Below are positions 1 through 64,000 of a stretch of 64,000 bases of DNA, piece after piece; within the stretch, counting starts at the first letter, position 1; the number at the start of each line of letters is the position of its first letter. The position numbers and the translations under genes are program-made. The stretch covers positions 1 to 64,000 of the forward strand of contig NZ_JACONT010000011.1 in the NCBI RefSeq assembly GCF_014358075.1. The letters are read 5' to 3'. The stretch comes from Sphingomonas albertensis (GTDB lineage: Bacteria; Pseudomonadota; Alphaproteobacteria; Sphingomonadales; Sphingomonadaceae). Under the pieces are notes generated by a model that worked only from the letters and a program-made list of their open reading frames with translations, searched no databases and was not told where the DNA came from.

Positions 1-97
1 CAAGCGGGAGGGGCTGGGGGTGGGTAGGCCGCTTGGAAAGCGTGACGTACGCCAACCGGCCGACCCACCCCCAACCCCTCCCTTTCAGGGAGGGGAG
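1..97. repeat. Palindromic intergenic repeat, family A (cut by window edge)
   Basis: Two arms can be seen: a G-rich arm with GGGGGTGGGTAGGCCGCTTGG, and a complementary arm with CCGACCCACCCCC followed by CCTCCCTTTCAGGGAGGGG. The same architecture recurs at 3300-3400 and 20971-21074. The left end lies outside the window. Confidence 0.75.
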
Positions 98-240
98 CAG
101 AAGATCGCCGTCGCCTGCTTGGCGGCCCACCCCGGTTCCCCGGCGAAGGCAGGGGGCCAGGAACCACAAACGCTACCGCCTATAGCGCAGGCCCCACCTC
201 GACCGGGGGGGAGCGGAATGCTGAAGTGTCCTTATCTACC

Positions 241-343
241 GCCCCGGCGAAGGCCGGGGCCCAATTGGAAAGGTCGCAGTAACGAAGCGCGGTCCTTCGT
301 CAGCAACGTTCCCCAATTGGATCCCGGCCTTCGCCGGGGTGGT
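241..343. repeat. Palindromic intergenic repeat, family B, copy 1
   Basis: Inverted arms read CCCCGGCGAAGGCCGGGGCC + CAATTGG and, at the far end, CCAATTGG + ATCCCGGCCTTCGCCGGGGT. The core carries GCAGTAACGAAGCGC, which recurs at 11380-11482 and 43024-43125. The stretch 99-240 holds only a decayed family D arm (about 133-190). I see no gene between 1 and 452. Confidence 0.75.
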
Positions 344-452
344 CGCCGGGGGGATGCGTCTTTACCAAAGCATCGTACGGAACGATGCCATCACCCCCAA
401 TCCACGCAACCCGCTTGACGCCTAACCCCGCAACAGCGGATGACCCCCCGCG

Positions 453-2828
453 ATGGCATCGTTCGCATTACCCACCTCCGCTCGTAAGGCCGCGCTCGTC
501 GCCGTCGCCTCGGGGGCCGCCGCCGCCGCGATCGTGCTGTTGCTCGTCGGCAGCTGGATCGCCGCCGCCGGTTTCTTCGCCGCTGCCATCGTCGTCATCG
601 GCGCACTGATCGCCTGGCGCCTGCTCAACCCGGTCGCCAAGGATGCTCCCCGTCCGGTCGATTGGGACCTGACGCGCACCGTCGCCGAAGCCGGCGCCGA
701 CGCCATCGCCATCACCGACCGCGCCGGCCGCCTGGTCTGCGCCAACGACGCGTACGAAGCCTTGTTCGCAGGCTTCCCGACGCCCCCAGGCCTCCCGCTC
801 GACGAAGCCGGCATCGCCGCGCTCGCCGACGCCGGCCGCTCCGCGTGGCGCGACGGCACCGCGCAGGTCGAGCGCCTCAACACGCAGGGCATCCAGCTCT
901 CCGCACAGATCGCCCGCGCCGGCGACGATGCCGACATGCTCGTCTGGCGTTTCGTCACTGCGCAGGAGCACGACCTCGCCGAGACGCTCGCCGCGCTGCT
1001 GACCGGCCCGACCGGAGACCGGCTCGGCGGCAGCGGTATCATGGCGGCGTTGCTCTCGCCCGACGGCCGCGTCCGCTCCGCCAACCGCGTGCTGAGAGCG
1101 CGGGCGTGCGGCGACGAATACGACTCGATCCAGGGTCGCGACTTTGCCCGCTTCCTCATCACCGACAGCCGCGGCCTCGTCCGGTTCGAGCGCGAAGGCC
1201 TCGAAGGCACGCCGCTCCGCGTCCTCCAGATCCCGTTCCTCGAAGGCGACGACGCGCCCGTGCTGGTCGCGCTGCTTGACGACGAGGAGGACGCGCCCGC
1301 GCTCGGCGCCAGTGCCTCCGCGCATGTCCGCAGCCTCGTCAGCATGATGCCGTTCGGCATGGCGCTGGTCGATCGCGACGGCCGCTTCCTGCAGATGAAC
1401 GATTCGTTCCTGCGCGCGGCGGGCGTCAACGCGGTCGCCCCGCCGCTCTATCCGGGCGACCTGGTCGTTCGCGAGGACAAGGCCGCGGTCGCCGACGCGA
1501 TCCGCAAATTCGCGAACGGCGCGACGCACTCCGCCGACATGGCCGTCCGGCTGAAGGATCACCCCGACGAGCCGGTCGCGCTGACCATCGCCGGCGCCCG
1601 CGGGCTCGGCGACGCCGCCGTGCTCCTGAGCCTCAAGGACAATAGCGAGGAGAGCCGCCTCAAGCGCGAGGTCGCGCAGGCCACCAAGATGCAGGCGGTC
1701 GGCCAGCTTGCCGGCGGCGTCGCGCATGATTTCAACAACATCCTGACCGCGATCATCGGCCACTGCGACCTGATGCTGATGCGCCATTCGCCTGGCGACA
1801 GCGACTACGATGACATCCAGCAGGTTCGCACCAACTCGAATCGCGCCGCCAGCCTGACGCGCCAGCTGCTCGCCTTCTCGCGCCAGCAGACGCTCCGCCC
1901 GCAGATTCTCCAGCTTCCCGACGTCGTCTCCGAGGTATCGAACCTGCTCAAGCGCCTGATGGGCGAGAACGTCCGCCTCGACATGACCCACGGCCGTAAT
2001 CTCGGCCCGGTGCGCGCCGATCCCGGCCAGCTCGAGCAGGTCGTCGTCAATCTCGCGGTCAATGCGCGCGACGCGATCGTCTCGGCGAACGCGCGCGGCG
2101 GCGGCGTGCTCACCATCACCACGCGCGCGGTGCCGGCGTCCGAAGTGCGCGAGATGGCGTCCGATATCCTGCCCGTCGCCGACTATACCGCGCTGATCGT
2201 CCAGGATACCGGCACCGGCATCCCCCCCGACGTGCTGCCCAAGATCTTCGAGCCGTTCTTCACGACCAAGGAATTCGGCAAGGGCACTGGCCTCGGCCTT
2301 TCCACCGTCTACGGCATCGTCAAACAGTCCGGCGGCTACATCTTCGCCGACAGCAAGCCGGGGCAGGGCGCCACCTTCTCGATGTACCTGCCGGTCCACT
2401 CGGCCCCCGCGACGACGCGCCCCGCGGTGGTGAAGCCCACGCCCAAGCCGGTCGACCTGTGGGGCACCGGCACGATCCTGCTGGTCGAGGACGAGGACAT
2501 GGTCCGCGCGGTCGCCGAACGTGCGCTGTCGCGACAGGGCTATACCGTGCTCACCGCGGAGAACGGCGAAGTCGCGCTGGAGGTGCTCGCCAAGCACGGT
2601 CGCCCCGACCTGCTGATCAGCGACGTCGTCATGCCGCAAATGGATGGCCCGACGATGGTGCGGCACGTGCGTGAACAATATCCCGACCTGCCAATCCTGT
2701 TCATGTCGGGCTATGCGGAGGAACAACTGCGCAAATCGATCGATCTCGACAACGTCTCGTTCCTGCCGAAACCCTTCTCGGTACAGGAACTCGCAGAAGC
2801 GGCGCGGGACGTGCTGGCCACGCGCTGA
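453..2828 (+). CDS. cckA: Cell-cycle hybrid sensor histidine kinase CckA
   Basis: This 791-residue hybrid kinase has two N-terminal membrane segments (about 12-34 and 37-57) and three PAS-like regions (about 72-160, 185-270, 288-400). The HisKA dimerisation helix carries the phospho-acceptor in GVAHDFNNIL (H425). The HATPase domain shows its N box (NLAVNARDA), G1 (DTGTGIPP) and G2 (GKGTGLGLS), and a C-terminal receiver has phospho-acceptor D724 in LLISDVVMP. In Caulobacter and relatives, CckA at the inner membrane feeds phosphate through ChpT to CtrA and CpdR to control the cell cycle. The domain order and the HDFNN signature match that family closely. ChpT and CtrA are not in this window. 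A single-domain receiver follows on the same strand. Confidence 0.93.
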   Translation: MASFALPTSARKAALVAVASGAAAAAIVLLLVGSWIAAAGFFAAAIVVIGALIAWRLLNPVAKDAPRPVDWDLTRTVAEAGADAIAITDRAGRLVCANDAYEALFAGFPTPPGLPLDEAGIAALADAGRSAWRDGTAQVERLNTQGIQLSAQIARAGDDADMLVWRFVTAQEHDLAETLAALLTGPTGDRLGGSGIMAALLSPDGRVRSANRVLRARACGDEYDSIQGRDFARFLITDSRGLVRFEREGLEGTPLRVLQIPFLEGDDAPVLVALLDDEEDAPALGASASAHVRSLVSMMPFGMALVDRDGRFLQMNDSFLRAAGVNAVAPPLYPGDLVVREDKAAVADAIRKFANGATHSADMAVRLKDHPDEPVALTIAGARGLGDAAVLLSLKDNSEESRLKREVAQATKMQAVGQLAGGVAHDFNNILTAIIGHCDLMLMRHSPGDSDYDDIQQVRTNSNRAASLTRQLLAFSRQQTLRPQILQLPDVVSEVSNLLKRLMGENVRLDMTHGRNLGPVRADPGQLEQVVVNLAVNARDAIVSANARGGGVLTITTRAVPASEVREMASDILPVADYTALIVQDTGTGIPPDVLPKIFEPFFTTKEFGKGTGLGLSTVYGIVKQSGGYIFADSKPGQGATFSMYLPVHSAPATTRPAVVKPTPKPVDLWGTGTILLVEDEDMVRAVAERALSRQGYTVLTAENGEVALEVLAKHGRPDLLISDVVMPQMDGPTMVRHVREQYPDLPILFMSGYAEEQLRKSIDLDNVSFLPKPFSVQELAEAARDVLATR

Positions 2829-2893
2829 AGCGACCCCGGGAAGAATTGAACAAGATGTTGGCAAGTCGTAACAATCCCGACTATGCGCATGTC

Positions 2894-3259
2894 ATGACCG
2901 CTACCCAGCAGATCCTCCCCCAGCAGATTCTGATCGTCGAGGACGAACCGTTGATCGCCATGATGCTCGAGGACTTTCTCGAGGTGCTGGACAAGGGCGT
3001 CGCAGGGTCCTTCGACACCGTCGCCGACGCCTTGAAGCGGATCGAGGAGGGCGGCGTCGACGGCGCGATCCTCGACGTGAACTTGCGCGGTGGCGAAAAG
3101 AGTACCGCGGTCGCCGAGGCCCTAGCGGCCAAGGGCGTCCCCTTCGTCTTCGCCACCGGCGGCGGCGATGACGGCGTCGCGCCGGAATTCCGCGACCGCC
3201 CCCGGTTGCAAAAGCCCTTCACGATGGACGGCGTGGCCAAGGCCCTCGAAGGCCTCTGA
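2894..3259 (+). CDS. Single-domain response regulator
   Basis: This small protein of about 121 residues is one receiver domain with no output domain. The acidic pocket is in ILIVEDEP (E16, D17), the phospho-acceptor is D61 in GAILDVNL, and the conserved lysine is in LQKPF. The usual MP after the phospho-Asp is replaced by NL, which sets it apart from CpdR- or CheY-like receivers. It lies directly downstream of cckA, so a role in phosphorelay is possible, but its partner cannot be read from sequence. The start was chosen by fit to the domain. An upstream ATG at 2855 has a better ribosome site (GGGAAG) and would add 13 residues. Confidence 0.8.
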   Translation: MTATQQILPQQILIVEDEPLIAMMLEDFLEVLDKGVAGSFDTVADALKRIEEGGVDGAILDVNLRGGEKSTAVAEALAAKGVPFVFATGGGDDGVAPEFRDRPRLQKPFTMDGVAKALEGL

Positions 3260-3299
3260 TCTCCGTCAACGGAGCGCCGAGCGCGCTCTTCTGCCCCCA

Positions 3300-3400
3300 T
3301 CCCTGAAAGGGCGGGGCCGGGGGTGGGTAGGCCGCTTGGTGATCGGAGCGTCAGCCAACAGCCCAACCCACCCGCAACCCCTCCCTTTCAGGGAGGGGAG
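3300..3400. repeat. Palindromic intergenic repeat, family A, copy 2
   Basis: The arms TCCCTGAAAGGGCGGGG and CCCTCCCTTTCAGGGAGGGG enclose the GGGGTGGGTAGGCCGCTTGG / CCCAACCCACCC pair. It fills much of the gap between the receiver gene and ilvD. Confidence 0.75.
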
Positions 3401-3407
3401 CGGCTAT

Positions 3408-3504
3408 CGTCATTCCCGCGGAGGCGGGAACCCATACCGGCAGAGCTCACCATCAAGATCACCTACCGTTGCCATTCTGGATCCCCGCCTGCGCCGGGAT
3501 GACG
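3408..3504. repeat. Palindromic intergenic repeat, family D-like
   Basis: The outer arms CGTCATTCCCGCGGAGGCGG and CCCCGCCTGCGCCGGGATGACG are imperfect inverted repeats about 50 bp apart. This is a divergent member of the family seen at 8366-8418 and 13374-13452. Together with the family A copy it accounts for the 326-bp gap before ilvD. Confidence 0.6.
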
Positions 3505-3585
3505 ACCCCGATCGCGGCCCTCCCAATTAAAAATCGACGCAACTCTCTTGCGCAAACGCCCCCTCCCGCGACATAGGCGTTCGCC

Positions 3586-5307
3586 ATGACCCGCACATTC
3601 GACAAATCGCGCCTGCCGAGCCGCCACGTCTCCGTCGGCCCCGAACGCGCCCCGCACCGCAGCTATTACTACGCCATGGGCCTCGACGAGGAGCAGATCG
3701 CGCGTCCGTTCGTCGCGCTCGCCTCCGCCGGCAACAACTCCGCGCCCTGCAACACCACGCTCGATGCGCAGGCCGATGCCGCGCAGGCCGGCGTCATCCA
3801 GGGCGGCGGCATGCCGCGCCGGTTCAACACGATCACCGTCACCGACGGCATCGCGATGGGCCATCAGGGCATGAAGGCGAGCCTCGTCAGCCGCGAAGTC
3901 ATCGCCGACTCGGTCGAACTCTCGGTTCGCGGCCATTGCTACGACGCGCTCGTCGGGTTCGCCGGTTGCGACAAATCCTTGCCCGGGATGATGATGGCGA
4001 TGCTTCGCCTCAATATCCCGAGCGTGTTCGTCTATGGCGGCTCGATCCTGCCCGGCCGCTATCAGGACCGCGACGTCACCGTGGTCGACGTGTTCGAGAT
4101 CGTCGGCAAATACGCCGCCGGCGCGTGCCCGCTGTCCGAAGTCCATGCGATCGAGAAGGTCGCGTGCCCCGGCCACGGCGCATGCGGCGGCCAGTACACC
4201 GCCAACACGATGGCCTGCGTCGCGGAAGCGATCGGTTTGTCGATCCCGAACAGCAACATGGTGCCGGCTCCTTACACCACGCGCGAACAGATCGCTGTCG
4301 CCGCCGGTGCGCAGGTCATGGAGTGCTTGGCCGACAACATCCGTCCGCGCGACATCTGCACGCGCGAGGCGTTCATCAACGCTGCGCGCGTCGTCGCCGC
4401 GACCGGTGGATCGACCAACGCGGCGCTGCATCTCCCCGCGATGGCGTCCGAAGCCGGTATCGAATTCGACCTGTTCGACGTCGCCGAGATATTCAAGACA
4501 ACGCCGTACATCGCGGACCTCAAACCCGGTGGTAAGTATGTCGCCAAGGACATGTACGAGGCCGGCGGCGTCTACATGCTGATGAAGACGATGCTCGCCG
4601 GCGGCTTCCTCAACGGCGATTGCCTGACGGTAACGGGCAAGTCGCTGGGCGAGAACATCGACCAGGTGACTTGGAACCCCGACCAGAAGGTCATCTACGA
4701 CATCAAGACCCCGCTGACGCCCACCGGCGGCGTCGTTGGCCTACGCGGCAGTCTCGCCCCTGACGGCGCGATCGTGAAGGTCGCGGGCATGCACCGCCTC
4801 CAGTTCTCGGGCCCGGCGCGCGTGTTTGATTGCGAGGAAGACACCTTCGCCGCCGTCGAGAAGCGCGAGATCAACGAAGGCGAAGTCATCGTCATCCGCT
4901 ACGAAGGCCCCAAGGGCGGCCCCGGCATGCGCGAGATGCTGTCGACCACCGCCGCGCTCTATGGCCTCGGCATGGGCGAGAGCGTCGCGCTGATCACCGA
5001 CGGCCGCTTCTCGGGCGGCACGCGCGGCTTCTGCATCGGCCATGTCGGTCCCGAAGCCGCGGACGGCGGCCCCATCGCGCTGGTCGAGAATGGCGACATC
5101 ATCCACATCGACGCCGAAGCCGGCACGATCGATCTCGACGTGCCCGAAGACGTGATGGCGGAGCGCCGTGCGGCATGGGTGCCGCGCACCAACGATTACG
5201 GCTCGGGCGCACTCTGGCGCTATGCGAAGACCGTCGGCCCCGCGTACAAGGGTGCCGTCACGCACCCTGGAGCCGCAGCCGAAACCCATGTCTACGCGGA
5301 TATCTAA
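3586..5307 (+). CDS. ilvD: Dihydroxy-acid dehydratase
   Basis: IlvD dehydrates 2,3-dihydroxy-isovalerate and 2,3-dihydroxy-3-methylvalerate to the 2-oxo acids in valine and isoleucine synthesis. The cytosolic enzyme carries an iron-sulfur cluster. At 573 residues it has the normal length. Candidate cluster ligands are C55 (NNSAPCNT), C128 ([11 protein letters not shown], followed by the Mg-binding K130) and C200 ([13 protein letters not shown]). The C-terminal signature [18 protein letters not shown] is present. The next gene starts inside its 3' end with a 20-bp overlap, so the downstream lipoprotein and nnr are probably cotranscribed with it. Confidence 0.96.
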
Positions 5308-5680
5308 ACGAATACTGGCAGTTGCCGCGCTTCTCTCGCTCCCGCTCGCAGCGTGCGGGCGCGGGCCGTCCAGCGCGGACGTCGAGGCAAAGCAGCGTGC
5401 GGAAACGTCGAGCGACACCCGTATCGCCTGCGCACAGGGTGGCGCCGCGTTCGCCTCGACCTGCACGATCGAGCAGGCGCAAGGCAAGGATGGCCTGATC
5501 CTGACGATCCGCCATCCCGACGGAGCCTTCCGCCGGTTGCTGGTGACGCAGGACGGTCGCGGCGTGATCGCCGCCGACGGTGCCGAGGTCGCGAAGGTCA
5601 CGATCTTGGGTGGCGACGGCATCGAGGTCGCACTGGGCGGCAACCGCTACCACCTCCCGGCGACCGTCAAGGCGTCATGA
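5288..5680 (+). CDS. Small putative lipoprotein
   Basis: This 130-residue protein has a type II signal peptide: basic start (STRISKR), hydrophobic stretch, and lipobox LAAC with the lipidated Cys at position 23. The mature part is a compact, probably beta-rich domain of about 100 residues that I do not recognise. It may be envelope-anchored. It overlaps the last 20 bp of ilvD, and its TGA overlaps the ATG of nnr (ATGA at 5677-5680), so it is translationally coupled in an ilvD-lipoprotein-nnr-methyltransferase run. Function is unknown. Confidence 0.75.
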
Positions 5681-7161
5681 TCCGAATCGAATGCCAACCC
5701 ATCCTGACCGCCGCGGAAATGCGCGCGGCGGAAAATGCGGTGATCGCCACCGGAGTCTCGGTCGAAACACTGATGGACCGCGCCGGCACTGCAATCGCTG
5801 AGGCAGTCCGCCGGCTCGCGGGCACGAACGAAGTCCTGATCCTCTGCGGCCCCGGCAACAACGGCGGCGACGGCTATGTCGCCGCCCGCGTGCTGGCGGA
5901 AATGGGTGTGCCAGTTCGCGTAGCGGCGTTGTCGGAACCCAAGACGGATGCGGCAAAGTCGGCGAGGGCAGGGTGGCTAGGCCCGATCGAAACGCTGGCG
6001 GAGGCGAAACACGCGCCGATCCTCGTAGACGCGCTGTTCGGCAGCGGCCTGACGCGCCCGCTCGACGCCATTACGACCCCCACCCCAAACCGTTCCCCCG
6101 CGGACGCGGGGGCCCAGGATAGGCCGTTAGGTGAGCGCTTGGAATTTAGCTGGGCCCCCGCGTCCGCGCGGGAACGGTCTGTGGTCGAGTGTCTTCACTC
6201 CCTCGGCAACGCCGCGCTGCTCAGCATCGCCGTCGACCTGCCCAGCGGCCTCGCCACCGACTCCGGCCAAGCGCTCAGCACGCCGCCCGTCTTCGACCTC
6301 ACCCTTGCGCTCGGCGCGGTAAAACCAGCGCACCTCCTCCAACCCGCCGCGCGCTATTGCGGCCAGATCCGCCTCCTTGACATCGGCGTCCCCACCGTCA
6401 GCCAAGCCGAGGTTCTCAAAACCCCATCGCTCCCAACCCCCGGGCCCGACTCGCACAAATACACCCGGGGCATGGTCGCGATCATCGCAGGGACCATGTC
6501 CGGCGCCGCCGACCTTGCAGCCCTCGCCGCGATGCGCGCCGGTGCCGGTTACGTGACCCTGCTCGGCGACAGCCAAGGCCCCCCACACGCGCTCGTCCGC
6601 ACGCCGTTCTCCGATCAGGCGCTGGCCAACGATCGCATCGGCGCACTCGTCATCGGCCCAGGCCTCGGCCGCGACGACACCGCCCGGGCTCGCCTCGAAG
6701 CGGCGCTAAACGCAGGCCATCCCCTCATCATCGACGGCGACGCCCTCCGCCTCCTCGACCCGGACCACATCAAGGCCCTGAAAGTCCCCGTCATCCTCAC
6801 CCCCCACGCCGGCGAGTTCGACGCGCTTTTCGGCAAATCCGACACCGACAAGATCACCCGAGCCCGCGACGCCGCCACCCGCGCCAACGCAGTCGTAGTC
6901 TTCAAAGGCGCCGACACCGTCATCGCCGCCCCAGACGGCCGCGTCCGCATCGCGCAAGGGGCCAGCGACTGGCTCTCCACCGCCGGCACTGGCGACGTCC
7001 TCTCCGGTGCGATCGGCGCGATGCTGGCGGCAAAGCTCGATCCGCTCGACTCAGCCTGCGCCGGAGTGTGGCTCCACGGTGACGCTGCCCGCCGATTGGG
7101 GCCCGCATTCATCGCCGACGACTTGGCGGAAGCGCTAAGGTCGGCCAGAGCGTCGCTATGA
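5677..7161 (+). CDS. nnr: Bifunctional NAD(P)H-hydrate epimerase / ADP-dependent dehydratase
   Basis: This fused repair enzyme has an N-terminal YjeF_N epimerase domain (LCGPGNNGGDGYVAAR near the start, VDLPSG later) and a C-terminal YjeF_C dehydratase domain ending in STAGTGDVLSGAIGAML. It repairs hydrated NADH and NADPH in the cytosol. Between SGLTRPLDA and the LGNAALLSIAVDLPSG strand it carries about 35 extra residues (about 138-168 and flanks) encoded by a palindromic repeat at 6089-6178 that keeps the frame. Both domains remain intact, so the gene is probably functional. Its start overlaps the stop of the lipoprotein gene, and its own stop overlaps the start of the methyltransferase gene. 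Confidence 0.9.
   Translation: MIRIECQPILTAAEMRAAENAVIATGVSVETLMDRAGTAIAEAVRRLAGTNEVLILCGPGNNGGDGYVAARVLAEMGVPVRVAALSEPKTDAAKSARAGWLGPIETLAEAKHAPILVDALFGSGLTRPLDAITTPTPNRSPADAGAQDRPLGERLEFSWAPASARERSVVECLHSLGNAALLSIAVDLPSGLATDSGQALSTPPVFDLTLALGAVKPAHLLQPAARYCGQIRLLDIGVPTVSQAEVLKTPSLPTPGPDSHKYTRGMVAIIAGTMSGAADLAALAAMRAGAGYVTLLGDSQGPPHALVRTPFSDQALANDRIGALVIGPGLGRDDTARARLEAALNAGHPLIIDGDALRLLDPDHIKALKVPVILTPHAGEFDALFGKSDTDKITRARDAATRANAVVVFKGADTVIAAPDGRVRIAQGASDWLSTAGTGDVLSGAIGAMLAAKLDPLDSACAGVWLHGDAARRLGPAFIADDLAEALRSARASL
6089..6178. repeat. Family D palindromic repeat inserted in frame within nnr
   Basis: The arms at 6089-6117 and 6150-6178 are 29-bp inverted repeats with one mismatch (left arm begins ACCGTTCCCCCGCGGACGCG). 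They have the same plan as the intergenic elements at 8366-8418 and 13374-13452 (GTTCCCCCGCGAAGGCGGGGGCCCAG), but here they lie inside a coding sequence. Confidence 0.85.
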
Positions 7162-8354
7162 CCTCCAACACAAGCATCGACACCATCGTCCGCGTCGCGG
7201 CCCGCGGCGACGGCATGACCGCCGACGGACGCCACGCTGCCTTCTCGGCGCCCGGCGACACGCTCGCCGCCGACGGCACGGTAATCCCCGGCCCACACCA
7301 CCAGACGCCCCCCTGCGTGCATTTCCCGACCTGCGGCGGCTGCCAGCTCCAGCATCTCGACGACCAGGCCTATGCCGAGTTCGTCACCGACCGCATCGCC
7401 TCCGCGCTCGATGGCCAGGACCTGTCCGCCCCGATCCGCACGCCGCACATTTCCCCCGAACGCAGCCGCCGCCGCGCGACGCTCCACGCCGAGGCCAAAG
7501 GCGGCAAGATCACGCTCGGTTTCACTGCGGAGAAGGCGCACACAATCGTCGACATCAAGGAGTGCTGGATCCTCGATCCGCGCCTCTTCGCGCTCGTCCA
7601 GCCACTCCGCCAGTTGCTCAAGCGCCTCAACTTCCGTCGTCGTGCAGACATCCACCTGACGCTCGCCGACCAGGGCGCGGACATCCTGATCACCGGCTTC
7701 GCCCCCGAAGGCCTGCCCGCGGCAGAAGCGCTCACGAAATTCTGCGAAGACCACAAGATCGCCCGCGTAGCCTTCGATGATGGCCTCGGCCCCGAGACGC
7801 GCTGGGAGCCCGACGCGGTCACGATCACGCTCGGCGGCGTCCCCGTGCCGCTCCCGCCCGCATCGTTCCTCCAGGCCACGCCCGATGGCGAAGCCGCACT
7901 CACCGCCGCCGTCCTGGAGGCGATCGGCAAGCCCGCGACGGTCGCCGACCTGTTCGCCGGGCTCGGCACCTTCACGCTCGCGATTCCCGCGAAGGTCTAT
8001 GCGGCCGAAGGCGCGCGCGACGCGCTCGGCTCGCTGAAGGCCGCCGCGCACCGTACGCAACGTCCGGTCTACCCGGAGCACCGCGACCTCTATCGCCGGC
8101 CGCTGACGGTGGCTGAACTCGACCGCTTCGACGCGGTGGTGATCGATCCGCCCCGCTCCGGTGCGCGCGAACAGGCGACCGCGCTGGCGGAGTGCAAGAC
8201 CCCGGTAATCGCCTATGTCTCGTGCAATCCGGCGAGCTTCGCGCGCGACGCGAAGGAACTGTGCGACGCCGGCTGGCGGATCGACTGGGTCCAGCCGGTC
8301 GGCCAGTTCCGCTGGTCGACGCATGTCGAGCTGGCCGCGAAGTTCGTCCGCTAA
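7158..8354 (+). CDS. 23S rRNA (uracil-5-)-methyltransferase family protein (RumA/RlmD-like)
   Basis: This 398-residue SAM-dependent RNA m5U methyltransferase has an iron-sulfur motif made of C53, C59 and C62 (PPCVHFPTCGGCQLQH) plus C136 (KECWIL). The SAM-binding loop is DLFAGLGTF. The catalytic loops are VIDPPRSG and VSCNPASFARD, with nucleophile C356. The family methylates specific uridines in 23S rRNA or tRNA. Whether this member is RlmD or RlmC cannot be fixed from sequence alone. The N-terminal TRAM-like region (about 1-45) is short. Its ATG overlaps the nnr stop codon (ATGA). Confidence 0.88.
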   Translation: MTSNTSIDTIVRVAARGDGMTADGRHAAFSAPGDTLAADGTVIPGPHHQTPPCVHFPTCGGCQLQHLDDQAYAEFVTDRIASALDGQDLSAPIRTPHISPERSRRRATLHAEAKGGKITLGFTAEKAHTIVDIKECWILDPRLFALVQPLRQLLKRLNFRRRADIHLTLADQGADILITGFAPEGLPAAEALTKFCEDHKIARVAFDDGLGPETRWEPDAVTITLGGVPVPLPPASFLQATPDGEAALTAAVLEAIGKPATVADLFAGLGTFTLAIPAKVYAAEGARDALGSLKAAAHRTQRPVYPEHRDLYRRPLTVAELDRFDAVVIDPPRSGAREQATALAECKTPVIAYVSCNPASFARDAKELCDAGWRIDWVQPVGQFRWSTHVELAAKFVR

Positions 8355-8365
8355 CCGAAGAAGCG

Positions 8366-8418
8366 TGTTCCCCCGCGAAGGCGGGGGCCCAGACTGGGTC
8401 CCCGCCCTCGCGGGGACA
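8366..8418. repeat. Palindromic intergenic repeat, family D
   Basis: Near-perfect short palindrome: GTTCCCCCGCGAAGGCGGGG + GCCCAG, then CTGGGTCCCCGCCCTCGCGG. It sits between the convergent methyltransferase and truA genes and could serve as a bidirectional terminator hairpin. Confidence 0.75.
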
Positions 8419-8423
8419 CAAGC

Positions 8424-9164
8424 TTAAGGGTAAACGGCACTCACGAAGAACAACCCGTCAGGCGGTGCATTCAGCCCCAGCATCGCCCGGTCCTTCGCCG
8501 CGAGCGCAGCCGCAACATCGCCAACCGCCCAACGCCCCATACCCACCAGCGCCAGACACCCGACCATAGACCGCACCTGATGATGCAGGAACGACCGCGC
8601 CGCCGCATAGACGAACAACCGCTCCCCTTCGCGCACCACCTCGAGCCGGTCGAGAGTCCGCACCGGGCTATCCGCTTGGCAATGCGCCGACCGGAACGTC
8701 GTGAAGTCATGCCGCCCGACCAGCGCCCCGGCAGCCTCCGCCATCGCTGCCGCATCCAGCAACTGCGGCACCTGCCAAGCCAGCCCCGCCTCGAACGTCA
8801 GCGGCGACCGCCGATTAATAATCCGGTATTCGTACGACCGCCCGACACACGAAAACCGCGCATGCCAATCTTCATCGACGACCTCGCACGCCAGCACAGA
8901 CACCGGCGCCGGCTTCACCAGAGCATTCAGCCCCTCCATCAACCGAAACGCCGCGAGCGGCTTCGCGATGTCGACATGCGCGCGCATCGCGATCCCGTGG
9001 ACACCCGCATCGGTCCGCCCCGCCGCCTGCACCGACGCGGTCTCGCCGGTCATCTTCAGCACCGCCGCTTCCAGCGCCGCCTGCACGCTCGGTCCGTGCT
9101 TCTGCCGCTGCCAGCCCATGAACGGCCGCCCGTCGAACTCCACCGTCAACGCGAACCGCGTCAA
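8424..9164 (-). CDS. truA: tRNA pseudouridine(38-40) synthase TruA
   Basis: TruA converts U38, U39 and U40 of the tRNA anticodon stem to pseudouridine. The 246-residue protein begins [20 protein letters not shown] and contains the catalytic motif [10 protein letters not shown] with D52, plus the [11 protein letters not shown] signature near the C-terminus. The start is inferred to be TTG, because no ATG lies at the right place and the TTG overlaps the TGA of fmt as TTGA (9161-9164). This gives the family's usual N-terminus and implies translational coupling to fmt. Confidence 0.93.
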
Positions 9165-10087
9165 AGCTGCGTCCCCGAGCGAACCGGAAACCCGCGCAGC
9201 ATTTCCTCCGCCGAGGTGACGCCGCGCCCCGCGCGCTGCACCAAGGTCGGCCGGATCGCCCCGTCGCCGCACCCGATCGTCAGCTCGCCGTTGACCGTCA
9301 GACCCTCGCACCCAAGAAACGAGAACGGCAGCACGTCCGCCGCCAGCACCTTCACCCGCTCGCCGGCAACCTCGAACCACGCCCCCGGCGCCGGGTTCAT
9401 CGCCCGCACGAGTCGCTCGACCTCGACCGCCGACCGCTCGAAATCGATCCGCGCCTCGGCCTTCTCGATCTTCGCCGCGTAGGTGACGCCGTCCTCGGGC
9501 TGGGGCCGGGCAGGGTAGGCGTCGAGATCGCCCAGCACCTCGACCATCAACCGCGCCCCCATCGCCGACAGCTCGGACGTCAGATCCCCCGCGGTCTTGC
9601 CGACGATCGGCGTCCTTCCCTCGAGCCGAACCGGCCCGGTATCCAGACCCGCCTCCATCTGCATGATCCCGACACCCGTCTCGGCATCGCCAGCAAGGAT
9701 GGCCCGCTGCACCGGCGCCGCCCCGCGCCACCGCGGCAACAGCGACCCATGCACGTTGAGACACCCGAACCGCGGCGCCTCCAGCACCGCGCGCGGCAGA
9801 ATAAGACCATAGGCCGCAACGACCGCCACATCCGCGTTCAAGGCCGCAAACGCCTCGCGCGCCTCCAGCCCCTCCGGCAAAGACGCCTTGAACGACACCG
9901 GCGTCCGCACCTCGATCCCCAGCGCCTCCGCCCGAACCTGCACGGGCGACGGCACCAGTTCGCGCCCACGCCGCCCCCCTGGCCGGGCAGGCTGGCAATA
10001 CGCCGCCACCAATTCATGCCCCGCCGCGACGAGGGCCTCCAGCACCGGCACTGCGAAGTCCGGCGTTCCCATGAAGATGATCCGCAT
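9161..10087 (-). CDS. fmt: Methionyl-tRNA formyltransferase
   Basis: Fmt transfers formyl from 10-formyl-tetrahydrofolate to initiator Met-tRNA. The 308-residue protein starts [19 protein letters not shown], the family's standard N-terminus. An upstream ATG at 10102 is less likely. The catalytic triad is N111 and H113 in [13 protein letters not shown] and D149 in EAGLDTGP. The OB-like C-terminal domain follows. fmt and truA form an operon. recR is divergent, with only about 52 bp between the two starts. def lies downstream of recR on the other strand, instead of beside fmt as in many bacteria. Confidence 0.95.
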
Positions 10088-10139
10088 GGCCCTCTCGAAC
10101 ACGCTGGCGGGGAGCCGCGCAACCCCCTATCTGTTCCTG

Positions 10140-10736
10140 ATGGCATCCCCCGAGATCGAGGCGCTGACGCAGGCGCTGGCCCGGCTCCCCGGCCTCGGCC
10201 CCCGGTCCGCACGTCGCGCCGTGCTGCATCTGCTCAAGAAGCGCGACGCGGCGCTGGGTCCCTTGCGCGAGGCGCTGACCGCGGTCGACGAGCGGCTGGA
10301 GAACTGCTCGACCTGCGGCAACGTCGACACCACCAACCCGTGTGCGATCTGTGCCGACCCGCGCCGCGACCAGCGTTCGCTGTGCGTCGTCGAGGAAGTC
10401 GCCGATCTCTGGGCATTGGATAGGTCCCGCCTGTTCCCCGGCCGCTTCCACGTCCTCGGCGGGCGGCTGTCCGCACTCGAAGGCATCCGTCCGGAGGATC
10501 TCAGCATCGACAGCCTCGTCCGCCGCATCGAAGCCGGCGGCATCGACGAAGTCGTCCTCGCAATGAACGCCACGCTCGAGGGCCAGACCACCGCGCACTA
10601 CATCGCCGAGCGCATCGAACGCTTCCCCGTCCGCGTCACGCAACTCGCGCACGGTCTCCCGGTGGGGGGGGAACTCGACTATCTCGACGAGGGCACGCTG
10701 GCGCAGGCACTAAGGGCAAGGCGGCCAATGGCCTGA
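10140..10736 (+). CDS. recR: Recombination mediator protein RecR
   Basis: RecR works with RecO (and RecF) to load RecA on gapped DNA. The 198-residue protein has an N-terminal helix-hairpin-helix ([15 protein letters not shown]), a four-cysteine zinc finger (C56, C59, C68, C71) and a Toprim domain ([15 protein letters not shown], then the [17 protein letters not shown] region), ending with the Walker-like [15 protein letters not shown]. An alternative ATG at 10086 would overlap the fmt start. The chosen start gives the typical N-terminus ([18 protein letters not shown]). Confidence 0.95.
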
Positions 10737-10780
10737 GCCAAGTGCTTGACGCACCCCCGCGCGGAACCTAGCTGCGCAGG

Positions 10781-11305
10781 ATGACCGTCATGACCGTTCT
10801 CGAAGTCCCCGATCCCCGCCTGCGCCTTGTCGCCGAGCCGGTGGAGACGGTCGACGACTCCATCCGCACGCTCGTCGCCGACATGATCGAGACGATGTAC
10901 GACTTCAACGGCATCGGCCTCGCCGCGACCCAGGTCGGCGTGCAGCAACGCGTCCTCGTTATCGATCTCCAGGAGGAGAAGGACGAGGACGACAAGCCGA
11001 TCAAGAACCCCAAGGCGTACATCAACGCCGAGATCCTGTCGGTCAGCGACGAGGTCTCCACGTACAACGAGGGCTGCCTCTCGATCCCGGAGCAGTATGC
11101 CGAAGTCGCGCGCCCGGCGCGGTGCCGCGTGAAGTGGCTCGACGAGACCGGTGCTGCGCATGAGGAGGATTTCGACGGTCTGCTGTCGACCTGCATGCAA
11201 CACGAGATCGACCATCTCGACGGCGTGCTGTTCATCGACCACATCAGCCGCCTCAAGCGTGACATGGTGCTGAAGAAACTGGCGAAGCAGCGCAAGCTGG
11301 GCTGA
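10781..11305 (+). CDS. def: Peptide deformylase
   Basis: Def removes the N-formyl group from nascent proteins. All three family motifs are present: GIGLAATQVG, EGCLSIPE with metal ligand C99, and HEIDHLDG with metal ligands H141 and H145 and catalytic E142. Length is 174 residues, normal for type I enzymes. A second in-frame ATG at 10790 is an equally possible start. It follows recR by 44 bp and may be cotranscribed. Confidence 0.95.
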   Translation: MTVMTVLEVPDPRLRLVAEPVETVDDSIRTLVADMIETMYDFNGIGLAATQVGVQQRVLVIDLQEEKDEDDKPIKNPKAYINAEILSVSDEVSTYNEGCLSIPEQYAEVARPARCRVKWLDETGAAHEEDFDGLLSTCMQHEIDHLDGVLFIDHISRLKRDMVLKKLAKQRKLG

Positions 11306-11379
11306 GGGGCGGGGGCGTCGCTGCTCTCTGTGCTGAGAGTGCGTACCTGAGAGCGCGGCTTACTCACCCAACACGCAAC

Positions 11380-11482
11380 CACCCCGGCAAAGGCCGGGGC
11401 CCAATTGGGGGACGTCGCCAACGGTGTTCAGTCCCTCGTTACTGCGACCTTTCCAATTGGACCCCGGCCTCCGCCGGGGTGG
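11380..11482. repeat. Palindromic intergenic repeat, family B, copy 2
   Basis: The arms CCCCGGCAAAGGCCGGGGCC + CAATTGG and CCAATTGG + ACCCCGGCCTCCGCCGGGGT are inverted. The core CTCGTTACTGCGAC is shared with the other two copies. Confidence 0.75.
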
Positions 11483-11519
11483 TGCTATTCGGCGAGGGTG
11501 TCGAAGCCCCCCCTTTCTA

Positions 11520-11592
11520 GTTCCCCCGCGAAGGCGGGGGTCCAGGACCACGAACACTACCGCCAGTAACCCTGGACTCCCGCCACCGCGGC
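11520..11592. repeat. Palindromic intergenic repeat, family D (long-loop form)
   Basis: The left arm GTTCCCCCGCGAAGGCGGGG, followed by GTCCAGG, pairs with CCTGGACTCCCGCCACCGCGG. The loop contains ACCACGAACACTACCGCCAG, also seen in decayed form near 160-180. Confidence 0.65.
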
Positions 11593-11643
11593 AAAACAAT
11601 ATTCCGATTGTCCTACATCAACCGTTCGACGTATGTTCCAAGC

Positions 11644-11765
11644 ATGACGTCCCCATTCGCTCCCCAAACCCGCCCGCTAACGCCCCCATCTCCTCCCGAG
11701 GAAATGCTGCGCCAGCGTCTGCACTTCCTATACTTCACTCCAATTTCGGCGACGCAAAATGGCTG
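11644..11765 (+). CDS. Putative short upstream ORF with conserved peptide, coupled to rmuC
   Basis: This possible 40-codon leader frame starts with ATG at 11644. Its TGA (11763-11765) overlaps the rmuC start (ATGGCTGA). The segment 11701-11739 encodes EMLRQRLHFLYFT and is nearly identical at the nucleotide level to two segments on the - strand upstream of the DUF418 gene (42240-42278 and 42398-42436). It may be a translated leader peptide. The conserved DNA also includes TATACT, so it could instead be a promoter that happens to be open in this frame. Whether it is expressed is unknown. Confidence 0.4.
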
Positions 11766-13210
11766 AGTTCGCCATCATCGCCGTCCTCGCACTAGCCGCC
11801 GGCATCCTGCTCGGCTGGCTCCTCGCCTCCCGCCGGGCCGCCGCCCTAGCCAGCGAACTCGCCGTCGCCCAAACCAAGGTCGCCGACGCCGACCTCATCC
11901 GCACCGCCCGCGACGCAGTCGAACGCGAACGCAACGCCGCAATGCAAGACCTCGCAACGCTCCGCGCACAGAACGCCGAGCGCGCCACCGACACCGATCG
12001 CCTCCGCGTCGACCTCGCAACGATCCGCGCCGACCGGGACGAAGCCCGCACCGAGATCGCGACGCTCAAGGCGCAAGGCGAAGCGTTCGAAGCCCGCCTG
12101 CTCGAACTCCGCGAGGCAAAGGACGTCATGGCCGCGCAGTTCGGCGACGTCGCCAACAAGCTGCTCAGCGATGCGCAGAAGACCTTCCTCGAACGCGCCG
12201 ACGCCCGCTTCCGCCAGTCCGAAGAGTCCGCCGGCCTGAACCTCAAGTCGATGCTCCAACCCGTCAGCGACCGCCTGCAACGCTACGAGGAAGGCGTGGC
12301 CAAGGTCGAAGCCGAGCGCCGCGACGCGTTCGGCGACCTCAAGGGCCAGATCGAGCAGATGCGCCTCGGTCAGGAAAAGGTCTCGACCGAAGCCGCCAAG
12401 CTCGTCAACTCGCTCCGCAACGCCCCCAAGTCCCGCGGCCGCTGGGGCGAGCAGCAGCTCAAGAACGTCCTGGAAACCTGCGGCCTCAGCGAGCACACCG
12501 ACTTCCAGACGGAGGTTTCGGTCGCGGTAGGCGACGATGGGGCAAGGTTGCGTCCAGACGCAATTATCCGCGTCCCCGGCGGTCGCGCACTGGTCATCGA
12601 CGCAAAGGTCTCGCTCAACGCCTACCAGGACGCATTCGGCGCGGTCGACGACGCCGAGCGCCTGATCGGCCTAGCAGCGCACGCCGCCTCGATGCGCGCG
12701 CACGTCAACGGCCTCGGCAACAAGGCCTATTGGAGCCAGTTTGCCGACACGCCCGACTACGTCATCATGTTCGTCCCCGGCGAACACTTCCTCTCCGCCG
12801 CGCTCGAACACGACCCGACGCTCTGGGACTTCGCCTTCGAAAAGCGCGTGCTGCTCGCGACTCCGACCAACCTGATCGCCATCGCCCGGACGGTTGCGGC
12901 GGTCTGGCGCCAGGAAAAACTCGCCAACGAAGCACGGAAGATCGGCGAGCTCGGCAAGGAAATGCACGATCGCCTCGCCAAGGTGGCGGACGACCTGCGG
13001 AAGGTCGGCGTCGGCCTCAACAGCGCGGTGAAGAACTTCAACGGCTTCACCAACTCGTTCAACGGCCGCCTGATGGTAACCGGTCGGAAATTCCGCGACC
13101 TGAACATCGAGACGGGCGCGCGGGATCTGGAGGATGTGTCCTCGGTCGACGCACTGGCGCTAGGCGAGGGGCCTGCGCTTATCGAGAGGCCGGAGAACGT
13201 CGAAAGCTGA
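11759..13210 (+). CDS. rmuC: DNA recombination protein RmuC homolog
   Basis: This 483-residue protein has an N-terminal membrane anchor (about 3-22, followed by SRR), a long coiled coil (about 25-205) rich in Ala, Glu, Arg and Asp, and the conserved RmuC nuclease-like core. Core motifs are RGRWGEQQLKNVLETCGL, RPDAIIRVPGGRALVIDAKVSL and MFVPGEHFLSAAL. RmuC is linked to limiting DNA inversions and rearrangement, and its core is related to restriction-type nucleases. The start codon is overlapped by the stop of a short upstream frame carrying a conserved peptide. Confidence 0.9.
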   Translation: MAEFAIIAVLALAAGILLGWLLASRRAAALASELAVAQTKVADADLIRTARDAVERERNAAMQDLATLRAQNAERATDTDRLRVDLATIRADRDEARTEIATLKAQGEAFEARLLELREAKDVMAAQFGDVANKLLSDAQKTFLERADARFRQSEESAGLNLKSMLQPVSDRLQRYEEGVAKVEAERRDAFGDLKGQIEQMRLGQEKVSTEAAKLVNSLRNAPKSRGRWGEQQLKNVLETCGLSEHTDFQTEVSVAVGDDGARLRPDAIIRVPGGRALVIDAKVSLNAYQDAFGAVDDAERLIGLAAHAASMRAHVNGLGNKAYWSQFADTPDYVIMFVPGEHFLSAALEHDPTLWDFAFEKRVLLATPTNLIAIARTVAAVWRQEKLANEARKIGELGKEMHDRLAKVADDLRKVGVGLNSAVKNFNGFTNSFNGRLMVTGRKFRDLNIETGARDLEDVSSVDALALGEGPALIERPENVES

Positions 13211-13252
13211 GTTTTGGAATGGTTGGGCATTTTAGCCCAACTCGAAAACCGC

Positions 13253-13333
13253 CGTCATCCTGACGAAAGTCAGGACCCAGAGCCACACTCGTAACGTCTG
13301 GTACCCTGGGTCCTGACTTTCGTCAGGATGACG
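13253..13333. repeat. Palindromic intergenic repeat, family C, copy 1
   Basis: Perfect outer arms CGTCATCCTGACGAAAGTCA and TGACTTTCGTCAGGATGACG flank a short core. The same element recurs at 15313-15394 and 45852-45934. A separate small hairpin (GTTGGGC/GCCCAAC, 13222-13241) lies just after the rmuC stop and may end its transcript. Confidence 0.85.
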
Positions 13334-13373
13334 GAAGGGTGGCTGGGTCTCTTCAGATGGTGGTCTCTTCCTC

Positions 13374-13452
13374 GTTCTCCCGCGAAGGCGGGAGCCCAGG
13401 ATCGAGCGGTGCCGCGTTCCGTTACCCTGGACCCCGCCTTCGCGGGGGAACG
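13374..13452. repeat. Palindromic intergenic repeat, family D (long-loop form)
   Basis: The arms GTTCTCCCGCGAAGGCGGGA + GCCCAGG and CCTGGACCCCGCCTTCGCGG + GGGAAC are inverted around a core of about 25 bp. Confidence 0.75.
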
Positions 13453-13478
13453 GCTAAGGGCGGGGGACTCCATAATTC

Positions 13479-13574
13479 CGTTATGCCGGGCTCGTTCCGG
13501 CATCCACCGTTCCGCGAACTCAACGGCTGGGGAGATCGTGGGGCGGTAGATCCCGGAACAGGTCCAGGGTGACG
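13479..13574. repeat. Palindromic intergenic repeat, family G, copy 1
   Basis: The left part GCCGGGCTCGTTCCGGCATCC, less its last base, matches 31174-31267 (CCCGGACTCGTTCCGGCATC). The right part (GATCCCGGAACAGGTCCAGG + GTGACGG) is its inverted partner. With the C and D copies it fills most of the gap between rmuC and the ribosomal operon. Confidence 0.6.
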
Positions 13575-13704
13575 GAGGGAGGTTGGGGAAAAAAGAAGGG
13601 GTCGCACCGAAAAACCGATCGGTACAAAATTCGTTCACCTCCGCGAAACCTTTCCCGACCCCGCGCATTAACCCGGCAACACCTCCCCAAAGAGTCGCCA
13701 GGTC

Positions 13705-13782
13705 ATGAAAACCCTAGTCCCCGTCCTCTGCGCCCTGATCCCCTTCGCCGCCATGATAGGCGCCTGCGTAACCTGCCCCTAA
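13705..13782 (+). CDS. Possible 25-residue entericidin-like lipopeptide
   Basis: A 25-codon frame starts MKTLVPVLCALIPFAAMIGA and continues with a Cys. It has the shape of a lipoprotein signal with an IGAC-like lipobox and almost no mature part, as in small entericidin-like proteins. It is preceded by CCAGG but lacks a strong ribosome site. It lies between repeats and the ribosomal operon terminator. It may be a chance frame in GC-rich DNA. Confidence 0.3.
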   Translation: MKTLVPVLCALIPFAAMIGACVTCP

Positions 13783-13807
13783 TAACCGTCGCGCAGACAC
13801 AAAAGAA

Positions 13808-13839
13808 AAGGCCCGCCCGGATCACTCCGGGCGGGCCTT
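13808..13839 (-). terminator. Rho-independent terminator of rpsF-rpsR-rplI
   Basis: A perfect 14-bp stem (13808-13821 with 13826-13839, AAGGCCCGCCCGGA/TCCGGGCGGGCCTT) has a 4-nt loop. On the - strand it is followed by TTTTCTTTT, about 30 bp past the rplI stop. Confidence 0.9.
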
Positions 13840-13869
13840 TCTATGCAAGCCAAGAAGGAAGCGAAGGGA

Positions 13870-14466
13870 TCAACCCTGCGCCTCTTCCTCCTGGTCGCGC
13901 GGTGCTTCGGCGGTCGCGCCGGGCTCTGCGTTCGGATCGTAATCCTCGACGAAGCCAGCCTCGTCACGCTCGAACATCGACGACATCACGTCGACGCCCG
14001 AAGCCTGCATCTCGGCCTCTTCAGGCGAGCGGGCGACGTTGACCTTAACGGCCACCGACACCTCGGGGTGCAGCGATACCTTGACGGTATACACACCGAT
14101 CGCCTTGATCGGCTTGTCGAGCACGATCGCCGACTTGCCGACCTTGTGACCGTCGGCCACCAGCGCATCGACCAGATCACGAACCGCGACCGAACCGTAG
14201 AGCTGGCCGGTGTTCGACGCCTGACGGATCAGGGTCACGGTCGCGTCGTTGAAGGTCTTCGCTTCGGTCTCGGCATCGCTGCGACGCGATGCGTTGTCCG
14301 ATTCGATCTTCGCACGGTTCGACTCGAACACCTTGCGGTTGGCTTCGTTCGAACGAAGCGCCTTCTTGTTGGGAAGCAGGAAGTTACGCGCGTAACCGTC
14401 CTTGACCTTCACCACGTCGCCGATAGCACCAAGCTTTTCGACGCGCTCAAGCAGAATGACGTCCAT
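13870..14466 (-). CDS. rplI: 50S ribosomal protein L9
   Basis: L9 binds 23S rRNA and bridges two large-subunit domains. The N-terminal domain begins MDVILLERVEKLGAIGDVV and carries GYARNFLLPNKKA. A long helix follows, then the C-terminal domain (GQLYGSV, HPEVSVAVKVNV). At 198 residues it exceeds the usual 150 by an acidic tail of about 45 residues rich in Glu, Asp and Ala, as commonly seen in alphaproteobacterial L9. Last gene of the rpsF-rpsR-rplI operon, 11 bp after rpsR. Confidence 0.97.
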   Translation of the reverse strand: MDVILLERVEKLGAIGDVVKVKDGYARNFLLPNKKALRSNEANRKVFESNRAKIESDNASRRSDAETEAKTFNDATVTLIRQASNTGQLYGSVAVRDLVDALVADGHKVGKSAIVLDKPIKAIGVYTVKVSLHPEVSVAVKVNVARSPEEAEMQASGVDVMSSMFERDEAGFVEDYDPNAEPGATAEAPRDQEEEAQG

Positions 14467-14477
14467 GTGGGCGCTCC

Positions 14478-14702
14478 TTACTTAACGATGTAGGGCAGCA
14501 AGCCCAGATGACGCGCACGCTTGATGGCTTGAGCCAGTTCGCGCTGCTTCTTTGCGGCCACCGAAGTGATACGCGACGGGACGATCTTGCCACGCTCGGA
14601 CACGAAGCCCTGCAGCAACCGGACGTCCTTATAGTCGATCCGGGGAGCGTCTTTGGCGGAGAACGGGCAGCTCTTGCGGCGGCGGAAGAATGGACGTGCC
14701 AT
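14478..14702 (-). CDS. rpsR: 30S ribosomal protein S18
   Basis: This 74-residue S18 binds beside S6 on the small-subunit platform. The signature is [20 protein letters not shown] followed by [20 protein letters not shown]. The N-terminus [15 protein letters not shown] is typical of alphaproteobacteria. It follows rpsF after a 2-bp gap. Confidence 0.97.
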
Positions 14703-14704
14703 GT

Positions 14705-15139
14705 TTATTCAGCTCCCTCTTCGCGGTCACGACGGGGACCACGGTCCGGACGATCGCCACGATCGGGACGGCCTTCACGGCCACCTTCACGGTCGCCACG
14801 ACGCTCGCGGTCACGATCCTGCTTGCGCATCATCACGGTCGGGCCCTCTTCGAGGGTATCGACCTTTACCGTCATGTAACGGATGATGTCTTCGTTGATC
14901 TGGGTCTGGCGCTCCAGCTCTGCGATCACGCTGCCCGGGGCATCGATCTCGAGCATGACATAGTGCGCTTTGCGGTTCTTGGCGATCTTGTACGCCAGCG
15001 AACGCAGGCCCCAGTTCTCGGTCTTTACGACCCGACCTTCGTTGTCGTTCACGATCTTGGTGGCGATTTCCGCCAGTGCGTCCACCTGCGCTTGTGCCAG
15101 ATCCTGGCGCGCAAGGAACACGTGCTCGTAAAGAGCCAT
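14705..15139 (-). CDS. rpsF: 30S ribosomal protein S6
   Basis: S6 pairs with S18 on the 30S platform. The core ([20 protein letters not shown] ... [20 protein letters not shown] ... [13 protein letters not shown]) is standard. The C-terminus carries a highly charged tail of about 40 residues, mostly Arg, Asp, Gly and Glu. The start at 15139 has a strong site AAGGA 6 bp upstream. A longer frame to 15181 lacks support. First gene of the operon. Confidence 0.97.
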
Positions 15140-15312
15140 GTCTTGTCCTTCGTCTTGGCCGATCGCTGATACACGCCCCATGCGTGCACCCCTCCGGCTG
15201 TCGTCTAGAATGCAAACAGGGGCGAGAGACGCGAATCTCTCACCCCGGTTGCAATGGGCCTTAGCCGATTATCCGGCAAAGGCAAGGTTGGTGTGCTTCG
15301 TTCAACTAGTCA

Positions 15313-15394
15313 CGTCATCCTGACGAAAGTCAGGATCCAGAGCCAGAAATGCCGCCGCTCGTAACCCTGGATCCTGACGTTCGTCAGGATGACG
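15313..15394. repeat. Palindromic intergenic repeat, family C, copy 2
   Basis: The arms CGTCATCCTGACGAAAGTCA and TGACGTTCGTCAGGATGACG have one mismatch. The element lies between rpsF and the RcnB-like gene. Apart from it and the hairpin at 15408-15430, I see nothing in 15140-15449. Confidence 0.85.
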
Positions 15395-15407
15395 GGGCGT
15401 GGAGCGA

Positions 15408-15430
15408 GGGGGCGTACTTATTACGCCCCC
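15408..15430 (-). terminator. Hairpin downstream of the RcnB-like gene
   Basis: A perfect 9-bp stem GGGGGCGTA / TACGCCCCC has a 5-nt loop, 20 bp after the stop codon on the - strand. There is no clear T-run, so it is a weak call. Confidence 0.4.
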
Positions 15431-15449
15431 AAGGTCCGGCCCTACCGAT

Positions 15450-15806
15450 TTACCGGAACGCGCCGCCACGAACTTGGACCACGTTGCCGCGGCCGTTGAT
15501 CAGGATCGCGTCGTTGCCCGAGCGAACCCACTGGCTGCCACGCGGTGGGACGGCGAGGCGATAGTTGCGATACGTCGTGATCACCCGGTAGTTCTGCGCA
15601 TAGCGGCGATCGAAGCGCTGGCCGGCGCGCCAGTTGCGATACTGGTTCGGGCGGACGACGGTCTTCCTGGTGACGACGGTGCGACCATTGTTGTTCTGGC
15701 GCACGGTGGTCACTTCGCGGCGCTGCTGTGCCTCGGCCGGCGCTGCGGCGAGCAGGGGGCTGACGACGAGGGTAGCGGCCAGTGCGCTGAGGATAAACTT
15801 CTTCAT
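15450..15806 (-). CDS. RcnB-family periplasmic protein
   Basis: This 118-residue exported protein starts MKKFILSALAATLVVSPLLA with a cleavage site near AEAQQR. The C-terminal half (YRVITTYRNYRLAVPPRGSQ, then WVRSGNDAILINGRGNVVQV) matches the RcnB/DUF domain, in which a P-P-x-G-x-x-W-V motif precedes an L-I-x-x-x-G-x-V strand. E. coli RcnB is periplasmic and affects nickel and cobalt efflux, but most family members are uncharacterised. It diverges from fabD across about 210 bp with no other gene. Confidence 0.75.
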   Translation of the reverse strand: MKKFILSALAATLVVSPLLAAAPAEAQQRREVTTVRQNNNGRTVVTRKTVVRPNQYRNWRAGQRFDRRYAQNYRVITTYRNYRLAVPPRGSQWVRSGNDAILINGRGNVVQVRGGAFR

Positions 15807-16015
15807 GGGTAATCTCCCGTTTGAAACACGGCGCCGTTGTGCGGCGTCATCCCTGATCTGGGACCCGATTGTCGCAGGTGCATGTCGCAGCCTGCGCGAA
15901 ATGGTCGCCATTTGTCGCAAACGCACGGGCTTCGTTCAGGTTCGCGGAGTTGCAACTCGGCGCACACCTTTATAGGCCCCGCGCTCAAACGAAGACCCAA
16001 CTTAGAGGAGAGGTC

Positions 16016-16975
16016 ATGCGCGCGTTCATCTTCCCCGGCCAGGGGAGCCAGTCTGTCGGCATGGGCAAGGCGCTCGCCGACGCCAGTGCCACCGCCCGCG
16101 AGGTGTTCGCCGAAGTCGACGAGGCGCTCGGGCAGCATCTGTTCCGCCTGATGAGCGAAGGTCCCGCCGACGACCTGCTCCTTACCGAGAACGCGCAGCC
16201 CGCGATCATGGCGAACGCGATCGCCACCTTGCGCGTCGCCGAGAAGGAAGGCGGCATCCGCCTTGCCGACAAGGCCGACTATGTCGCCGGCCACAGCCTC
16301 GGCGAATATACCGCCTTGTGCGCTGCTGGTGCACTCGACCTGTCGACCACCGCGCGGTTGTTGAAACGGCGTGGCCGCGCCATGCAGGCGGCTGTACCAG
16401 TGGGTGAGGGCGCAATGGCCGCATTGCTCGGCACCGACCTCGAAAAGGCGCAGGTGATTGCTGGCGCCGCGGTAGACGCAATCCTTGCGGAAGGCGGCCC
16501 CGAACTGATCTGCACCGTCGCCAACGACAACGACCCCTTGCAGGTCGTCATCTCCGGCCACCGCCTCGCCATCGAAAAGGCGATCGCACTGGCCAAGGAC
16601 CTCGGCGCCAAGCGTGCGGTGTTGCTCCCCGTCTCCGCCCCCTTCCACTGCCCCCTGATGCAACCCGCCGCCGAAGCCATGGAAGCCGCGCTTCTCGACG
16701 CAGACCTCCGCGCGCCTTTGGTCCCGGTTTTCGCCAACGTAGACGCAACCGCCGTCGCCGACCCCGGCGCGATCCGTCACCTATTGGTCCAGCAAGTCAC
16801 CGGCATGGTCCGCTGGCGCGAATCGGTGTTGGCGATGCACGCTGCGGGGGTCGACCACTTCGTCGAGTTCGGCGGCAAAGTGCTCAGTCCGATGGTCAAA
16901 CGCATCACCCTCGACGTCGAGACGACGAGCGTCATCACGATGGACGACATCGAGGGGTTGATTAAGGTACTGTAG
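16016..16975 (+). CDS. fabD: Malonyl-CoA:ACP transacylase
   Basis: FabD loads malonyl groups from CoA onto acyl carrier protein for fatty acid elongation. The 319-residue protein shows the FPGQGSQ start, the nucleophile S94 in GHSLGEY, and the catalytic H211 in APFHCPLM. A good ribosome site (GAGGAGAGG) precedes the ATG. It begins the fabD-fabG-acpP-fabF cluster, which is interrupted by a GxxExxY gene immediately downstream. Confidence 0.96.
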   Translation: MRAFIFPGQGSQSVGMGKALADASATAREVFAEVDEALGQHLFRLMSEGPADDLLLTENAQPAIMANAIATLRVAEKEGGIRLADKADYVAGHSLGEYTALCAAGALDLSTTARLLKRRGRAMQAAVPVGEGAMAALLGTDLEKAQVIAGAAVDAILAEGGPELICTVANDNDPLQVVISGHRLAIEKAIALAKDLGAKRAVLLPVSAPFHCPLMQPAAEAMEAALLDADLRAPLVPVFANVDATAVADPGAIRHLLVQQVTGMVRWRESVLAMHAAGVDHFVEFGGKVLSPMVKRITLDVETTSVITMDDIEGLIKVL

Positions 16976-16977
16976 AT

Positions 16978-17003
16978 TTCGCGCAGAGGCGCAGAGGACG
17001 CAG
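16978..17003. repeat. Left inverted repeat flanking GxxExxY gene
   Basis: TTCGCGCAGAGGCGCAGAGG and the following bases to 17003 are the inverted partner of 17394-17419 (24 of 26 positions match). It starts 2 bp after the fabD stop codon. Confidence 0.85.
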
Positions 17004-17008
17004 AGCCC

Positions 17009-17431
17009 ATGAAAGATATCGATGTGGTCAGCGGCGACGTCCTGGATGTCGCTCTGCGACTGCATCGTGATCTGGGGCCTGGACTGCTCGAAAGCGTTTA
17101 CGAAGCAGTCCTTGCGGGTCGATTGGTTGCCATGGGCTATACCGTTGCTCGCCAGCGTCCGATCGATATTGAGTTCGAAGGCTTGCACTTCGAAGCTGCG
17201 TTCCGGATTGATCTACTTGTTGACGACCGCTTGGTCGTCGAGATCAAATCGGTCGAGTGCCTCCTACCCGTCCACGCCAAGCAACTGCTGACCTATCTCA
17301 GGCTGACCAAACAGCCCGTCGGGCTGCTCATAAACTTCGGCGGCGCCACCCTGAGAGAGGGCGTCCGCCGCCTCGTCAACAACTATCGCCCGTCCGCGTC
17401 CTCCGCGCCTCTGCGCGAACAAATTTTTTGA
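17009..17431 (+). CDS. GxxExxY family protein
   Basis: This 140-residue protein carries the family signature in GPGLLESVYE and a downstream FRIDLLVDDRLVVEIKSVE segment that resembles the D...ExK core of PD-(D/E)XK nucleases. The biochemical role of the family is not established. The gene sits exactly between inverted repeats of CGCAGAGGCGCAGAG type. The right repeat encodes its C-terminus (RPSASSAPLREQIF). It is inserted between fabD and fabG on the same strand. The arrangement suggests a mobile or horizontally acquired cassette; that is inference. Confidence 0.85.
   Translation: MKDIDVVSGDVLDVALRLHRDLGPGLLESVYEAVLAGRLVAMGYTVARQRPIDIEFEGLHFEAAFRIDLLVDDRLVVEIKSVECLLPVHAKQLLTYLRLTKQPVGLLINFGGATLREGVRRLVNNYRPSASSAPLREQIF
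17394..17419. repeat. Right inverted repeat flanking GxxExxY gene
   Basis: CCGCGTCCTCCGCGCCTCTG and the following bases to 17419 are the reverse complement of 16978-17003 with two mismatches. It overlaps the 3' end of the GxxExxY coding sequence. Confidence 0.85.
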
Positions 17432-17445
17432 ATCTGGAGACCAAA

Positions 17446-18186
17446 ATGTTCGACCTCACAGGCATGACCGCCCTCGTCACCGGGGCATCCGGCGGGATCG
17501 GGTCCGAGATCGCCAAGGCCCTCGCCGCCCAAGGCGCCCGCCTGGCTGTGTCCGGCTCCAACGCCGACAAGCTCGAAGCCTTCCGCGCCAGCCTCGGCGG
17601 AGACCACGTCGCACTCCCCTGCAACCTCTCCGACGCAGCAGCCGTCGACGCGCTCGTCCCCCAGGCCGTCGAAGCACTCGGCGGCAAGCTCGACATCCTC
17701 GTCAACAACGCCGGCGTCACCCGTGACAATCTCGCGATGCGGATGAAGGACGACGATTGGGACAGCGTCATTCGCGTCAATCTCGAAGCCGCATTCCGCC
17801 TCATGCGCGCCGCCGCCAAGCCGATGATGAAGGCAAGGTTCGGCCGGATGATCTCGGTCACCTCGATCGTCGGCGTCACCGGCAATCCCGGGCAGGCCAA
17901 TTACGCCGCATCGAAGGCCGGCCTCATCGGCATGTCGAAATCGATGGCGCAGGAGCTCGCCAGCCGCGGCATCACCGTCAACTGCGTCGCGCCCGGTTTC
18001 ATCACCTCGCCGATGACCGACGCGCTGCCCGACGCGCAGAAGACCGCGCTCACCGCCAAGATTCCGGCCGGTCGCCTCGGCGAAGGCGCAGACATCGGCG
18101 CGGCGATCGTGTACCTTGCCAGCCGTGAAGCCGGCTACGTCACGGGACAAACCGTGCACGTGAACGGCGGGATGGCGATGATCTGA
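17446..18186 (+). CDS. fabG: 3-oxoacyl-[ACP] reductase
   Basis: FabG reduces 3-oxoacyl-ACP with NADPH in fatty acid elongation. This 246-residue short-chain dehydrogenase has the cofactor motif TGASGGIG (12-19), NNAG (87-90), and catalytic S140, Y153 and K157 (YAASK). It ends in the typical [13 protein letters not shown]. The ribosome site is TCTGGAG, 8 bp before the ATG. It begins 14 bp after the GxxExxY gene. Confidence 0.96.
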
Positions 18187-18263
18187 ACTTGCGCGCTGAA
18201 CTGCCGCGTTCTAGGTGCGTTCAGGAAATACCGAAAACCCCCAGATTTGAAGAGGGAACTACC

Positions 18264-18500
18264 ATGAGCGAGACAGCTGACCGCGTGAAGAAGATCGTCG
18301 TCGAGCATCTCGGCGTCGAAGCCGACAAGGTGACCGAGGACGCGAGCTTCATCGACGACCTGGGCGCAGACAGCCTCGACATCGTCGAACTCGTCATGGC
18401 GTTCGAGGAAGAGTTCGGTGTCGAGATCCCCGATGATGCCGCCGAGAAGATTGCGACCGTCAAGGACGCGATCACTTACATCGACGAGCACAAGGCCTGA
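18264..18500 (+). CDS. acpP: Acyl carrier protein
   Basis: This 78-residue acidic carrier protein is modified with 4'-phosphopantetheine on S37 in [10 protein letters not shown]. It has normal length and the standard helix pattern. A ribosome site (AAGAGGGA) precedes the ATG. It sits between fabG and fabF as in most proteobacteria and is followed by a strong terminator. Confidence 0.98.
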
Positions 18501-18552
18501 TCAGGGTCTAGGGTTCAAACCTTTGGACCTGCCCTGAAGGGTGTGATTTGAG

Positions 18553-18589
18553 CGGCTCCCCGTCCTTGGGCAAAGAGGGCGGGGAGCCG
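18553..18589 (+). terminator. Rho-independent terminator after acpP
   Basis: The stem CGGCTCCCCG (18553-18562) pairs with CGGGGAGCCG (18580-18589) and is followed by TTTCGTTTT. It probably reduces read-through from acpP into fabF and helps give acpP its high separate expression. Confidence 0.85.
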
Positions 18590-18621
18590 TTTCGTTTTGA
18601 GAGCAGACGGAGTTTGAAGCC

Positions 18622-19884
18622 ATGCGGCGTGTCGTCGTAACCGGGCTAGGCCTGGTCACCCCTCTGGGGGCGGATGTTGAAACGGCCTGGGCGAATATCC
18701 TCGCCGGCAAGTCGGGTGCGGGCCCGATCACGCGCTTCGACGCGTCGGATCAGGTGTGCCGCATCGCGTGCGAGGTGAAGCCGGCCGACCACGAATATGG
18801 CTTTGATCCCGGCAAGCGCGTCGACCACAAGGTCCAGCGCCAGGTCGATCCTTTCATCATCTATGGCATCGACGCCGCAGGCCAGGCTCTGGAAGACGCC
18901 GGGCTGACTGAAATGACGCTTGAAGAGAGCTGGCGTGCCGGCGTCTCGATCGGCTCGGGCATCGGTGGCCTGCCGGGCATCGAGAGCGAATCGATCGTGC
19001 TCCACACCAAGGGCCCCCGCCGAGTCTCGCCGCATTTCGTGCACGGTCGCCTGATTAACCTGATCTCGGGCCAGGTCTCGATCAAATACGGCCTGCGCGG
19101 TCCGAATCACGCGGTCGTCACCGCCTGCTCGACCGGCGCGCACGCTATTGGCGATGCCGCGCGGATGATCGCGATGGACGACGCCGACGTGATGCTCGCG
19201 GGCGGCGCGGAGGGCACGGTCTGCCCGCTCGGCATCGCCGGGTTCGCACAGGCGCGCGCGCTGTCGACCAACTTCAACGATTCGCCCGAAAAGGCTTCGC
19301 GTCCGTACGACAAGGACCGCGACGGCTTCGTGATGGGCGAGGGCGCAGGCGTGCTGGTGCTCGAGGAATACGAGCACGCCAAGGCGCGCGGCGCGAAGAT
19401 GTATGCCGAGGTGATCGGCTACGGCCTGTCGGGCGACGCGTACCACGTCACCGCGCCGCATCCGGAAGGCGACGGTGCGTTCCGATCGATGCAGATGGCG
19501 ATCAAGAAGTCGGGCCTCAAGCTCGAGGACATCGACTACATCAATGCGCACGGCACCTCGACGCCTCTGGGTGACGAACTCGAACTCGGTGCGGTCCGTC
19601 GCCTGTTCGGCGATGCGATCTCGGATCTGTCGATGTCGTCGACCAAGTCCGCGATCGGCCATCTGCTCGGCGGTGCCGGCGCGGTCGAGAGCATCTTCTG
19701 CATCCTCGCGCTGCGCGACCAGATCGTCCCGCCGACGCTGAACCTCGACAATCCGAGCGACAGCTGCGTGGGTGTCGACCTCGTGCCCCACGTCGCAAAG
19801 AAGCGCGAAGTCCGCGCGGTGCTGAACAACTCGTTCGGTTTCGGCGGCACCAACGCCTCGCTGGTGATGACCAAGGTCCAGTAA
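18622..19884 (+). CDS. fabF: Beta-ketoacyl-ACP synthase II
   Basis: FabF condenses malonyl-ACP with acyl-ACP. The 420-residue protein has the catalytic C169 in TACSTGAHAIG, and the two histidines in NAHGTSTPLGD and KSAIGHLLGGAGAVE. The N-terminus RRVVVTGLGLVTPLG and C-terminus NSFGFGGTNASL are standard. It is separated from acpP by a terminator, so it probably has its own promoter. Confidence 0.97.
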   Translation: MRRVVVTGLGLVTPLGADVETAWANILAGKSGAGPITRFDASDQVCRIACEVKPADHEYGFDPGKRVDHKVQRQVDPFIIYGIDAAGQALEDAGLTEMTLEESWRAGVSIGSGIGGLPGIESESIVLHTKGPRRVSPHFVHGRLINLISGQVSIKYGLRGPNHAVVTACSTGAHAIGDAARMIAMDDADVMLAGGAEGTVCPLGIAGFAQARALSTNFNDSPEKASRPYDKDRDGFVMGEGAGVLVLEEYEHAKARGAKMYAEVIGYGLSGDAYHVTAPHPEGDGAFRSMQMAIKKSGLKLEDIDYINAHGTSTPLGDELELGAVRRLFGDAISDLSMSSTKSAIGHLLGGAGAVESIFCILALRDQIVPPTLNLDNPSDSCVGVDLVPHVAKKREVRAVLNNSFGFGGTNASLVMTKVQ

Positions 19885-19888
19885 TCCT

Positions 19889-19975
19889 GTTCCCCCGCGA
19901 AGGGTCACCCATCAAAGTAATACTTTGATGGGGCCCAAGGCGGGGGCCCAGACTGGGTCCCCGCCTTCGCGGTGA
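19889..19975. repeat. Family D palindromic repeat with a second palindrome nested in one arm
   Basis: The left arm GTTCCCCCGCGAAG is interrupted after 14 bp by about 30 bp that include a perfect 12-bp hairpin (CCCATCAAAGTA / TACTTTGATGGG, 19908-19932). The family D arm then resumes as GGCGGGGGCCCAG, followed by CTGGGTCCCCGCCTTCGCGG. The AT-rich hairpin differs in composition from its surroundings. Confidence 0.7.
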
Positions 19976-19989
19976 TCCAAGGAGTACCA

Positions 19990-20958
19990 ATGCGCAAGGT
20001 CGGCTGTTTCGGACTCGTCTTAGGCTTGGCGGCAGTCGTGGCGCTGTTCCTGGTCGTCCAGGGCTGGGGCGGCGCTGGCCCAGCACCGCGCACGCTGACC
20101 GTGCAGATCGGCGAGGGCAGTACGCTGGCCGGCGCAGCCACCGAACTCGAAAAGGCCGGCGCGATCCCCTCGGCCCGCCGCTTCCGCCTGTACGCCCGCT
20201 TGTTCGGCTCAGGCGATCCGATCAAGGCGGGCGAATACCGCATCGCGCCGCACACCAGCCAGTCCGACATCCTGAAACTGATGCAGGGCGGCAAGGTCGT
20301 CCAGCGCCTCGTCGTCGTCCCCGAAGGCTATCCCTCGGTCCTCGTCCACGACGCGCTGATGAAGGCCGACGGCTTGGCCGGCACCGTGCCCGTCCCCGCT
20401 GAAGGCTCGATCCTCCCCGACAGCTACGCCTTCCAGGCCGGCGATACCCGCGCCTCGGTCGTCACGCGGATGCAGGCGGCGATGAAGACCTACCTCGCGA
20501 CAGCCTGGGCCGCGCGCAAGTCCGGCATCGCGGTGACGACTCCCGAACAGGCGATCATCCTCGCCTCGATCGTCGAGAAGGAAACCGGCAAGCCGTCCGA
20601 ACGCCGCACCGTCGCTGCGGTCTACGGCAATCGCCTGCGGGGCGGCATGCCGCTTCAGGCGGACCCCACGGTGATCTACCCGATCACCAAGGGCCGCCCG
20701 CTAGGCCGCCGCATCCTGCGATCGGAACTGCACGCGAAGAACGGCTACAACACCTATGCCGAAGCCGGCCTGCCGGTCGGCCCGATCGCCAACCCCGGCC
20801 GCGCCTCGATCGACGCGGTGCTCGACCCGGCTCAAACGAACGCGCTCTACTTCGTAGCAGACGGCACCGGCGGCCACGTGTTCGCGAACACGCTGGCCGA
20901 ACACAACGCCAACGTGAAGAAATGGTACGCCATCCGCAAAGCCCGCGGCGAAATGTAG
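19990..20958 (+). CDS. mltG: Endolytic murein transglycosylase MltG
   Basis: MltG cleaves nascent peptidoglycan glycan strands and helps set chain length. The 322-residue protein has one N-terminal membrane helix (about 8-27) and a YceG domain. The catalytic E196 is in ILASIVEKETGK, followed by AAVYGNRLRGGMPLQADPTV and YNTYAEAGLPVGPIANPG. The start has a good site (AAGGAG) right at the edge of the upstream palindrome. The usual neighbour order fabF-mltG is kept. Confidence 0.95.
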   Translation: MRKVGCFGLVLGLAAVVALFLVVQGWGGAGPAPRTLTVQIGEGSTLAGAATELEKAGAIPSARRFRLYARLFGSGDPIKAGEYRIAPHTSQSDILKLMQGGKVVQRLVVVPEGYPSVLVHDALMKADGLAGTVPVPAEGSILPDSYAFQAGDTRASVVTRMQAAMKTYLATAWAARKSGIAVTTPEQAIILASIVEKETGKPSERRTVAAVYGNRLRGGMPLQADPTVIYPITKGRPLGRRILRSELHAKNGYNTYAEAGLPVGPIANPGRASIDAVLDPAQTNALYFVADGTGGHVFANTLAEHNANVKKWYAIRKARGEM

Positions 20959-20970
20959 CCACCGTCCGGC

Positions 20971-21074
20971 TCCCCTCCCTGAAAGGGAGGGGTAGGGGGT
21001 GGGTTGGTCTGCAACTGCCGGAGCGTCCGCCAAGCGGCCGACCCACCCCCGGCCCCTCCCTTCCAGGGAGGGGT
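20971..21074. repeat. Palindromic intergenic repeat, family A, copy 3
   Basis: The arms TCCCTGAAAGGGAGGGG and CCCTCCCTTCCAGGGAGGGG flank GGGGTGGGTTGGTC and GGCCGACCCACCCCC. A decayed tail of similar AGGAAGGGG pieces continues to about 21142. It lies between the convergent mltG and eda genes. Confidence 0.75.
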
Positions 21075-21144
21075 GAAGAAGATAAGCCCCTCCTTCCGGG
21101 GGGGGGGAAGAAGATCAGCCCTTTCCTTTCAAGGAAGGGGAAGC

Positions 21145-21765
21145 CTAACCCCGTAACGCGTTGGCCGCGCGCGCCTTGATCTCGATCTCGGCCATCGTCC
21201 CGCCGGTCACCCAGCTCCCGCCCACGCAGAGCACCGGCTTGAACGCCAGCCATTCGGGGGCGCTCGCCTCGGTGATCCCGCCGGTCGGGCAGAATCTGCA
21301 CTGGTAAAACGGCGCGGCCAGAGCCTTCAGCGCCTTCAACCCGCCATTCGCCTCGGCCGGGAAGAACTTGAAGTGCGTCAGCCCCAGGTCGAGCCCGGTC
21401 ATGATATCCGCCGCATTGGCGATTCCCGGCAGGAATGGAATGCCGCTCTCGATAATCGGCATGGCGAGGCGTTCGGTCAGGCCCGGCGAGACGATGAATT
21501 CCGCACCGGCATCGCGCACCTGCGCAAACTGCTGCGTGTTGACGACAGTCCCGGCACCGACGATCGCGCCCGGCACCTTCTTCATTTCCGCTATTGCCTC
21601 CAGCGCGGCGCCGGTGCGCAACGTCACTTCGAGCACGCGCAGGCCACCCGCGACCAGCGCCTCGGCGAGCGGACGGGCGAGCGCGGCGTCCTCGATCACT
21701 AGCACCGGGATGACGGCGCTGGTCTGCATGATGTCAGCGATTGTGCGCAAGGGGGTTGCGGTCAT
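21145..21765 (-). CDS. eda: KDPG/KHG aldolase
   Basis: Eda splits 2-keto-3-deoxy-6-phosphogluconate into pyruvate and glyceraldehyde 3-phosphate, the last step of the Entner-Doudoroff pathway. The 206-residue TIM-barrel protein has the catalytic E46 (LEVTLRT) and the Schiff-base K133 (THFKFFPAE), plus FCPTGGI for phosphate binding. Its ATG overlaps the glk stop (ATGA at 21762-21765). Last gene of the zwf-pgl-edd-glk-eda set. Confidence 0.96.
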   Translation of the reverse strand: MTATPLRTIADIMQTSAVIPVLVIEDAALARPLAEALVAGGLRVLEVTLRTGAALEAIAEMKKVPGAIVGAGTVVNTQQFAQVRDAGAEFIVSPGLTERLAMPIIESGIPFLPGIANAADIMTGLDLGLTHFKFFPAEANGGLKALKALAAPFYQCRFCPTGGITEASAPEWLAFKPVLCVGGSWVTGGTMAEIEIKARAANALRG

Positions 21766-22730
21766 TGCGTATGTTCCTGTGCGAAGGCGGCCGCGGCGCC
21801 AAACAGGCCGGGCTGGGGATGGGTGATGAGCTTGACGGGCATCGCCGCCATCATGCCCTGGAAGCGGCCCTTGGCGACGAAGCGCTGGTCGAAGCCCGAG
21901 CGTATCAGGCGATCCTTGATCCGGAAGCCGAGGCCGCCGGCGATCACGACCGCCTTCGCGCCCTGCGCCAGCGCCAGATCGCCGGCGACCGCGCCGAGCG
22001 CGAGGCAGAACCGATCGAGCGCGGCGAGCGCGATCGAATCGGTGCCGTCGATCGCCTCGGTCCAGATCGTCTTGTCGTCATGGCTGGGGACCGCGCGGCC
22101 CTCCAGCGCGGCGAGCGTCTCGTAGATCGCGACGATGCCGGGTCCAGCGACGACGCGCTCGGCCGAAACGCGCGTGAACGTCTTCCGCAGCCGCTTGAGC
22201 AAAGCATCCTCGATCCCGTCGAGCGGGGCGAAGTCCATATGCCCGCCCTCAGTCTCCAGGACCTGATAGCCGTTTTTCCGGCGCAGCAACTGCGCGACGC
22301 CGAGCCCGGTACCGGGGCCGCAGATCGTCGTGATGCCCTCGGATGGCAGCGGCGTATCGGGCCCGCAGAGATGGATGAAGTCGCTGCTCGGCACCTGCGC
22401 GACGGCATGGCCGACCGCGCCGAAATCGTTGACCACCACCCACTGGTCGGCCTTCAGCCGCTCGGTGATCAACGACTTGCGGATGATCCACGGGTTATTG
22501 GTCAGCCGGATGACGTCGTTCGCGACCGGCGACGCGACCGCGATCGCCAGTGCGCGGGGGAGGGGGCGACCGAGCCCCGCCTCGAACGCCTGATACGCGG
22601 TCTGGAGCGACGCGTGGTCCGCGGTCTTCAGCGTCGCCGGTTCGCCGAGCGACACGACGCGGCCGTTCTCGACCTCGGCGATCGCGAAGCGCGCGTGCGT
22701 CCCGCCGATATCTGCCGCTACGATTTCCAT
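21762..22730 (-). CDS. glk: Glucokinase
   Basis: Glk phosphorylates glucose with ATP. The 322-residue protein is of the proteobacterial Glk family: phosphate-binding loop DIGGTHARF at the N-terminus, the catalytic aspartate in VVNDFGAVG, GPGTGLGVA and the EGGHMDF motif. It lies within the Entner-Doudoroff gene set, between edd and eda, and overlaps the eda start by 4 bp. Confidence 0.95.
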   Translation of the reverse strand: MEIVAADIGGTHARFAIAEVENGRVVSLGEPATLKTADHASLQTAYQAFEAGLGRPLPRALAIAVASPVANDVIRLTNNPWIIRKSLITERLKADQWVVVNDFGAVGHAVAQVPSSDFIHLCGPDTPLPSEGITTICGPGTGLGVAQLLRRKNGYQVLETEGGHMDFAPLDGIEDALLKRLRKTFTRVSAERVVAGPGIVAIYETLAALEGRAVPSHDDKTIWTEAIDGTDSIALAALDRFCLALGAVAGDLALAQGAKAVVIAGGLGFRIKDRLIRSGFDQRFVAKGRFQGMMAAMPVKLITHPQPGLFGAAAAFAQEHTQ

Positions 22731-22751
22731 TCGTCTCTCTCCAACATACTT

Positions 22752-22867
22752 CCGTTCGTCCCGAGTAGCCGTCGAGCTTGTCGAGATGGCGTATCGACGG
22801 ACATGCCGCGGGGTGTCCGTCGATACGGGCTCTCGACTTCGCTCGATCCCTACTCGGGACGAACGGA
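22752..22867. repeat. Palindromic intergenic repeat, family F, copy 1
   Basis: The outer arms CCGTTCGTCCCGAGTAGCCG and CTACTCGGGACGAACGG are inverted. The inner parts contain TCGAGCTTGTCGAGATG and TCTCGACTTCGCTCGAT. The element fills the gap between edd and glk inside the Entner-Doudoroff set. Confidence 0.85.
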
Positions 22868-22874
22868 ACCCTAC

Positions 22875-24695
22875 TTACAGCCCAGCGCCCGCCAGCATCG
22901 CCGACGCACCCTTTTCGGCCTCGTCGGCAAGCCCGCGGAACATCCCGAACAGCTCGCGCCCCATGCCGCTCACCGGTGGCGGTACCGCGACCATGCGGCG
23001 CGTCGCCCACTCGTCGGCATCGACCAGCGCCTCCAGCGTGCCGTTGACCGCATCCACCCGGATCATGTCGCCATCGCGTATCAACCCAATCGCGCCATCC
23101 AGCAGCGCCTCGGGCGAGCAATGGATCGCGCACGGCACTTTCCCGCTCGCCCCCGACATCCGCCCATCGGTGACCAGCGCCACCTTGAACCCACGATTCT
23201 GCAACACCCCCAGCGGCGGCGTCAGCTTGTGCAGTTCGGGCATGCCGTTCGCCCGCGGCCCCTGGAAGCGGACGACGACGACGACGTCCTTCTCCAGTTC
23301 GCCGCGCTTGAATGCTTCGATCACGTCGAGCTGATCATCGAACACCATCGCAGGCGCCTCGACGATCCACCGCTCGCGCTCGACCGCGGAAACCTTGATG
23401 CACGCGCGGCCGATATTGCCCGCGAGGATCCGCATGCCCCCATCCGGCGAAAACGGTGCGGTGGCGGGGCGCAGGATCGTCTCGTCGCCGCTGTCCGGCG
23501 TATCGCGCCAGGCGAGCGTATCGCCTTCTACGACCGCGGTCTTCGAATATGCCGACAGATCCTCGCCGCCGATCGTCATGATATCGCCGTGCAACAGACC
23601 TTCGCCGAGCAGTTCGCGGATCACGTAGGGCATGCCGCCGGCTGCCTCGAACGCGTTCACGTCCGCCGAGCCGTTGGGATAGACGCGCGCGATCAGTGGT
23701 ACCGCGCAGGAGAGGCGGTCGAAATCCTCCCAGTCGATGATGATCCCCGCCGCGCGAGCGATCGCCGGCACGTGGAGCAGATGGTTGGTCGAGCCGCCGG
23801 TCGCGAGCAGGCCGACCGCGGCGTTCACGATCGCCTTCTCGTCGACGCAATGCCCGAGCGGCCGATACGAATCGCCGCGTGCGCCGATCTTCGCCAGCCG
23901 GTGCACCGCCGCCCGCGTCAGTTCCTGGCGCAGCTTGGTACCCGGATTGACGAACGCCGCGCCCGGCATGTGGAGGCCCATGACCTCCATCATCATCTGG
24001 TTGGTGTTCGCGGTGCCGTAGAAGGTGCACGTACCCTTCGAATGATACGCGCCAATCTCGGCCTCGAGCAGTTCCTCGCGCCCTACCAGCCCCTCGGCGA
24101 ATTTCTCGCGGACGGCGGCCTTGGCCTTGTTGGGCAGGCCCGTGGGCATCGGTCCGCCGGGGATCAGCACCATCGGCAGATGCCCGAACCGTAGCGCGCC
24201 CATGAGCAAACCCGGCACGATCTTGTCGCAGATGCCGAGCAGCGCCGCGCCCTCGAATGTGCCGTGCGACAGCGCGATCGCCGTGCTCAGCGCGATGGTG
24301 TCGCGGCTGAACAGCGACAGCTCCATGCCCGGATAGCCCTGCGTCACGCCGTCGCACATCGCCGGCACGCCGCCCGCGACCTGCGCGGTCGCGCCGGCCT
24401 CACGCGCCCAGATCTTCATCAGCTCGGGGTAGCGACAATAGACCGCGTGCGCCGACAGCATGTCGTTATACGCGGTGACGATGCCGATGTTCATGCCGGC
24501 ATCGGCCTTCATCGCGTCGCGGTCCTCCTCGGTCCCGGCATAGGCGTGGGCGAGGTTCGCGCAGCCTAAGCCCGGACGACGGACCTGCGCCGCCGCCTCG
24601 CGCTCGATCAGCGCGAGATAGGCGGCGCGGCTGTCGCGCGAGCGTTCGATGATCCGGTCGGTGACCGCGGAGACGACGGCGTTGAGCATCGTCAC
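22875..24695 (-). CDS. edd: Phosphogluconate dehydratase
   Basis: Edd dehydrates 6-phosphogluconate to KDPG, the defining Entner-Doudoroff step. The 606-residue protein belongs to the IlvD/Edd iron-sulfur family, with AYNDMLSAH, VPAMCDGVTQG, LLGICDKIVPG, TCTFYGTANTNQ and VTDGRMSGASGKVP. It is clearly the sugar-acid paralogue of the ilvD product at 3586-5307. Its ATG overlaps the pgl stop codon (ATGA at 24692-24695). Confidence 0.96.
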   Translation of the reverse strand: MTMLNAVVSAVTDRIIERSRDSRAAYLALIEREAAAQVRRPGLGCANLAHAYAGTEEDRDAMKADAGMNIGIVTAYNDMLSAHAVYCRYPELMKIWAREAGATAQVAGGVPAMCDGVTQGYPGMELSLFSRDTIALSTAIALSHGTFEGAALLGICDKIVPGLLMGALRFGHLPMVLIPGGPMPTGLPNKAKAAVREKFAEGLVGREELLEAEIGAYHSKGTCTFYGTANTNQMMMEVMGLHMPGAAFVNPGTKLRQELTRAAVHRLAKIGARGDSYRPLGHCVDEKAIVNAAVGLLATGGSTNHLLHVPAIARAAGIIIDWEDFDRLSCAVPLIARVYPNGSADVNAFEAAGGMPYVIRELLGEGLLHGDIMTIGGEDLSAYSKTAVVEGDTLAWRDTPDSGDETILRPATAPFSPDGGMRILAGNIGRACIKVSAVERERWIVEAPAMVFDDQLDVIEAFKRGELEKDVVVVVRFQGPRANGMPELHKLTPPLGVLQNRGFKVALVTDGRMSGASGKVPCAIHCSPEALLDGAIGLIRDGDMIRVDAVNGTLEALVDADEWATRRMVAVPPPVSGMGRELFGMFRGLADEAEKGASAMLAGAGL

Positions 24696-25396
24696 GGCGC
24701 CCAGTGCACGTCGACCGGCAGCTCGACCTCGGCCAGCACGCGGCCGATCGGGTAGGACGACGACGGCCCCTGTTCGATCGCCTGCTCCAGCACCTTTTTC
24801 TTCGCGTCGCCGGTGATCATGATCATCAGCGCCTTCGACGATGCGATCGCCGCGGCCGACAGCGTTACGCGTGCAAGCGGTGCCTCTGGCGGGAGCGGAT
24901 CGGGCATCACGCCGAGCGCACGACGTTCCTTGGGACCGCTCAGCGCCTCGTCGTAATCGGGGCCGGGGAAGATCGACGCGGTATGCCCGTCGCCGCCCAT
25001 GCCGAGCAGGCAGAAGTCGAGCGGCCAGTGCAGATCCTGCATCAGCGCATCCGCCGAGCGACCGGCAGCCTTGTAGTCCGACATCGCCTCGGGAACGATC
25101 GGCTTCACGCGCGCGCCCTTGGGGAGGAAGATCTTCGCCAGCGCCGTCACGTTGGACAGCGGATCGCCGAGCTTCACGATACGCTCGTCGCCGGGGATGA
25201 TCGTGACCTTCTTCCAGTCGAGCTTCGCCTGGGCGAGCTTCTCATATGCCGCGAACGGCGTCTTGCCGCCCGCGAGCGCGATCACCGCCGAGCCGCGCGC
25301 GTCGAGCGCACTCTCGATGACGAACTGGATATCGCCTGCGACTGCATTGGCGAGCTCGTCGGAATCCTCGTAATCCCACCATTCGATTTCGGTCAT
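24692..25396 (-). CDS. pgl: 6-phosphogluconolactonase
   Basis: Pgl hydrolyses 6-phosphogluconolactone made by Zwf. The 234-residue protein has the NagB-like fold: AGGKTPFAAYEKLA, PGDERIVKLGDPLSN and LGMGGDGHTASIFPG. The start MTEIEWWDYED was preferred over a frame running to 25495, which would read through the family F repeat. It lies between zwf and edd. Confidence 0.95.
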   Translation of the reverse strand: MTEIEWWDYEDSDELANAVAGDIQFVIESALDARGSAVIALAGGKTPFAAYEKLAQAKLDWKKVTIIPGDERIVKLGDPLSNVTALAKIFLPKGARVKPIVPEAMSDYKAAGRSADALMQDLHWPLDFCLLGMGGDGHTASIFPGPDYDEALSGPKERRALGVMPDPLPPEAPLARVTLSAAAIASSKALMIMITGDAKKKVLEQAIEQGPSSSYPIGRVLAEVELPVDVHWAP

Positions 25397-25433
25397 AAAC
25401 TTGAACTCACTCAGAAAATTGCTGTCAAAAATG

Positions 25434-25555
25434 CCGTTCGTGCCGAGTAGGGATCGAGCGAAGTCGAGATCCCGTATCGAGGTATAATGCCACAATCGGG
25501 CCGATCCCTCGATACGCCTTCTCGACTTCGCTCGAAGGCTACTCGGGACGAACGG
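25434..25555. repeat. Palindromic intergenic repeat, family F, copy 2
   Basis: The arms CCGTTCGTGCCGAGTAGG and CTACTCGGGACGAACGG flank inner TCGAGCGAAGTCGAGAT and TCTCGACTTCGCTCGA. It lies between zwf and pgl, in the same pathway cluster as copy 1. Confidence 0.85.
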
Positions 25556-25567
25556 AAGAAAACAAAC

Positions 25568-27031
25568 TCAGTCGTCCTGCCAGGTCACCCCGTCACGCTC
25601 GGTCAGCGCGATCGCCGCGGACGGACCCCAGCTACCCGACGCATAGCTTTTGGGCTTCATCGCGTTGGCCTTCCAGCCCTCGCGGATCGCATCGATCCAG
25701 GTCCATTGGGCCTCGACCTCGTCGCGGCGCACGAACAGCGTCTGGTCGCCCTCGATCAGGTCGAGCAGCAGGCGTTCATAGGCGATGCGCCGACGCGTGC
25801 CGGCAAACTCGGCGTCCATGCTGAGGTTCAGCGGCACTTCGCGCAGGCGGACGCCGTCACGGTCGAGACCCGGCTCCTTCGCCATCACCAGCAGCTGGAC
25901 ATATTCCTCCGGCTGGAGGCGGATAATCAGCATGTTGGGCTGCAACAGGCCACCGCGCCCAGCGAACATCGAGTGCGGCACCGACTTGAACTGGATCGCG
26001 ATCTCGCTCTGGCGCGTGGCCATGCGCTTGCCGGTGCGCAGGTAGAACGGCACGCCCTGCCAACGCCAGTTATCGACATGCGCCTTGATCGCGACGAACG
26101 TCTCGGTGGTCGATGGCTTGCCTAGTTCGTCGGAGTAGCTCTTGACGATCTTCCCCTTCACCGCGCCGTCGCCGTACTGGCCGGTGACGGTAACGTGCGG
26201 CACTTCCTCGGGCTTGATCAGTCGTAACGATCGGAAAACCTTCGACTTCTCGTCGCGGACGTCGGTGCCCTCGAAGCGCGCAGGCGGCTCCATCGCGATC
26301 AGCGCGAGCAGCTGGAGCATGTGGTTGGCAACCATGTCGCGCAGCGCACCCGCAGTCTCGTAATAGCCCGCGCGCTCTTCGAGCCCGACCGTCTCCGAGA
26401 TCGTGATCTGGACGTTGTCGATCCCTTGCGCGTTCCACACCGGCTCGAAGAACGAGTTGCCGAAGCGCAGCGCGAGGATGTTCTGGACGGTTTCCTTGCC
26501 GAGGTAATGATCGATCCGGTAGGTCCGCTCCTCGGGGAAGGCCTTCGCCACCGCATCGTTGATCTCGCGACTCGTTTCCAGATCGTAGCCGAGCGGCTTC
26601 TCGAGCCCGACGCGCACGGTTTCGCCCGCAAGCCCGACTTTATGCAGCCCTTCGATGGCCGCTTCGAACAGCGAGGGCGCGGTCGACAGATAGATCGCCA
26701 GACCGCCGGAGATATCGCCGATCTTGTCCGCCAACGGCTGGAAGCTCGCCGGATCCGACAGGTCGGTCGGCTGATAGAATATCCGGTCGAGGAACGTCCC
26801 GATCGCACTTTCGTCCTTGCGATCCTCGGGCAGGAACTCGTCGAGCGCCTTCTTGGCGAACTTGCGGTAATCCTCGTCGTCATGCTCGTGACGCGCGGCG
26901 CCGGTGATCGTCAGTTCCTCGGGCAGCAACCCGTCGGCGTGCAGGCCATAGAGCGACGGCAGCAGCATGCGCTGTGCGAGATCGCCGGTCGCGCCGAACA
27001 GGAGCAGCTTGGCTACGGGATTACGGTGCAT
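25568..27031 (-). CDS. zwf: Glucose-6-phosphate 1-dehydrogenase
   Basis: Zwf oxidises glucose 6-phosphate to 6-phosphogluconolactone, feeding the Entner-Doudoroff and pentose phosphate routes. The 487-residue protein has the cofactor motif LLFGATGDLAQRMLLPSLY, the substrate and catalytic signature YRIDHYLGKETVQN, and EKPLGYD. First gene of the Entner-Doudoroff set, followed by pgl after a palindromic repeat. Confidence 0.96.
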   Translation of the reverse strand: MHRNPVAKLLLFGATGDLAQRMLLPSLYGLHADGLLPEELTITGAARHEHDDEDYRKFAKKALDEFLPEDRKDESAIGTFLDRIFYQPTDLSDPASFQPLADKIGDISGGLAIYLSTAPSLFEAAIEGLHKVGLAGETVRVGLEKPLGYDLETSREINDAVAKAFPEERTYRIDHYLGKETVQNILALRFGNSFFEPVWNAQGIDNVQITISETVGLEERAGYYETAGALRDMVANHMLQLLALIAMEPPARFEGTDVRDEKSKVFRSLRLIKPEEVPHVTVTGQYGDGAVKGKIVKSYSDELGKPSTTETFVAIKAHVDNWRWQGVPFYLRTGKRMATRQSEIAIQFKSVPHSMFAGRGGLLQPNMLIIRLQPEEYVQLLVMAKEPGLDRDGVRLREVPLNLSMDAEFAGTRRRIAYERLLLDLIEGDQTLFVRRDEVEAQWTWIDAIREGWKANAMKPKSYASGSWGPSAAIALTERDGVTWQDD

Positions 27032-27054
27032 GAAAGCTCCTGGAACTGGCCGGT

Positions 27055-27978
27055 TCAGAAAACCAGGCCGGCGACCGGGTCGACCCCGGCCATGATGTTG
27101 AGGTTCTGGACCGCGGCGCCGCCGGCACCCTTGCCCAGATTGTCGAGCGTCGCGACTAGCCGTGCATGGCCGACCGCATCGTTGCCGCAGACCCGCAGCG
27201 TCAGCCGATCGGTCCCCGCATTTTCCTCGATATCGACCGCGCCGATGTCGCCGGGTGCCACCGTCACGAGCGTCGAGCCGTCGAACGCCGCGCGCAAGGC
27301 GTCTTCGATCGCGGCGAGGGTCGGGCGGCCGGGCAGGGCGTGGAGATGCAACGGCACCTCGACGACCATGCCACGATAGGTGTTCGCAACCGCTGGCGCG
27401 AAGATCGGCGCGTGGGTGAGGCCCGCATGCTGCGTCATCTCGGCGATATGCTTGTGCGCGAGGCCGAGTGCGTAGGCGCGGAACGCCGTCGCGGGCTCGC
27501 CATTCTCGAACGCGGCGATCATCGCCTTGCCGCCACCCGAATAGCCCGAGGTCGCGTTGACGCTGAGTGGAAGATCGGCGGGGATAAGCCCGGCGCTGAC
27601 CAATGGCCCGACCAGCGCGAGGAAGCCTGTTGGATAGCAGCCGGGGTTCGACACGCGCATCGCGGTCGCGACCTTCTCCGCCTGGCCCGGCAATTCAGGG
27701 AAGCCGTAGGTCCAGCCGGCAGCGACCCGGTGAGCGCTCGACGCGTCGATCACGCGGGTGCGCGCATTGTCGATCAGCGTGACGGCTTCGCGCGATGCGT
27801 CGTCCGGCAGGCAGAGGATGACGAAATCGGCATCGTTCAGCGCCTCGCGCCGTGCCGCCGGGTCCTTGCGCCGGTCCTCCGCCAGCAACGCCAGCGTGAT
27901 GTCGGTTCGTCGAGCGAGCCGTTCGCGAATCTCAAGTCCGGTTGTGCCGACCGCGCCATCGATGAAGACCGTGGTCAT
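27055..27978 (-). CDS. argC: N-acetyl-gamma-glutamyl-phosphate reductase
   Basis: ArgC reduces N-acetylglutamyl phosphate to the semialdehyde in arginine synthesis. At 307 residues it belongs to the short type-2 class. The nucleotide fold starts VFIDGAVGTTGLEIRERL and the catalytic C114 is in SNPGCYPTGF. Its ATG overlaps the stop of the upstream SH3-domain gene (27975-27978), an unusual neighbour for argC. Confidence 0.94.
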   Translation of the reverse strand: MTTVFIDGAVGTTGLEIRERLARRTDITLALLAEDRRKDPAARREALNDADFVILCLPDDASREAVTLIDNARTRVIDASSAHRVAAGWTYGFPELPGQAEKVATAMRVSNPGCYPTGFLALVGPLVSAGLIPADLPLSVNATSGYSGGGKAMIAAFENGEPATAFRAYALGLAHKHIAEMTQHAGLTHAPIFAPAVANTYRGMVVEVPLHLHALPGRPTLAAIEDALRAAFDGSTLVTVAPGDIGAVDIEENAGTDRLTLRVCGNDAVGHARLVATLDNLGKGAGGAAVQNLNIMAGVDPVAGLVF

Positions 27979-28394
27979 GTCGCGTCCGTCGTCGAAAGGT
28001 CGAGTGCCGCCGCCTCGACATAGCCGACCAGCCCGCTCGGACGCGCAACGCCCCATGCGGAAACGCCGGCAATCTCCAGCACTTCGAAACTGTCGCCAGG
28101 TTTGAGGTCGACCATCGTATCGCTCGCTTCGTCTCGTCCGCTGCGCAACAAAGCTGTGCGCGCGACGGGCCGTATCATCGGCACCGCATAGTGTGGAGCG
28201 AATACGTATTCGGCGAGGCGAATATCGGCGATATCGCGGCGAACGGCGTGTGTGCGCGGGTCGAGATCGACCGATCGACCCGTCAGCGCGAAGCTGGTCC
28301 GGGCCTTTTCGTCGAACGGCTCAAGCGTGAGCGGCGTGGCCGTTGGAGCCGGCTGGGGCGGGGCCGTCGCCGATGAATTGCCCGAACTCTTCAA
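27975..28394 (-). CDS. SH3-domain protein (NlpC/P60-associated type)
   Basis: The clear domain lies in the second half: RLAEYVFAPHYAVPMIRPVA, TALLRSGRDEASDTMVDLKP, then GDSFEVLEIAGVSAWGVARP and GLVGYVEAAAL. This resembles the bacterial SH3 segment that precedes NlpC/P60 peptidases, but no peptidase domain follows. The start is uncertain. There is no ATG outside the marR overlap, so I suggest TTG at 28394, after AAGGGGCAG. A longer frame to 28481 would overlap marR by about 160 bp. Its stop overlaps the argC start. Function unknown. Confidence 0.6.
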   Translation of the reverse strand: MKSSGNSSATAPPQPAPTATPLTLEPFDEKARTSFALTGRSVDLDPRTHAVRRDIADIRLAEYVFAPHYAVPMIRPVARTALLRSGRDEASDTMVDLKPGDSFEVLEIAGVSAWGVARPSGLVGYVEAAALDLSTTDAT

Positions 28395-28677
28395 GAAAAT
28401 CTGCCCCTTCGGTGGTGCGCGCGACGAAGATGTTACGCTTGTCGCTATCGTCGCGTTGCCGGCGCAGATAGCCGAGGGCACCCAATCTGTTCAAGGCGCG
28501 CGTGACGACGGGCTTCGATACGTTCAGCGCACGTGCAAGGCCGCGCACCGTGTGCGGCCCCGGTTTGAGGTAGACAAGCAGTAGCAATGCCATCTGACGA
28601 TTGGTCAGATCGGGTTCGCCCGAACGGACGTAGTCCACCAGAGCGGTCATCCAGGTCGATAAGGTATTGGCTGCCAT
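28321..28677 (-). CDS. MarR-family transcriptional regulator
   Basis: This protein of about 118 residues has a winged helix-turn-helix: LTNRQMALLLLVYLKPGPHT, VRGLARALNVSKPVVTRALN, RLGALGYLRRQRDDSDKR, the last part being the wing. The C-terminal end is Gly/Ala/His-rich. The target and ligand cannot be predicted. The start at 28677 was chosen to fit the family; ATG at 28731 is an alternative. Its 3' end overlaps the SH3 gene, making a marR-SH3-argC chain. Confidence 0.8.
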   Translation of the reverse strand: MAANTLSTWMTALVDYVRSGEPDLTNRQMALLLLVYLKPGPHTVRGLARALNVSKPVVTRALNRLGALGYLRRQRDDSDKRNIFVARTTEGADFLEEFGQFIGDGPAPAGSNGHAAHA

Positions 28678-28884
28678 TGATGCCACAGCGTTGATCCGCC
28701 ATCTGAATTTATAAACACGATACCCAGTCATGGGCGTCGTTACGGGTTCACAACGCCCCCCGGACGTCATGTTTCCGTCGTTTTGCGATTGGCTTGCGAT
28801 ATGCGGAGCCCGTGTTGCGGTTGATCGAAACCTCGGTGTCGCCTATGTGCGCGCCTTCGCAAAAGTTCCGGGGTTTTCCGCGCA

Positions 28885-29280
28885 ATGTTCGCCTTCCTGC
28901 TCGTCATCCACGCGATCATCGCGGCCGCCCTCGTCACGGTGATCCTCATGCAGCGGTCGGAAGGCGGCGGTCTGGGTATGGGCGGTAGCCCGTCCGGCCT
29001 GATGTCGGCCCGCGGCGCAGCCGATTTCCTGACCCGCGCGACCGGCGTCCTCGCGACGATGTTCGTGCTGTTCTCGATCCTGCTCGCGGTCCTCGCGGCG
29101 AATCACCGCACCACCACGATCGACACGTCGCTCGCCCGCACCCCGGCGGCGGCAACGGCCGTTCCGACTGCGCAGCCCAAGGGTGATGCGGCTCCTTTCG
29201 CCGGTGGCGCTGAAAACGCGGGTGTCCCCGCCGGCACCACCACGCCGGCCGACAATTCCGCGGTCCCACTCGCCCGCTAA
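28885..29280 (+). CDS. secG: Preprotein translocase subunit SecG
   Basis: SecG is a non-essential inner-membrane partner of SecYE. The 131-residue protein has two membrane segments (about 3-22 and 52-75) joined by the typical glycine-rich cytoplasmic loop (LMQRSEGGGLGMGGSPSGLM). It ends with an Ala/Pro/Thr-rich tail of about 50 residues, common in alphaproteobacteria. It precedes pyrG. Confidence 0.93.
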   Translation: MFAFLLVIHAIIAAALVTVILMQRSEGGGLGMGGSPSGLMSARGAADFLTRATGVLATMFVLFSILLAVLAANHRTTTIDTSLARTPAAATAVPTAQPKGDAAPFAGGAENAGVPAGTTTPADNSAVPLAR

Positions 29281-29301
29281 ACACTCCATTCGCCGATAAA
29301 T

Positions 29302-29320
29302 GCGCCCCGCGTGATCCGCG
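29302..29320 (+). terminator. Weak hairpin after secG
   Basis: GCGCCCCGCG and the following CGCGGGCGC can pair with one bulge, followed by TTGTCGTT. It could be a leaky terminator between secG and pyrG. Confidence 0.35.
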
Positions 29321-29364
29321 GGCGCTTGTCGTTCGTCCCCAACACACGCTACGAGACTCTTCCC

Positions 29365-30999
29365 ATGGCTCGGTACATTTTCATCACCGGGGGCGTGGTT
29401 TCGTCGCTCGGTAAAGGTCTCATGGCGGCATCGCTTGCCGCCCTCCTCCAGGCACGCGGGTATACCGTCAGGATTCGGAAGTTCGATCCGTATCTGAACG
29501 TTGATCCCGGCACGATGTCGCCGTATCAGCATGGCGAGGTCTACGTCACCGACGACGGCGCCGAGACCGATCTCGACCTCGGCCATTACGAGCGCTTCAC
29601 CGGCGTTCCATCGCGCCAGTCGGACAACGTCACCTCGGGCCGCATCTATCAACAGATCATCACGCGCGAACGTCGCGGCGATTATCTCGGCGCCACCGTG
29701 CAGGTCATCCCGCACGTCACCGACGCGATCAAGGCGTTCGCCCGCGCCGAGACCGACGGCATCGATTTCATCCTCTGCGAGATCGGCGGCACCGTCGGCG
29801 ATATCGAGTCGCTGCCGTTCATCGAGGCGATTCGCCAGCTCAAGAATGAGGAAGGTCGCGGCAACGCGATCAGCATCCACGTCACGCTGGTCCCGTACAT
29901 CGCCGCCGCCGGCGAACTGAAGACCAAGCCGACGCAGCATTCGGTCCGCGAACTCGCCGCACTCGGCGTGCAGCCCGATGTGCTCGTCTGCCGCTGCGAA
30001 CATCCGCTGCCGCCGTCGGAGCGCGCCAAGATCGCGCTGTTCTGCAACGTCCCCGCCAGCGCGGTCATCCCCGCGCTCGACGCGAAGAGCATCTACGCGG
30101 TGCCGCTCCAGTATCACGGCGAAGGCCTCGACATCGAAGTGCTCCGTGCATTCGGGATCGAACCCGCCGAGGCGCCCGACCTGTCCCGCTGGACCGAGAT
30201 CATGGACCGCCTGACGAATCCTCAAGGGGAGGTCACGATCGGCGTGGTCGGCAAATATGTCGGTCTCCAGGACGCCTACAAGTCGCTCAACGAGGCGCTG
30301 GTCCATGGCGGCATCGCGAATCGCGTGAAGGTCAACGTCCGCTGGATCGACGCCGAGCTGTTCGAGAATGCCGAGAGCGACATCGCCGGGCAACTCGAGC
30401 CGTGCGACGCGATCCTCGTCCCCGGTGCGTTCGGCGAGCGTGGCGCGGAGGGCAAGATCGCGTCGGTGAAGTTCGCGCGCGAGCGGAAGATCCCGTATTT
30501 CGGCATCTGCTTCGGCATGCAGATGGCGTGCGTCGAGGGCGCGCGCGATCTCGGCGGTATCCCCACTGCGTCGTCGACCGAGTTCGGCCCGACCGACGAA
30601 CCGGTGGTCGGCATGATCACCGAATGGATGGGCCGCGAGGGCCTCGAAACACGCGCTGCGGAAGGCGACATGGGCGGCACGATGCGGCTCGGCGCGTATG
30701 ACGCGAAGCTCACCGGCAACAGCGTGGTTGCGTCGATCTATGGCGGCACCGAAATCTCGGAGCGCCATCGTCACCGTTACGAGGTCAACACCGGGTATAA
30801 GGAAGCGCTGGAGCAGGGCGGCCTGGTCTTCTCCGGCATGTCCCCCGACGGCACGCTCCCCGAGATCGTCGAACGTCCGGATCACCCCTGGTTCGTCGGT
30901 GTCCAGTTCCACCCCGAACTGAAGTCCAAGCCCTTCGACCCGCACCCGCTATTCGCCAGCTTCATCGAAGCCGCCGTCAAGCAGAGCCGCTTGGTCTGA
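29365..30999 (+). CDS. pyrG: CTP synthase
   Basis: PyrG aminates UTP to CTP with glutamine and ATP. The 544-residue protein starts [18 protein letters not shown] (P-loop) and has a synthetase domain to about 270, then a class I glutamine amidotransferase domain with nucleophile C382 ([10 protein letters not shown]) and GVQFHPEL. An upstream ATG at 29311 was rejected because the canonical N-terminus begins at 29365. Confidence 0.97.
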
Positions 31000-31012
31000 T
31001 TGCCTACTTCGA

Positions 31013-31134
31013 TCCTCCCCCGGCAGGGGGAGGTGGCACCGAAGGTGACGGAGGGGGAGGATACGGAACAGCCGTTACCCTTACCTCCCCCTCCGTCTGG
31101 CAAGGGCCAGACACCTCCCCCTGGCGGGGGAGGA
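31013..31134. repeat. Palindromic intergenic repeat, family E, copy 1
   Basis: The outer arms TCCTCCCCCGGCAGGGGGAG and CTCCCCCTGGCGGGGGAGGA are inverted. The inner arms GACGGAGGGGGAGG and CCTCCCCCTCCGTC are a second inverted pair. It recurs at 39946-40065 and 47660-47778. Confidence 0.85.
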
Positions 31135-31173
31135 TCGCAGCCGGTGTGTAGCAAGCGCCGTCCTGTATCTCTT

Positions 31174-31267
31174 CGTCATCCCGGACTCGTTCCGGCATCC
31201 ATGGTTCCGCACAGTCGAGAGCCGTGAGTTCGAGGAACCGTGGACCTCGGAACCAGTCCGGGGTGAC
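31174..31267. repeat. Palindromic intergenic repeat, family G, copy 2
   Basis: It begins CGTCATCCCGGACTCGTTCC and ends CAGTCCGGGGTGACA, with GGCATCCATGGTTCCGC and GGAACCGTGGACC as the inner pair. Between it and the TonB receptor start (31268-31405) I see only the receptor's ribosome site (CAGGGGAAAA). Confidence 0.65.
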
Positions 31268-31405
31268 AGATTTCACGCAGCTTCGACTCTTTTGAAGCCT
31301 GGCACGAGTGCCGCGAAGCCGCGCTTTCCGCCCCCAAAGACAAGTTCGCATTGAATATCCCCCAAATCGGTAGACTTTGCGCGCCGAGGTTCAGGGGAAA
31401 AATTC

Positions 31406-33832
31406 ATGTCGCTTACGCTCGCGCTGTTGCTTGCCGGTCAGGCCGCTACCGTTACGCCACCACCGGTCACCCCCCAGGCGCCCGCCGCGGATCAGGCGCC
31501 CGAGCCGGCCACTGGTCGTCTCGGCAACCAGCAACAGGGCGGCGGCGACATCGTCGTCACCGCACGCCGTCGCGCCGAGACCATCCAGACCGTCCCGATC
31601 GCGATGTCGGTGATCGGCGGCACCGCGCTGGCGGAAACCGGCGCCTACAATGTCAGCCGCCTCACGCAACTCCAGCCGACTCTGCAATTCTATTCCACCA
31701 ACCCGCGCAACTCCGCTGCCAATATCCGCGGCCTCGGCGCGCCGTTCGGCCTGACCAACGACGGCATCGAGCAGGGCGTCGGCATCTATGTCGACCAGGT
31801 CTATTACAGCCGGATCGCCTCGGCGACGTTCGACTTCACCGATACCGAGCGGATCGAAGTCCTCCGCGGGCCCCAGGGCACGCTCTACGGCAAGAACACC
31901 ACCGCCGGCGCGATCAACATCACCACGCGCAAGCCTAGCTTCACGCCCGAGGCGCGGATCGAACTGACCACCGGCAACTACCAGTTCATCCAGGCCAAGG
32001 CATCGGTGTCCGGCCCGCTGATCCCTGACACGCTCGCGATCCGGCTGTCGGCGTCGGTGACCGAGCGTGACGGCACGATCCACAACGTCGTGACCGGCAA
32101 GGATCTGAATGCGCAGGACAATAAGAGCGTCCGCGGGCAGCTCTACTGGAAGCCGACCGACAATCTCGATCTCGCTCTGTCGGGCGATTATGGCCAGCAG
32201 AACCCGAATTGCTGCGTGCAATATTACGCGCGCACCGGCGCGACCCAGCGGCCGCTCAACCGCCAATATGCCGCGCTCGCCGCCGCGCAGGGCTATGTAG
32301 TGCCATCGACCAACGCGTTCGACCGGGTGACCGACGTCGACACGCCGTTGCGCGCGAAGCAGGAGCTGGGCGGCGTATCGCTGCTCGGCAATCTTGATCT
32401 CGGCGCGTCAACGATCACTTCGGTCAGCGCATGGCGGTTCTGGAACTGGGATCCGTCGAACGATCGCGATTTCATCGGCCTGCCGATCACGACGGTGTCG
32501 GCCAACCCGTCGCAACAGACCCAGTATAGCCAGGAATTGCGGATCGCCTCGAACGGCAAGCACACGCTCGATTACGTGCTCGGCGCATTCTATTTCTACC
32601 AGACGATCGATACCCAGGGGCTTCAGGTGCAGGGTCCGGCGGCGAGCGCGTTCCTGCTCAACCCTACCAGCGCGGGCGGCCGCAATCCGGCGACGCTGAA
32701 CGGCCTGACGTCGCGCAACACGATCGGATTCACCAATACGAGTGCCGCGCTGTTCGGCAAACTGACCTGGAACGTCAGCGACCGGTTCCAGATCGCGCCG
32801 GGCCTGCGTTTGAACTACGACAAGAAGAAGGGCGACTATGTCTCGGTCGTCAACAACGGCACAGGCACCGCGCTGACCGCGGATCAGCGCGGGGTGCTTG
32901 CGCCGCAGAGCTATCAGCCCGATTTCGACAACTGGAACCTGTCGGGGGATATCACCGCTGCCTACACCGTGACGTCCGACATCCACGCCTATGCGACCTA
33001 CGCACGCAGCTACAAATCGGGCGGGATCAACCTGTCCGGCCTGCCGCTCGACGGCAGCAACAACCCGATCCTCTCGGCCGCGACGGTGAAGCCCGAAAAG
33101 GTGAACCATTTTGAGCTTGGCCTGAAAACGCAGTTCCTGGACCGCCGCGTTACCCTGAACCTCGCCGGCTTCTGGACCGAGATCAGCGATTACCAGGCGA
33201 CCGTCACCAACGGCCAGCTCGGCGTGCTGCGCGGCTATCTCGCGAATGCCGGCAAGGTCCGCACCCGCGGTCTCGAATTCGACTCGGCGTTCCGCCCCAC
33301 CGACCGGTTCAGTTTCTACGCGAACGGCGCCTACACCGACGCGAAATACGTGAAGTTCGTCGATGCGCCATGCCCGCCCGAACTGTCCGGCGGCACCACC
33401 GCGACCGCCGGCCAGACGCCGAGCGCACCCGGCACCGCCGGCGGGATCAGCCCGCAGAACTGCGACATCTCCGGCCAGCGCCTGCCCGGCGTGTCGAAAT
33501 GGGCGTTCTCCTACGGCGCGGAATACGACCTGCCGGCGACGCTCGCCGGTCTCGATGGCCAGGTCTATCTTGGTTATGACGGCAGCTACCGGTCGACCTT
33601 CTCGTCCAACCCGTCACGCTCGGCCTATACCGACATCAACGGCTATGCGCTCAGCAACTTCCGCCTCGGGTTCAAGGCGAAGGACAGCTGGAACGTCTTC
33701 GCCTGGCTCCGCAACGCGTTCGACGAGAGCTATTACGAAGTGCTCGCGCTCCAGTCGGGCAGCACCGGCCTGATCGTCGGCCAGCCCGGCGATCCGCGCA
33801 CCTATGGCCTGACCGTCTCGCGGTCGTTCTGA
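31406..33832 (+). CDS. TonB-dependent receptor
   Basis: This 808-residue outer-membrane receptor has a short signal-like start (SLTLALLLAGQAA), a Pro-rich linker, a TonB box (GDIVVTARR, about 47-55), a plug domain (IQTVPIAMSVIGG ... ADRIEVLRGPQGTLYGKNTT-like signature at RIEVLRGPQGTLYGKNTT) and a beta barrel ending in aromatic F (TVSRSF). It resembles sphingomonad receptors for hydrophobic or plant-derived compounds, but no neighbour gene points to a substrate. The stop codon is the first unit of a short tandem repeat. Confidence 0.9.
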   Translation: MSLTLALLLAGQAATVTPPPVTPQAPAADQAPEPATGRLGNQQQGGGDIVVTARRRAETIQTVPIAMSVIGGTALAETGAYNVSRLTQLQPTLQFYSTNPRNSAANIRGLGAPFGLTNDGIEQGVGIYVDQVYYSRIASATFDFTDTERIEVLRGPQGTLYGKNTTAGAINITTRKPSFTPEARIELTTGNYQFIQAKASVSGPLIPDTLAIRLSASVTERDGTIHNVVTGKDLNAQDNKSVRGQLYWKPTDNLDLALSGDYGQQNPNCCVQYYARTGATQRPLNRQYAALAAAQGYVVPSTNAFDRVTDVDTPLRAKQELGGVSLLGNLDLGASTITSVSAWRFWNWDPSNDRDFIGLPITTVSANPSQQTQYSQELRIASNGKHTLDYVLGAFYFYQTIDTQGLQVQGPAASAFLLNPTSAGGRNPATLNGLTSRNTIGFTNTSAALFGKLTWNVSDRFQIAPGLRLNYDKKKGDYVSVVNNGTGTALTADQRGVLAPQSYQPDFDNWNLSGDITAAYTVTSDIHAYATYARSYKSGGINLSGLPLDGSNNPILSAATVKPEKVNHFELGLKTQFLDRRVTLNLAGFWTEISDYQATVTNGQLGVLRGYLANAGKVRTRGLEFDSAFRPTDRFSFYANGAYTDAKYVKFVDAPCPPELSGGTTATAGQTPSAPGTAGGISPQNCDISGQRLPGVSKWAFSYGAEYDLPATLAGLDGQVYLGYDGSYRSTFSSNPSRSAYTDINGYALSNFRLGFKAKDSWNVFAWLRNAFDESYYEVLALQSGSTGLIVGQPGDPRTYGLTVSRSF

Positions 33833-33895
33833 TCGTCACGCCCTGATCGTCACACCTGATCGTCGCCCCCTGATCGTCGCCCCCTGATCGTCACG
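33829..33895. repeat. Short tandem repeat at the 3' end of the TonB receptor gene
   Basis: Five copies of CTGATCGTC start at 33829, 33843, 33856, 33870 and 33884, with a 13-14 bp period. The first copy contains the TGA stop codon, so slippage would change only the trailer. An imperfect hairpin follows at 33935-33976. Confidence 0.85.
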
Positions 33896-33934
33896 GCGCG
33901 TTCAGGTTTGACGTTTTATAGAGCGGAATACGGC

Positions 33935-33976
33935 CCGGAGAGGCATCGCAGTCGGAAGCTCCCGATGTCTCTCCGG
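33935..33976 (+). terminator. Hairpin downstream of the TonB receptor
   Basis: CCGGAGAGGCATCG (33935-33948) pairs with CGATGTCTCTCCGG (33963-33976) with one G:T-type mismatch. There is no T-run, so termination is only a suggestion. Confidence 0.35.
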
Positions 33977-34115
33977 TTCGGCGCAATCGACATGCTTATG
34001 CTGTCTCGACGTGCGTCCGATGCCATCCCCTTGCACGCAGCCCCTTCGAAGCGCAGTCTGTTGATCTAAAGCAATAGGCTCAGGCCCATCGGGCCGGGTT
34101 AACAAGGGTGGCGGC

Positions 34116-34550
34116 ATGTTCTTCGTACGACAGGGGCCATTGTGGTTTCGGCTGACCACGGGCGCCTTGGTCGCCTGGGCGCTCATCGGCTGCTTCATGT
34201 TCCTGCAACAGGTGCGGCTCGGCGCCGACGCCATGGGGAGGGCGAGTGCCTATGACCGGGCACTCTATGCGGCCCTGCCCAACTGGTACGTTCCGCTGTT
34301 CGCCGTCGCGGTGCTGGCCGGACTGATCGGCGCCGTGCTGCTGTTCATGCGCCGTGCCAGCGCCCGCCCGTTCCTGATCGCATCGCTGGGTGCCACGATC
34401 GTGCAGTTCGGCTGGCTGTTCGCATCGACCGATATCGTCGCGCGCAAGGGCGCCGGCGAAACGCTCGGATTGCCCCTGGTTGTCGTCGAGATCGCGGCGT
34501 TCACGCTCTGGCTCGTCGGCCATGCCCGGCAGAAGGGATGGGCGGTTTGA
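34116..34550 (+). CDS. Small integral membrane protein
   Basis: This 144-residue protein has four hydrophobic segments (about 13-31, 60-78, 84-104, 115-134) and short charged loops. The start is supported by AACAAGGG upstream. I do not recognise a named family with certainty; it resembles short sugar- or solute-related inner-membrane proteins of unknown role. It is followed by panB on the same strand after 63 bp. Confidence 0.65.
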   Translation: MFFVRQGPLWFRLTTGALVAWALIGCFMFLQQVRLGADAMGRASAYDRALYAALPNWYVPLFAVAVLAGLIGAVLLFMRRASARPFLIASLGATIVQFGWLFASTDIVARKGAGETLGLPLVVVEIAAFTLWLVGHARQKGWAV

Positions 34551-34613
34551 TCGCCCCCGGGCCGATGATCCGAAGGCTGGGCGAGCCCCGACGCGCGCGC
34601 TACTAGCATCGCC

Positions 34614-35474
34614 ATGTCCACGACCTACACCCTCGACACCGCGACGAGTCGCGCAAACCCCACGCCGGCCCCGCTGAAGCGGCTGACGATCCCCGCGATC
34701 CGCCGCCAGAAGGGCAAGACGCCGCTCGTCATGCTCACCGCCTACACCGTGCGTACGGCGCAACTGCTCGATCCGCATTGCGACATGCTGCTCGTCGGCG
34801 ACAGTCTGGGGCAGGTGATCTACGGCTTGCCGTCGACCGTGCCCGTCACGCTGGAGATGATGGCCGCCCACGGCGCGGCGGTGGTGCGGGGCAGCTATCA
34901 CGCGGTCGTCGTCATCGACATGCCGTTCGGCAGCTATGAGGCGTCGCCCGAAAAGGCGTTCGAGAGCGCGGCGTTCTTGCTCAAGCAGACCGGCGCGGCG
35001 GCGGTAAAGCTCGAAGGCGGCACCGCGATGGCGCCGACCGTCAAGTTCCTCACCGAGCGCGGCATTCCGGTGATGGGTCATGTCGGCCTCACCCCGCAGG
35101 CGGTGAACGTGCTCGGGGGCTACGGCGCCCGCGGTCGCACGCCCGAGGAAGCCGCCAAGATCGTCGCCGACGCGCAGGGCATCGCCGAGGCAGGCGCCTT
35201 CGCGCTGGTGATCGAGGGCGTGGTCGAACCGATCGCGATCGAGATCACCAACACCATCGCGTGCCCGACGATCGGCATCGGTGCCTCGGCGCAGTGCGAC
35301 GGCCAGGTGCTGGTAACCGAGGACATGCTCGGCATGTTCGAGCGTACCGCGAAGTTCGTGAAGCGGTTCGCCGACATCGCCGACACCATTTCGTCCGCGA
35401 CGCAGACCTATGCCGACGATGTCCGATCGCGCTCATTCCCGGGGCCCGAGCAGGTCTACGTGCCCAAGGATTGA
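34614..35474 (+). CDS. panB: 3-methyl-2-oxobutanoate hydroxymethyltransferase
   Basis: PanB adds a hydroxymethyl group from methylene-tetrahydrofolate to 2-oxoisovalerate, the first committed step to pantothenate. The 286-residue protein has [26 protein letters not shown], the metal and substrate site [13 protein letters not shown], and GHVGLTPQ. The substrate comes from the valine branch that includes ilvD. No panC is nearby. Confidence 0.95.
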
Positions 35475-35545
35475 TCCGCTTCCGTTTCGGTCCCGGCGCG
35501 GCTAAGGTCCGCGCCGTCCATCCCCCCAATATTCCGGAGTTGTCC

Positions 35546-36286
35546 TTGGCCCTCCCGCCGAAAACCGATGAAGCATTCCTGCGCGAGGTCGACGAAGAAC
35601 TCCGTCGCGACAAACTCGCCGGATTCTGGACGAACTGGGGTATCTGGGTCGCGATCGGCGTCGTCGCCGCGCTCGCCGCACTCGCTGGCTTCCTGTACTG
35701 GCAGCATCACAATGGCGAGGCTGCCGGCGTCGAGGGTGAGCAGCTTCAGGCCGCCTACGACTCGCTCGGCGCCAACAATGCCGCGGCCGCGGCCAAGCCG
35801 CTTGCCGAACTCGCCAAGTCGAACCGCGACGGCTACCGTGCGCTCGCGCTGTTCACGCAGGCCGACGTGCTGCTCCAGAAAGACGACCTGAAGGGCGCCG
35901 CGGCCAAGCTCGGTGCGATCGCCGCTGATACGTCGCTGGCCAAGCCGTTCCGCGATCTCGCACTCGTTCGCCAGACGTCGGCCGAGTTCGACACGCTGAA
36001 GCCGCAGGTCATCGTCGAGCGGCTTCGTCCGCTCGCTGTTCCCGGTGGTCCGTGGCTCGGCAGCGCGGGTGAGATGGTCGCGATCTCCTATCTCCGCATG
36101 AACCAGCGTCAGCAGGCGGGGACGTTGTTCGGCCAGATCGCGCGCGATACCGGCGTGCCGGAGACGATCCGTCAACGCGCGGTTCAGATGGCCGGCGTAC
36201 TGGGTGTGGACGCTGTTGCCAGCACGGGCGCTACTGCCAGGGTGATCACTCCGGCTGCATCAAACGAGGATACCAAGGCGCAATGA
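35546..36286 (+). CDS. YfgM-like tetratricopeptide membrane protein
   Basis: This protein of about 246 residues has an N-terminal cytoplasmic part (DEAFLREVDEELRRDKLAGF), one membrane helix (about 30-49) and a periplasmic helical TPR-like domain. It matches the YfgM/ancillary SecYEG translocon subunit family, which sits beside bamB and der in many proteobacteria, as it does here. The start is inferred to be TTG at 35546, preceded by CCGGAG at 8 bp. No ATG fits. Its stop overlaps the bamB start (ATGA). Confidence 0.82.
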   Translation: MALPPKTDEAFLREVDEELRRDKLAGFWTNWGIWVAIGVVAALAALAGFLYWQHHNGEAAGVEGEQLQAAYDSLGANNAAAAAKPLAELAKSNRDGYRALALFTQADVLLQKDDLKGAAAKLGAIAADTSLAKPFRDLALVRQTSAEFDTLKPQVIVERLRPLAVPGGPWLGSAGEMVAISYLRMNQRQQAGTLFGQIARDTGVPETIRQRAVQMAGVLGVDAVASTGATARVITPAASNEDTKAQ

Positions 36287-37605
36287 TGAAGACATATCGG
36301 GTGACGGTCGCCGTCGCCGCGCTCGTGGCGCTCAGCGGTTGCGGAATCTTCAAGGGTGGCGTGAAGAAGACGCCGACCGTCGGCGACCGCGTCTCCATTC
36401 TGGTCTCGGAGAACGAGGTCGAGACCGACAAGACGATCGCCGACGTTCAGGTCCTGCTGCCCGCCCCCGCCGTCAACGACGCCTGGACCCAGCCCGGCGG
36501 CAACCCGGCGAAGTCGATGGGCCAGCTCGCGCTCGGCGATCAGCCCCAGCGGGCGTGGCAGGCCTCGATCGACGGCGGCTCGAACCGCCAGCGGCTCGGC
36601 GCGGCACCAGTCGTTGCGGACAACAAGCTGTTCGTGACCGATGTCACCGCGACGGTCCATGCGTTTGCCGCCGATACCGGTGCTGCGCTCTGGAGCGCGG
36701 GCATTACCGAGGGCAAGCTGAACAGTGCGGCACGCTTCGGCGGCGGGGTCAGCTATGACGACGGCAAGCTGTATGCCACCGACGGTGTCGGTGACGTCGT
36801 CGCGATGAATGCGGCCGACGGCGCGATCCTGTGGCGGGCCAAGCCCGGTGCACCGCTGCGTGGCTCGCCGACCGTCGCGAACGGCGCGGTGTACGTCCTG
36901 ACGCAGGACAATCAGGTGTTCTCGCTCAACCAGGCCGACGGCAAGGTTCAGTGGGTCCAGTCGGGCACGCTCGAAACGCAGGGCGTGTTCGGCGTCGCGG
37001 CCCCCGCGGTCAGCCAGGGCACCGTGGTCGCCGGCTTCTCCAGCGGCGAACTCAGCGCCTATCGCTACGAGAATGGCCGTATCCTCTGGCAGGACGCGCT
37101 GTCGCGCACCTCGGTCACCACCTCGGTGTCGAGCCTGTCGGACATCGATGCCGCACCGGTGATCGACGGCGGCCGCGTCTATGCGGTCGGGCAGGGTGGC
37201 CGCATGGTCGCGCTCGAGCTGTCGACCGGCCAGCGCCTGTGGGAGCAGAACTTCGCGGGTATCTCGACGCCGTGGATCGCGGGCGAATGGCTGTTCGTGG
37301 TCACCGACGACGCACGCCTGGTCTGCCTGTCGCGCTCGAACGGCAAGGCCCGCTGGATCGCCCAGCTGCCCCGCTTCCAGAACGAGAAGAAGCGCAGCAA
37401 CGCGATCACGTGGTTCGGTCCTATCCTCGCCGGCAACCGCCTGGTCCTCACCAACTCGCGCGGCGAGATCAATTTCGTCTCGCCGACCGACGGCACGGTG
37501 AGTTCGACGATCGAGACGAAGACGCCGTTCTCACTGCCCCCGATCGTGGCCAACTCGACGCTCTACACGCTCGACCAGAAGGGCAAGGTCACCGCCTACA
37601 GGTGA
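36283..37605 (+). CDS. bamB: Outer membrane assembly lipoprotein BamB
   Basis: BamB is the beta-propeller lipoprotein of the BAM complex that inserts outer-membrane proteins. The 440-residue protein has a lipobox LSGC (C20) and seven to eight PQQ-like blades with repeated G-x-x-x-W motifs (GAALWSAG, GAILWRA, GKVQWVQ, GRILWQDA, GQRLWEQ, GKARWIA). It overlaps the YfgM-like gene by 4 bp and precedes der. A second ATG at 36286 is an alternative start. Confidence 0.94.
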   Translation: MMKTYRVTVAVAALVALSGCGIFKGGVKKTPTVGDRVSILVSENEVETDKTIADVQVLLPAPAVNDAWTQPGGNPAKSMGQLALGDQPQRAWQASIDGGSNRQRLGAAPVVADNKLFVTDVTATVHAFAADTGAALWSAGITEGKLNSAARFGGGVSYDDGKLYATDGVGDVVAMNAADGAILWRAKPGAPLRGSPTVANGAVYVLTQDNQVFSLNQADGKVQWVQSGTLETQGVFGVAAPAVSQGTVVAGFSSGELSAYRYENGRILWQDALSRTSVTTSVSSLSDIDAAPVIDGGRVYAVGQGGRMVALELSTGQRLWEQNFAGISTPWIAGEWLFVVTDDARLVCLSRSNGKARWIAQLPRFQNEKKRSNAITWFGPILAGNRLVLTNSRGEINFVSPTDGTVSSTIETKTPFSLPPIVANSTLYTLDQKGKVTAYR

Positions 37606-37612
37606 AGTCGAA

Positions 37613-37760
37613 TCCCTCTCCCCGCCGGGGAGAGGGAAGGGGCCCGCCGCGCTTGCGGTGGGAAGGGTGAGGGGATTGAGGCTCGGGAGCCGGCCCAAAC
37701 TCCCCCTCACCCTTCCGTTGCCTACGGCTCCTCCCTCCCTCTCCCCAGAGGGGCGAGGGA
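37613..37760. repeat. Palindromic intergenic repeat, family H
   Basis: It opens with the hairpin CCCTCTCCCCGCCGGGGAGA + GGG, ends with CTCTCCCCAGAGGGGCGAGG, and has inner AAGGGTGAGGGG and CCCCTCACCCTT arms. Only one copy is seen in the window. It fills the bamB-der gap. Confidence 0.7.
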
Positions 37761-37800
37761 CATAGGTGACCTTTGCCGCGACACGCGCTAAGGGCACGCC

Positions 37801-39189
37801 ATGTCCAAACTCCCCGTGGTCGCGATCGTCGGCCGCCCAAATGTCGGCAAGTCGACCCTGTTCAACCGCCTCGTCGGCAAGAAGCTCGCGCTGGTCGACG
37901 ACCGGCCCGGCGTCACGCGTGATCGACGCGAGGGCGACGCGTCGCTGATCGGCCTCGAATTCCGCATCATTGACACCGCCGGCTACGAGGATCACGACGC
38001 GCAGACGCTCCCCGGCCGGATGCGCCAGCAGACCGAGGCGGCCGTCGCGCAGGCCGACGTCGCGCTGTTCCTGTTCGACGCACGCGCCGGGATCGTGCCG
38101 CTCGACGAGGAGATCGCCCGCTGGCTCCGCACCGCCGACGTCCCCGTCCTCCTCGTCGCCAACAAGGCCGAGGGCCGCGCGGGCGAAGACGGCATTCTCG
38201 AATCATTGGCGCTCGGCTTCGGCGACCCGGTCCAGCTCTCGGCCGAGCACGGCGAAGGCATGGGTGACCTGTTCGAGGGCCTGCTCCCGCTGCTCGAAGG
38301 CAAGGAAGAGCCCCCCGAGGAACAGCCCGACAACGAATATGAAGGGCCGTTGAAGCTCGCGATCGTCGGCCGTCCGAACGCGGGCAAGTCGACGCTCGTC
38401 AACCGCATTCTCGGCGAAGACCGCATGATCACCGGCCCCGAAGCCGGCATCACCCGCGATTCGATCAGCGTAGACTACGACTGGCACCCGACCGGCGGCG
38501 AAGCGCGGAAAGTCCGCCTGATCGACACCGCCGGCATGCGCAAGCGCGCCAAGGTGCAGGACAAGCTCGAGAAGATGTCGGTCGAGGACGCGCTCCACGC
38601 AGTCGATTTCGCCGAGGTCGTCGTGCTGCTGCTCGACGCCACGCTCGGCCTGGAGGCGCAGGATCTCCGTATCGCTGACAAGGTGCTGCAGGAGGGCCGT
38701 GCGCTCGTCATCGCGCTGAACAAATGGGACATCGCCGAAAGCGCGTCGTCGCTGTTCAACGGCGTCAAGCGCGCGCTCGAGGACGGCCTGTCCCAGGTCA
38801 AGGGCGTCACCGTGATGACCGTGTCCGGCGCGACCGGTAAGGGCATCGACCAGTTGCTCCAGGCCTGTTTCGACACCCGCGACGCGTGGTCGAAGCGGGT
38901 CGGCACCGGCGAGCTCAACCGTTGGTTCGAGCGTGCGATCGAGGCGACTCCGCCGCCGGCCCCCGGCGGCAAGCGAATCAAGATGCGCTACGTCACGCAG
39001 GTCAAGACTCGCCCGCCCAGCTTCGTCATCTTCGGCACGCGCGTCGATCAGCTACCGGCCAGCTACGAGCGCTATCTGGTCAATTCGATGCGCAAGGATC
39101 TGGGCTTCGGCGCAGTGCCGGTGCGGCTGATGTTCCGCGCGCCGAAAAATCCGTACGATGACAACGGCAGGGGCGGCGGCGGCAGCTAG
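37801..39189 (+). CDS. der: Ribosome biogenesis GTPase Der
   Basis: Der (EngA) is an essential GTPase needed for 50S subunit maturation. The 462-residue protein has two tandem G domains. G1 motifs are GRPNVGKSTLFNRL and GRPNAGKSTLVNRI, G3 motifs are DTAGYEDHD and DTAGMRKRAK, and G4 motifs are NKAE and NKWD. A C-terminal KH-like domain with TRPPSFVIFGTRVDQLPASY follows. The bamB-der order is conserved in proteobacteria. Confidence 0.96.
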   Translation: MSKLPVVAIVGRPNVGKSTLFNRLVGKKLALVDDRPGVTRDRREGDASLIGLEFRIIDTAGYEDHDAQTLPGRMRQQTEAAVAQADVALFLFDARAGIVPLDEEIARWLRTADVPVLLVANKAEGRAGEDGILESLALGFGDPVQLSAEHGEGMGDLFEGLLPLLEGKEEPPEEQPDNEYEGPLKLAIVGRPNAGKSTLVNRILGEDRMITGPEAGITRDSISVDYDWHPTGGEARKVRLIDTAGMRKRAKVQDKLEKMSVEDALHAVDFAEVVVLLLDATLGLEAQDLRIADKVLQEGRALVIALNKWDIAESASSLFNGVKRALEDGLSQVKGVTVMTVSGATGKGIDQLLQACFDTRDAWSKRVGTGELNRWFERAIEATPPPAPGGKRIKMRYVTQVKTRPPSFVIFGTRVDQLPASYERYLVNSMRKDLGFGAVPVRLMFRAPKNPYDDNGRGGGGS

Positions 39190-39195
39190 GCGGTC

Positions 39196-39414
39196 GTGTC
39201 CGGCGTGGTGCGTATCGATGCCAGGGGCATGCGCTGCCCCTGGCCCGCGGTGCGACTCGCGCGTGCGTTACGAGACGGCACGCCGAAGATCGAGGTGTTG
39301 GCGGACGATCCGCAGGCACCGGCCGAAATCGCCGCGGTCGCCGAGTCTGCCGGTGCGACGATAGAAATCATTTTGGATGAATTTTACCGGACCTTTGTCG
39401 TAACTTGTCGGTAG
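39196..39414 (+). CDS. TusA-family sulfurtransferase
   Basis: This 72-residue protein starts with GTG, 6 bp after der. It has the family signature RGMRCPWPAVRLARAL with the persulfide-carrying C14, then a beta-alpha-beta core. TusA proteins relay sulfur for tRNA thiolation or cofactors, but small paralogues like this are often unassigned. The last residues end in a Cys-Arg. It is probably cotranscribed with der. Confidence 0.82.
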   Translation: MSGVVRIDARGMRCPWPAVRLARALRDGTPKIEVLADDPQAPAEIAAVAESAGATIEIILDEFYRTFVVTCR

Positions 39415-39497
39415 TATGACAACACTGCGTTTACCTCAGGGGGGTAAAATGCGGGGTAAATATTCATGGCGCTATTGCTGAACGGGAGAAGGCGACA

Positions 39498-39935
39498 GTG
39501 TCGTTCGAAGGAAGCACCTTGATCAACTGGCCGGCATATTCGCAGGCGCGGAGTGAACTGGGTGCGGGATTTGTCCGTATCCTGGGCTATTTTCGTGAGG
39601 ACGGCGTGAAGTCGGTCGCCGCAATCGAGGCGGCGATGCGGTCGCTCAATGCGGCGGCGATGGTAATCCCGGCGCATACGCTGAAGGGCGAAGCGCGGCA
39701 GTTCGGGGCGGAACCGCTGGCGGACCTTGCCGAGGCGATCGAAGTCATCGCGCGCGATTGTGTCGAGAAGCAGGATACGCCCGAGGAAGCGCTCGAGCAC
39801 ATCGTCCAGTTGCGGCCGCTGTTCGTCGAGACGCTGACGTTGCTGGAGCGCGAAGCCAACCCGATCGTGGCGCGCAAGCCTGCCGCCGGCGGCTTTGGTC
39901 GTCGTGCGATCCCGACCGGGTTCGGTGAAGACTAA
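39498..39935 (+). CDS. Hpt (histidine phosphotransfer) domain protein
   Basis: This 145-residue helical protein starts with GTG after GGGAGAAGG. It has the Hpt signature AHTLKGEARQFGAEPLADLA, with the phospho-accepting H60. No kinase or receiver domain is fused and none is adjacent, so its partners are unknown. The nearest kinase is the distant cckA. It is not ChpT-like in length or fold. Confidence 0.82.
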   Translation: MSFEGSTLINWPAYSQARSELGAGFVRILGYFREDGVKSVAAIEAAMRSLNAAAMVIPAHTLKGEARQFGAEPLADLAEAIEVIARDCVEKQDTPEEALEHIVQLRPLFVETLTLLEREANPIVARKPAAGGFGRRAIPTGFGED

Positions 39936-39945
39936 GGAAACTCGG

Positions 39946-40065
39946 TCCTCCCCCGCCAGGGGGGGTGGCAGGCGTCAGCCTGACGGAGGGGCGGTAAGCG
40001 AAACCGCTGTTCCGCGTCCTCCCCCTCCGTCACCTTCGGCGACACCTCTCCTTGGCGGGGGAGGA
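39946..40065. repeat. Palindromic intergenic repeat, family E, copy 2
   Basis: The arms TCCTCCCCCGCCAGGGGGGG and CTCTCCTTGGCGGGGGAGGA flank inner GACGGAGGGGCGG and CCCCCTCCGTC. It lies between the convergent Hpt and bfr genes. Confidence 0.85.
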
Positions 40066-40109
40066 TTAAGTCTTGCAGGCGACTCCGGATCACCGGCGTC
40101 GCCCGTCGA

Positions 40110-40625
40110 TCACCCCTTCAGATAAGGCGCCGCGCCGGCCTTGGGCGAATCATGCTCCGAGATCGAGTTCAGCTGGATGTAGTTGTGGATCCCCATCCGC
40201 GCGATCATCTCGAACTGGCGTTCGAGCGTGTCGACATGCTCTTCCTCGCTGGCGAGGATGCGCGCGAACAGGTCGCGGCTGATGTAATCCTTGACCTCCT
40301 CGCAGTACGAGATCGCGCCCTTGAGCTGGACAGTGGCCTCGACTTCGAGCGCCAGATCCGACTTCAAAACCTCCTCGACGGTCTCGCCGATGCGGAGGCG
40401 GCCGAGCAGCTGGAAGTTCGGCAGGCCATCGAGAAACAGGATGCGCTCCGACAGCCAGTCGGCGTGTTTCATCTCGTCGATCGATTCCATCCGCTCGTAT
40501 TGGGCGAGCTTGTAGACGCCCCAATGCTCGAGCATCCGGTAATGGAGCCAATATTGGTTGACCGCGGTCAGCTCGTTCTTGAGCGCCTCGTTCAGGAATT
40601 CGATTACTTGGGGGTCGCCGCGCAT
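40110..40625 (-). CDS. bfr: Bacterioferritin
   Basis: Bacterioferritin oxidises and stores iron in a 24-subunit shell with haem between subunits. The 171-residue protein begins RGDPQVIEFLNEALKNELTA. The ferroxidase ligands E18, E51, H54, E94, E127 and H130 are all present, and the haem-ligand M52 is in IDEMKHAD. The C-terminal tail is about 12 residues longer than usual. The start at 40625 has GGAG at 8 bp; ATG at 40631 is too close to it. It lies downstream of bfd on the same strand. Confidence 0.94.
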   Translation of the reverse strand: MRGDPQVIEFLNEALKNELTAVNQYWLHYRMLEHWGVYKLAQYERMESIDEMKHADWLSERILFLDGLPNFQLLGRLRIGETVEEVLKSDLALEVEATVQLKGAISYCEEVKDYISRDLFARILASEEEHVDTLERQFEMIARMGIHNYIQLNSISEHDSPKAGAAPYLKG

Positions 40626-40728
40626 GGCCATATCTCCGTCACCTCTGGGGAGCATGTAGCGGGCTGACACAGATTAGCACAACCCCCAAAAATGGCGGTT
40701 TTCCGGGCTTTCTTAGCTGTTGCGACGC

Positions 40729-40899
40729 TTATGCAGCGGCGCGTTCCTCGTCGATAATCGCTCGCGCTATCGATGTGCACTGCCCGCATTTGGGTTTTCG
40801 GCCCATCGAGCGGAAGGCCTGACACGGTGTAGTGCAACCGCCGCGTGCGCAGTTGCGAACGTCGGATTCTCGTATGGCATTGCAAACGCAGACGACCAT
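40729..40899 (-). CDS. bfd: Bacterioferritin-associated ferredoxin
   Basis: This 56-residue protein was found by translating the - strand upstream of bfr. It has the Bfd [2Fe-2S] pattern: MVVCVCNAIRESDVR with C4 and C6, and PKCGQCTSIAR with C38 and C41. Two further Cys (C22, C26) lie between. Bfd reduces bacterioferritin haem to release stored iron. GGGAGTTCC precedes the ATG (AGGGAGTTCCC). It is transcribed toward bfr, 103 bp away, and is preceded by two palindromes that look like iron-responsive boxes. Confidence 0.92.
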   Translation of the reverse strand: MVVCVCNAIRESDVRNCARGGCTTPCQAFRSMGRKPKCGQCTSIARAIIDEERAAA

Positions 40900-40935
40900 G
40901 GGAACTCCCTAGCTGTAAGCACGGGATACGGATAA

Positions 40936-40974
40936 TGCGAACCACTCGCAAGCTGTTTTGCGTCTTATTCGCAA
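40936..40974 (-). promoter_or_regulatory. Paired palindromes upstream of bfd, possible Fur/Irr-type operators
   Basis: On the - strand the region reads TTGCG-7 nt-CGCAA (40958-40974), then TGCGA-5 nt-TCGCA (40936-40950). Both are perfect inverted repeats of the same TGCGA-like half-site, 37-75 bp upstream of the bfd ATG. The position and AT-rich spacer suit an iron-regulated promoter. The regulator is inferred, not shown. Confidence 0.45.
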
Positions 40975-42231
40975 CTAGTCCGATCGGTTCGTCGTGAACG
41001 CCGAACCGCGCATCGGCTGCCACGCGAATCGCGACAGGCTGCGCCACAGCCATTCGAGCGGACCATAGCGGAAGCGATCGAGCCAGGGCTTCGACCATAG
41101 GAGCATCAGCAGGCAGATCGGTGCGACCACGAGATAGAGCTGGGCTCGCGACAGTGCGCCGTACAGCCCGAACCCATATCCATAGAACAGCGTGGTGCAG
41201 AGGACTGTCGTGCCGAGATAGTTGGAGAACGCCATTCGACCTGCCGCCGCAACTCGGGTCGTCAGCCAGCCGCCGGGCTGTGCGAGCAGGATGATTGCCG
41301 CGGCGGACCCCATGATCGTCAATGGCCGAAGCGGGGTTGCGAGCGCGAGCCATGACAGCGCGACATAGCGCGCGTCGAATCCGTGGGCGATGTCGAACGC
41401 CGCGATGGCCGCAGAGCCTATCCAGCCGAGTCCGATCCCAATGACCGCAATCACGGTGTAGCGTCGCCGCGACCAATCCCCCGTCAGGAACCCCGATCGC
41501 AGCCCCGCCATGCCGAACAGCATGAAGCCTAGCGTCTCCGGACCAGTGGCGGTGAGGGACGTGATCGGCCCAGCGGCGTGCGTCCAGCGCCACGCGACCA
41601 GATCGCGCCATCCGCCATGACCGATGGCAAGTTCGCGGGTGACGGAGGCGGGGGAGGGCTGGCCGAATTGATCCGCCAACAGCTGCCAGTTCGTGATTAC
41701 GCGCGCCGTTGCGCCCGGCCGGTGCGCGGCGCCGTGGAGGTCGAACGTGTAGGCGACGAGCGTCGTCAGCTCGACCGTCTGGAACGCGATGCAGGCGAGC
41801 CCGACGCCGATCAGCCAGCGCACCGGCAACCGCGCGAACATGTACGCAATCGCGCCGACCAGTGCGTAGTGCGCGAGGATGTCGCCCCACCACAGCAGGT
41901 ATAAATGCGCGATGCCGAACACGAACAGCCATGCCATCCGGCGGAGGTGGACGGTCGCCGGGTCTTCGCCGCTCGCCTCCGCCCGGTCGAGCACCAGTAG
42001 CATCGACGCGCCGAACAGGAACGAGAACAACCCGCGCATCTTGCCGTCGATAACGATGAAGGTCGTGGTCCAGGCGATCAGGTCTGGCGTGCTCGGCGCG
42101 CCCATCGAGGCGGGGGTCATGTAGGCGAATTCGGGGAAGCCGAATGCGGCGATGTTTGAGGCGAGGATGCCCATGACGGCAACGCCCCGGGTGAGGTCCA
42201 GCGTCGCGATTCTCGTGGGGGCGGGGGTCAT
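40975..42231 (-). CDS. DUF418 family membrane protein
   Basis: This 418-residue inner-membrane protein has about ten hydrophobic segments. It starts MTPAPTRIATLDLTRGVAVM, the usual DUF418 N-terminus (R-x-x-x-L-D-x-x-R-G), and has FSFLFGASMLL and SNYLGTTVLCTTLFYGYGFG. The family (related to YeiB and to acyltransferase-like membrane proteins) has no settled function. Its ATG overlaps the TGA of a short upstream frame (ATGA at 42228-42231) that encodes the conserved LRERLHFLYFT peptide. A decayed copy of its own 5' end lies upstream. Confidence 0.85.
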   Translation of the reverse strand: MTPAPTRIATLDLTRGVAVMGILASNIAAFGFPEFAYMTPASMGAPSTPDLIAWTTTFIVIDGKMRGLFSFLFGASMLLVLDRAEASGEDPATVHLRRMAWLFVFGIAHLYLLWWGDILAHYALVGAIAYMFARLPVRWLIGVGLACIAFQTVELTTLVAYTFDLHGAAHRPGATARVITNWQLLADQFGQPSPASVTRELAIGHGGWRDLVAWRWTHAAGPITSLTATGPETLGFMLFGMAGLRSGFLTGDWSRRRYTVIAVIGIGLGWIGSAAIAAFDIAHGFDARYVALSWLALATPLRPLTIMGSAAAIILLAQPGGWLTTRVAAAGRMAFSNYLGTTVLCTTLFYGYGFGLYGALSRAQLYLVVAPICLLMLLWSKPWLDRFRYGPLEWLWRSLSRFAWQPMRGSAFTTNRSD

Positions 42232-42326
42232 GCGGGCAGAGTGAAGTATAGGAAGTGTAGACGCTCGCGCAGCGTTTCGTGGGAGTGTCGTATCGCTTGG
42301 GATAAGCCGATTTCGACGGCGAGCAT
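42228..42326 (-). CDS. Putative short upstream ORF with conserved peptide, coupled to DUF418 gene
   Basis: A frame of about 32 codons ends ETLRERLHFLYFTLPA, with its TGA overlapping the DUF418 ATG. The segment 42240-42278 matches 11701-11739 upstream of rmuC at 36 of 39 positions. The only ATG (42326) lies inside the duplicated segment, so the start is uncertain. Translation is unproven. Confidence 0.4.
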   Translation of the reverse strand: MLAVEIGLSQAIRHSHETLRERLHFLYFTLPA

Positions 42327-42469
42327 GCTGCTGACGGCGCCTCCGCGGACGAGGTCGAGCGTGGCGGTTCTGGCGGGGGCAGAGGGCTTGCGGGAAAAGT
42401 GAAGTATAGGAAGTGCAGACGCTCGCGCAGCATTTCCGTGAGGTCGTCGTACACGCTGGAAGACGACAT
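42279..42469 (-). pseudogene. Decayed partial duplicate of the upstream ORF and DUF418 5' end
   Basis: The segment 42398-42436 repeats the conserved peptide element (MLRERLHFLYFT), in a frame beginning at ATG 42469 (MSSSSVYDDLTEMLRERLHF). It is followed by codons reading KPSAPARTATLDLVRGGAV, which align with MTPAPTRIATLDLTRGVAV of the intact gene. The start codon is AAG instead of ATG, and similarity ends after about 28 codons, where the second copy begins. I read it as a tandem duplication with decay. Confidence 0.65.
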
Positions 42470-42790
42470 GATCGCGCTCGGCGCCGCTGCGGTAGTGGCG
42501 GCCTCGGCTGGGCCGGCCCGACACAGGTGGTGCTTGGTCTACGCTCGAATCCGGTCGATGCGTCTTGGTAGCGCTGTAGGCGTGGAATGCTTCGATCATC
42601 GTCCGACGCTGGCATATCGCAGTTGTGTAGGACAGTCTGTCTTGACGGGCATCTAGGCGTCAGATGCCTCGCGGCTTGGTGCGTCGGCCACCCGGCATGT
42701 CATCTGCTTGACCTGTCGTCCCTGCACAATACCCCGCCGTATCTCGCCTGTTGTCCTCTTCGGCTGTCGCCCCCGAAGCCGATCCGCCCC
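42470..42790. other. Intergenic stretch with no recognised gene
   Basis: Between the duplicated 5' segment and the family I repeat I see no coding sequence with normal codon bias, no RNA gene and no hairpin terminator. It probably holds the promoter for the DUF418 transcript, but no clear -35/-10 pair stands out. Confidence 0.5.
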
Positions 42791-42874
42791 CGTCGCTCCA
42801 GCGAACGCTGGGGTATTCCCGTTGGCTGGCGCTGTGGTCCGGTGCGTGAGATCCCAGCTTTCGCTGGGATGACG
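42791..42874. repeat. Palindromic intergenic repeat, family I
   Basis: CGTCGCTCCAGCGAACGCTG + GGG and, at the far end, CCCAGCTTTCGCTGGGATGA + CGG are inverted. The core contains CCGTTGGCTGGCGCTG. One copy is seen. Confidence 0.65.
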
Positions 42875-42933
42875 GATAGGGCGAGGTTGCTGCGTCCTAC
42901 TTGAGCTTGATCGAACGACATCTCTCCGCTCCT

Positions 42934-42989
42934 TGTTCTCCCGCGAAGGCGGGAGCCCAGTCTGGGTCCCCGCCTTTGCGGGGAAACAA
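42934..42989. repeat. Palindromic intergenic repeat, family D
   Basis: GTTCTCCCGCGAAGGCGGGA + GCCCAG is followed at once by CTGGGTCCCCGCCTTTGCGG + GGAAAC. This is the short-loop form, as at 8366-8418. Confidence 0.75.
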
Positions 42990-43023
42990 GCTATGGTTTG
43001 GAGCTATCCCGCTTTAAATCCAC

Positions 43024-43125
43024 CACCCCGGCGGAGGCCAGGGCCCAATTGGGGGACGGTCGGGGCTGCGGGCAGCGCTTCGTTACTGCGGCTATCCCAA
43101 TTGGGCCCCGGCCTTCGCCGGGGTA
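43024..43125. repeat. Palindromic intergenic repeat, family B, copy 3
   Basis: The arms ACCCCGGCGGAGGCCAGGGC + CCAATTGG and CCAATTGG + GCCCCGGCCTTCGCCGGGGT are inverted, with the core GCGCTTCGTTACTGCGGC shared with the other family B copies. It sits just past the purL stop. Confidence 0.75.
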
Positions 43126-43172
43126 GTTTCTTTCAGGATCGAGCGCTTCGGTTTTACTCGCTCCCGACTCCA

Positions 43173-45401
<2,229 letters not shown>

Positions 45402-45483
45402 GGGGCGGGCTTTAGCGGGGTGGGGAGCGTCCGTCACCTGTGCGAACCACCACAATGTGGTTTGGGACCGTAATTCCCCCGAT

Positions 45484-45759
45484 TTATGGCTTGGCGGCGC
45501 GCAACGTTTCGTTGATCCGCGACTGCCAGCCGGGTCCGCTCGCGCGAAACCTTTCGAGCACGTCGTTGTCTAGCCGGAGGGATACGAGCGACTTGCGTGA
45601 GGTTACGGAGCCCTTTGGCCGGCCGCGCGACTTGCTGCCGTTCGGAAAGGCCGCTGCCAATTCCGGGAAGTCTGCGATCGGCCGTGCCCGCGCAAAATCG
45701 GCTTCGGTCCATTCGGGATTGCCCTCGTCGAATACGACCTCCGGGGTATCACCAGCCAT
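45484..45759 (-). CDS. BrnA-type antitoxin (no toxin gene alongside)
   Basis: This 91-residue protein ends with the BrnA/DUF4415 motif: [20 protein letters not shown] then [11 protein letters not shown], a ribbon-helix-helix DNA-binding domain. It is preceded by an acidic middle and a GRPKGS hinge. The start is supported by AAGGAG 10 bp upstream. BrnA normally follows a brnT toxin gene in one operon, but the 250 bp upstream hold only a family C repeat and no BrnT-like frame. It may be a solitary antitoxin remnant or a stand-alone regulator. Confidence 0.82.
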
Positions 45760-45851
45760 GACGGCGCAACTCCTTCGCATGGGCGCGGCGCAGGTGGGTT
45801 TAAACGAAAGCGTCGTTCGTTGCCATGTGCCGGGCCGGCCCCTCCAGATCC

Positions 45852-45934
45852 CGTCATCCTGACGAAAGTCAGGATCCAGGGTAACCGAGTGCGGAGCCTT
45901 GTGGCTCTGCGTCCTGACTTTCGTCAGGATGACG
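45852..45934. repeat. Palindromic intergenic repeat, family C, copy 3
   Basis: The arms CGTCATCCTGACGAAAGTCA and TGACTTTCGTCAGGATGACG flank a core with CCAGGGTAACCGAGTG and AGCCTTGTGGCTCTG. It lies upstream of the BrnA gene, where a toxin gene would be expected. Confidence 0.85.
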
Positions 45935-46009
45935 GTGGGGAGAGAGTGCCGCGGTGAATGATCGGCCATAGGGCAGAGCCGCGGTTTGCAACGCCCGCTG
46001 ATCGCCGTA

Positions 46010-46837
46010 TCAACCGTAGGGCGGTTGCGTGTAGCCCTTGGGGCTCAGCGTAAAGATGTCGCAACCCGTCTCGGTGATCCCGATCGAATGCTCGAACTGC
46101 GCGGACAGCGAGCGATCGCGCGTGACTGCCGTCCAGCCGTCGTCGAGCAGCTTCACGTCGGGGCGACCGATGTTGATCATCGGCTCGATCGTGAAGATCA
46201 TGCCGGGGCGAAGCTCGGGGCCGGTGCCGGGCTTGCCGACATGGACGACTTCGGGGGCGTCGTGGAACAGGCGGCCGACGCCGTGGCCGCAGAAATCGCG
46301 GACTACGCCGTAACGGTGCTTTTCCGCGTGCCGCTGGATCGCGTTGGCGACGTCGCCCATGCGGTTGCCGGGCTTGGCGTGCTCGATGCCGATCATCAAG
46401 CATTCATAGGTGACTTCGACAAGGCGGCGCGCCTTGATCGGCACGTCGCCGATCAGGTACATCCGGCTCGTGTCGCCGTGCCAGCCGTCGAGCAAGGGCG
46501 TGACGTCGACGTTGACGATATCGCCCGATTTCAGCGTCTTCTCGCTCGGAATGCCGTGGCAGACGACGTGGTTGATCGAGATGCAGACGCTGTGCGTGTA
46601 GCCGCGATAGCCGAGCGTCGCGGGGACGCCGCCGCCGGCAACGATGAAGTCGTAGATCAGCCGGTCGATCTCGGCGGTGGTCACGCCCGGCACCATGTGC
46701 GGGACGATCATGTCGAGCGTCTCGGCGGCGAGTTGCCCTGCCTTCATCATGCCGGCGAACGCGGCGGTGCCGTGGAGCTTGATGGCGCCGGTGCGTGCGT
46801 CGGGCTGGTCCGAGGTGACGGTTACATATTCGGTCAT
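46010..46837 (-). CDS. map: Type I methionine aminopeptidase
   Basis: Map removes the initiator Met after deformylation. The 275-residue protein has all five metal ligands: D111 (NVDVTP), D122 (HGDTSRM), H185 (CGHGVGRLFHD), E218 (FTIEPMIN) and E249 (QFEHSIGIT). The substrate His (H94) is in CHGIPS. The first 20 residues are a slight extension. It diverges from the MoaB/CinA-like gene with about 50 bp between the starts. Confidence 0.96.
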   Translation of the reverse strand: MTEYVTVTSDQPDARTGAIKLHGTAAFAGMMKAGQLAAETLDMIVPHMVPGVTTAEIDRLIYDFIVAGGGVPATLGYRGYTHSVCISINHVVCHGIPSEKTLKSGDIVNVDVTPLLDGWHGDTSRMYLIGDVPIKARRLVEVTYECLMIGIEHAKPGNRMGDVANAIQRHAEKHRYGVVRDFCGHGVGRLFHDAPEVVHVGKPGTGPELRPGMIFTIEPMINIGRPDVKLLDDGWTAVTRDRSLSAQFEHSIGITETGCDIFTLSPKGYTQPPYG

Positions 46838-46888
46838 GCCGCGCGATATAGCGTGGCGGGCGCGGTTTTGCGAGGCTATGCGAGGGGC

Positions 46889-47647
46889 ATGACAGAGGAA
46901 CGCATCTGGACGGCCGCGCTGACGATCATCGGCGACGAGATCCTGTCGGGCCGCACGCAGGACAAGAACGTCGCGCAGATCGCGGCCTGGCTCAACGTGC
47001 AGGGCATCCGCTTGGCCGAAGTGCGCGTGGTCGCCGACAAGACCGAGGCGATCGTCGAGGCGGTCAACATCCTGCGCGCGCGGAACGATTACCTGTTCAC
47101 GACCGGCGGGATCGGGCCGACTCACGACGACATCACCGTGGACGCGATCGCCGAGGCGCTGGGCGTCGCGGTCGAGCATCATCCGCGCGCGATGGCGGTG
47201 CTGGAGGCGTACTACGCGACGCGCGGCGGGCTGACCGAGGCGCGGGCGCGGATGGCGCGGGTGCCGGTCGGGGCGGACCTGATCGACAACAAGGTGTCGG
47301 GCGCGCCGGGGATCCGGATCGGCAACATCTTCATCATGGCGGGGGTGCCGCACATTACGGCTGGGATGCTCGATGCTCTGACGGGCACGCTTGAGGGCGG
47401 GCGTCCAGTGGTGTCGAAGACGATCGGTTGCTGGGTCGCGGAGAGCGAGGTCGCCGACCTGTTGCGCGATGCCGAGAAGACGCATGAGGGCGTAGCGATC
47501 GGCAGCTATCCGTTCTTTCGCGATGGGAAGACGGGCGCGAACTTCGTGGTGCGGAGTTCGAACGAGGCGTTGGTCGATCGCTGCCTCGCGGACCTGACGC
47601 GCGACCTCGAAGCGACCGGCCGGATCGTCACCGCGCAGGGCATCTAG
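46889..47647 (+). CDS. MoaB/CinA N-terminal-like molybdopterin-binding domain protein
   Basis: This 252-residue protein has the MoCF-like fold: ALTIIGDEILSGRTQDKNVA, VADKTEAIVEAVNILRARND, FTTGGIGPTHDDITVDAIAE and SGAPGIRIGNIFIMAGVP. It corresponds to the N-terminal half of CinA, without the C-terminal nicotinamide deamidase domain. Such single-domain proteins are usually annotated as competence/damage-inducible-like, and the substrate is not known. It diverges from map. Confidence 0.88.
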   Translation: MTEERIWTAALTIIGDEILSGRTQDKNVAQIAAWLNVQGIRLAEVRVVADKTEAIVEAVNILRARNDYLFTTGGIGPTHDDITVDAIAEALGVAVEHHPRAMAVLEAYYATRGGLTEARARMARVPVGADLIDNKVSGAPGIRIGNIFIMAGVPHITAGMLDALTGTLEGGRPVVSKTIGCWVAESEVADLLRDAEKTHEGVAIGSYPFFRDGKTGANFVVRSSNEALVDRCLADLTRDLEATGRIVTAQGI

Positions 47648-47659
47648 GCTCTTTAATTA

Positions 47660-47778
47660 TCCTCCCCCGCCAGGGGGAGGTGGCGCGTAGCGACGGAGGG
47701 GGAGGGGGCGACAACCTCTGTTGCGTGTCCGCCCCCTCCGTCCGGCAAGTGCCAGCTACCCCCCCCGGGGGGAAGGAT
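47660..47778. repeat. Palindromic intergenic repeat, family E, copy 3
   Basis: TCCTCCCCCGCCAGGGGGAG and a degenerate right arm ACCCCCCCCGGGGGGAAGGA flank inner GACGGAGGGGGAGG and CCCCCTCCGTC. It lies between convergent genes. Confidence 0.8.
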
Positions 47779-47785
47779 CAGAAGT

Positions 47786-48211
47786 TCACGCGCCCCATTC
47801 CGGGCCTTCCGGATCGGGATAGAACGCGTCCGGATCGAAGGGCGCCGCGCGGCCGCGCGACCGGGCTGCCAATTCTCCCTCCACCAGATCCGGCAATGCC
47901 GGTACACCGCCGCCGAAACGGATGCGGACATAGCCCATGCTGCCGACCAGCGCCTGGAACACCACGGCATGCTCCTCCTGCTGCATCCGCCGTCCGATCA
48001 GCGGCGCGCGCTCGGCGGAAACATATCCCACCTGCACACCCCGCGCGCTGAACACGGCGACGGCGTTGGCATCATGCGGATTCTTCGACTCGCGGCGCAG
48101 CTCGACCGGCTCGCCGGGGGCACAGACCAGCAACTCCATACGGCGGTTGCTTTTGCTGCGGTCCGCGTTGGGAAAGTCGATGCCGACCACGCTGAGCGTC
48201 AATTCGTCCAT
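47786..48211 (-). CDS. HIRAN domain protein
   Basis: This 141-residue protein has a HIRAN domain over about residues 3-105: LTLSVVGIDFPNADRSKSNR, VELRRESKNPHDANAVAVFS, ARGVQVGYVSAERAPLIG. HIRAN domains, best known from HLTF and Rad5, bind single-stranded or damaged DNA ends; solitary bacterial versions are uncharacterised. The C-terminus is Asp/Pro-rich. An earlier ATG at 48232 is possible. Confidence 0.82.
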   Translation of the reverse strand: MDELTLSVVGIDFPNADRSKSNRRMELLVCAPGEPVELRRESKNPHDANAVAVFSARGVQVGYVSAERAPLIGRRMQQEEHAVVFQALVGSMGYVRIRFGGGVPALPDLVEGELAARSRGRAAPFDPDAFYPDPEGPEWGA

Positions 48212-48382
48212 GCCGCACGCTAGGCGCGTCACGCGAAGATCGAAAGTATCGGAGCGGTCCAGCGCGAAATCTCATCGTCGCCGCGTTCCCCAGGGCGCTT
48301 CATCGTCGCTATGCGACGGCAGCACGGGGTGTATCGAATCAGGATAGGCGTAGAAGTTGTTGCCGCTAAGGCATTGAAAAAG

Positions 48383-48406
48383 GGGGCGACATCGAAATGT
48401 CGCCCC
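48383..48406 (-). terminator. Rho-independent terminator
   Basis: A perfect 10-bp stem GGGGCGACAT / ATGTCGCCCC has a 4-nt loop. On the - strand it is followed by TTTTT. It lies 7 bp past the stop of the small membrane protein gene. Confidence 0.9.
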
Positions 48407-48412
48407 ACCGAC

Positions 48413-48646
48413 TTAGTTGCTGTCGGAGTTGTCGTCGCCACCGTCGATCGCCATGTACAGACCGCCACCGACGGCGACGGCTGCGAGTGCGACGATCAGC
48501 AGACCGGCGCCCGAGACCTTGCTGTCTTCGGTCGTCGACGTGCCGGCGCGGACCGACTTTGCGGCCGAAACGGTAGCAGCTGCGTTGGCGGCAACTGGCA
48601 TCGCTGCGGCGGCGATTGCGGATACGGCGAGAATGAATTTACGCAT
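48413..48646 (-). CDS. Small exported membrane protein with acidic C-terminus
   Basis: This 77-residue protein has a signal peptide (RKFILAVSAIAAAAMPVAAN, cleavage near ANA), a Ser/Thr-rich linker, one membrane helix (about 47-67) and an acidic end (DGGDDNSDSN). AAAGGGAG lies upstream of the ATG, and a strong terminator follows directly, so it is a single-gene transcript. I know this layout from sphingomonads but not a function. Confidence 0.75.
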   Translation of the reverse strand: MRKFILAVSAIAAAAMPVAANAAATVSAAKSVRAGTSTTEDSKVSGAGLLIVALAAVAVGGGLYMAIDGGDDNSDSN

Positions 48647-48759
48647 TTAGAAAACTCCCTTTTTACACGAAACACTAGACTATAAGCTTTGGGCAAAACA
48701 GTGAAGAACTAATTAATATTGCCACGGGTATTGCTGGCCGGCGTTGTATTTTGGTCGCG

Positions 48760-51147
48760 CTATCGCCGGGTCGTTGGGTCATCGCCCCGCCGCCGCGTGC
48801 CCTTTCGAGCCGGCCCGTTCGAGCCAGCGGTCGAGGACGAGAACGGCCGGGCCTTCGCACCCTTGCCCCAGGCCTTGTTCGGCTGCGCACCCATCACGAA
48901 CCGCAATTCGCCACCCTGCCGGATCTCGTCGTCGCGCAGATAGCTGCGGGTGAGGGGCGTGCCGTTCAGCGTGACCGACCGGATATACGGGTTCGCATCC
49001 GACAGATTGTCCGTCCGGATCGCGAACTGCTTGCCGCTGGGCAGCGCCAGCGTCGCCTGCGACAGGAACGGGCGGCCGATGACATATTCGTTCGATCCAG
49101 GGGCAACCGGGTAGAAACCGAGCGCCGTAAAGACGAGCCATGCGGACATCTGGCCGAGGTCGTCGTTGCCGCTCAGCCCCTCGGGCTTGGCGCCATATTG
49201 GCTCGCGACGATCTGCCCGAGCCGTTCCTGCGTTCGCCACGGCGCACCGGCGTAGTTGTAGAGATAGGCGACGTGGTGGCTCGGCTCGTTGCCGTGGATA
49301 TATTGGCCGATCAGCCCGGCGATATCCTCCGCATGGCTGTAATCGACCTTCGAATTGTCGAACTCGAACATCGCGTCGAGCTTTTTCACGGTCTTCGCGT
49401 CGCCGCCGAGCAGCCGGAACAGCCCCGCCTGATCCTGCGGCACGAACCAGCTATATTGCCACGCATTGCCCTCGGTATAATCCGAGCCATAGTTGATCGC
49501 GGTCGGATCGAACGGTGTGCGGAACGCGCCGTTCGCGAGCCTTGCGCGCAGCCAACCGGTTTTCGCGTCGAAGCTGTTGCGCCAATTGCCTGCGCGCTTC
49601 TCGAACCGCTCGGCGATCTCGGTCTTGCCCATGCGGCGCGCCATTCGCGCGATCGTCCAGTCGTCATAGGCATATTCGACCGTCTTAGATGCGGCCTCCG
49701 GCTCCTTGTCGATCGGGACGTAGCCGCGCTGGATATACTCGCCGAGTCCGCCATAGGAGGCGCGATCGGCGCTCGCGACCATCGCCTGCAACGCGGCGTC
49801 CGCGTCGAAGCCGCCGATGCCCTTCATATACGCGTCGGCAATGACAGGGACCGCGTGATAGCCGATCATAGTCCACGTCTCGCGCCCGGCGAATTGCCAG
49901 ACCGGCAGGATGCCGTCGGGGCTATGCCGCTGGCTGGCGATCAGCGAGCGGACGATATCGGTATTGGTCTTCTCCGGCTGGATCAGCGTCAGCAGCGGGT
50001 GTTCGGCGCGGAACGTGTCCCATAGCGAGAAGGTCGAGCGGACCGTGAAGCCGTCGGCCTGATGCACCTGATCGTCGGGCCCGCGATACCGCCCGTCGCT
50101 GTCGCTCCAGACGCTCGGCGCGAGGAGGCTGTGATACAGCGCGGTCGCGAAGATCCGGCGCATCGGGGCCGCGGCCTCGAACTTGACCGCGCCCAGCGCA
50201 GTATCCCAGTCGCCCTGCGTCTTGGTGCGGACCGCGTCGAAGCCGCCGGGCTCGCTGTCCAGATTGGCGAGCGCTCCGGCCTCGTCGACCCCCGATATCC
50301 CGACCTTCACTTCGAGCGGAGCATCGAGTTGACCGAAATCGAGCCGCGCTTCGAGTGCCTGGCCGAGTTTCTCCGCCAACGCATCGCTGCCACGGCCCGG
50401 CCCTTGGAAACCCTTGTACGCGATGTCCTTCTCACGGTTGACCAGCGCGTGGCCGACCAGCGGCGCGGAGAACCGCATCGCGAAGTAGAGTTTGCGCCCG
50501 GGCGCCCAGCCGCGCGTCTCGCGGAAGCCGGTGAGCACGCCGTCGTCCCGCATGTGCAGCCCCGACCACAGGATCTTGCCGGGGTAATTATAGAGCGAAG
50601 ACCGCAAATCGACCACGATATGCGCGGCCTTGCCCTTGGGAAAGCTGTAGCGATGCACGCCGATCCGCGTGCCCGCGGTCATTTCCGCACGCACGCCTGG
50701 ACCGTCCAGCGTGACAGCGTAATAGCCCGGCTTGGCGACCTCGGTGGCGTGCGAAAAGCGCGAGCGATAGCCGGGTGCAGCGGGCGTGCCGGGGTCCATC
50801 GGCACGCTGTCGCCCGACACCGGCATGACGAGGATATCGCCGAGATCGGAATGCCCCGCGCCCGAGAAATGCGTGTGGCTGAACCCCTCGATCGTCGGGT
50901 CGTCATAGCGGTAGCCGGCGGCGTGGCCATAGCAGGTGCGGATCACGCAGGACGTATCGGTATCCGGCGACAACTGGACCATGCCGAACGGTGCGACCGC
51001 GCCTGGGAACGTGTGCCCTTCGCCGCCGGTGCCGATGAACGGATCAACCGCATCGCTCGGTTTGGCGCCATCCTGTGCGAACGCAGGGCCGGTGAGGATC
51101 GTGGTGAACAGCGCACCCATGAGGCACGATCGCGTGAAGATGGACAT
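48760..51147 (-). CDS. GH92 family alpha-1,2-mannosidase
   Basis: This 795-residue exported glycosidase has a signal peptide to about residue 24 (GPAFA/QDG). GH92 motifs include VDPFIGTGGEGHTFPGAVAP, FGMVQLSPDT, GFSHTHFSGAGHSDLGD, YTEGNAWQYSWFVPQD, HGNEPSHHVAYLY, GAPWRTQ and NDDLGQMSAW. GH92 enzymes are calcium-dependent, inverting exo-alpha-mannosidases. The last 25 residues are a basic Ser/Gly/Arg tail not typical of the family. The start MSIFTRS was chosen for a proper signal peptide. It diverges from the ROK regulator and opens the mannoside locus. Confidence 0.93.
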   Translation of the reverse strand: MSIFTRSCLMGALFTTILTGPAFAQDGAKPSDAVDPFIGTGGEGHTFPGAVAPFGMVQLSPDTDTSCVIRTCYGHAAGYRYDDPTIEGFSHTHFSGAGHSDLGDILVMPVSGDSVPMDPGTPAAPGYRSRFSHATEVAKPGYYAVTLDGPGVRAEMTAGTRIGVHRYSFPKGKAAHIVVDLRSSLYNYPGKILWSGLHMRDDGVLTGFRETRGWAPGRKLYFAMRFSAPLVGHALVNREKDIAYKGFQGPGRGSDALAEKLGQALEARLDFGQLDAPLEVKVGISGVDEAGALANLDSEPGGFDAVRTKTQGDWDTALGAVKFEAAAPMRRIFATALYHSLLAPSVWSDSDGRYRGPDDQVHQADGFTVRSTFSLWDTFRAEHPLLTLIQPEKTNTDIVRSLIASQRHSPDGILPVWQFAGRETWTMIGYHAVPVIADAYMKGIGGFDADAALQAMVASADRASYGGLGEYIQRGYVPIDKEPEAASKTVEYAYDDWTIARMARRMGKTEIAERFEKRAGNWRNSFDAKTGWLRARLANGAFRTPFDPTAINYGSDYTEGNAWQYSWFVPQDQAGLFRLLGGDAKTVKKLDAMFEFDNSKVDYSHAEDIAGLIGQYIHGNEPSHHVAYLYNYAGAPWRTQERLGQIVASQYGAKPEGLSGNDDLGQMSAWLVFTALGFYPVAPGSNEYVIGRPFLSQATLALPSGKQFAIRTDNLSDANPYIRSVTLNGTPLTRSYLRDDEIRQGGELRFVMGAQPNKAWGKGAKARPFSSSTAGSNGPARKGTRRRGDDPTTRR

Positions 51148-51508
51148 CGAGGTCACCCGTTCGGAGGGAAATAGGCGGGGGAGCTTGCCGGGTGCCAGAT
51201 GAACCATGTCGCGCACATCCCCTCTATTCGTTCGGTCGTCAGACTGGCTTCATCGCCAGCTCTTGCGCAACCGCAGAAGTGGATTAGAACATCAAATTGG
51301 ATAATTCAAACGAACAGTTTGGAAGCGGGGGGATGCAGAACATGGTCTTCGGATCGGGGCGATATGCCGCGTATACACCGGATGCGAATAGTGCGCGCTT
51401 GCCAAGCCTTCGCAATCGCGGGATCACTTCGCCGCCAGCATCGAAGTCGCGACGTCGCGACGGACGGCGGCTTCGTCTTCTGTTCTCCAGCATGGATGAT
51501 CGGTCCGC
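51148..51508. promoter_or_regulatory. Divergent promoter region between GH92 and ROK genes
   Basis: This 361-bp gap must hold both promoters. An AT-rich patch near 51285-51325 includes the imperfect palindrome TTGGATAATTCAA, a plausible operator. A + strand frame at 51297-51512 overlaps the ROK start but has no recognisable protein features. Confidence 0.4.
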
Positions 51509-52708
51509 ATGACTCTTCAAACGCCGCCGCGTCTGTCGGGGACCAACCTCGAGCGTGCCGCCGATCACAACCAGCGCGTGACGCTGCATGCCATTCGCCT
51601 CGGCGGATCGCTGACGCGGATCGACCTCGCGCGGATCACCGGGCTGACCGGGCCGGCGATCGCCAACATCACGCGGCGGCTGTTGCAGGAAGGGATGATC
51701 GAGGAGGCCGGCCAGCGTCGCGGTGGACGCGGCCAGCCGCCGACCAAACTCGTCGTTCGGGCCGACGCGTGCTACTCGATCGGCGTCAATATCGACCGCG
51801 ACCATATCACGATCGTGCTGGTCGATTTCCTCGCGCAGATCCTCGCGCGCAAGTCGATCGAGATCAGCTTCGCGCTGCCCGACGACGTTCGCGATCTTTT
51901 CCGGCGCTCGGTGCGCCAGATGCTGAAAACCGCGAAGGTCGATCCCGCCAAGCTGGTCGGCATCGGCGTCGCGCGGCCGGATGATCTTGCGCTCGTCGCG
52001 ATGCCGGGCCGCCCCGCAGCCTATGCCGCGTGGGACGGGATCGACATGGCGGCGCTGTTCGACAAGCCGTTGTCGCTGCCCGTGTTCGTCGAGAACGATG
52101 CCGCCGCCGCTGCGATGGGCGAGATGCAGCTCGGCTTCGGACAGAATTACAGCAGTTTCTTCTACATCCTCGTCTCGTCGGGACTTGGCGGCGGTTTCGT
52201 TGCGGATGGCGCCTATGTTCGCGGCACGCACGGACGCAGCGGCGAACTCGGTTTCATGGCAGCGGGCGGCGGCAAGCGGGGGCGCGAAACCGTGCAGAAA
52301 CTCGTCTCGCTGTCCGGGCTTGCCGAGCATCTGGCGAGTTCGGGGTTCGAGATCGGGCAGGTGCTGCATCAGTCCGAGTGGGCGCCGGACGTCGAACTTT
52401 GCCTTGAGGAATGGGTGGAGCGGGCAGCGCACACGCTGTGCACGCCGCTCGACGCGATCAACTGCCTGATCGATCCGGCGGTGATCCTGATCGGCGGGCG
52501 CCTGCCGAGCCGGTTGGTGGAGCGGGTGGCGGAGCGCGTGAATATCCTGATCCGGGACGCGACCGATGCGCCCGCGATCGCGCCGGTTCGTCGTGCCGCC
52601 TTGTCGGAGGATGCGCCGGCGGTCGGTGCGGCGATCCTGCCGTTCAGCCACTTCCTGCTGCCCAAGGCCGCTGCGCTCTGGAAGGATTCGGGCGCACCGG
52701 CGGACTGA
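51509..52708 (+). CDS. ROK family transcriptional regulator
   Basis: This 399-residue protein has an N-terminal winged helix (HNQRVTLHAIRLGGSLTRID, LARITGLTGPAIANITRRLL, then a GGRGQPP wing) and a ROK sugar-binding domain (SIGVNIDRDHITIVLVDF, VFVENDAAAAAMGE, SSGLGGGFVADG). The usual zinc site is missing: GEIGH reads GELGF and the CxCGxxGCxE stretch reads AAGGGKRGRE. It retains the END sugar-contact motif. It most likely represses the adjoining mannoside genes and responds to a sugar; that is inferred from position. Confidence 0.88.
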   Translation: MTLQTPPRLSGTNLERAADHNQRVTLHAIRLGGSLTRIDLARITGLTGPAIANITRRLLQEGMIEEAGQRRGGRGQPPTKLVVRADACYSIGVNIDRDHITIVLVDFLAQILARKSIEISFALPDDVRDLFRRSVRQMLKTAKVDPAKLVGIGVARPDDLALVAMPGRPAAYAAWDGIDMAALFDKPLSLPVFVENDAAAAAMGEMQLGFGQNYSSFFYILVSSGLGGGFVADGAYVRGTHGRSGELGFMAAGGGKRGRETVQKLVSLSGLAEHLASSGFEIGQVLHQSEWAPDVELCLEEWVERAAHTLCTPLDAINCLIDPAVILIGGRLPSRLVERVAERVNILIRDATDAPAIAPVRRAALSEDAPAVGAAILPFSHFLLPKAAALWKDSGAPAD

Positions 52709-53074
52709 CGCGGATCGCCGGTTTCGCCACCGCTAATGTCGACTGATCGAACCCTGCGCTTGGCGTTGGGGAGGGGGCGGCTGCACGTCGGTGGCGCGCG
52801 ACTATGCGAGAGTGGCGTGAATCCTCTCGATGTCTTCACTCAGACTAACGGCGCGCCGAAGGGTATTCGTCGAGTTACGTCCGCAACGGGCCAAAACTAG
52901 TGCAACAATCTATTTGACAATTTGCTTTTACAATTGGCAAATAGCGGCGTCGAGACTGCACGCCGACAGGATCCGATTCAACCGGACGGCCCAACCGAAA
53001 ACGGTGGGCAGGCGCGCTATTCGCAGGGGTAAGCGAGGGGGCGCAGGCGTCCTCGCGAGGAAGAGGAAAGTCTG
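52709..53074 (+). promoter_or_regulatory. Upstream region of the mannoside TonB receptor with a long palindrome
   Basis: The strongest feature is an inverted repeat CTATTTGACAATT (52910-52922) / AATTGGCAAATAG (52932-52944), 13-bp arms with one mismatch and a 9-bp spacer. It overlaps a TTGACA -35-like hexamer at 52914. It lies about 130 bp before the receptor ATG in an AT-rich patch, consistent with an operator. The ribosome site is GAGGAAAG. No gene is seen in this gap. Confidence 0.55.
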
Positions 53075-56000
53075 ATGACCGTAAGCAAAGTCTCGCGTTC
53101 AAGCATCGTGCGTGATCGTTTCCGTCGGCCATGTCTGCTGGCGACGGTCAGTCTTACTGCGGCCTTGGCCAGTACCGCCCACGCGCAACAGGCCGCGCCG
53201 CCGGTGCCGCCGACGGTCGTCGCACCCCAGACCGACCCCGCAACTCCGCCCCAGCCGACCACGCCTGCGCCCGCCACGACTGCGCCCGCTACGACTGCAC
53301 CCGTCACGACTGCGCCCGCCACGACTGGGCCCGCCTCGACCGCAACTGTGGAATCCGGCCAGACCGCCGGCACCATCCAGCCCGACGGCGCGCCGCAGGC
53401 CGACGGTACCGTCCAGCCGGAAGAAGCCGGGCAGGACATCGTCGTCACCGGCTATCGTCGCTCGATCGAGAAGAGCCTCAACCAGAAGCGCGAGGCCAAC
53501 GCGTTCGTCGACGTCATCACCGCCGAGGACGTCGGCAAGTTCCCCGACAAGAACGTCGCCGACGCCTTGCAGCGCGTTCCGGGCGTCGTCATCACCCGCG
53601 ACGGCGGCGAAGGCAGCCGCGTCAGCATCCGCGGCCTCCAGTCGGGCCTGACCCTCACCCTGCTCAACGGCAATTTCCTCGCCGGTGCCGACAGTGGCGA
53701 GCCGCAGCGGTCGTTCAACTACGTCCTGCTTCCGTCGACCTTCATCGCCTCCACCGAAGTCTATAAATCGCCCGAAGCGCGCCTCGAAGAAGGCGGCGTC
53801 GGCGGCACGATCATCCTCAACACGCGGCGGCCGTTCGACGTGCCCGCCTGGTCGGGGTTCGTCTCCGCCGAAGGCACCTATTCGGACACCACCGAGAAAT
53901 ACGAGCCGCAGCTCGGCGGCCAGGTTTCGTGGAAGAACAAGGAGGAGACGTTCGGCCTGCTGGTCGGCGGCGTCTGGCAGAAGCGCACCAACCGCGAACT
54001 GCGCAGTTCGTCGGAAAGCTGGCTGTGGTGGAGCGACCGCGACGCGCAGGGCAATGTCCTGACACCCGCGACCGACGTCAACGGCAAGGCCTTCGAGAAC
54101 AACGACGCGATTTCCTACTGGCCGGGGCAGGGCACGACCGCGCGCGATGGCACGCATTATTCGGGCTATTGGGCGCCGCAGTCGGTCAATGCCGAAGTCT
54201 TCGACCAGGAGCGCGAGCGGTACGGCGTGCAGGCCACCGCGCAGTTCCGCCCGTTCGAAAACGTCACCGTCACGTCCAACTATTTCCGGTTCGGCTATTC
54301 CAGCGACTACACCTCGAACGTGCTGAAGATCCCCGAATGGGGCTATAACGATTTCTTCACCGGCGCGACGCTCGACAAGAGCGGGACGATCTTCCAGTCG
54401 GCGAACTTCGCGGTGCCGGCGCCTGGTACGGGCTGCCTCGCCCGCGCGACCCCGTGCACGATGGAAACGCCGCAGATCGCCGGCACGTACAGCCGCGAGA
54501 AACAGGTTTCGAACACGTTCGAGACCGAAGTCAAATACAGCCAGGATCGTTTCGATGCTGTCCTGAAACTCGGCAAGACCAAGTCGAGCGGTGGCCCTTC
54601 GGTGCGTTTCAGCGCCGCCGCCAAGCCGCGCCTGACCACCCCCGGGCAGGAGCAGAACGGCAATCTGGTCAGCAACTGGGATATCTCAGACGGCATCGCC
54701 AATTTCGAGTTCTCGCCCGAAATTCAGAATAACATCCGCAACGGCATCGCGCAGATCGACGTCGGCTCGACGAACTCTAGCTTCGTCAACAGCGACCTCG
54801 GCCAGCGTTATGCGCAGCTCGACCTGACGCGGCGCTTCGACGGGTTCCTGAAATCGGTGCAGATCGGCGGCAAATGGCGGGACCTGAAGATCGGCCGCGA
54901 GACCGGTCGCAACGACTGGTATGCCGATCCGGCAACCTTGCTCCGCTATCAGGATACCGCAGCCGGCGCCGTTGCGCGTCCCGAATTCTTCTACGCAAAC
55001 CAGATCGGCAACATCAACGGCGGCTTCAACGCCAATGTCGTGCCGGGCATCAATTTCGACGAATATCTGAACTATCTGAACTCGACCTACGGCCAGGCCG
55101 TGCGCGTGTACGAGCCCGATTTCGTCTATTCGCTGGGGGAGCGGGTCTTCGCCGGTTACGCCCAGCTGAACTTCGGAACGGGCGGTCTTCGCGGGAACGT
55201 GGGTCTTCGCGTGGCCAACACGAAACAGTCGGGCAACACGTCCGATCGCCTGCAATATCTCAACGATTACTGCGTCAACGGACCCGGCGGCCCGACCGAT
55301 CCCAACCGTCCGCTTGGTCCCGACGGCAATTGCCAGGTCCTGCCGCTCAGCGTGCGCGAGACGATCGTCAACACGCGCGCCGACCAGTCGAAGACCTACA
55401 CGGACTGGCTGCCGAGCTTCAACGTGTCGTACGAGGTCACGCCCGACCTCCTCGTCCGCGGTGCGGTCGCCAAGGTCATCGCCCGGCCGTCCTTCGCGGA
55501 TCTCGGCTCACAGCGCTCGCTCACCTTCCGCTCGGATGCCTATGCGTTCGATCGCGGCCAGTTCGGCGAGTTCGCCGGCTGGTCGGGCAGCGGCGGCAAT
55601 TCGGACCTGAACCCGTTCTCGGCGTGGCAATACGACCTCGGCATCGAATGGTATTTCCACCGCGGTTCGGTGCTCGGCGCGACCTTCTTCCGCAAGGACG
55701 TTTCCGATTTCGTGGTGCCGCTGGTCCTCAACGTCACGCGCGACGTCAACGGAACGCAGCAACTGATCCAGCCTTACTCGACCGTTGCGAACGGTTCGGA
55801 CGCGCGGTCGCAGGGCGTCGAGCTGTACGCGCAGCACACGCTGCCCTTCGGTCTCGGCGCGCAGGTCAACTTCACCTATAACGACACGTCGGTGGCGGAC
55901 GTCACGCTCGACGGCCAGAAGGTCGGCTCGTCCGCGTTGGTCGGCAGCGCCAAGACCCAGGTCAACGCCTCGGTCTTCTACGAACATGGCAAGGTGTTGC

Positions 56001-56257
56001 TGCGTGCATCGTACAACCGGCGCGGCGAAGTCGTCGGCGGGTTGCAGTCGGGCCTGAACGAATACACCGATCCCTATGCGCAGGTCGATCTCAACGCAGC
56101 GTATGCGCTGACCGACCGGCTGAACCTCACCGCTTCGGTGATCAACCTCACCAAGGCCGAGGAAAGCCGCCACCTCGGCAACGACACGAAGGACCGCTTC
56201 ACCTACCGGAATTACTTCGGTCGCCGGGCCTATGTGGGCGTCTCGTTCAACTTCTGA
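53075..56257 (+). CDS. TonB-dependent receptor of the mannoside locus
   Basis: This 1060-residue outer-membrane receptor has a signal peptide (ending STAHA/QQ), a Pro/Thr/Ala linker (about 40-115) containing 15-bp tandem repeats, a TonB box (GQDIVVTGYRRS), and a plug with VITAEDVGKFPDKNVADALQ, RVPGVVITRDGGEGSRVSIR, typical of the carbohydrate-linked proteobacterial family. The large barrel ends RRAYVGVSFNF. It probably imports mannooligosaccharides released outside, judged by its neighbours. The next gene starts at its stop codon (TGATG). Confidence 0.92.
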   Translation: MTVSKVSRSSIVRDRFRRPCLLATVSLTAALASTAHAQQAAPPVPPTVVAPQTDPATPPQPTTPAPATTAPATTAPVTTAPATTGPASTATVESGQTAGTIQPDGAPQADGTVQPEEAGQDIVVTGYRRSIEKSLNQKREANAFVDVITAEDVGKFPDKNVADALQRVPGVVITRDGGEGSRVSIRGLQSGLTLTLLNGNFLAGADSGEPQRSFNYVLLPSTFIASTEVYKSPEARLEEGGVGGTIILNTRRPFDVPAWSGFVSAEGTYSDTTEKYEPQLGGQVSWKNKEETFGLLVGGVWQKRTNRELRSSSESWLWWSDRDAQGNVLTPATDVNGKAFENNDAISYWPGQGTTARDGTHYSGYWAPQSVNAEVFDQERERYGVQATAQFRPFENVTVTSNYFRFGYSSDYTSNVLKIPEWGYNDFFTGATLDKSGTIFQSANFAVPAPGTGCLARATPCTMETPQIAGTYSREKQVSNTFETEVKYSQDRFDAVLKLGKTKSSGGPSVRFSAAAKPRLTTPGQEQNGNLVSNWDISDGIANFEFSPEIQNNIRNGIAQIDVGSTNSSFVNSDLGQRYAQLDLTRRFDGFLKSVQIGGKWRDLKIGRETGRNDWYADPATLLRYQDTAAGAVARPEFFYANQIGNINGGFNANVVPGINFDEYLNYLNSTYGQAVRVYEPDFVYSLGERVFAGYAQLNFGTGGLRGNVGLRVANTKQSGNTSDRLQYLNDYCVNGPGGPTDPNRPLGPDGNCQVLPLSVRETIVNTRADQSKTYTDWLPSFNVSYEVTPDLLVRGAVAKVIARPSFADLGSQRSLTFRSDAYAFDRGQFGEFAGWSGSGGNSDLNPFSAWQYDLGIEWYFHRGSVLGATFFRKDVSDFVVPLVLNVTRDVNGTQQLIQPYSTVANGSDARSQGVELYAQHTLPFGLGAQVNFTYNDTSVADVTLDGQKVGSSALVGSAKTQVNASVFYEHGKVLLRASYNRRGEVVGGLQSGLNEYTDPYAQVDLNAAYALTDRLNLTASVINLTKAEESRHLGNDTKDRFTYRNYFGRRAYVGVSFNF
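53267..53341. repeat. 15-bp tandem repeats within the TonB receptor linker
   Basis: Five units near GCGCCCGCCACGACT start at 53267, 53282, 53297, 53312 and 53327, encoding the repeated APATT-like linker. Unit changes keep the frame and would alter only linker length. Confidence 0.85.
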
Positions 56258-57435
56258 TGACTTGGCACGACAGGCTTTTCACTCGGGTGGCGCCTTCGCG
56301 GCGCTACCCTCCCTTTTCTCGCGGCGCCACGTCGAAGGGCGTGGGAGAAACGCGCGGGCGGCGCGGGGTTCGGATCGCGCTGACCGTGTCCGCGCTGCTG
56401 ATGTGCGGTCTGGCCAGCGCGTCGAACCCGATCGTTCCCGGCTGGTATGCCGATCCCGAAATCCGCGTGTTCGCCGGGCGCTACTGGATCTATCCGACCT
56501 ATTCGGATCATTACGGCAAGCCCGACGTCACCAGCCGCTTCTCGGCCGCGCAAAAGCTCGCCCGCCAGCGCAAGACCGTGCGCCCGTCCTACGGGATGCA
56601 GACCTTCTTCAATGCGTTCTCGTCACCCGATCTGGTGCGCTGGACCAAGCACGACCACGTGTTCGACGTGCGGAACGCGGCCTGGGCGGCCTATGCGATC
56701 TGGGCGCCGTCGGTGATCCAGGCGAATGGCCGCTATTACATGTTCTTCAGCGCCAACGACATCCAGAGCGATACGGAGCTTGGCGGGATCGGCCTCGCGG
56801 TCAGCGATCGGCCCGGGGGTCCGTTCAAGGATGCGATCGGCAAGCCGCTGGTCGGCGCCTTCCACAACGGTGCGCAACCGATCGACCCGTTCGCGTTTCG
56901 TGACCGGGACGGCCAGGTCTATCTGTTCTACGGCGGCTGGAAGCATTGCAACGTCGTCCGACTCAGCGCGGACCTGAAACGCATCCTGCCGTTCGCGGAC
57001 GGTTCGAAATACAAGGAAGTGACGCCGCCCGGCTATGTCGAGGGCTCGTTCATGATCGAGCGCAAGGGCGTCTATTATCTGATGTGGTCGGAGGGCGGCT
57101 GGACCGGCCCGGACTACAGCGTCGCCTATGCGACCGGGCCGGGACCGACCGGGCCGTTCACGCCGCGCGGCAAGATCCTGTCGCAGGACCTCCGCATCGC
57201 GCGCGGCGCCGGGCATCATTCGGTCGTCAACGTGCCCGGGACCGACGACTGGTACATCGCCTATCACCGCCGCCCGCTCGACACCGATCGCGGCGAACAC
57301 AGGCAGATCGCGATCGACAGGATGGTCTTTGCCGCCGATGGTCGGATCGAGCCGGTGGTGATGACCGATGCGGGCGTGAAGCCGCGACCGATCGGCGTGC
57401 AGAAGCCGACACGAAATTCAGGGAGAGCGATGTGA
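56257..57435 (+). CDS. GH43 family glycosidase
   Basis: This protein has a five-bladed propeller fold with the GH43 catalytic set: base D66 in GWYADPEIR, pKa-modulating D210 in QPIDPFAF, and acid E262 in GYVEGSFM. The signal peptide is at about 37-56 (VRIALTVSALLMCGLASA), preceded by 36 unusual Arg/Ser/Gly-rich residues. A GTG at 56341 would give a more normal signal. The family usually acts on arabinans and xylans, but members also occur in alpha-mannan loci. The substrate is unproven. It overlaps the TonB receptor stop by 1 bp and the next GH92 gene by 4 bp. Confidence 0.88.
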   Translation: MTWHDRLFTRVAPSRRYPPFSRGATSKGVGETRGRRGVRIALTVSALLMCGLASASNPIVPGWYADPEIRVFAGRYWIYPTYSDHYGKPDVTSRFSAAQKLARQRKTVRPSYGMQTFFNAFSSPDLVRWTKHDHVFDVRNAAWAAYAIWAPSVIQANGRYYMFFSANDIQSDTELGGIGLAVSDRPGGPFKDAIGKPLVGAFHNGAQPIDPFAFRDRDGQVYLFYGGWKHCNVVRLSADLKRILPFADGSKYKEVTPPGYVEGSFMIERKGVYYLMWSEGGWTGPDYSVAYATGPGPTGPFTPRGKILSQDLRIARGAGHHSVVNVPGTDDWYIAYHRRPLDTDRGEHRQIAIDRMVFAADGRIEPVVMTDAGVKPRPIGVQKPTRNSGRAM

Positions 57436-59819
57436 GAAACAGGGCGATCGCCAATTTGCGCGGCACGGTAGCGGCGGTTGCGTCGCTCGCTCTCGTCGCG
57501 CCAGCGCCGATAGTGGCCCAGACCAAGGCGACGGCCGCCGCGTCGGCCAACGGCGCGATGCAGCCGCAGGACCAGCCTTCGGTCGATCTGGTCAACCCGC
57601 TGATGGGGACCGATTCCGACTACACCTTGTCCTACGGCAATACCTATCCCGCGGTGGCGGTGCCGTGGGGGATGAACTTCTGGACGCCGGTCACCGGCAA
57701 GACGAACAGCGGCTGGGGCTACACCTACGACGCGAACAAGATCAACGGCATCAAGCAGACGCACCAGCCCAGTCCGTGGATGAACGATTACGCCGCGTTC
57801 TCGCTGATGGCGACGACCGGCGCGCTGAAGGTGAAGGAGGACGAACGTGCGTCCTGGTACAGCCACAAGGCGGAGGACAGCCGGCCGTACAGCTACAAGG
57901 TCTATCTCGCCGATTACGACGTGACCGCGGAGGTCGCGCCGACCAACCGCGCCGCGCAGTTCCGCTTCACCTTCCCGCAGAGCAACGACGCGCACATCAT
58001 CCTCGACGGCTATGCCGGCGGCTCGATGGTCTCGATCGATAAGGCCAGGCGCCGCATCACCGGCTATGTCCGCAACAACCACGGCGGCGTGCCCGACAAT
58101 TTCCACAATTACTTCGTCGCCGAATTCGACCACGACTTCACCGTCAGCCAGACCTGGGACGGCAAGGGCCAGGTCAGCGCGACGTCGACGCGCGAGGGTG
58201 ACCATGTCGGCGCGGTCGTCAGCTTCAAGACGCGCAAGGGCGAGCAGGTCGGCGTCAAGGTCGCGTCGTCGTTCATCAGTCTCGAACAGGCCGAGCGAAA
58301 CCTGCGCGGCGAGATCGGCGGCGACGGGTTCGATCAGACCAAGACGAAGGCGAAGGCGATCTGGCAGCGCGAGTTCGACCGCGTTCAGGTCACCGATCCC
58401 AACCTCGACAACCGCCGGATCTTCTATTCCGCGCTGTACCGCATGCTGCAGTTCCCGCGGATGTTCCACGAGGTCGATGCCAAGGGCCAGACCGTCCACT
58501 ACAGCCCGTATGACGGCAAGGTGCACCCGGGCTTCCTCTACACCGACAACGGTTTCTGGGACACGTGGCGCGCGGTCTTCCCGTTCTTCGCGCTGATGTA
58601 TCCCGAGCGCGACAGCGAGATCATGCAGGGGCTGGTCAACACCTACAAGGAGTCCGGCTGGCTGCCCGAATGGGCCAGCCCCGGCCACCGCGACGTGATG
58701 ATCGGATCGAACTCGGCCAACCTGATCGCCGACGCGTATCTGAACGGCGTGCGCGGGTTCGACGTCGAGACGCTGTACCAGGCGATGGTCAAGAACGCGA
58801 CGACATCGCAGGGCCGCCCGGTCGACAAGAAGGGCAAGGTCGTCGGCGCGGTCGGGCGCGAGGGCGTCGAATATTATAACCGGCTCGGCTATGTGCCCTA
58901 TGACGTCGGCATCAACGAGAATGCCGCGCGCACGCTCGAATACGCTACCGCGGACTTCTCGATCTCGCGGCTTGCGGCGGCACTCGGCAAGACCGAGGAT
59001 GCGAAGCTCTACGCCACGCGCGCGCAGAATTACCGCAAGCTCTACGATGCGCAGAGCGGCTGGATGCGCGGTCGCAACAAGGACGGGAGCTGGTCGACGC
59101 CGTTCAGCCCGTACAAATGGGGCGATGCCTTCACCGAGGGCAATGCGCTGCATTACAGCTGGTCGGTGATGCAGGACGTGCAGGGTCTCGCCGACCTGAT
59201 GGGCGGGCGCGAGGCGTTCGTGAAGCGGCTCGATTCGATCTTCACCACGCCGCCGATCTTCGACGACAGCTATTACGGGCAGACCATCCACGAGATCCGC
59301 GAGATGCAGATCGTCGACATGGGGCAATATGCGCACGGCAACCAGCCGATCCAGCACATGACCTATCTCTACGATTGGGCCGGCGCACCGTGGAAGACGC
59401 AATATCACGTCCGCGACGTGATGAAGAAGCTCTACTCGCCCGCGCCCGACGGCTATCCGGGCGACGAGGACAACGGCCAGACCTCGGCGTGGTACGTGTT
59501 CTCCGCGCTCGGCTTCTACCCGGTCACGCCTGCGGTCGGGCAATATGCGATCGGCAGCCCGCTGTTCCAGACCGTGAAGCTAACCATGCCGGGCGGCAAG
59601 ACGCTGACGATCGAGGCGGCGAACAATGGCCCCGGCAATGTCTACATCCAGTCGGCGAGCTTCAACGGCACCCCGCACGACAAGCCCTGGCTGACGCGCG
59701 CGGCGTTGCAGCAGGGCGGCACGCTACGGTTCGTGATGGGGCCGACGCCGAACACCGCCTGGGGTGCGGCAAAGGCCGATGCGCCGTTCTCGATGAGCGC
59801 ACCGGTGGCGGGACGTTGA
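57432..59819 (+). CDS. GH92 family glycosidase, divergent type
   Basis: This 795-residue exported protein starts with GTG, coupled to the GH43 stop (GTGA). The signal peptide ends near IVAQ. It keeps the GH92 C-terminal pattern (FTEGNALHYSWSVMQD, HGNQPIQHMTYLYDWAGAPW, DNGQTSAWYVFSALGFYPV). Its N-terminal part differs: VNPLMGTDSDYTLSYGNTYP replaces GTGGHGHTxPG, and there is no GFSHTHLSG. HGNEP reads HGNQP and GNDD reads GDED. It belongs to another GH92 subgroup and may have different linkage specificity. Confidence 0.9.
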   Translation: MRNRAIANLRGTVAAVASLALVAPAPIVAQTKATAAASANGAMQPQDQPSVDLVNPLMGTDSDYTLSYGNTYPAVAVPWGMNFWTPVTGKTNSGWGYTYDANKINGIKQTHQPSPWMNDYAAFSLMATTGALKVKEDERASWYSHKAEDSRPYSYKVYLADYDVTAEVAPTNRAAQFRFTFPQSNDAHIILDGYAGGSMVSIDKARRRITGYVRNNHGGVPDNFHNYFVAEFDHDFTVSQTWDGKGQVSATSTREGDHVGAVVSFKTRKGEQVGVKVASSFISLEQAERNLRGEIGGDGFDQTKTKAKAIWQREFDRVQVTDPNLDNRRIFYSALYRMLQFPRMFHEVDAKGQTVHYSPYDGKVHPGFLYTDNGFWDTWRAVFPFFALMYPERDSEIMQGLVNTYKESGWLPEWASPGHRDVMIGSNSANLIADAYLNGVRGFDVETLYQAMVKNATTSQGRPVDKKGKVVGAVGREGVEYYNRLGYVPYDVGINENAARTLEYATADFSISRLAAALGKTEDAKLYATRAQNYRKLYDAQSGWMRGRNKDGSWSTPFSPYKWGDAFTEGNALHYSWSVMQDVQGLADLMGGREAFVKRLDSIFTTPPIFDDSYYGQTIHEIREMQIVDMGQYAHGNQPIQHMTYLYDWAGAPWKTQYHVRDVMKKLYSPAPDGYPGDEDNGQTSAWYVFSALGFYPVTPAVGQYAIGSPLFQTVKLTMPGGKTLTIEAANNGPGNVYIQSASFNGTPHDKPWLTRAALQQGGTLRFVMGPTPNTAWGAAKADAPFSMSAPVAGR

Positions 59820-59833
59820 CCATGGAGACCGGA

Positions 59834-61264
59834 ATGCGCCTTCGTCGACGCGACGTGATGACGGGCGCCGCCGCGCTGGCCGTAACCGCCAGCCTCCCGC
59901 GCGCCGCCGCCGCCGCGCCCCTCGTGAGCAAGCGACCGCCGCGCGCGCAACGTCGCTTCGTCAGCCTCGCGGTCGAGGCCGAGATCGCGCGCGTGAAGGC
60001 GAAGATCGCCGACCCCGAACTCGCCTGGCTGTTCGAGAATTGCTACCCCAACACGCTCGACACCACGGTCAAGGTCGGCACGGTGGACGGCAAGCCCGAT
60101 GCGTTCATCATCACCGGCGATATCGAGGCGCTGTGGCTGCGCGACAGTTCGGCGCAGATGCAGACCTATGTGCACCTCGCGCCGAAGGATGCCGGCCTGC
60201 GCCGTGTCTTCACCGGGCTGATCGCACGGCAGGCGCGGTGCATCCTGATCGACCCCTACGCCAACGCGTTCATGGAGGATCCGACCGCCAAGTCGAACCT
60301 CGGCGCGCGGACCGACCAGACCGACATGAAGCCGGGCGTCGCCGAGCGGAAATGGGAGATCGACTCGCTATGCTACCCGATGCGGCTCGCGCACGGCTAT
60401 TGGACCGCGACGCGCGACAAGACGCCGTTCGACGATCTGTGGGCGAAGGCGATGCGCCGTGCGGTCGCGACCTTCCGCGAACAGCAGCGCAAGGACGGCA
60501 AGGGCCCGTATCATTTCCAGCGCCTGAACGTCTCGCCGACCGAGACGCTGATGTTCGAGGGTTACGGCGCCCCGACGCGGAAGGTCGGCCTGATCCATTC
60601 GATGTTCCGCCCGTCGGACGATGCGTGCCTCTATCCGTTCCTGATCCCGTCGAACCTGTTCGCGGTGTCGGCGTTGCGTATGCTGGCGACCGTCCAGCGC
60701 GAGGCGCGCGGCGATACGGCGGGCGCGACCGACAGCGAAGCGCTGGCGACCGAGGTCGAGGCGGCGTTGCGCGCGCACGGCCGGATGCCGGACGGGCAGG
60801 GCGGCGAGGTCTGGGCGTATGAGGTCGACGGCTTCGGCAACGCGATCTTCATGGACGACGCCAACGTGCCGAGCCTGTCGGGCCTGCCGCTGCTCGGCGC
60901 GGCGGATCGCACCGACCCGCTGTTCCGCCGCACCGCCGCGCTCGCCTGGACCGACCGCAACCCGTATTTCTTCACCGGCACCGCCGCGCGCGGGATCGGC
61001 GGGCCGCATATCGGGCTCGACATGATCTGGCCGATGTCGATCGTCACGCACGCGATGAACAGCGACGACGAGGCCGTGATCCGCCAGTGCCTGACGTGGC
61101 TCAAGACCACGCACGGCGGCACCGGCTTCATGCACGAATCCTTCAACAAGGACGATCCGGCCAAGTTCACGCGCAGCTGGTTCGCCTGGGCCAATGGCCT
61201 TTTCGGCGAGCTGATCCTCGACCTCGAGCGCCGCAAGCCTGCCTTGCTGGCCGCCCGCTACTGA
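59834..61264 (+). CDS. GH125 family exo-alpha-1,6-mannosidase
   Basis: This protein of about 476 residues has a Tat-like signal (MRLRRRDVMTGAAALAVTAS) and a GH125 domain: ITGDIEALWLRDSSAQMQTY, KWEIDSLCYPMRLAHGYWTA, GLIHSMFRPSDDACLYPFLI, GGPHIGLDMIWPMSI and GTGFMHESFNKDDP. GH125 enzymes remove alpha-1,6-linked mannose by inversion. The start at 59834 follows GGAG at 6 bp; ATG at 59822 is an alternative. It follows the GH92 gene directly, which fits cooperative removal of alpha-1,2 and alpha-1,6 mannose. Confidence 0.93.
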   Translation: MRLRRRDVMTGAAALAVTASLPRAAAAAPLVSKRPPRAQRRFVSLAVEAEIARVKAKIADPELAWLFENCYPNTLDTTVKVGTVDGKPDAFIITGDIEALWLRDSSAQMQTYVHLAPKDAGLRRVFTGLIARQARCILIDPYANAFMEDPTAKSNLGARTDQTDMKPGVAERKWEIDSLCYPMRLAHGYWTATRDKTPFDDLWAKAMRRAVATFREQQRKDGKGPYHFQRLNVSPTETLMFEGYGAPTRKVGLIHSMFRPSDDACLYPFLIPSNLFAVSALRMLATVQREARGDTAGATDSEALATEVEAALRAHGRMPDGQGGEVWAYEVDGFGNAIFMDDANVPSLSGLPLLGAADRTDPLFRRTAALAWTDRNPYFFTGTAARGIGGPHIGLDMIWPMSIVTHAMNSDDEAVIRQCLTWLKTTHGGTGFMHESFNKDDPAKFTRSWFAWANGLFGELILDLERRKPALLAARY

Positions 61265-61285
61265 TATGAATTCCGGGAGATACGC

Positions 61286-63628
61286 ATGACCACCGCCAAC
61301 CGCCGCCAGGTGCTCGCCGGCACCGGGCTCGCGGGCCTCGCCGCCGCGTTGCCCGTCACCAACGCCGCGGCCGCGCAGGCGCCGGTCGCGGGCAAACCCG
61401 ATCTGTTCGTCGGCACCGGCGGGCACGGCCATACCTATCCCGGCCCGTCGTTGCCGTTCGGGATGGTCCAGCTCGGCCCCGACACCGACAACAGCCGCTG
61501 GGATGCGTGCTCGGGTTATCACCAGGACGATGGCTCGATCATGGGCTTCAGTCACACGCATCTGTCGGGCACCGGGATCGGCGACATGCTCGACGTCCTC
61601 GTGGTGCCGACGCGCGGGCCTCTGCAGCTGAAGCCCGGCGCGCTGGGAAAACCCCAGGAGGGGTATCGTCAGCGTTTCACCGACGAACTCGCGGAACCCG
61701 GCTATTATCGCGTAAAGCTCGAATCGGGCGTGCTCGCGGAACTCACCGTGACCGAGCGGACCGGCCACCATCGCTACAGCTTCCCGCAGGGGCCGGGGCA
61801 CATCCTGGTCGACTTCGCGCACATGATCCTCGACGTCTGGGACAAGGGCACGTTGATCGACGAGGCCTCGCTGACGCTCTCCCCCGACGGCATGCTCACC
61901 GGCAGCCGCCGCGTTCACCGCTGGGCGAAGGGACGGCGCATCCATTTCGCGATGCAACTGTCGCGCAAGCCCGACCGCGTCCAGTTCTTCGGCGACGACG
62001 ACACGCCGGCACCGGCGGGTGCCAAGGGCGTCACCGGCAACCGCCTGAAGGTCGCGTTCTTCTTCGATCAGGCGGGCGGCGCACCGATCCTGATCAAGAC
62101 CGGCATCTCCGCGGTCGACGTCGCCGGCGCCAAGGCCGCGCTCCAGGGCGAAGCGGCAGGCTGGCAGTTCGATGCGGTCCGGCGCTCGGCAGCGCGTATC
62201 TGGCAGACCGAACTCGACCGCGTCCGCGTCGACGGCGGTACGCCCGAACAGCGCACGATCATGGCGAGCGCGCTGTATCACGCGTTCCTCTCGCCGACGC
62301 TCTTTACCGACCGCGACGGCCGCTATGTCGGGCTCGACCGCAAGGTGCACCAGACGACCGCCGCCGAGCCCGCGTTCAGCACCTATTCGATGTGGGACAC
62401 CTATCGTGCGCTGCATCCGCTGCTCACGCTCGTCCAGCCCGACAAGGCGGCGCAGTTCACCCGCGATCTCGTCCGCCAGACCGTGCAGAGCCCGACCGGA
62501 TCGCCGGTCTGGCCGCTGCAGGGCGTCGAGACCGCCTGCATGATCGGCTGGCACTCGGTGTCGGTACTCGCCGAAGCCTGCGCCAAGGGGATCGAGGCGG
62601 ATTACGCCGCCGCGTGGCCGCAGATCCGCAGGCGCGCGTTCGATCGCACCTTTCCGGACATCGACAGCACGCTCGGCCGCGGCTTCTATTACGACCTCGG
62701 CTTCGTGCCCGCGGACAAGACGTGGGAGTCGGTCAGCCGCACGCAGGAATATGCCTATGACGACTGGGCGATGGCGGTGCTCGCCGAGGCGGCAGGCGCC
62801 AAGGCCGACGCCGCTGTGCTGCGCAAGCGCAGCCTCAACTACCGCAACGTCATCGATCCCAAGATCGGCTTTGCCCGGCCGCGCTTCGCCGATGGCAGCT
62901 GGTGGGTCGATTACGACCCGATCCAGCTCGGTCACAACCCCGAGAAGCAGCGTGATTATACCGAGGCGAACGGGTGGCAGGCGACATTCCTCAACCAGCA
63001 CGACGCCTATGGCCTGATCGCGCTGTTCGGCGGCGATGCGGGGTTCGTGAAGAAGCTCGACGCGCTGTTCACCGCACCGTCGACGCTCCCCAAGAATGCG
63101 CCGCCCGACATCACCGGGCTGGTCGGCCAGTACGCGCACGGCAACGAGCCGGATCAGCACGCCGCGTATCTCTACGCCTATGCGGGCGCGCCGTGGAAGA
63201 CGCAGGCGATGGTGCGTCGCCTGCTGACCGAGATGTACAAGGCCGATCCCGACGGCGTCATCGGCAACGACGATTGCGGCCAGATGAGCGCGTGGTTCAT
63301 CCTGTCGGCGCTCGGCTTCTATCCGGTCGATCCGGTCAGCGGCGTCTATGTCTTCGGCTCGCCGCTGTTCGACGCGGCACAGGTCGATCTCGGCGCGGGG
63401 CGCAGCTTGCGGGTCGTCGCCAAGGGCAATGCCCCGGCCAGCCCCTATGTCCAGTCGGTCCGCTGGAACGGCAAGCCCTGGACGCGAAACTGGATCGCGC
63501 ACGCCGATCTCGCGCGCGGTGGCGAGCTGGAGTTCACGATGGGACCGAAGCCGTCGTCGTTCGGCACGGCCAAGGCGGACCGCCCGCCGTCGTTCGAACC
63601 GCCATCGTTCGAAGCTAAGCGGCGATAG
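61286..63628 (+). CDS. GH92 family alpha-1,2-mannosidase, Tat-type signal
   Basis: This 780-residue protein starts with a Tat-like signal (NRRQVLAGTGLAGLAAALPV). It has classical GH92 motifs: DLFVGTGGHGHTYPGPSLPF, GFSHTHLSGTGIGDMLD, DYTEANGWQATFLNQHD, HGNEPDQHAAYLYAYAGAPW and GNDDCGQMSAWFILSALGFY. TEGNAWQ of the first GH92 reads TEANGWQ here. GGGAG lies 9 bp before the ATG. It is the last gene of the + strand run, 21 bp after GH125, and ends at a hairpin shared with the convergent GH92 gene. Confidence 0.93.
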   Translation: MTTANRRQVLAGTGLAGLAAALPVTNAAAAQAPVAGKPDLFVGTGGHGHTYPGPSLPFGMVQLGPDTDNSRWDACSGYHQDDGSIMGFSHTHLSGTGIGDMLDVLVVPTRGPLQLKPGALGKPQEGYRQRFTDELAEPGYYRVKLESGVLAELTVTERTGHHRYSFPQGPGHILVDFAHMILDVWDKGTLIDEASLTLSPDGMLTGSRRVHRWAKGRRIHFAMQLSRKPDRVQFFGDDDTPAPAGAKGVTGNRLKVAFFFDQAGGAPILIKTGISAVDVAGAKAALQGEAAGWQFDAVRRSAARIWQTELDRVRVDGGTPEQRTIMASALYHAFLSPTLFTDRDGRYVGLDRKVHQTTAAEPAFSTYSMWDTYRALHPLLTLVQPDKAAQFTRDLVRQTVQSPTGSPVWPLQGVETACMIGWHSVSVLAEACAKGIEADYAAAWPQIRRRAFDRTFPDIDSTLGRGFYYDLGFVPADKTWESVSRTQEYAYDDWAMAVLAEAAGAKADAAVLRKRSLNYRNVIDPKIGFARPRFADGSWWVDYDPIQLGHNPEKQRDYTEANGWQATFLNQHDAYGLIALFGGDAGFVKKLDALFTAPSTLPKNAPPDITGLVGQYAHGNEPDQHAAYLYAYAGAPWKTQAMVRRLLTEMYKADPDGVIGNDDCGQMSAWFILSALGFYPVDPVSGVYVFGSPLFDAAQVDLGAGRSLRVVAKGNAPASPYVQSVRWNGKPWTRNWIAHADLARGGELEFTMGPKPSSFGTAKADRPPSFEPPSFEAKRR

Positions 63629-63637
63629 ATAAAAAGA

Positions 63638-63664
63638 CGCCTCGGGAACGACGTTCCCGAGGCG
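63638..63664 (-). terminator. Terminator between convergent GH92 genes
   Basis: A 13-bp inverted repeat CGCCTCGGGAACG / CGTTCCCGAGGCG lies 9 bp after one GH92 stop. On the - strand it is followed by TCTTTTTAT, so it terminates the right-hand GH92 gene and may also stop + strand transcripts. Confidence 0.8.
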
Positions 63665-63709
63665 CTGAACCGTTCGCCGGCAAGGGGGGGAGCCGACGAA
63701 CTCCCCTCG

Positions 63710-64000
63710 CTATGACGCGGGCGGGGACAAGGACGGGGGCGCATCCGCAACGGCGCTCCCCCAATTCGGATTGGGTCTGGCGCCCATGACCAGTTCCAGC
63801 CGGGCGCCATCCTTTACGTCCGCATGGCTGAACCAGGGCTTCGTCCACGGCTTGCCGTTCAGCGTCGCCGACTGGATATAGATGTTGGTCGGCGAGTTGC
63901 CGCGGGCGACGATCTCCAGCGTCCGGCCGTTGCCGAGACGGAGCGCGACCTCGTCGAACACCGGACTGCCCAGCACATAGACGTCGCTCGACGGATCGAC
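63710..64000 (-). CDS. GH92 family glycosidase, C-terminal part (runs off right edge)
   Basis: The last 96 codons of a fourth GH92 gene are visible. The sequence VDPSSDVYVLGSPVFDEVAL, LRLGNGRTLEIVARGNSPTN, IYIQSATLNGKPWTKPWFSH matches the C-terminal beta-sandwich end of the other GH92 proteins (compare YVFGSPLFDAAQVDLGAG). The 5' end is outside the window. It is convergent with the third GH92 gene. Confidence 0.9.
   Translation of the reverse strand, partial: VDPSSDVYVLGSPVFDEVALRLGNGRTLEIVARGNSPTNIYIQSATLNGKPWTKPWFSHADVKDGARLELVMGARPNPNWGSAVADAPPSLSPPAS

Follow-up and report, generated by a model that had tools for sequence, protein, structure and literature searches.

The closest described systems are of two kinds, regulatory sites and dispersed repeats. 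Tandem operators of dimeric repressors or response regulators are direct repeats set about one helical turn apart, optionally with an inverted half-site, and leader elements of the ops/JUMPstart type are conserved elements in the early transcribed region. Among the repeats, the CGTC REPs of alphaproteobacteria carry a CGTC tag joined to a stem of 8-9 bp with a loop of 4-5 bases, followed by a CCA-like tail, in the portion of the published account drawn on here (PMC3733652).

The element considered here lies in the first 64,000 nucleotides of a contig of Sphingomonas albertensis (NZ_JACONT010000011.1), the whole of which we call the window. An earlier note on this DNA had pointed to a 39-bp repeat, and a comparison across the window bears it out: the reference copy (11701-11739, forward strand) lies upstream of rmuC, and copies with one mismatch (42398-42436) and three mismatches (42240-42278) lie on the reverse strand. 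Set against the 42398 copy, nowhere else in the window lies within 13 of 39 mismatches. The conserved part, which we call the core, is 23-26 bp long: AGCGT is followed by two 9-mers in tandem, both of the pattern STRNACTTY, and then by a short tail. The features in the window are as follows.

11609..11617, forward strand: TGTCCTACA, the -35-like conserved motif of the rmuC unit (motif scan; 0-1 mismatch in 23 rmuC leaders)
11632..11637, forward strand: TATGTT, a possible -10 picked out by eye (conserved in the 23-genome rmuC alignment)
11644..11646, forward strand: ATG 35 bases after the T of TGTCC, the probable 5' end with a leaderless-type start (23 of 23 rmuC leaders)
11644..11765, forward strand: the 40-codon frame of the earlier note, open and without codon-level constraint outside the core (rmuC leader comparison)
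11714..11739, forward strand: core of the rmuC copy, AGCGT + CTGCACTTC + CTATACTTC + ACT, with two tandem 9-mers (sequence matches, rmuC alignment)
11759..13210, forward strand: rmuC (Pfam RmuC, 2.9e-95)
42626..42634, reverse strand: TGTCCTACA motif of the DUF418 unit (motif scan)
42597..42599, reverse strand: ATG at +35 of the DUF418-unit motif (motif-to-ATG spacing)
42398..42423, reverse strand: core of the first DUF418 copy (sequence matches)
42240..42265, reverse strand: core of the second DUF418 copy, 158 bp further on and adjoining the DUF418 start (sequence matches)
40975..42231, reverse strand: DUF418 gene, its start placed at 42231 from the frame and its end from the ORF (Pfam DUF418, 6.7e-12, on the part 41200-42231)

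The repetition is not due to chance, because an 18-bp core with up to two mismatches has 8 matches in the genome of the window (G000) and its reversed control has none. The two DUF418 copies, spaced 158 bp apart with similar downstream flanks, are not independent and look as expected of a tandem duplication. Pairs of cores at the same spacing also occur in G018, G163, G185, G189 and G191, and triple copies in two genomes (loci L193 and L289). Four copies stand at a single locus in each of G018 and G203 (L026, L198), 122-124 bp apart in G018, and each of these units has a C/G-rich, hairpin-looking stretch. Directly upstream of the rmuC unit, at 11460-11550 of the window, are palindromic C/G-rich repeats (ccccgcgaaggcggggg) with the look of ordinary alphaproteobacterial REPs. 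The core itself contains CGTC, but what comes next, TGCACTTCCTATACTTCACT, is a direct repeat without the stem of a CGTC REP, and we rejected that assignment.

A search of the genus, as the earlier note had suggested, found the core (up to two mismatches) in 23 of 295 genomes at 1 to 26 copies per carrier, with 10 in the genome of the window. Scanning named genomes gave at least 117 core stretches; 80 stretches, among the matches listed, belong to Sphingomonas (S. faeni, S. aurantiaca and other strains) or to one uncultured isolate tagged Sph. The 97 distinct copies (the faeni group) were gathered by pattern, which misses diverged copies and favours similar ones, and clustering of their flanks yields 15 groups, the largest of which merges several loci. 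That the element precedes unrelated genes holds well beyond rmuC and DUF418. Pfam-supported genes behind the copies include, besides these two, an M48 peptidase, a creatinase/prolidase-type peptidase, moeA, thiD, dnaX, groEL and PPDK, and one copy precedes gyrB (GHKL ATPase domain). A holin-like membrane protein, biotin carboxylase, nadB and topA were identified by eye; products read from translations in this way comprise moaC, prfC, biotin carboxylase, sufS, nadB, topA, pdxH, maiA, holin, tgt, prs and comM. The neighbouring genes have no common theme.

One reading in the earlier note is a translated leader peptide whose frame is coupled to the start codon of the gene behind it. Its statement that the frame ends on the gene start is right for rmuC, where the TGA overlaps the ATG at 11759, and for the 42240 copy of DUF418 (ATGA, 42231-42228), and wrong for the 42398 copy, from which the frame stays open beyond 1.6 kb. 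At genes beginning with ATGA, we reason, chance alone would bring the TGA of the frame to the gene start at about one locus in three. At rmuC the frame is kept. The ATG lies at +35 from the T of TGTCC in 23 of 23 genomes and at a distance of 115 from the rmuC start in 22 of them, and the frame is open and joins that start in 22 of 23 leaders, stopping 4 bases short in G273; leader length is preserved, and the sole deletion (G075) removes 9 bases. Codon positions 1/2/3 of the 22 leaders of equal length (the shorter G075 leader left out) differ by 0.209/0.240/0.237 ahead of the core, by 0.225/0.077/0.205 inside it and by 0.293/0.361/0.237 beyond it. The low second position in the core, taken alone, would also fit a conserved frame, but outside the core the positions are flat, and the comparison of synonymous with nonsynonymous change that the note had proposed gives no synonymous surplus: 780 of 2591 single-base codon changes (30%) are synonymous in the leader frame, against 668 of 2114 (32%) and 793 of 2135 (37%) in the other two. 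Frames also vary from locus to locus, and the M48 orthologues show all three phases in which the ATG frame can cross the core. At holin, moeA and other copies, among the matches listed, there is no start codon in that frame, other copies have no sense gene behind them, and at one locus the core appears to lie within a long coding frame in another phase. Conservation at the amino-acid level together with a conserved frame and start was not found, the frame itself being kept at rmuC, and a coupled leader peptide seems to us scarcely credible. Constraint on the nucleotides, which the note had named as the alternative, fits the analysis.

The core is one part of a two-part plan. The window has two matches to TGTCCTACA (0.06 expected), both upstream of a core. 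Among the 97 faeni-group copies, 65 have this motif (up to one mismatch) within 260 bases upstream, and 49 of those 65, by a hand count, have an ATG at +33 to +37; no motif lies in that range at the other 32, which include groES-groEL, holin and PPDK. A match to CTGTCCTACA-N26-ATG does occur further upstream of PPDK in G018, G052, G073 and G074, where we take it to lie inside the upstream gene. The genome of the window contains TGTCCTACA 18 times, fewer than the reversed control (43), and of 17 sites read, five precede a full core and a sixth a decayed one (prfC-like gene). Motif and core are 69 to 241 bases apart in the faeni group. Generally, the unit begins with promoter-like CTGTCCTACA, has an ATG about 36 bases on, and then the tandem repeat, often 72-87 bases past the ATG. 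We infer a sigma70-like promoter with its start at or beside the ATG.

The same plan emerges when the search starts from the motif. Within the genus, 122 of 250 genomes contain CTGTCCTACA-N26-ATG (reversed pattern, 5), and within the order 96 of 296 do (reversed pattern, 3), 6 of these 96 being outside the family of the window. Of the 30 genus loci read, five of which belong to the faeni group, 18 have a tandem 9-mer (identity 8/9 or better) 45-160 bases past the ATG, against 0.4 expected from local shuffling, although a few among them (L385 and L393, for example) are unlike cores; such a repeat follows at 6 of 24 loci in other genera of the family (0.2 expected) and at 1 of 6 in other families (0.0). 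Genome G523 has 41 cores, and its 30 exact ones were read. In 25 of the 30 the motif (up to two mismatches) stands 81-123 bases before the core (median 115), accompanied in 21 cases by an ATG at +33 to +39; the remaining five have no motif within 200 bases. From ATG to core the distance is 80-83 in 11 of 13 G523 copies, and in a further genome, G136, it is 74-79 in 9 of 12. All these copies were picked by CTGTCCTACA-N26-ATG, so that the ATG is given and not found. In both sets the core is nearly invariant and the spacer variable, the G136 spacers being somewhat alike. Motif and core go together from both directions. A second repeat type, CCTAACC..CCTAACCTTC, is present in the leader of groEL (G000, G018) and, at other places, after the same promoter motif (L085, L086, L216, L374); it is perhaps another class of core.

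Units are not tied to a gene behind them. With gene context assigned by a GC-position heuristic and not by annotation, a sense gene lies downstream at 21 of the 30 genus loci and a convergent gene at 8, with neither at one; the 24 loci in other genera divide into 21 sense and 3 convergent. In G523, 20 of 30 copies face a convergent gene and 10 a sense gene, and at 17 of the 20 the opposite stop codon is within 60 bases of the core. At gyrB the unit is upstream of a promoter-like block that adjoins the gene, is common to all 30 genomes read by eye, and looks like gyrB's own promoter. The gyrB unit is missing in G000, G187 and G157 and was seen outside the group only in G239. At the gyrB loci L031, L040, L052, L174 and L191, the unit ATG is in frame with GyrB and would lengthen its N terminus if used. 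Among the thiD leaders (L116-L127, L032), those of G000 and G075 have the gene directly after the promoter-like motif; most others are core-bearing, about 100 bases long, with ATGACCGCC or a near copy at either side.

Could these be small RNA genes? Each would give a transcript of 100-120 bases, its tandem repeat serving as a constant 3' handle for an RNA-binding protein or a complementary RNA. The unit has a promoter motif of its own, its copies are independent of the downstream gene, and the core is close to the likely 3' end, but the spacer is weakly conserved between copies. On RNA folding, pairs changed on both sides number 0 of 13 in G136 and 0 of 6 in G523, and no Rfam family matches at the core in the 9 and 20 loci searched. 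The microRNA matches listed by Rfam score under the gathering scores and lie away from the core, and a 4.5S RNA upstream of dnaX in L182, above its gathering score, is separate from the core. We find small RNA genes unlikely. The same searches revealed neither conserved stems with compensatory changes nor an Rfam match of the kind expected of a structured cis-regulatory RNA, and we rejected an RNA hairpin, in which a left arm pairs with the core in only 14 of 97 copies, without covariation in the two alignments.

Base composition bears on a Rho-dependent attenuator, in which a C-rich, G-poor leader would be the Rho loading site and the core a pause or release site. In 54 faeni-group leaders C averages 46% and G 18%, and C minus G reaches at least 0.25 in 69% of the faeni-group leaders, compared with 0.8% of background segments from the window. 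The skew is suggestive within the faeni group but appears in just 8% of 50 other units (a few of them from the faeni group), and loading by Rho would leave the lineage-specific repeats unexplained; we regard such an attenuator as quite improbable.

The repeats are indeed specific to lineages, and the two repeats of one site change together from lineage to lineage. Others on the same plan are GTCCACTTC twice, GTAGCTTTT GTAGCTTTC, CTCAACATT twice, GTGAACTTA GTGAACTTC and GTGTAACAT GTGTAACA; the G523 repeat, GTGTCAACTTA GTGTCAACTTC, has an 11-base period. The holin locus exists in two types, present in 12 and 11 of 23 genomes, between which the core differs by 34%, compared with 6% within a type. 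The 12 bases before the core differ by 10% within and 19% between types; for the opening 60 bases of the gene the corresponding values are 14% and 15%. A figure for the upstream gene, taken from unaligned sequence, is left out of this comparison. The moeA locus has different repeats across lineages, as does the prfC-like locus by eye, and a unit precedes a biotin-carboxylase-like gene in two lineages, with an indistinct repeat in one (L372). The TATACT proposed earlier as a -10 box gives way to TGCACT or TGAACT at the same position in other genomes, and as the -10 of the downstream gene it was discarded on the ground that the hexamer differs between types. The stretch TTCCTATACTT (window 11725-11735) resembles part of a yeast FRT arm, a likeness taken as coincidence because it is absent from type 2 cores. 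An inverted third half-site (up to three mismatches) accompanies 14 of the 97 faeni-group copies, several of them orthologous, at offsets of 10, 11, 20 or 21 bases only, which fit helical phasing on DNA.

Cores tend to be more alike within a genome than between genomes. Per 23 bases, they differ by 1.64 within a genome, by 3.41 between orthologues of different genomes and by 3.55 between non-orthologues. When the genome labels were shuffled, a within-genome mean this low came up in 0 of 500 trials; the test covered the 5 genomes that have 6 or more copies (74 of 97 copies, 23 dropped), with 40 of 97 copies left without a locus label by the anchors. The mean is strongly lowered by G018 (0.35), and two genomes, G000 (3.0) and G185 (3.36), are near the between-genome level.

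Likeness within genomes would also arise in a small non-autonomous mobile element, MITE- or REP-like, with the promoter motif and the repeat core as its ends, because copies spread or are overwritten by copying. Copies are interspersed, from 1-26 per carrier genome to 41 in G523, form tandem arrays at 122-124 and 158 bp, sit between the genes of operons and face gene ends. The thiD and gyrB loci are each both occupied and unoccupied, ATGACCGCC stands on both sides of the leader at thiD, and the partial likeness of the G136 spacers fits copying of whole units. However, the ends are much more alike than the spacers, and loci remain occupied across species while chiefly the core changes. Comparison of occupied and empty loci by eye brought out no hallmarks of a MITE except the 9-base repeat at thiD: no terminal inverted repeats were seen, nor a clean target duplication at any other locus. 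A search for RAYT-type transposases (Y1_Tnp, PF01797) gave no match in 22 of 23 carrier genomes, and the one match, in G161, contains stop codons, while none of the loci L178-L180 has CTGTCCTACA; a REP/RAYT origin was rejected on this result. We hold a mobile element to be possible, if doubtful.

So, what are these units? The sequences show their architecture and spacing, the likeness of cores within genomes, and the absence both of codon constraint at rmuC and of covarying RNA pairs in two genomes, and we tentatively favour a family of short, autonomous and probably non-coding sphingomonad transcription units whose core is recognised by a putative co-evolving factor. A typical unit would open with a sigma70-like promoter whose -35 is CTGTCCTACA and whose start lies at or beside the ATG, continue with a spacer much less conserved than the unit ends, and carry the tandem repeat about 75-85 bases past the start. 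The core may be a binding site on DNA, or less likely on linear RNA, read twice by one type of recognition domain, and the putative trans-acting factor would co-evolve with its sites. Once bound, the factor would act on transcription that begins at the unit's promoter, and its most likely role is that of a roadblock or 3' boundary: copies that face convergent genes would end at the core, and in leaders such as those of rmuC and DUF418 the bound core would throttle the gene behind. Transcription from the promoter, the binding factor and the roadblock effect are the steps that we infer. Several observations sit poorly with this reading. No motif was found in the range searched at 32 of 97 faeni-group and 5 of 30 G523 cores, one copy is seemingly inside a coding region, the neighbouring genes lack a shared theme, and the motif-to-core distance in the faeni group is as variable as 69-241. 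It is unusual for some 20 sites of a host regulator to change in coordination, the low within-genome mean owes much to G018 and the pattern-based collection favours similar copies, and G136 spacers retain the likeness that whole-unit copying would give.

Whatever the mechanism, the units may represent an undescribed, family-wide class, with a fixed promoter motif, a lineage-specific tandem repeat about 80 bases past the start, and many sites per genome that change together, which would imply either a fast-evolving trans-acting partner or site-targeted copying; we put this at somewhat below an even chance. If true, sphingomonads hold sets of similar short units beside housekeeping genes (gyrB, dnaX, groEL, thiD, moeA), in which the repeats shift in step within a genome and the promoter motif stays fixed across the family. 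This would require either a many-site regulator that co-evolves unusually fast or copying of about 26 bases from site to site, and both are unexpected.

The earlier note knew of no described system with this sequence, and a search of open-licence PMC text likewise found no description of the unit. Like tandem operators, the sphingomonad core consists of direct repeats with an optional inverted half-site, but it lies about 80 bases downstream of the start, is lineage-specific and occurs at many unrelated genes. It shares with ops/JUMPstart its place as a conserved element in the early transcribed region, and is unlike them in being two tandem repeats that vary by lineage and are found at stand-alone units as well. 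Genome-specific sequence groups in extragenic positions recall GTAG REPs and REPINs, which, in the parts of the sources used (PMC2817692, PMC3116915), are hairpin doublets tied to RAYT, unlike the sphingomonad unit. With the CGTC REPs, so far as the excerpted account describes them (PMC3733652), the unit has in common that it is short, interspersed, species-specific and without a dedicated transposase; it differs from them in a core that is a direct repeat without a palindrome and in a promoter-like motif at a set distance.
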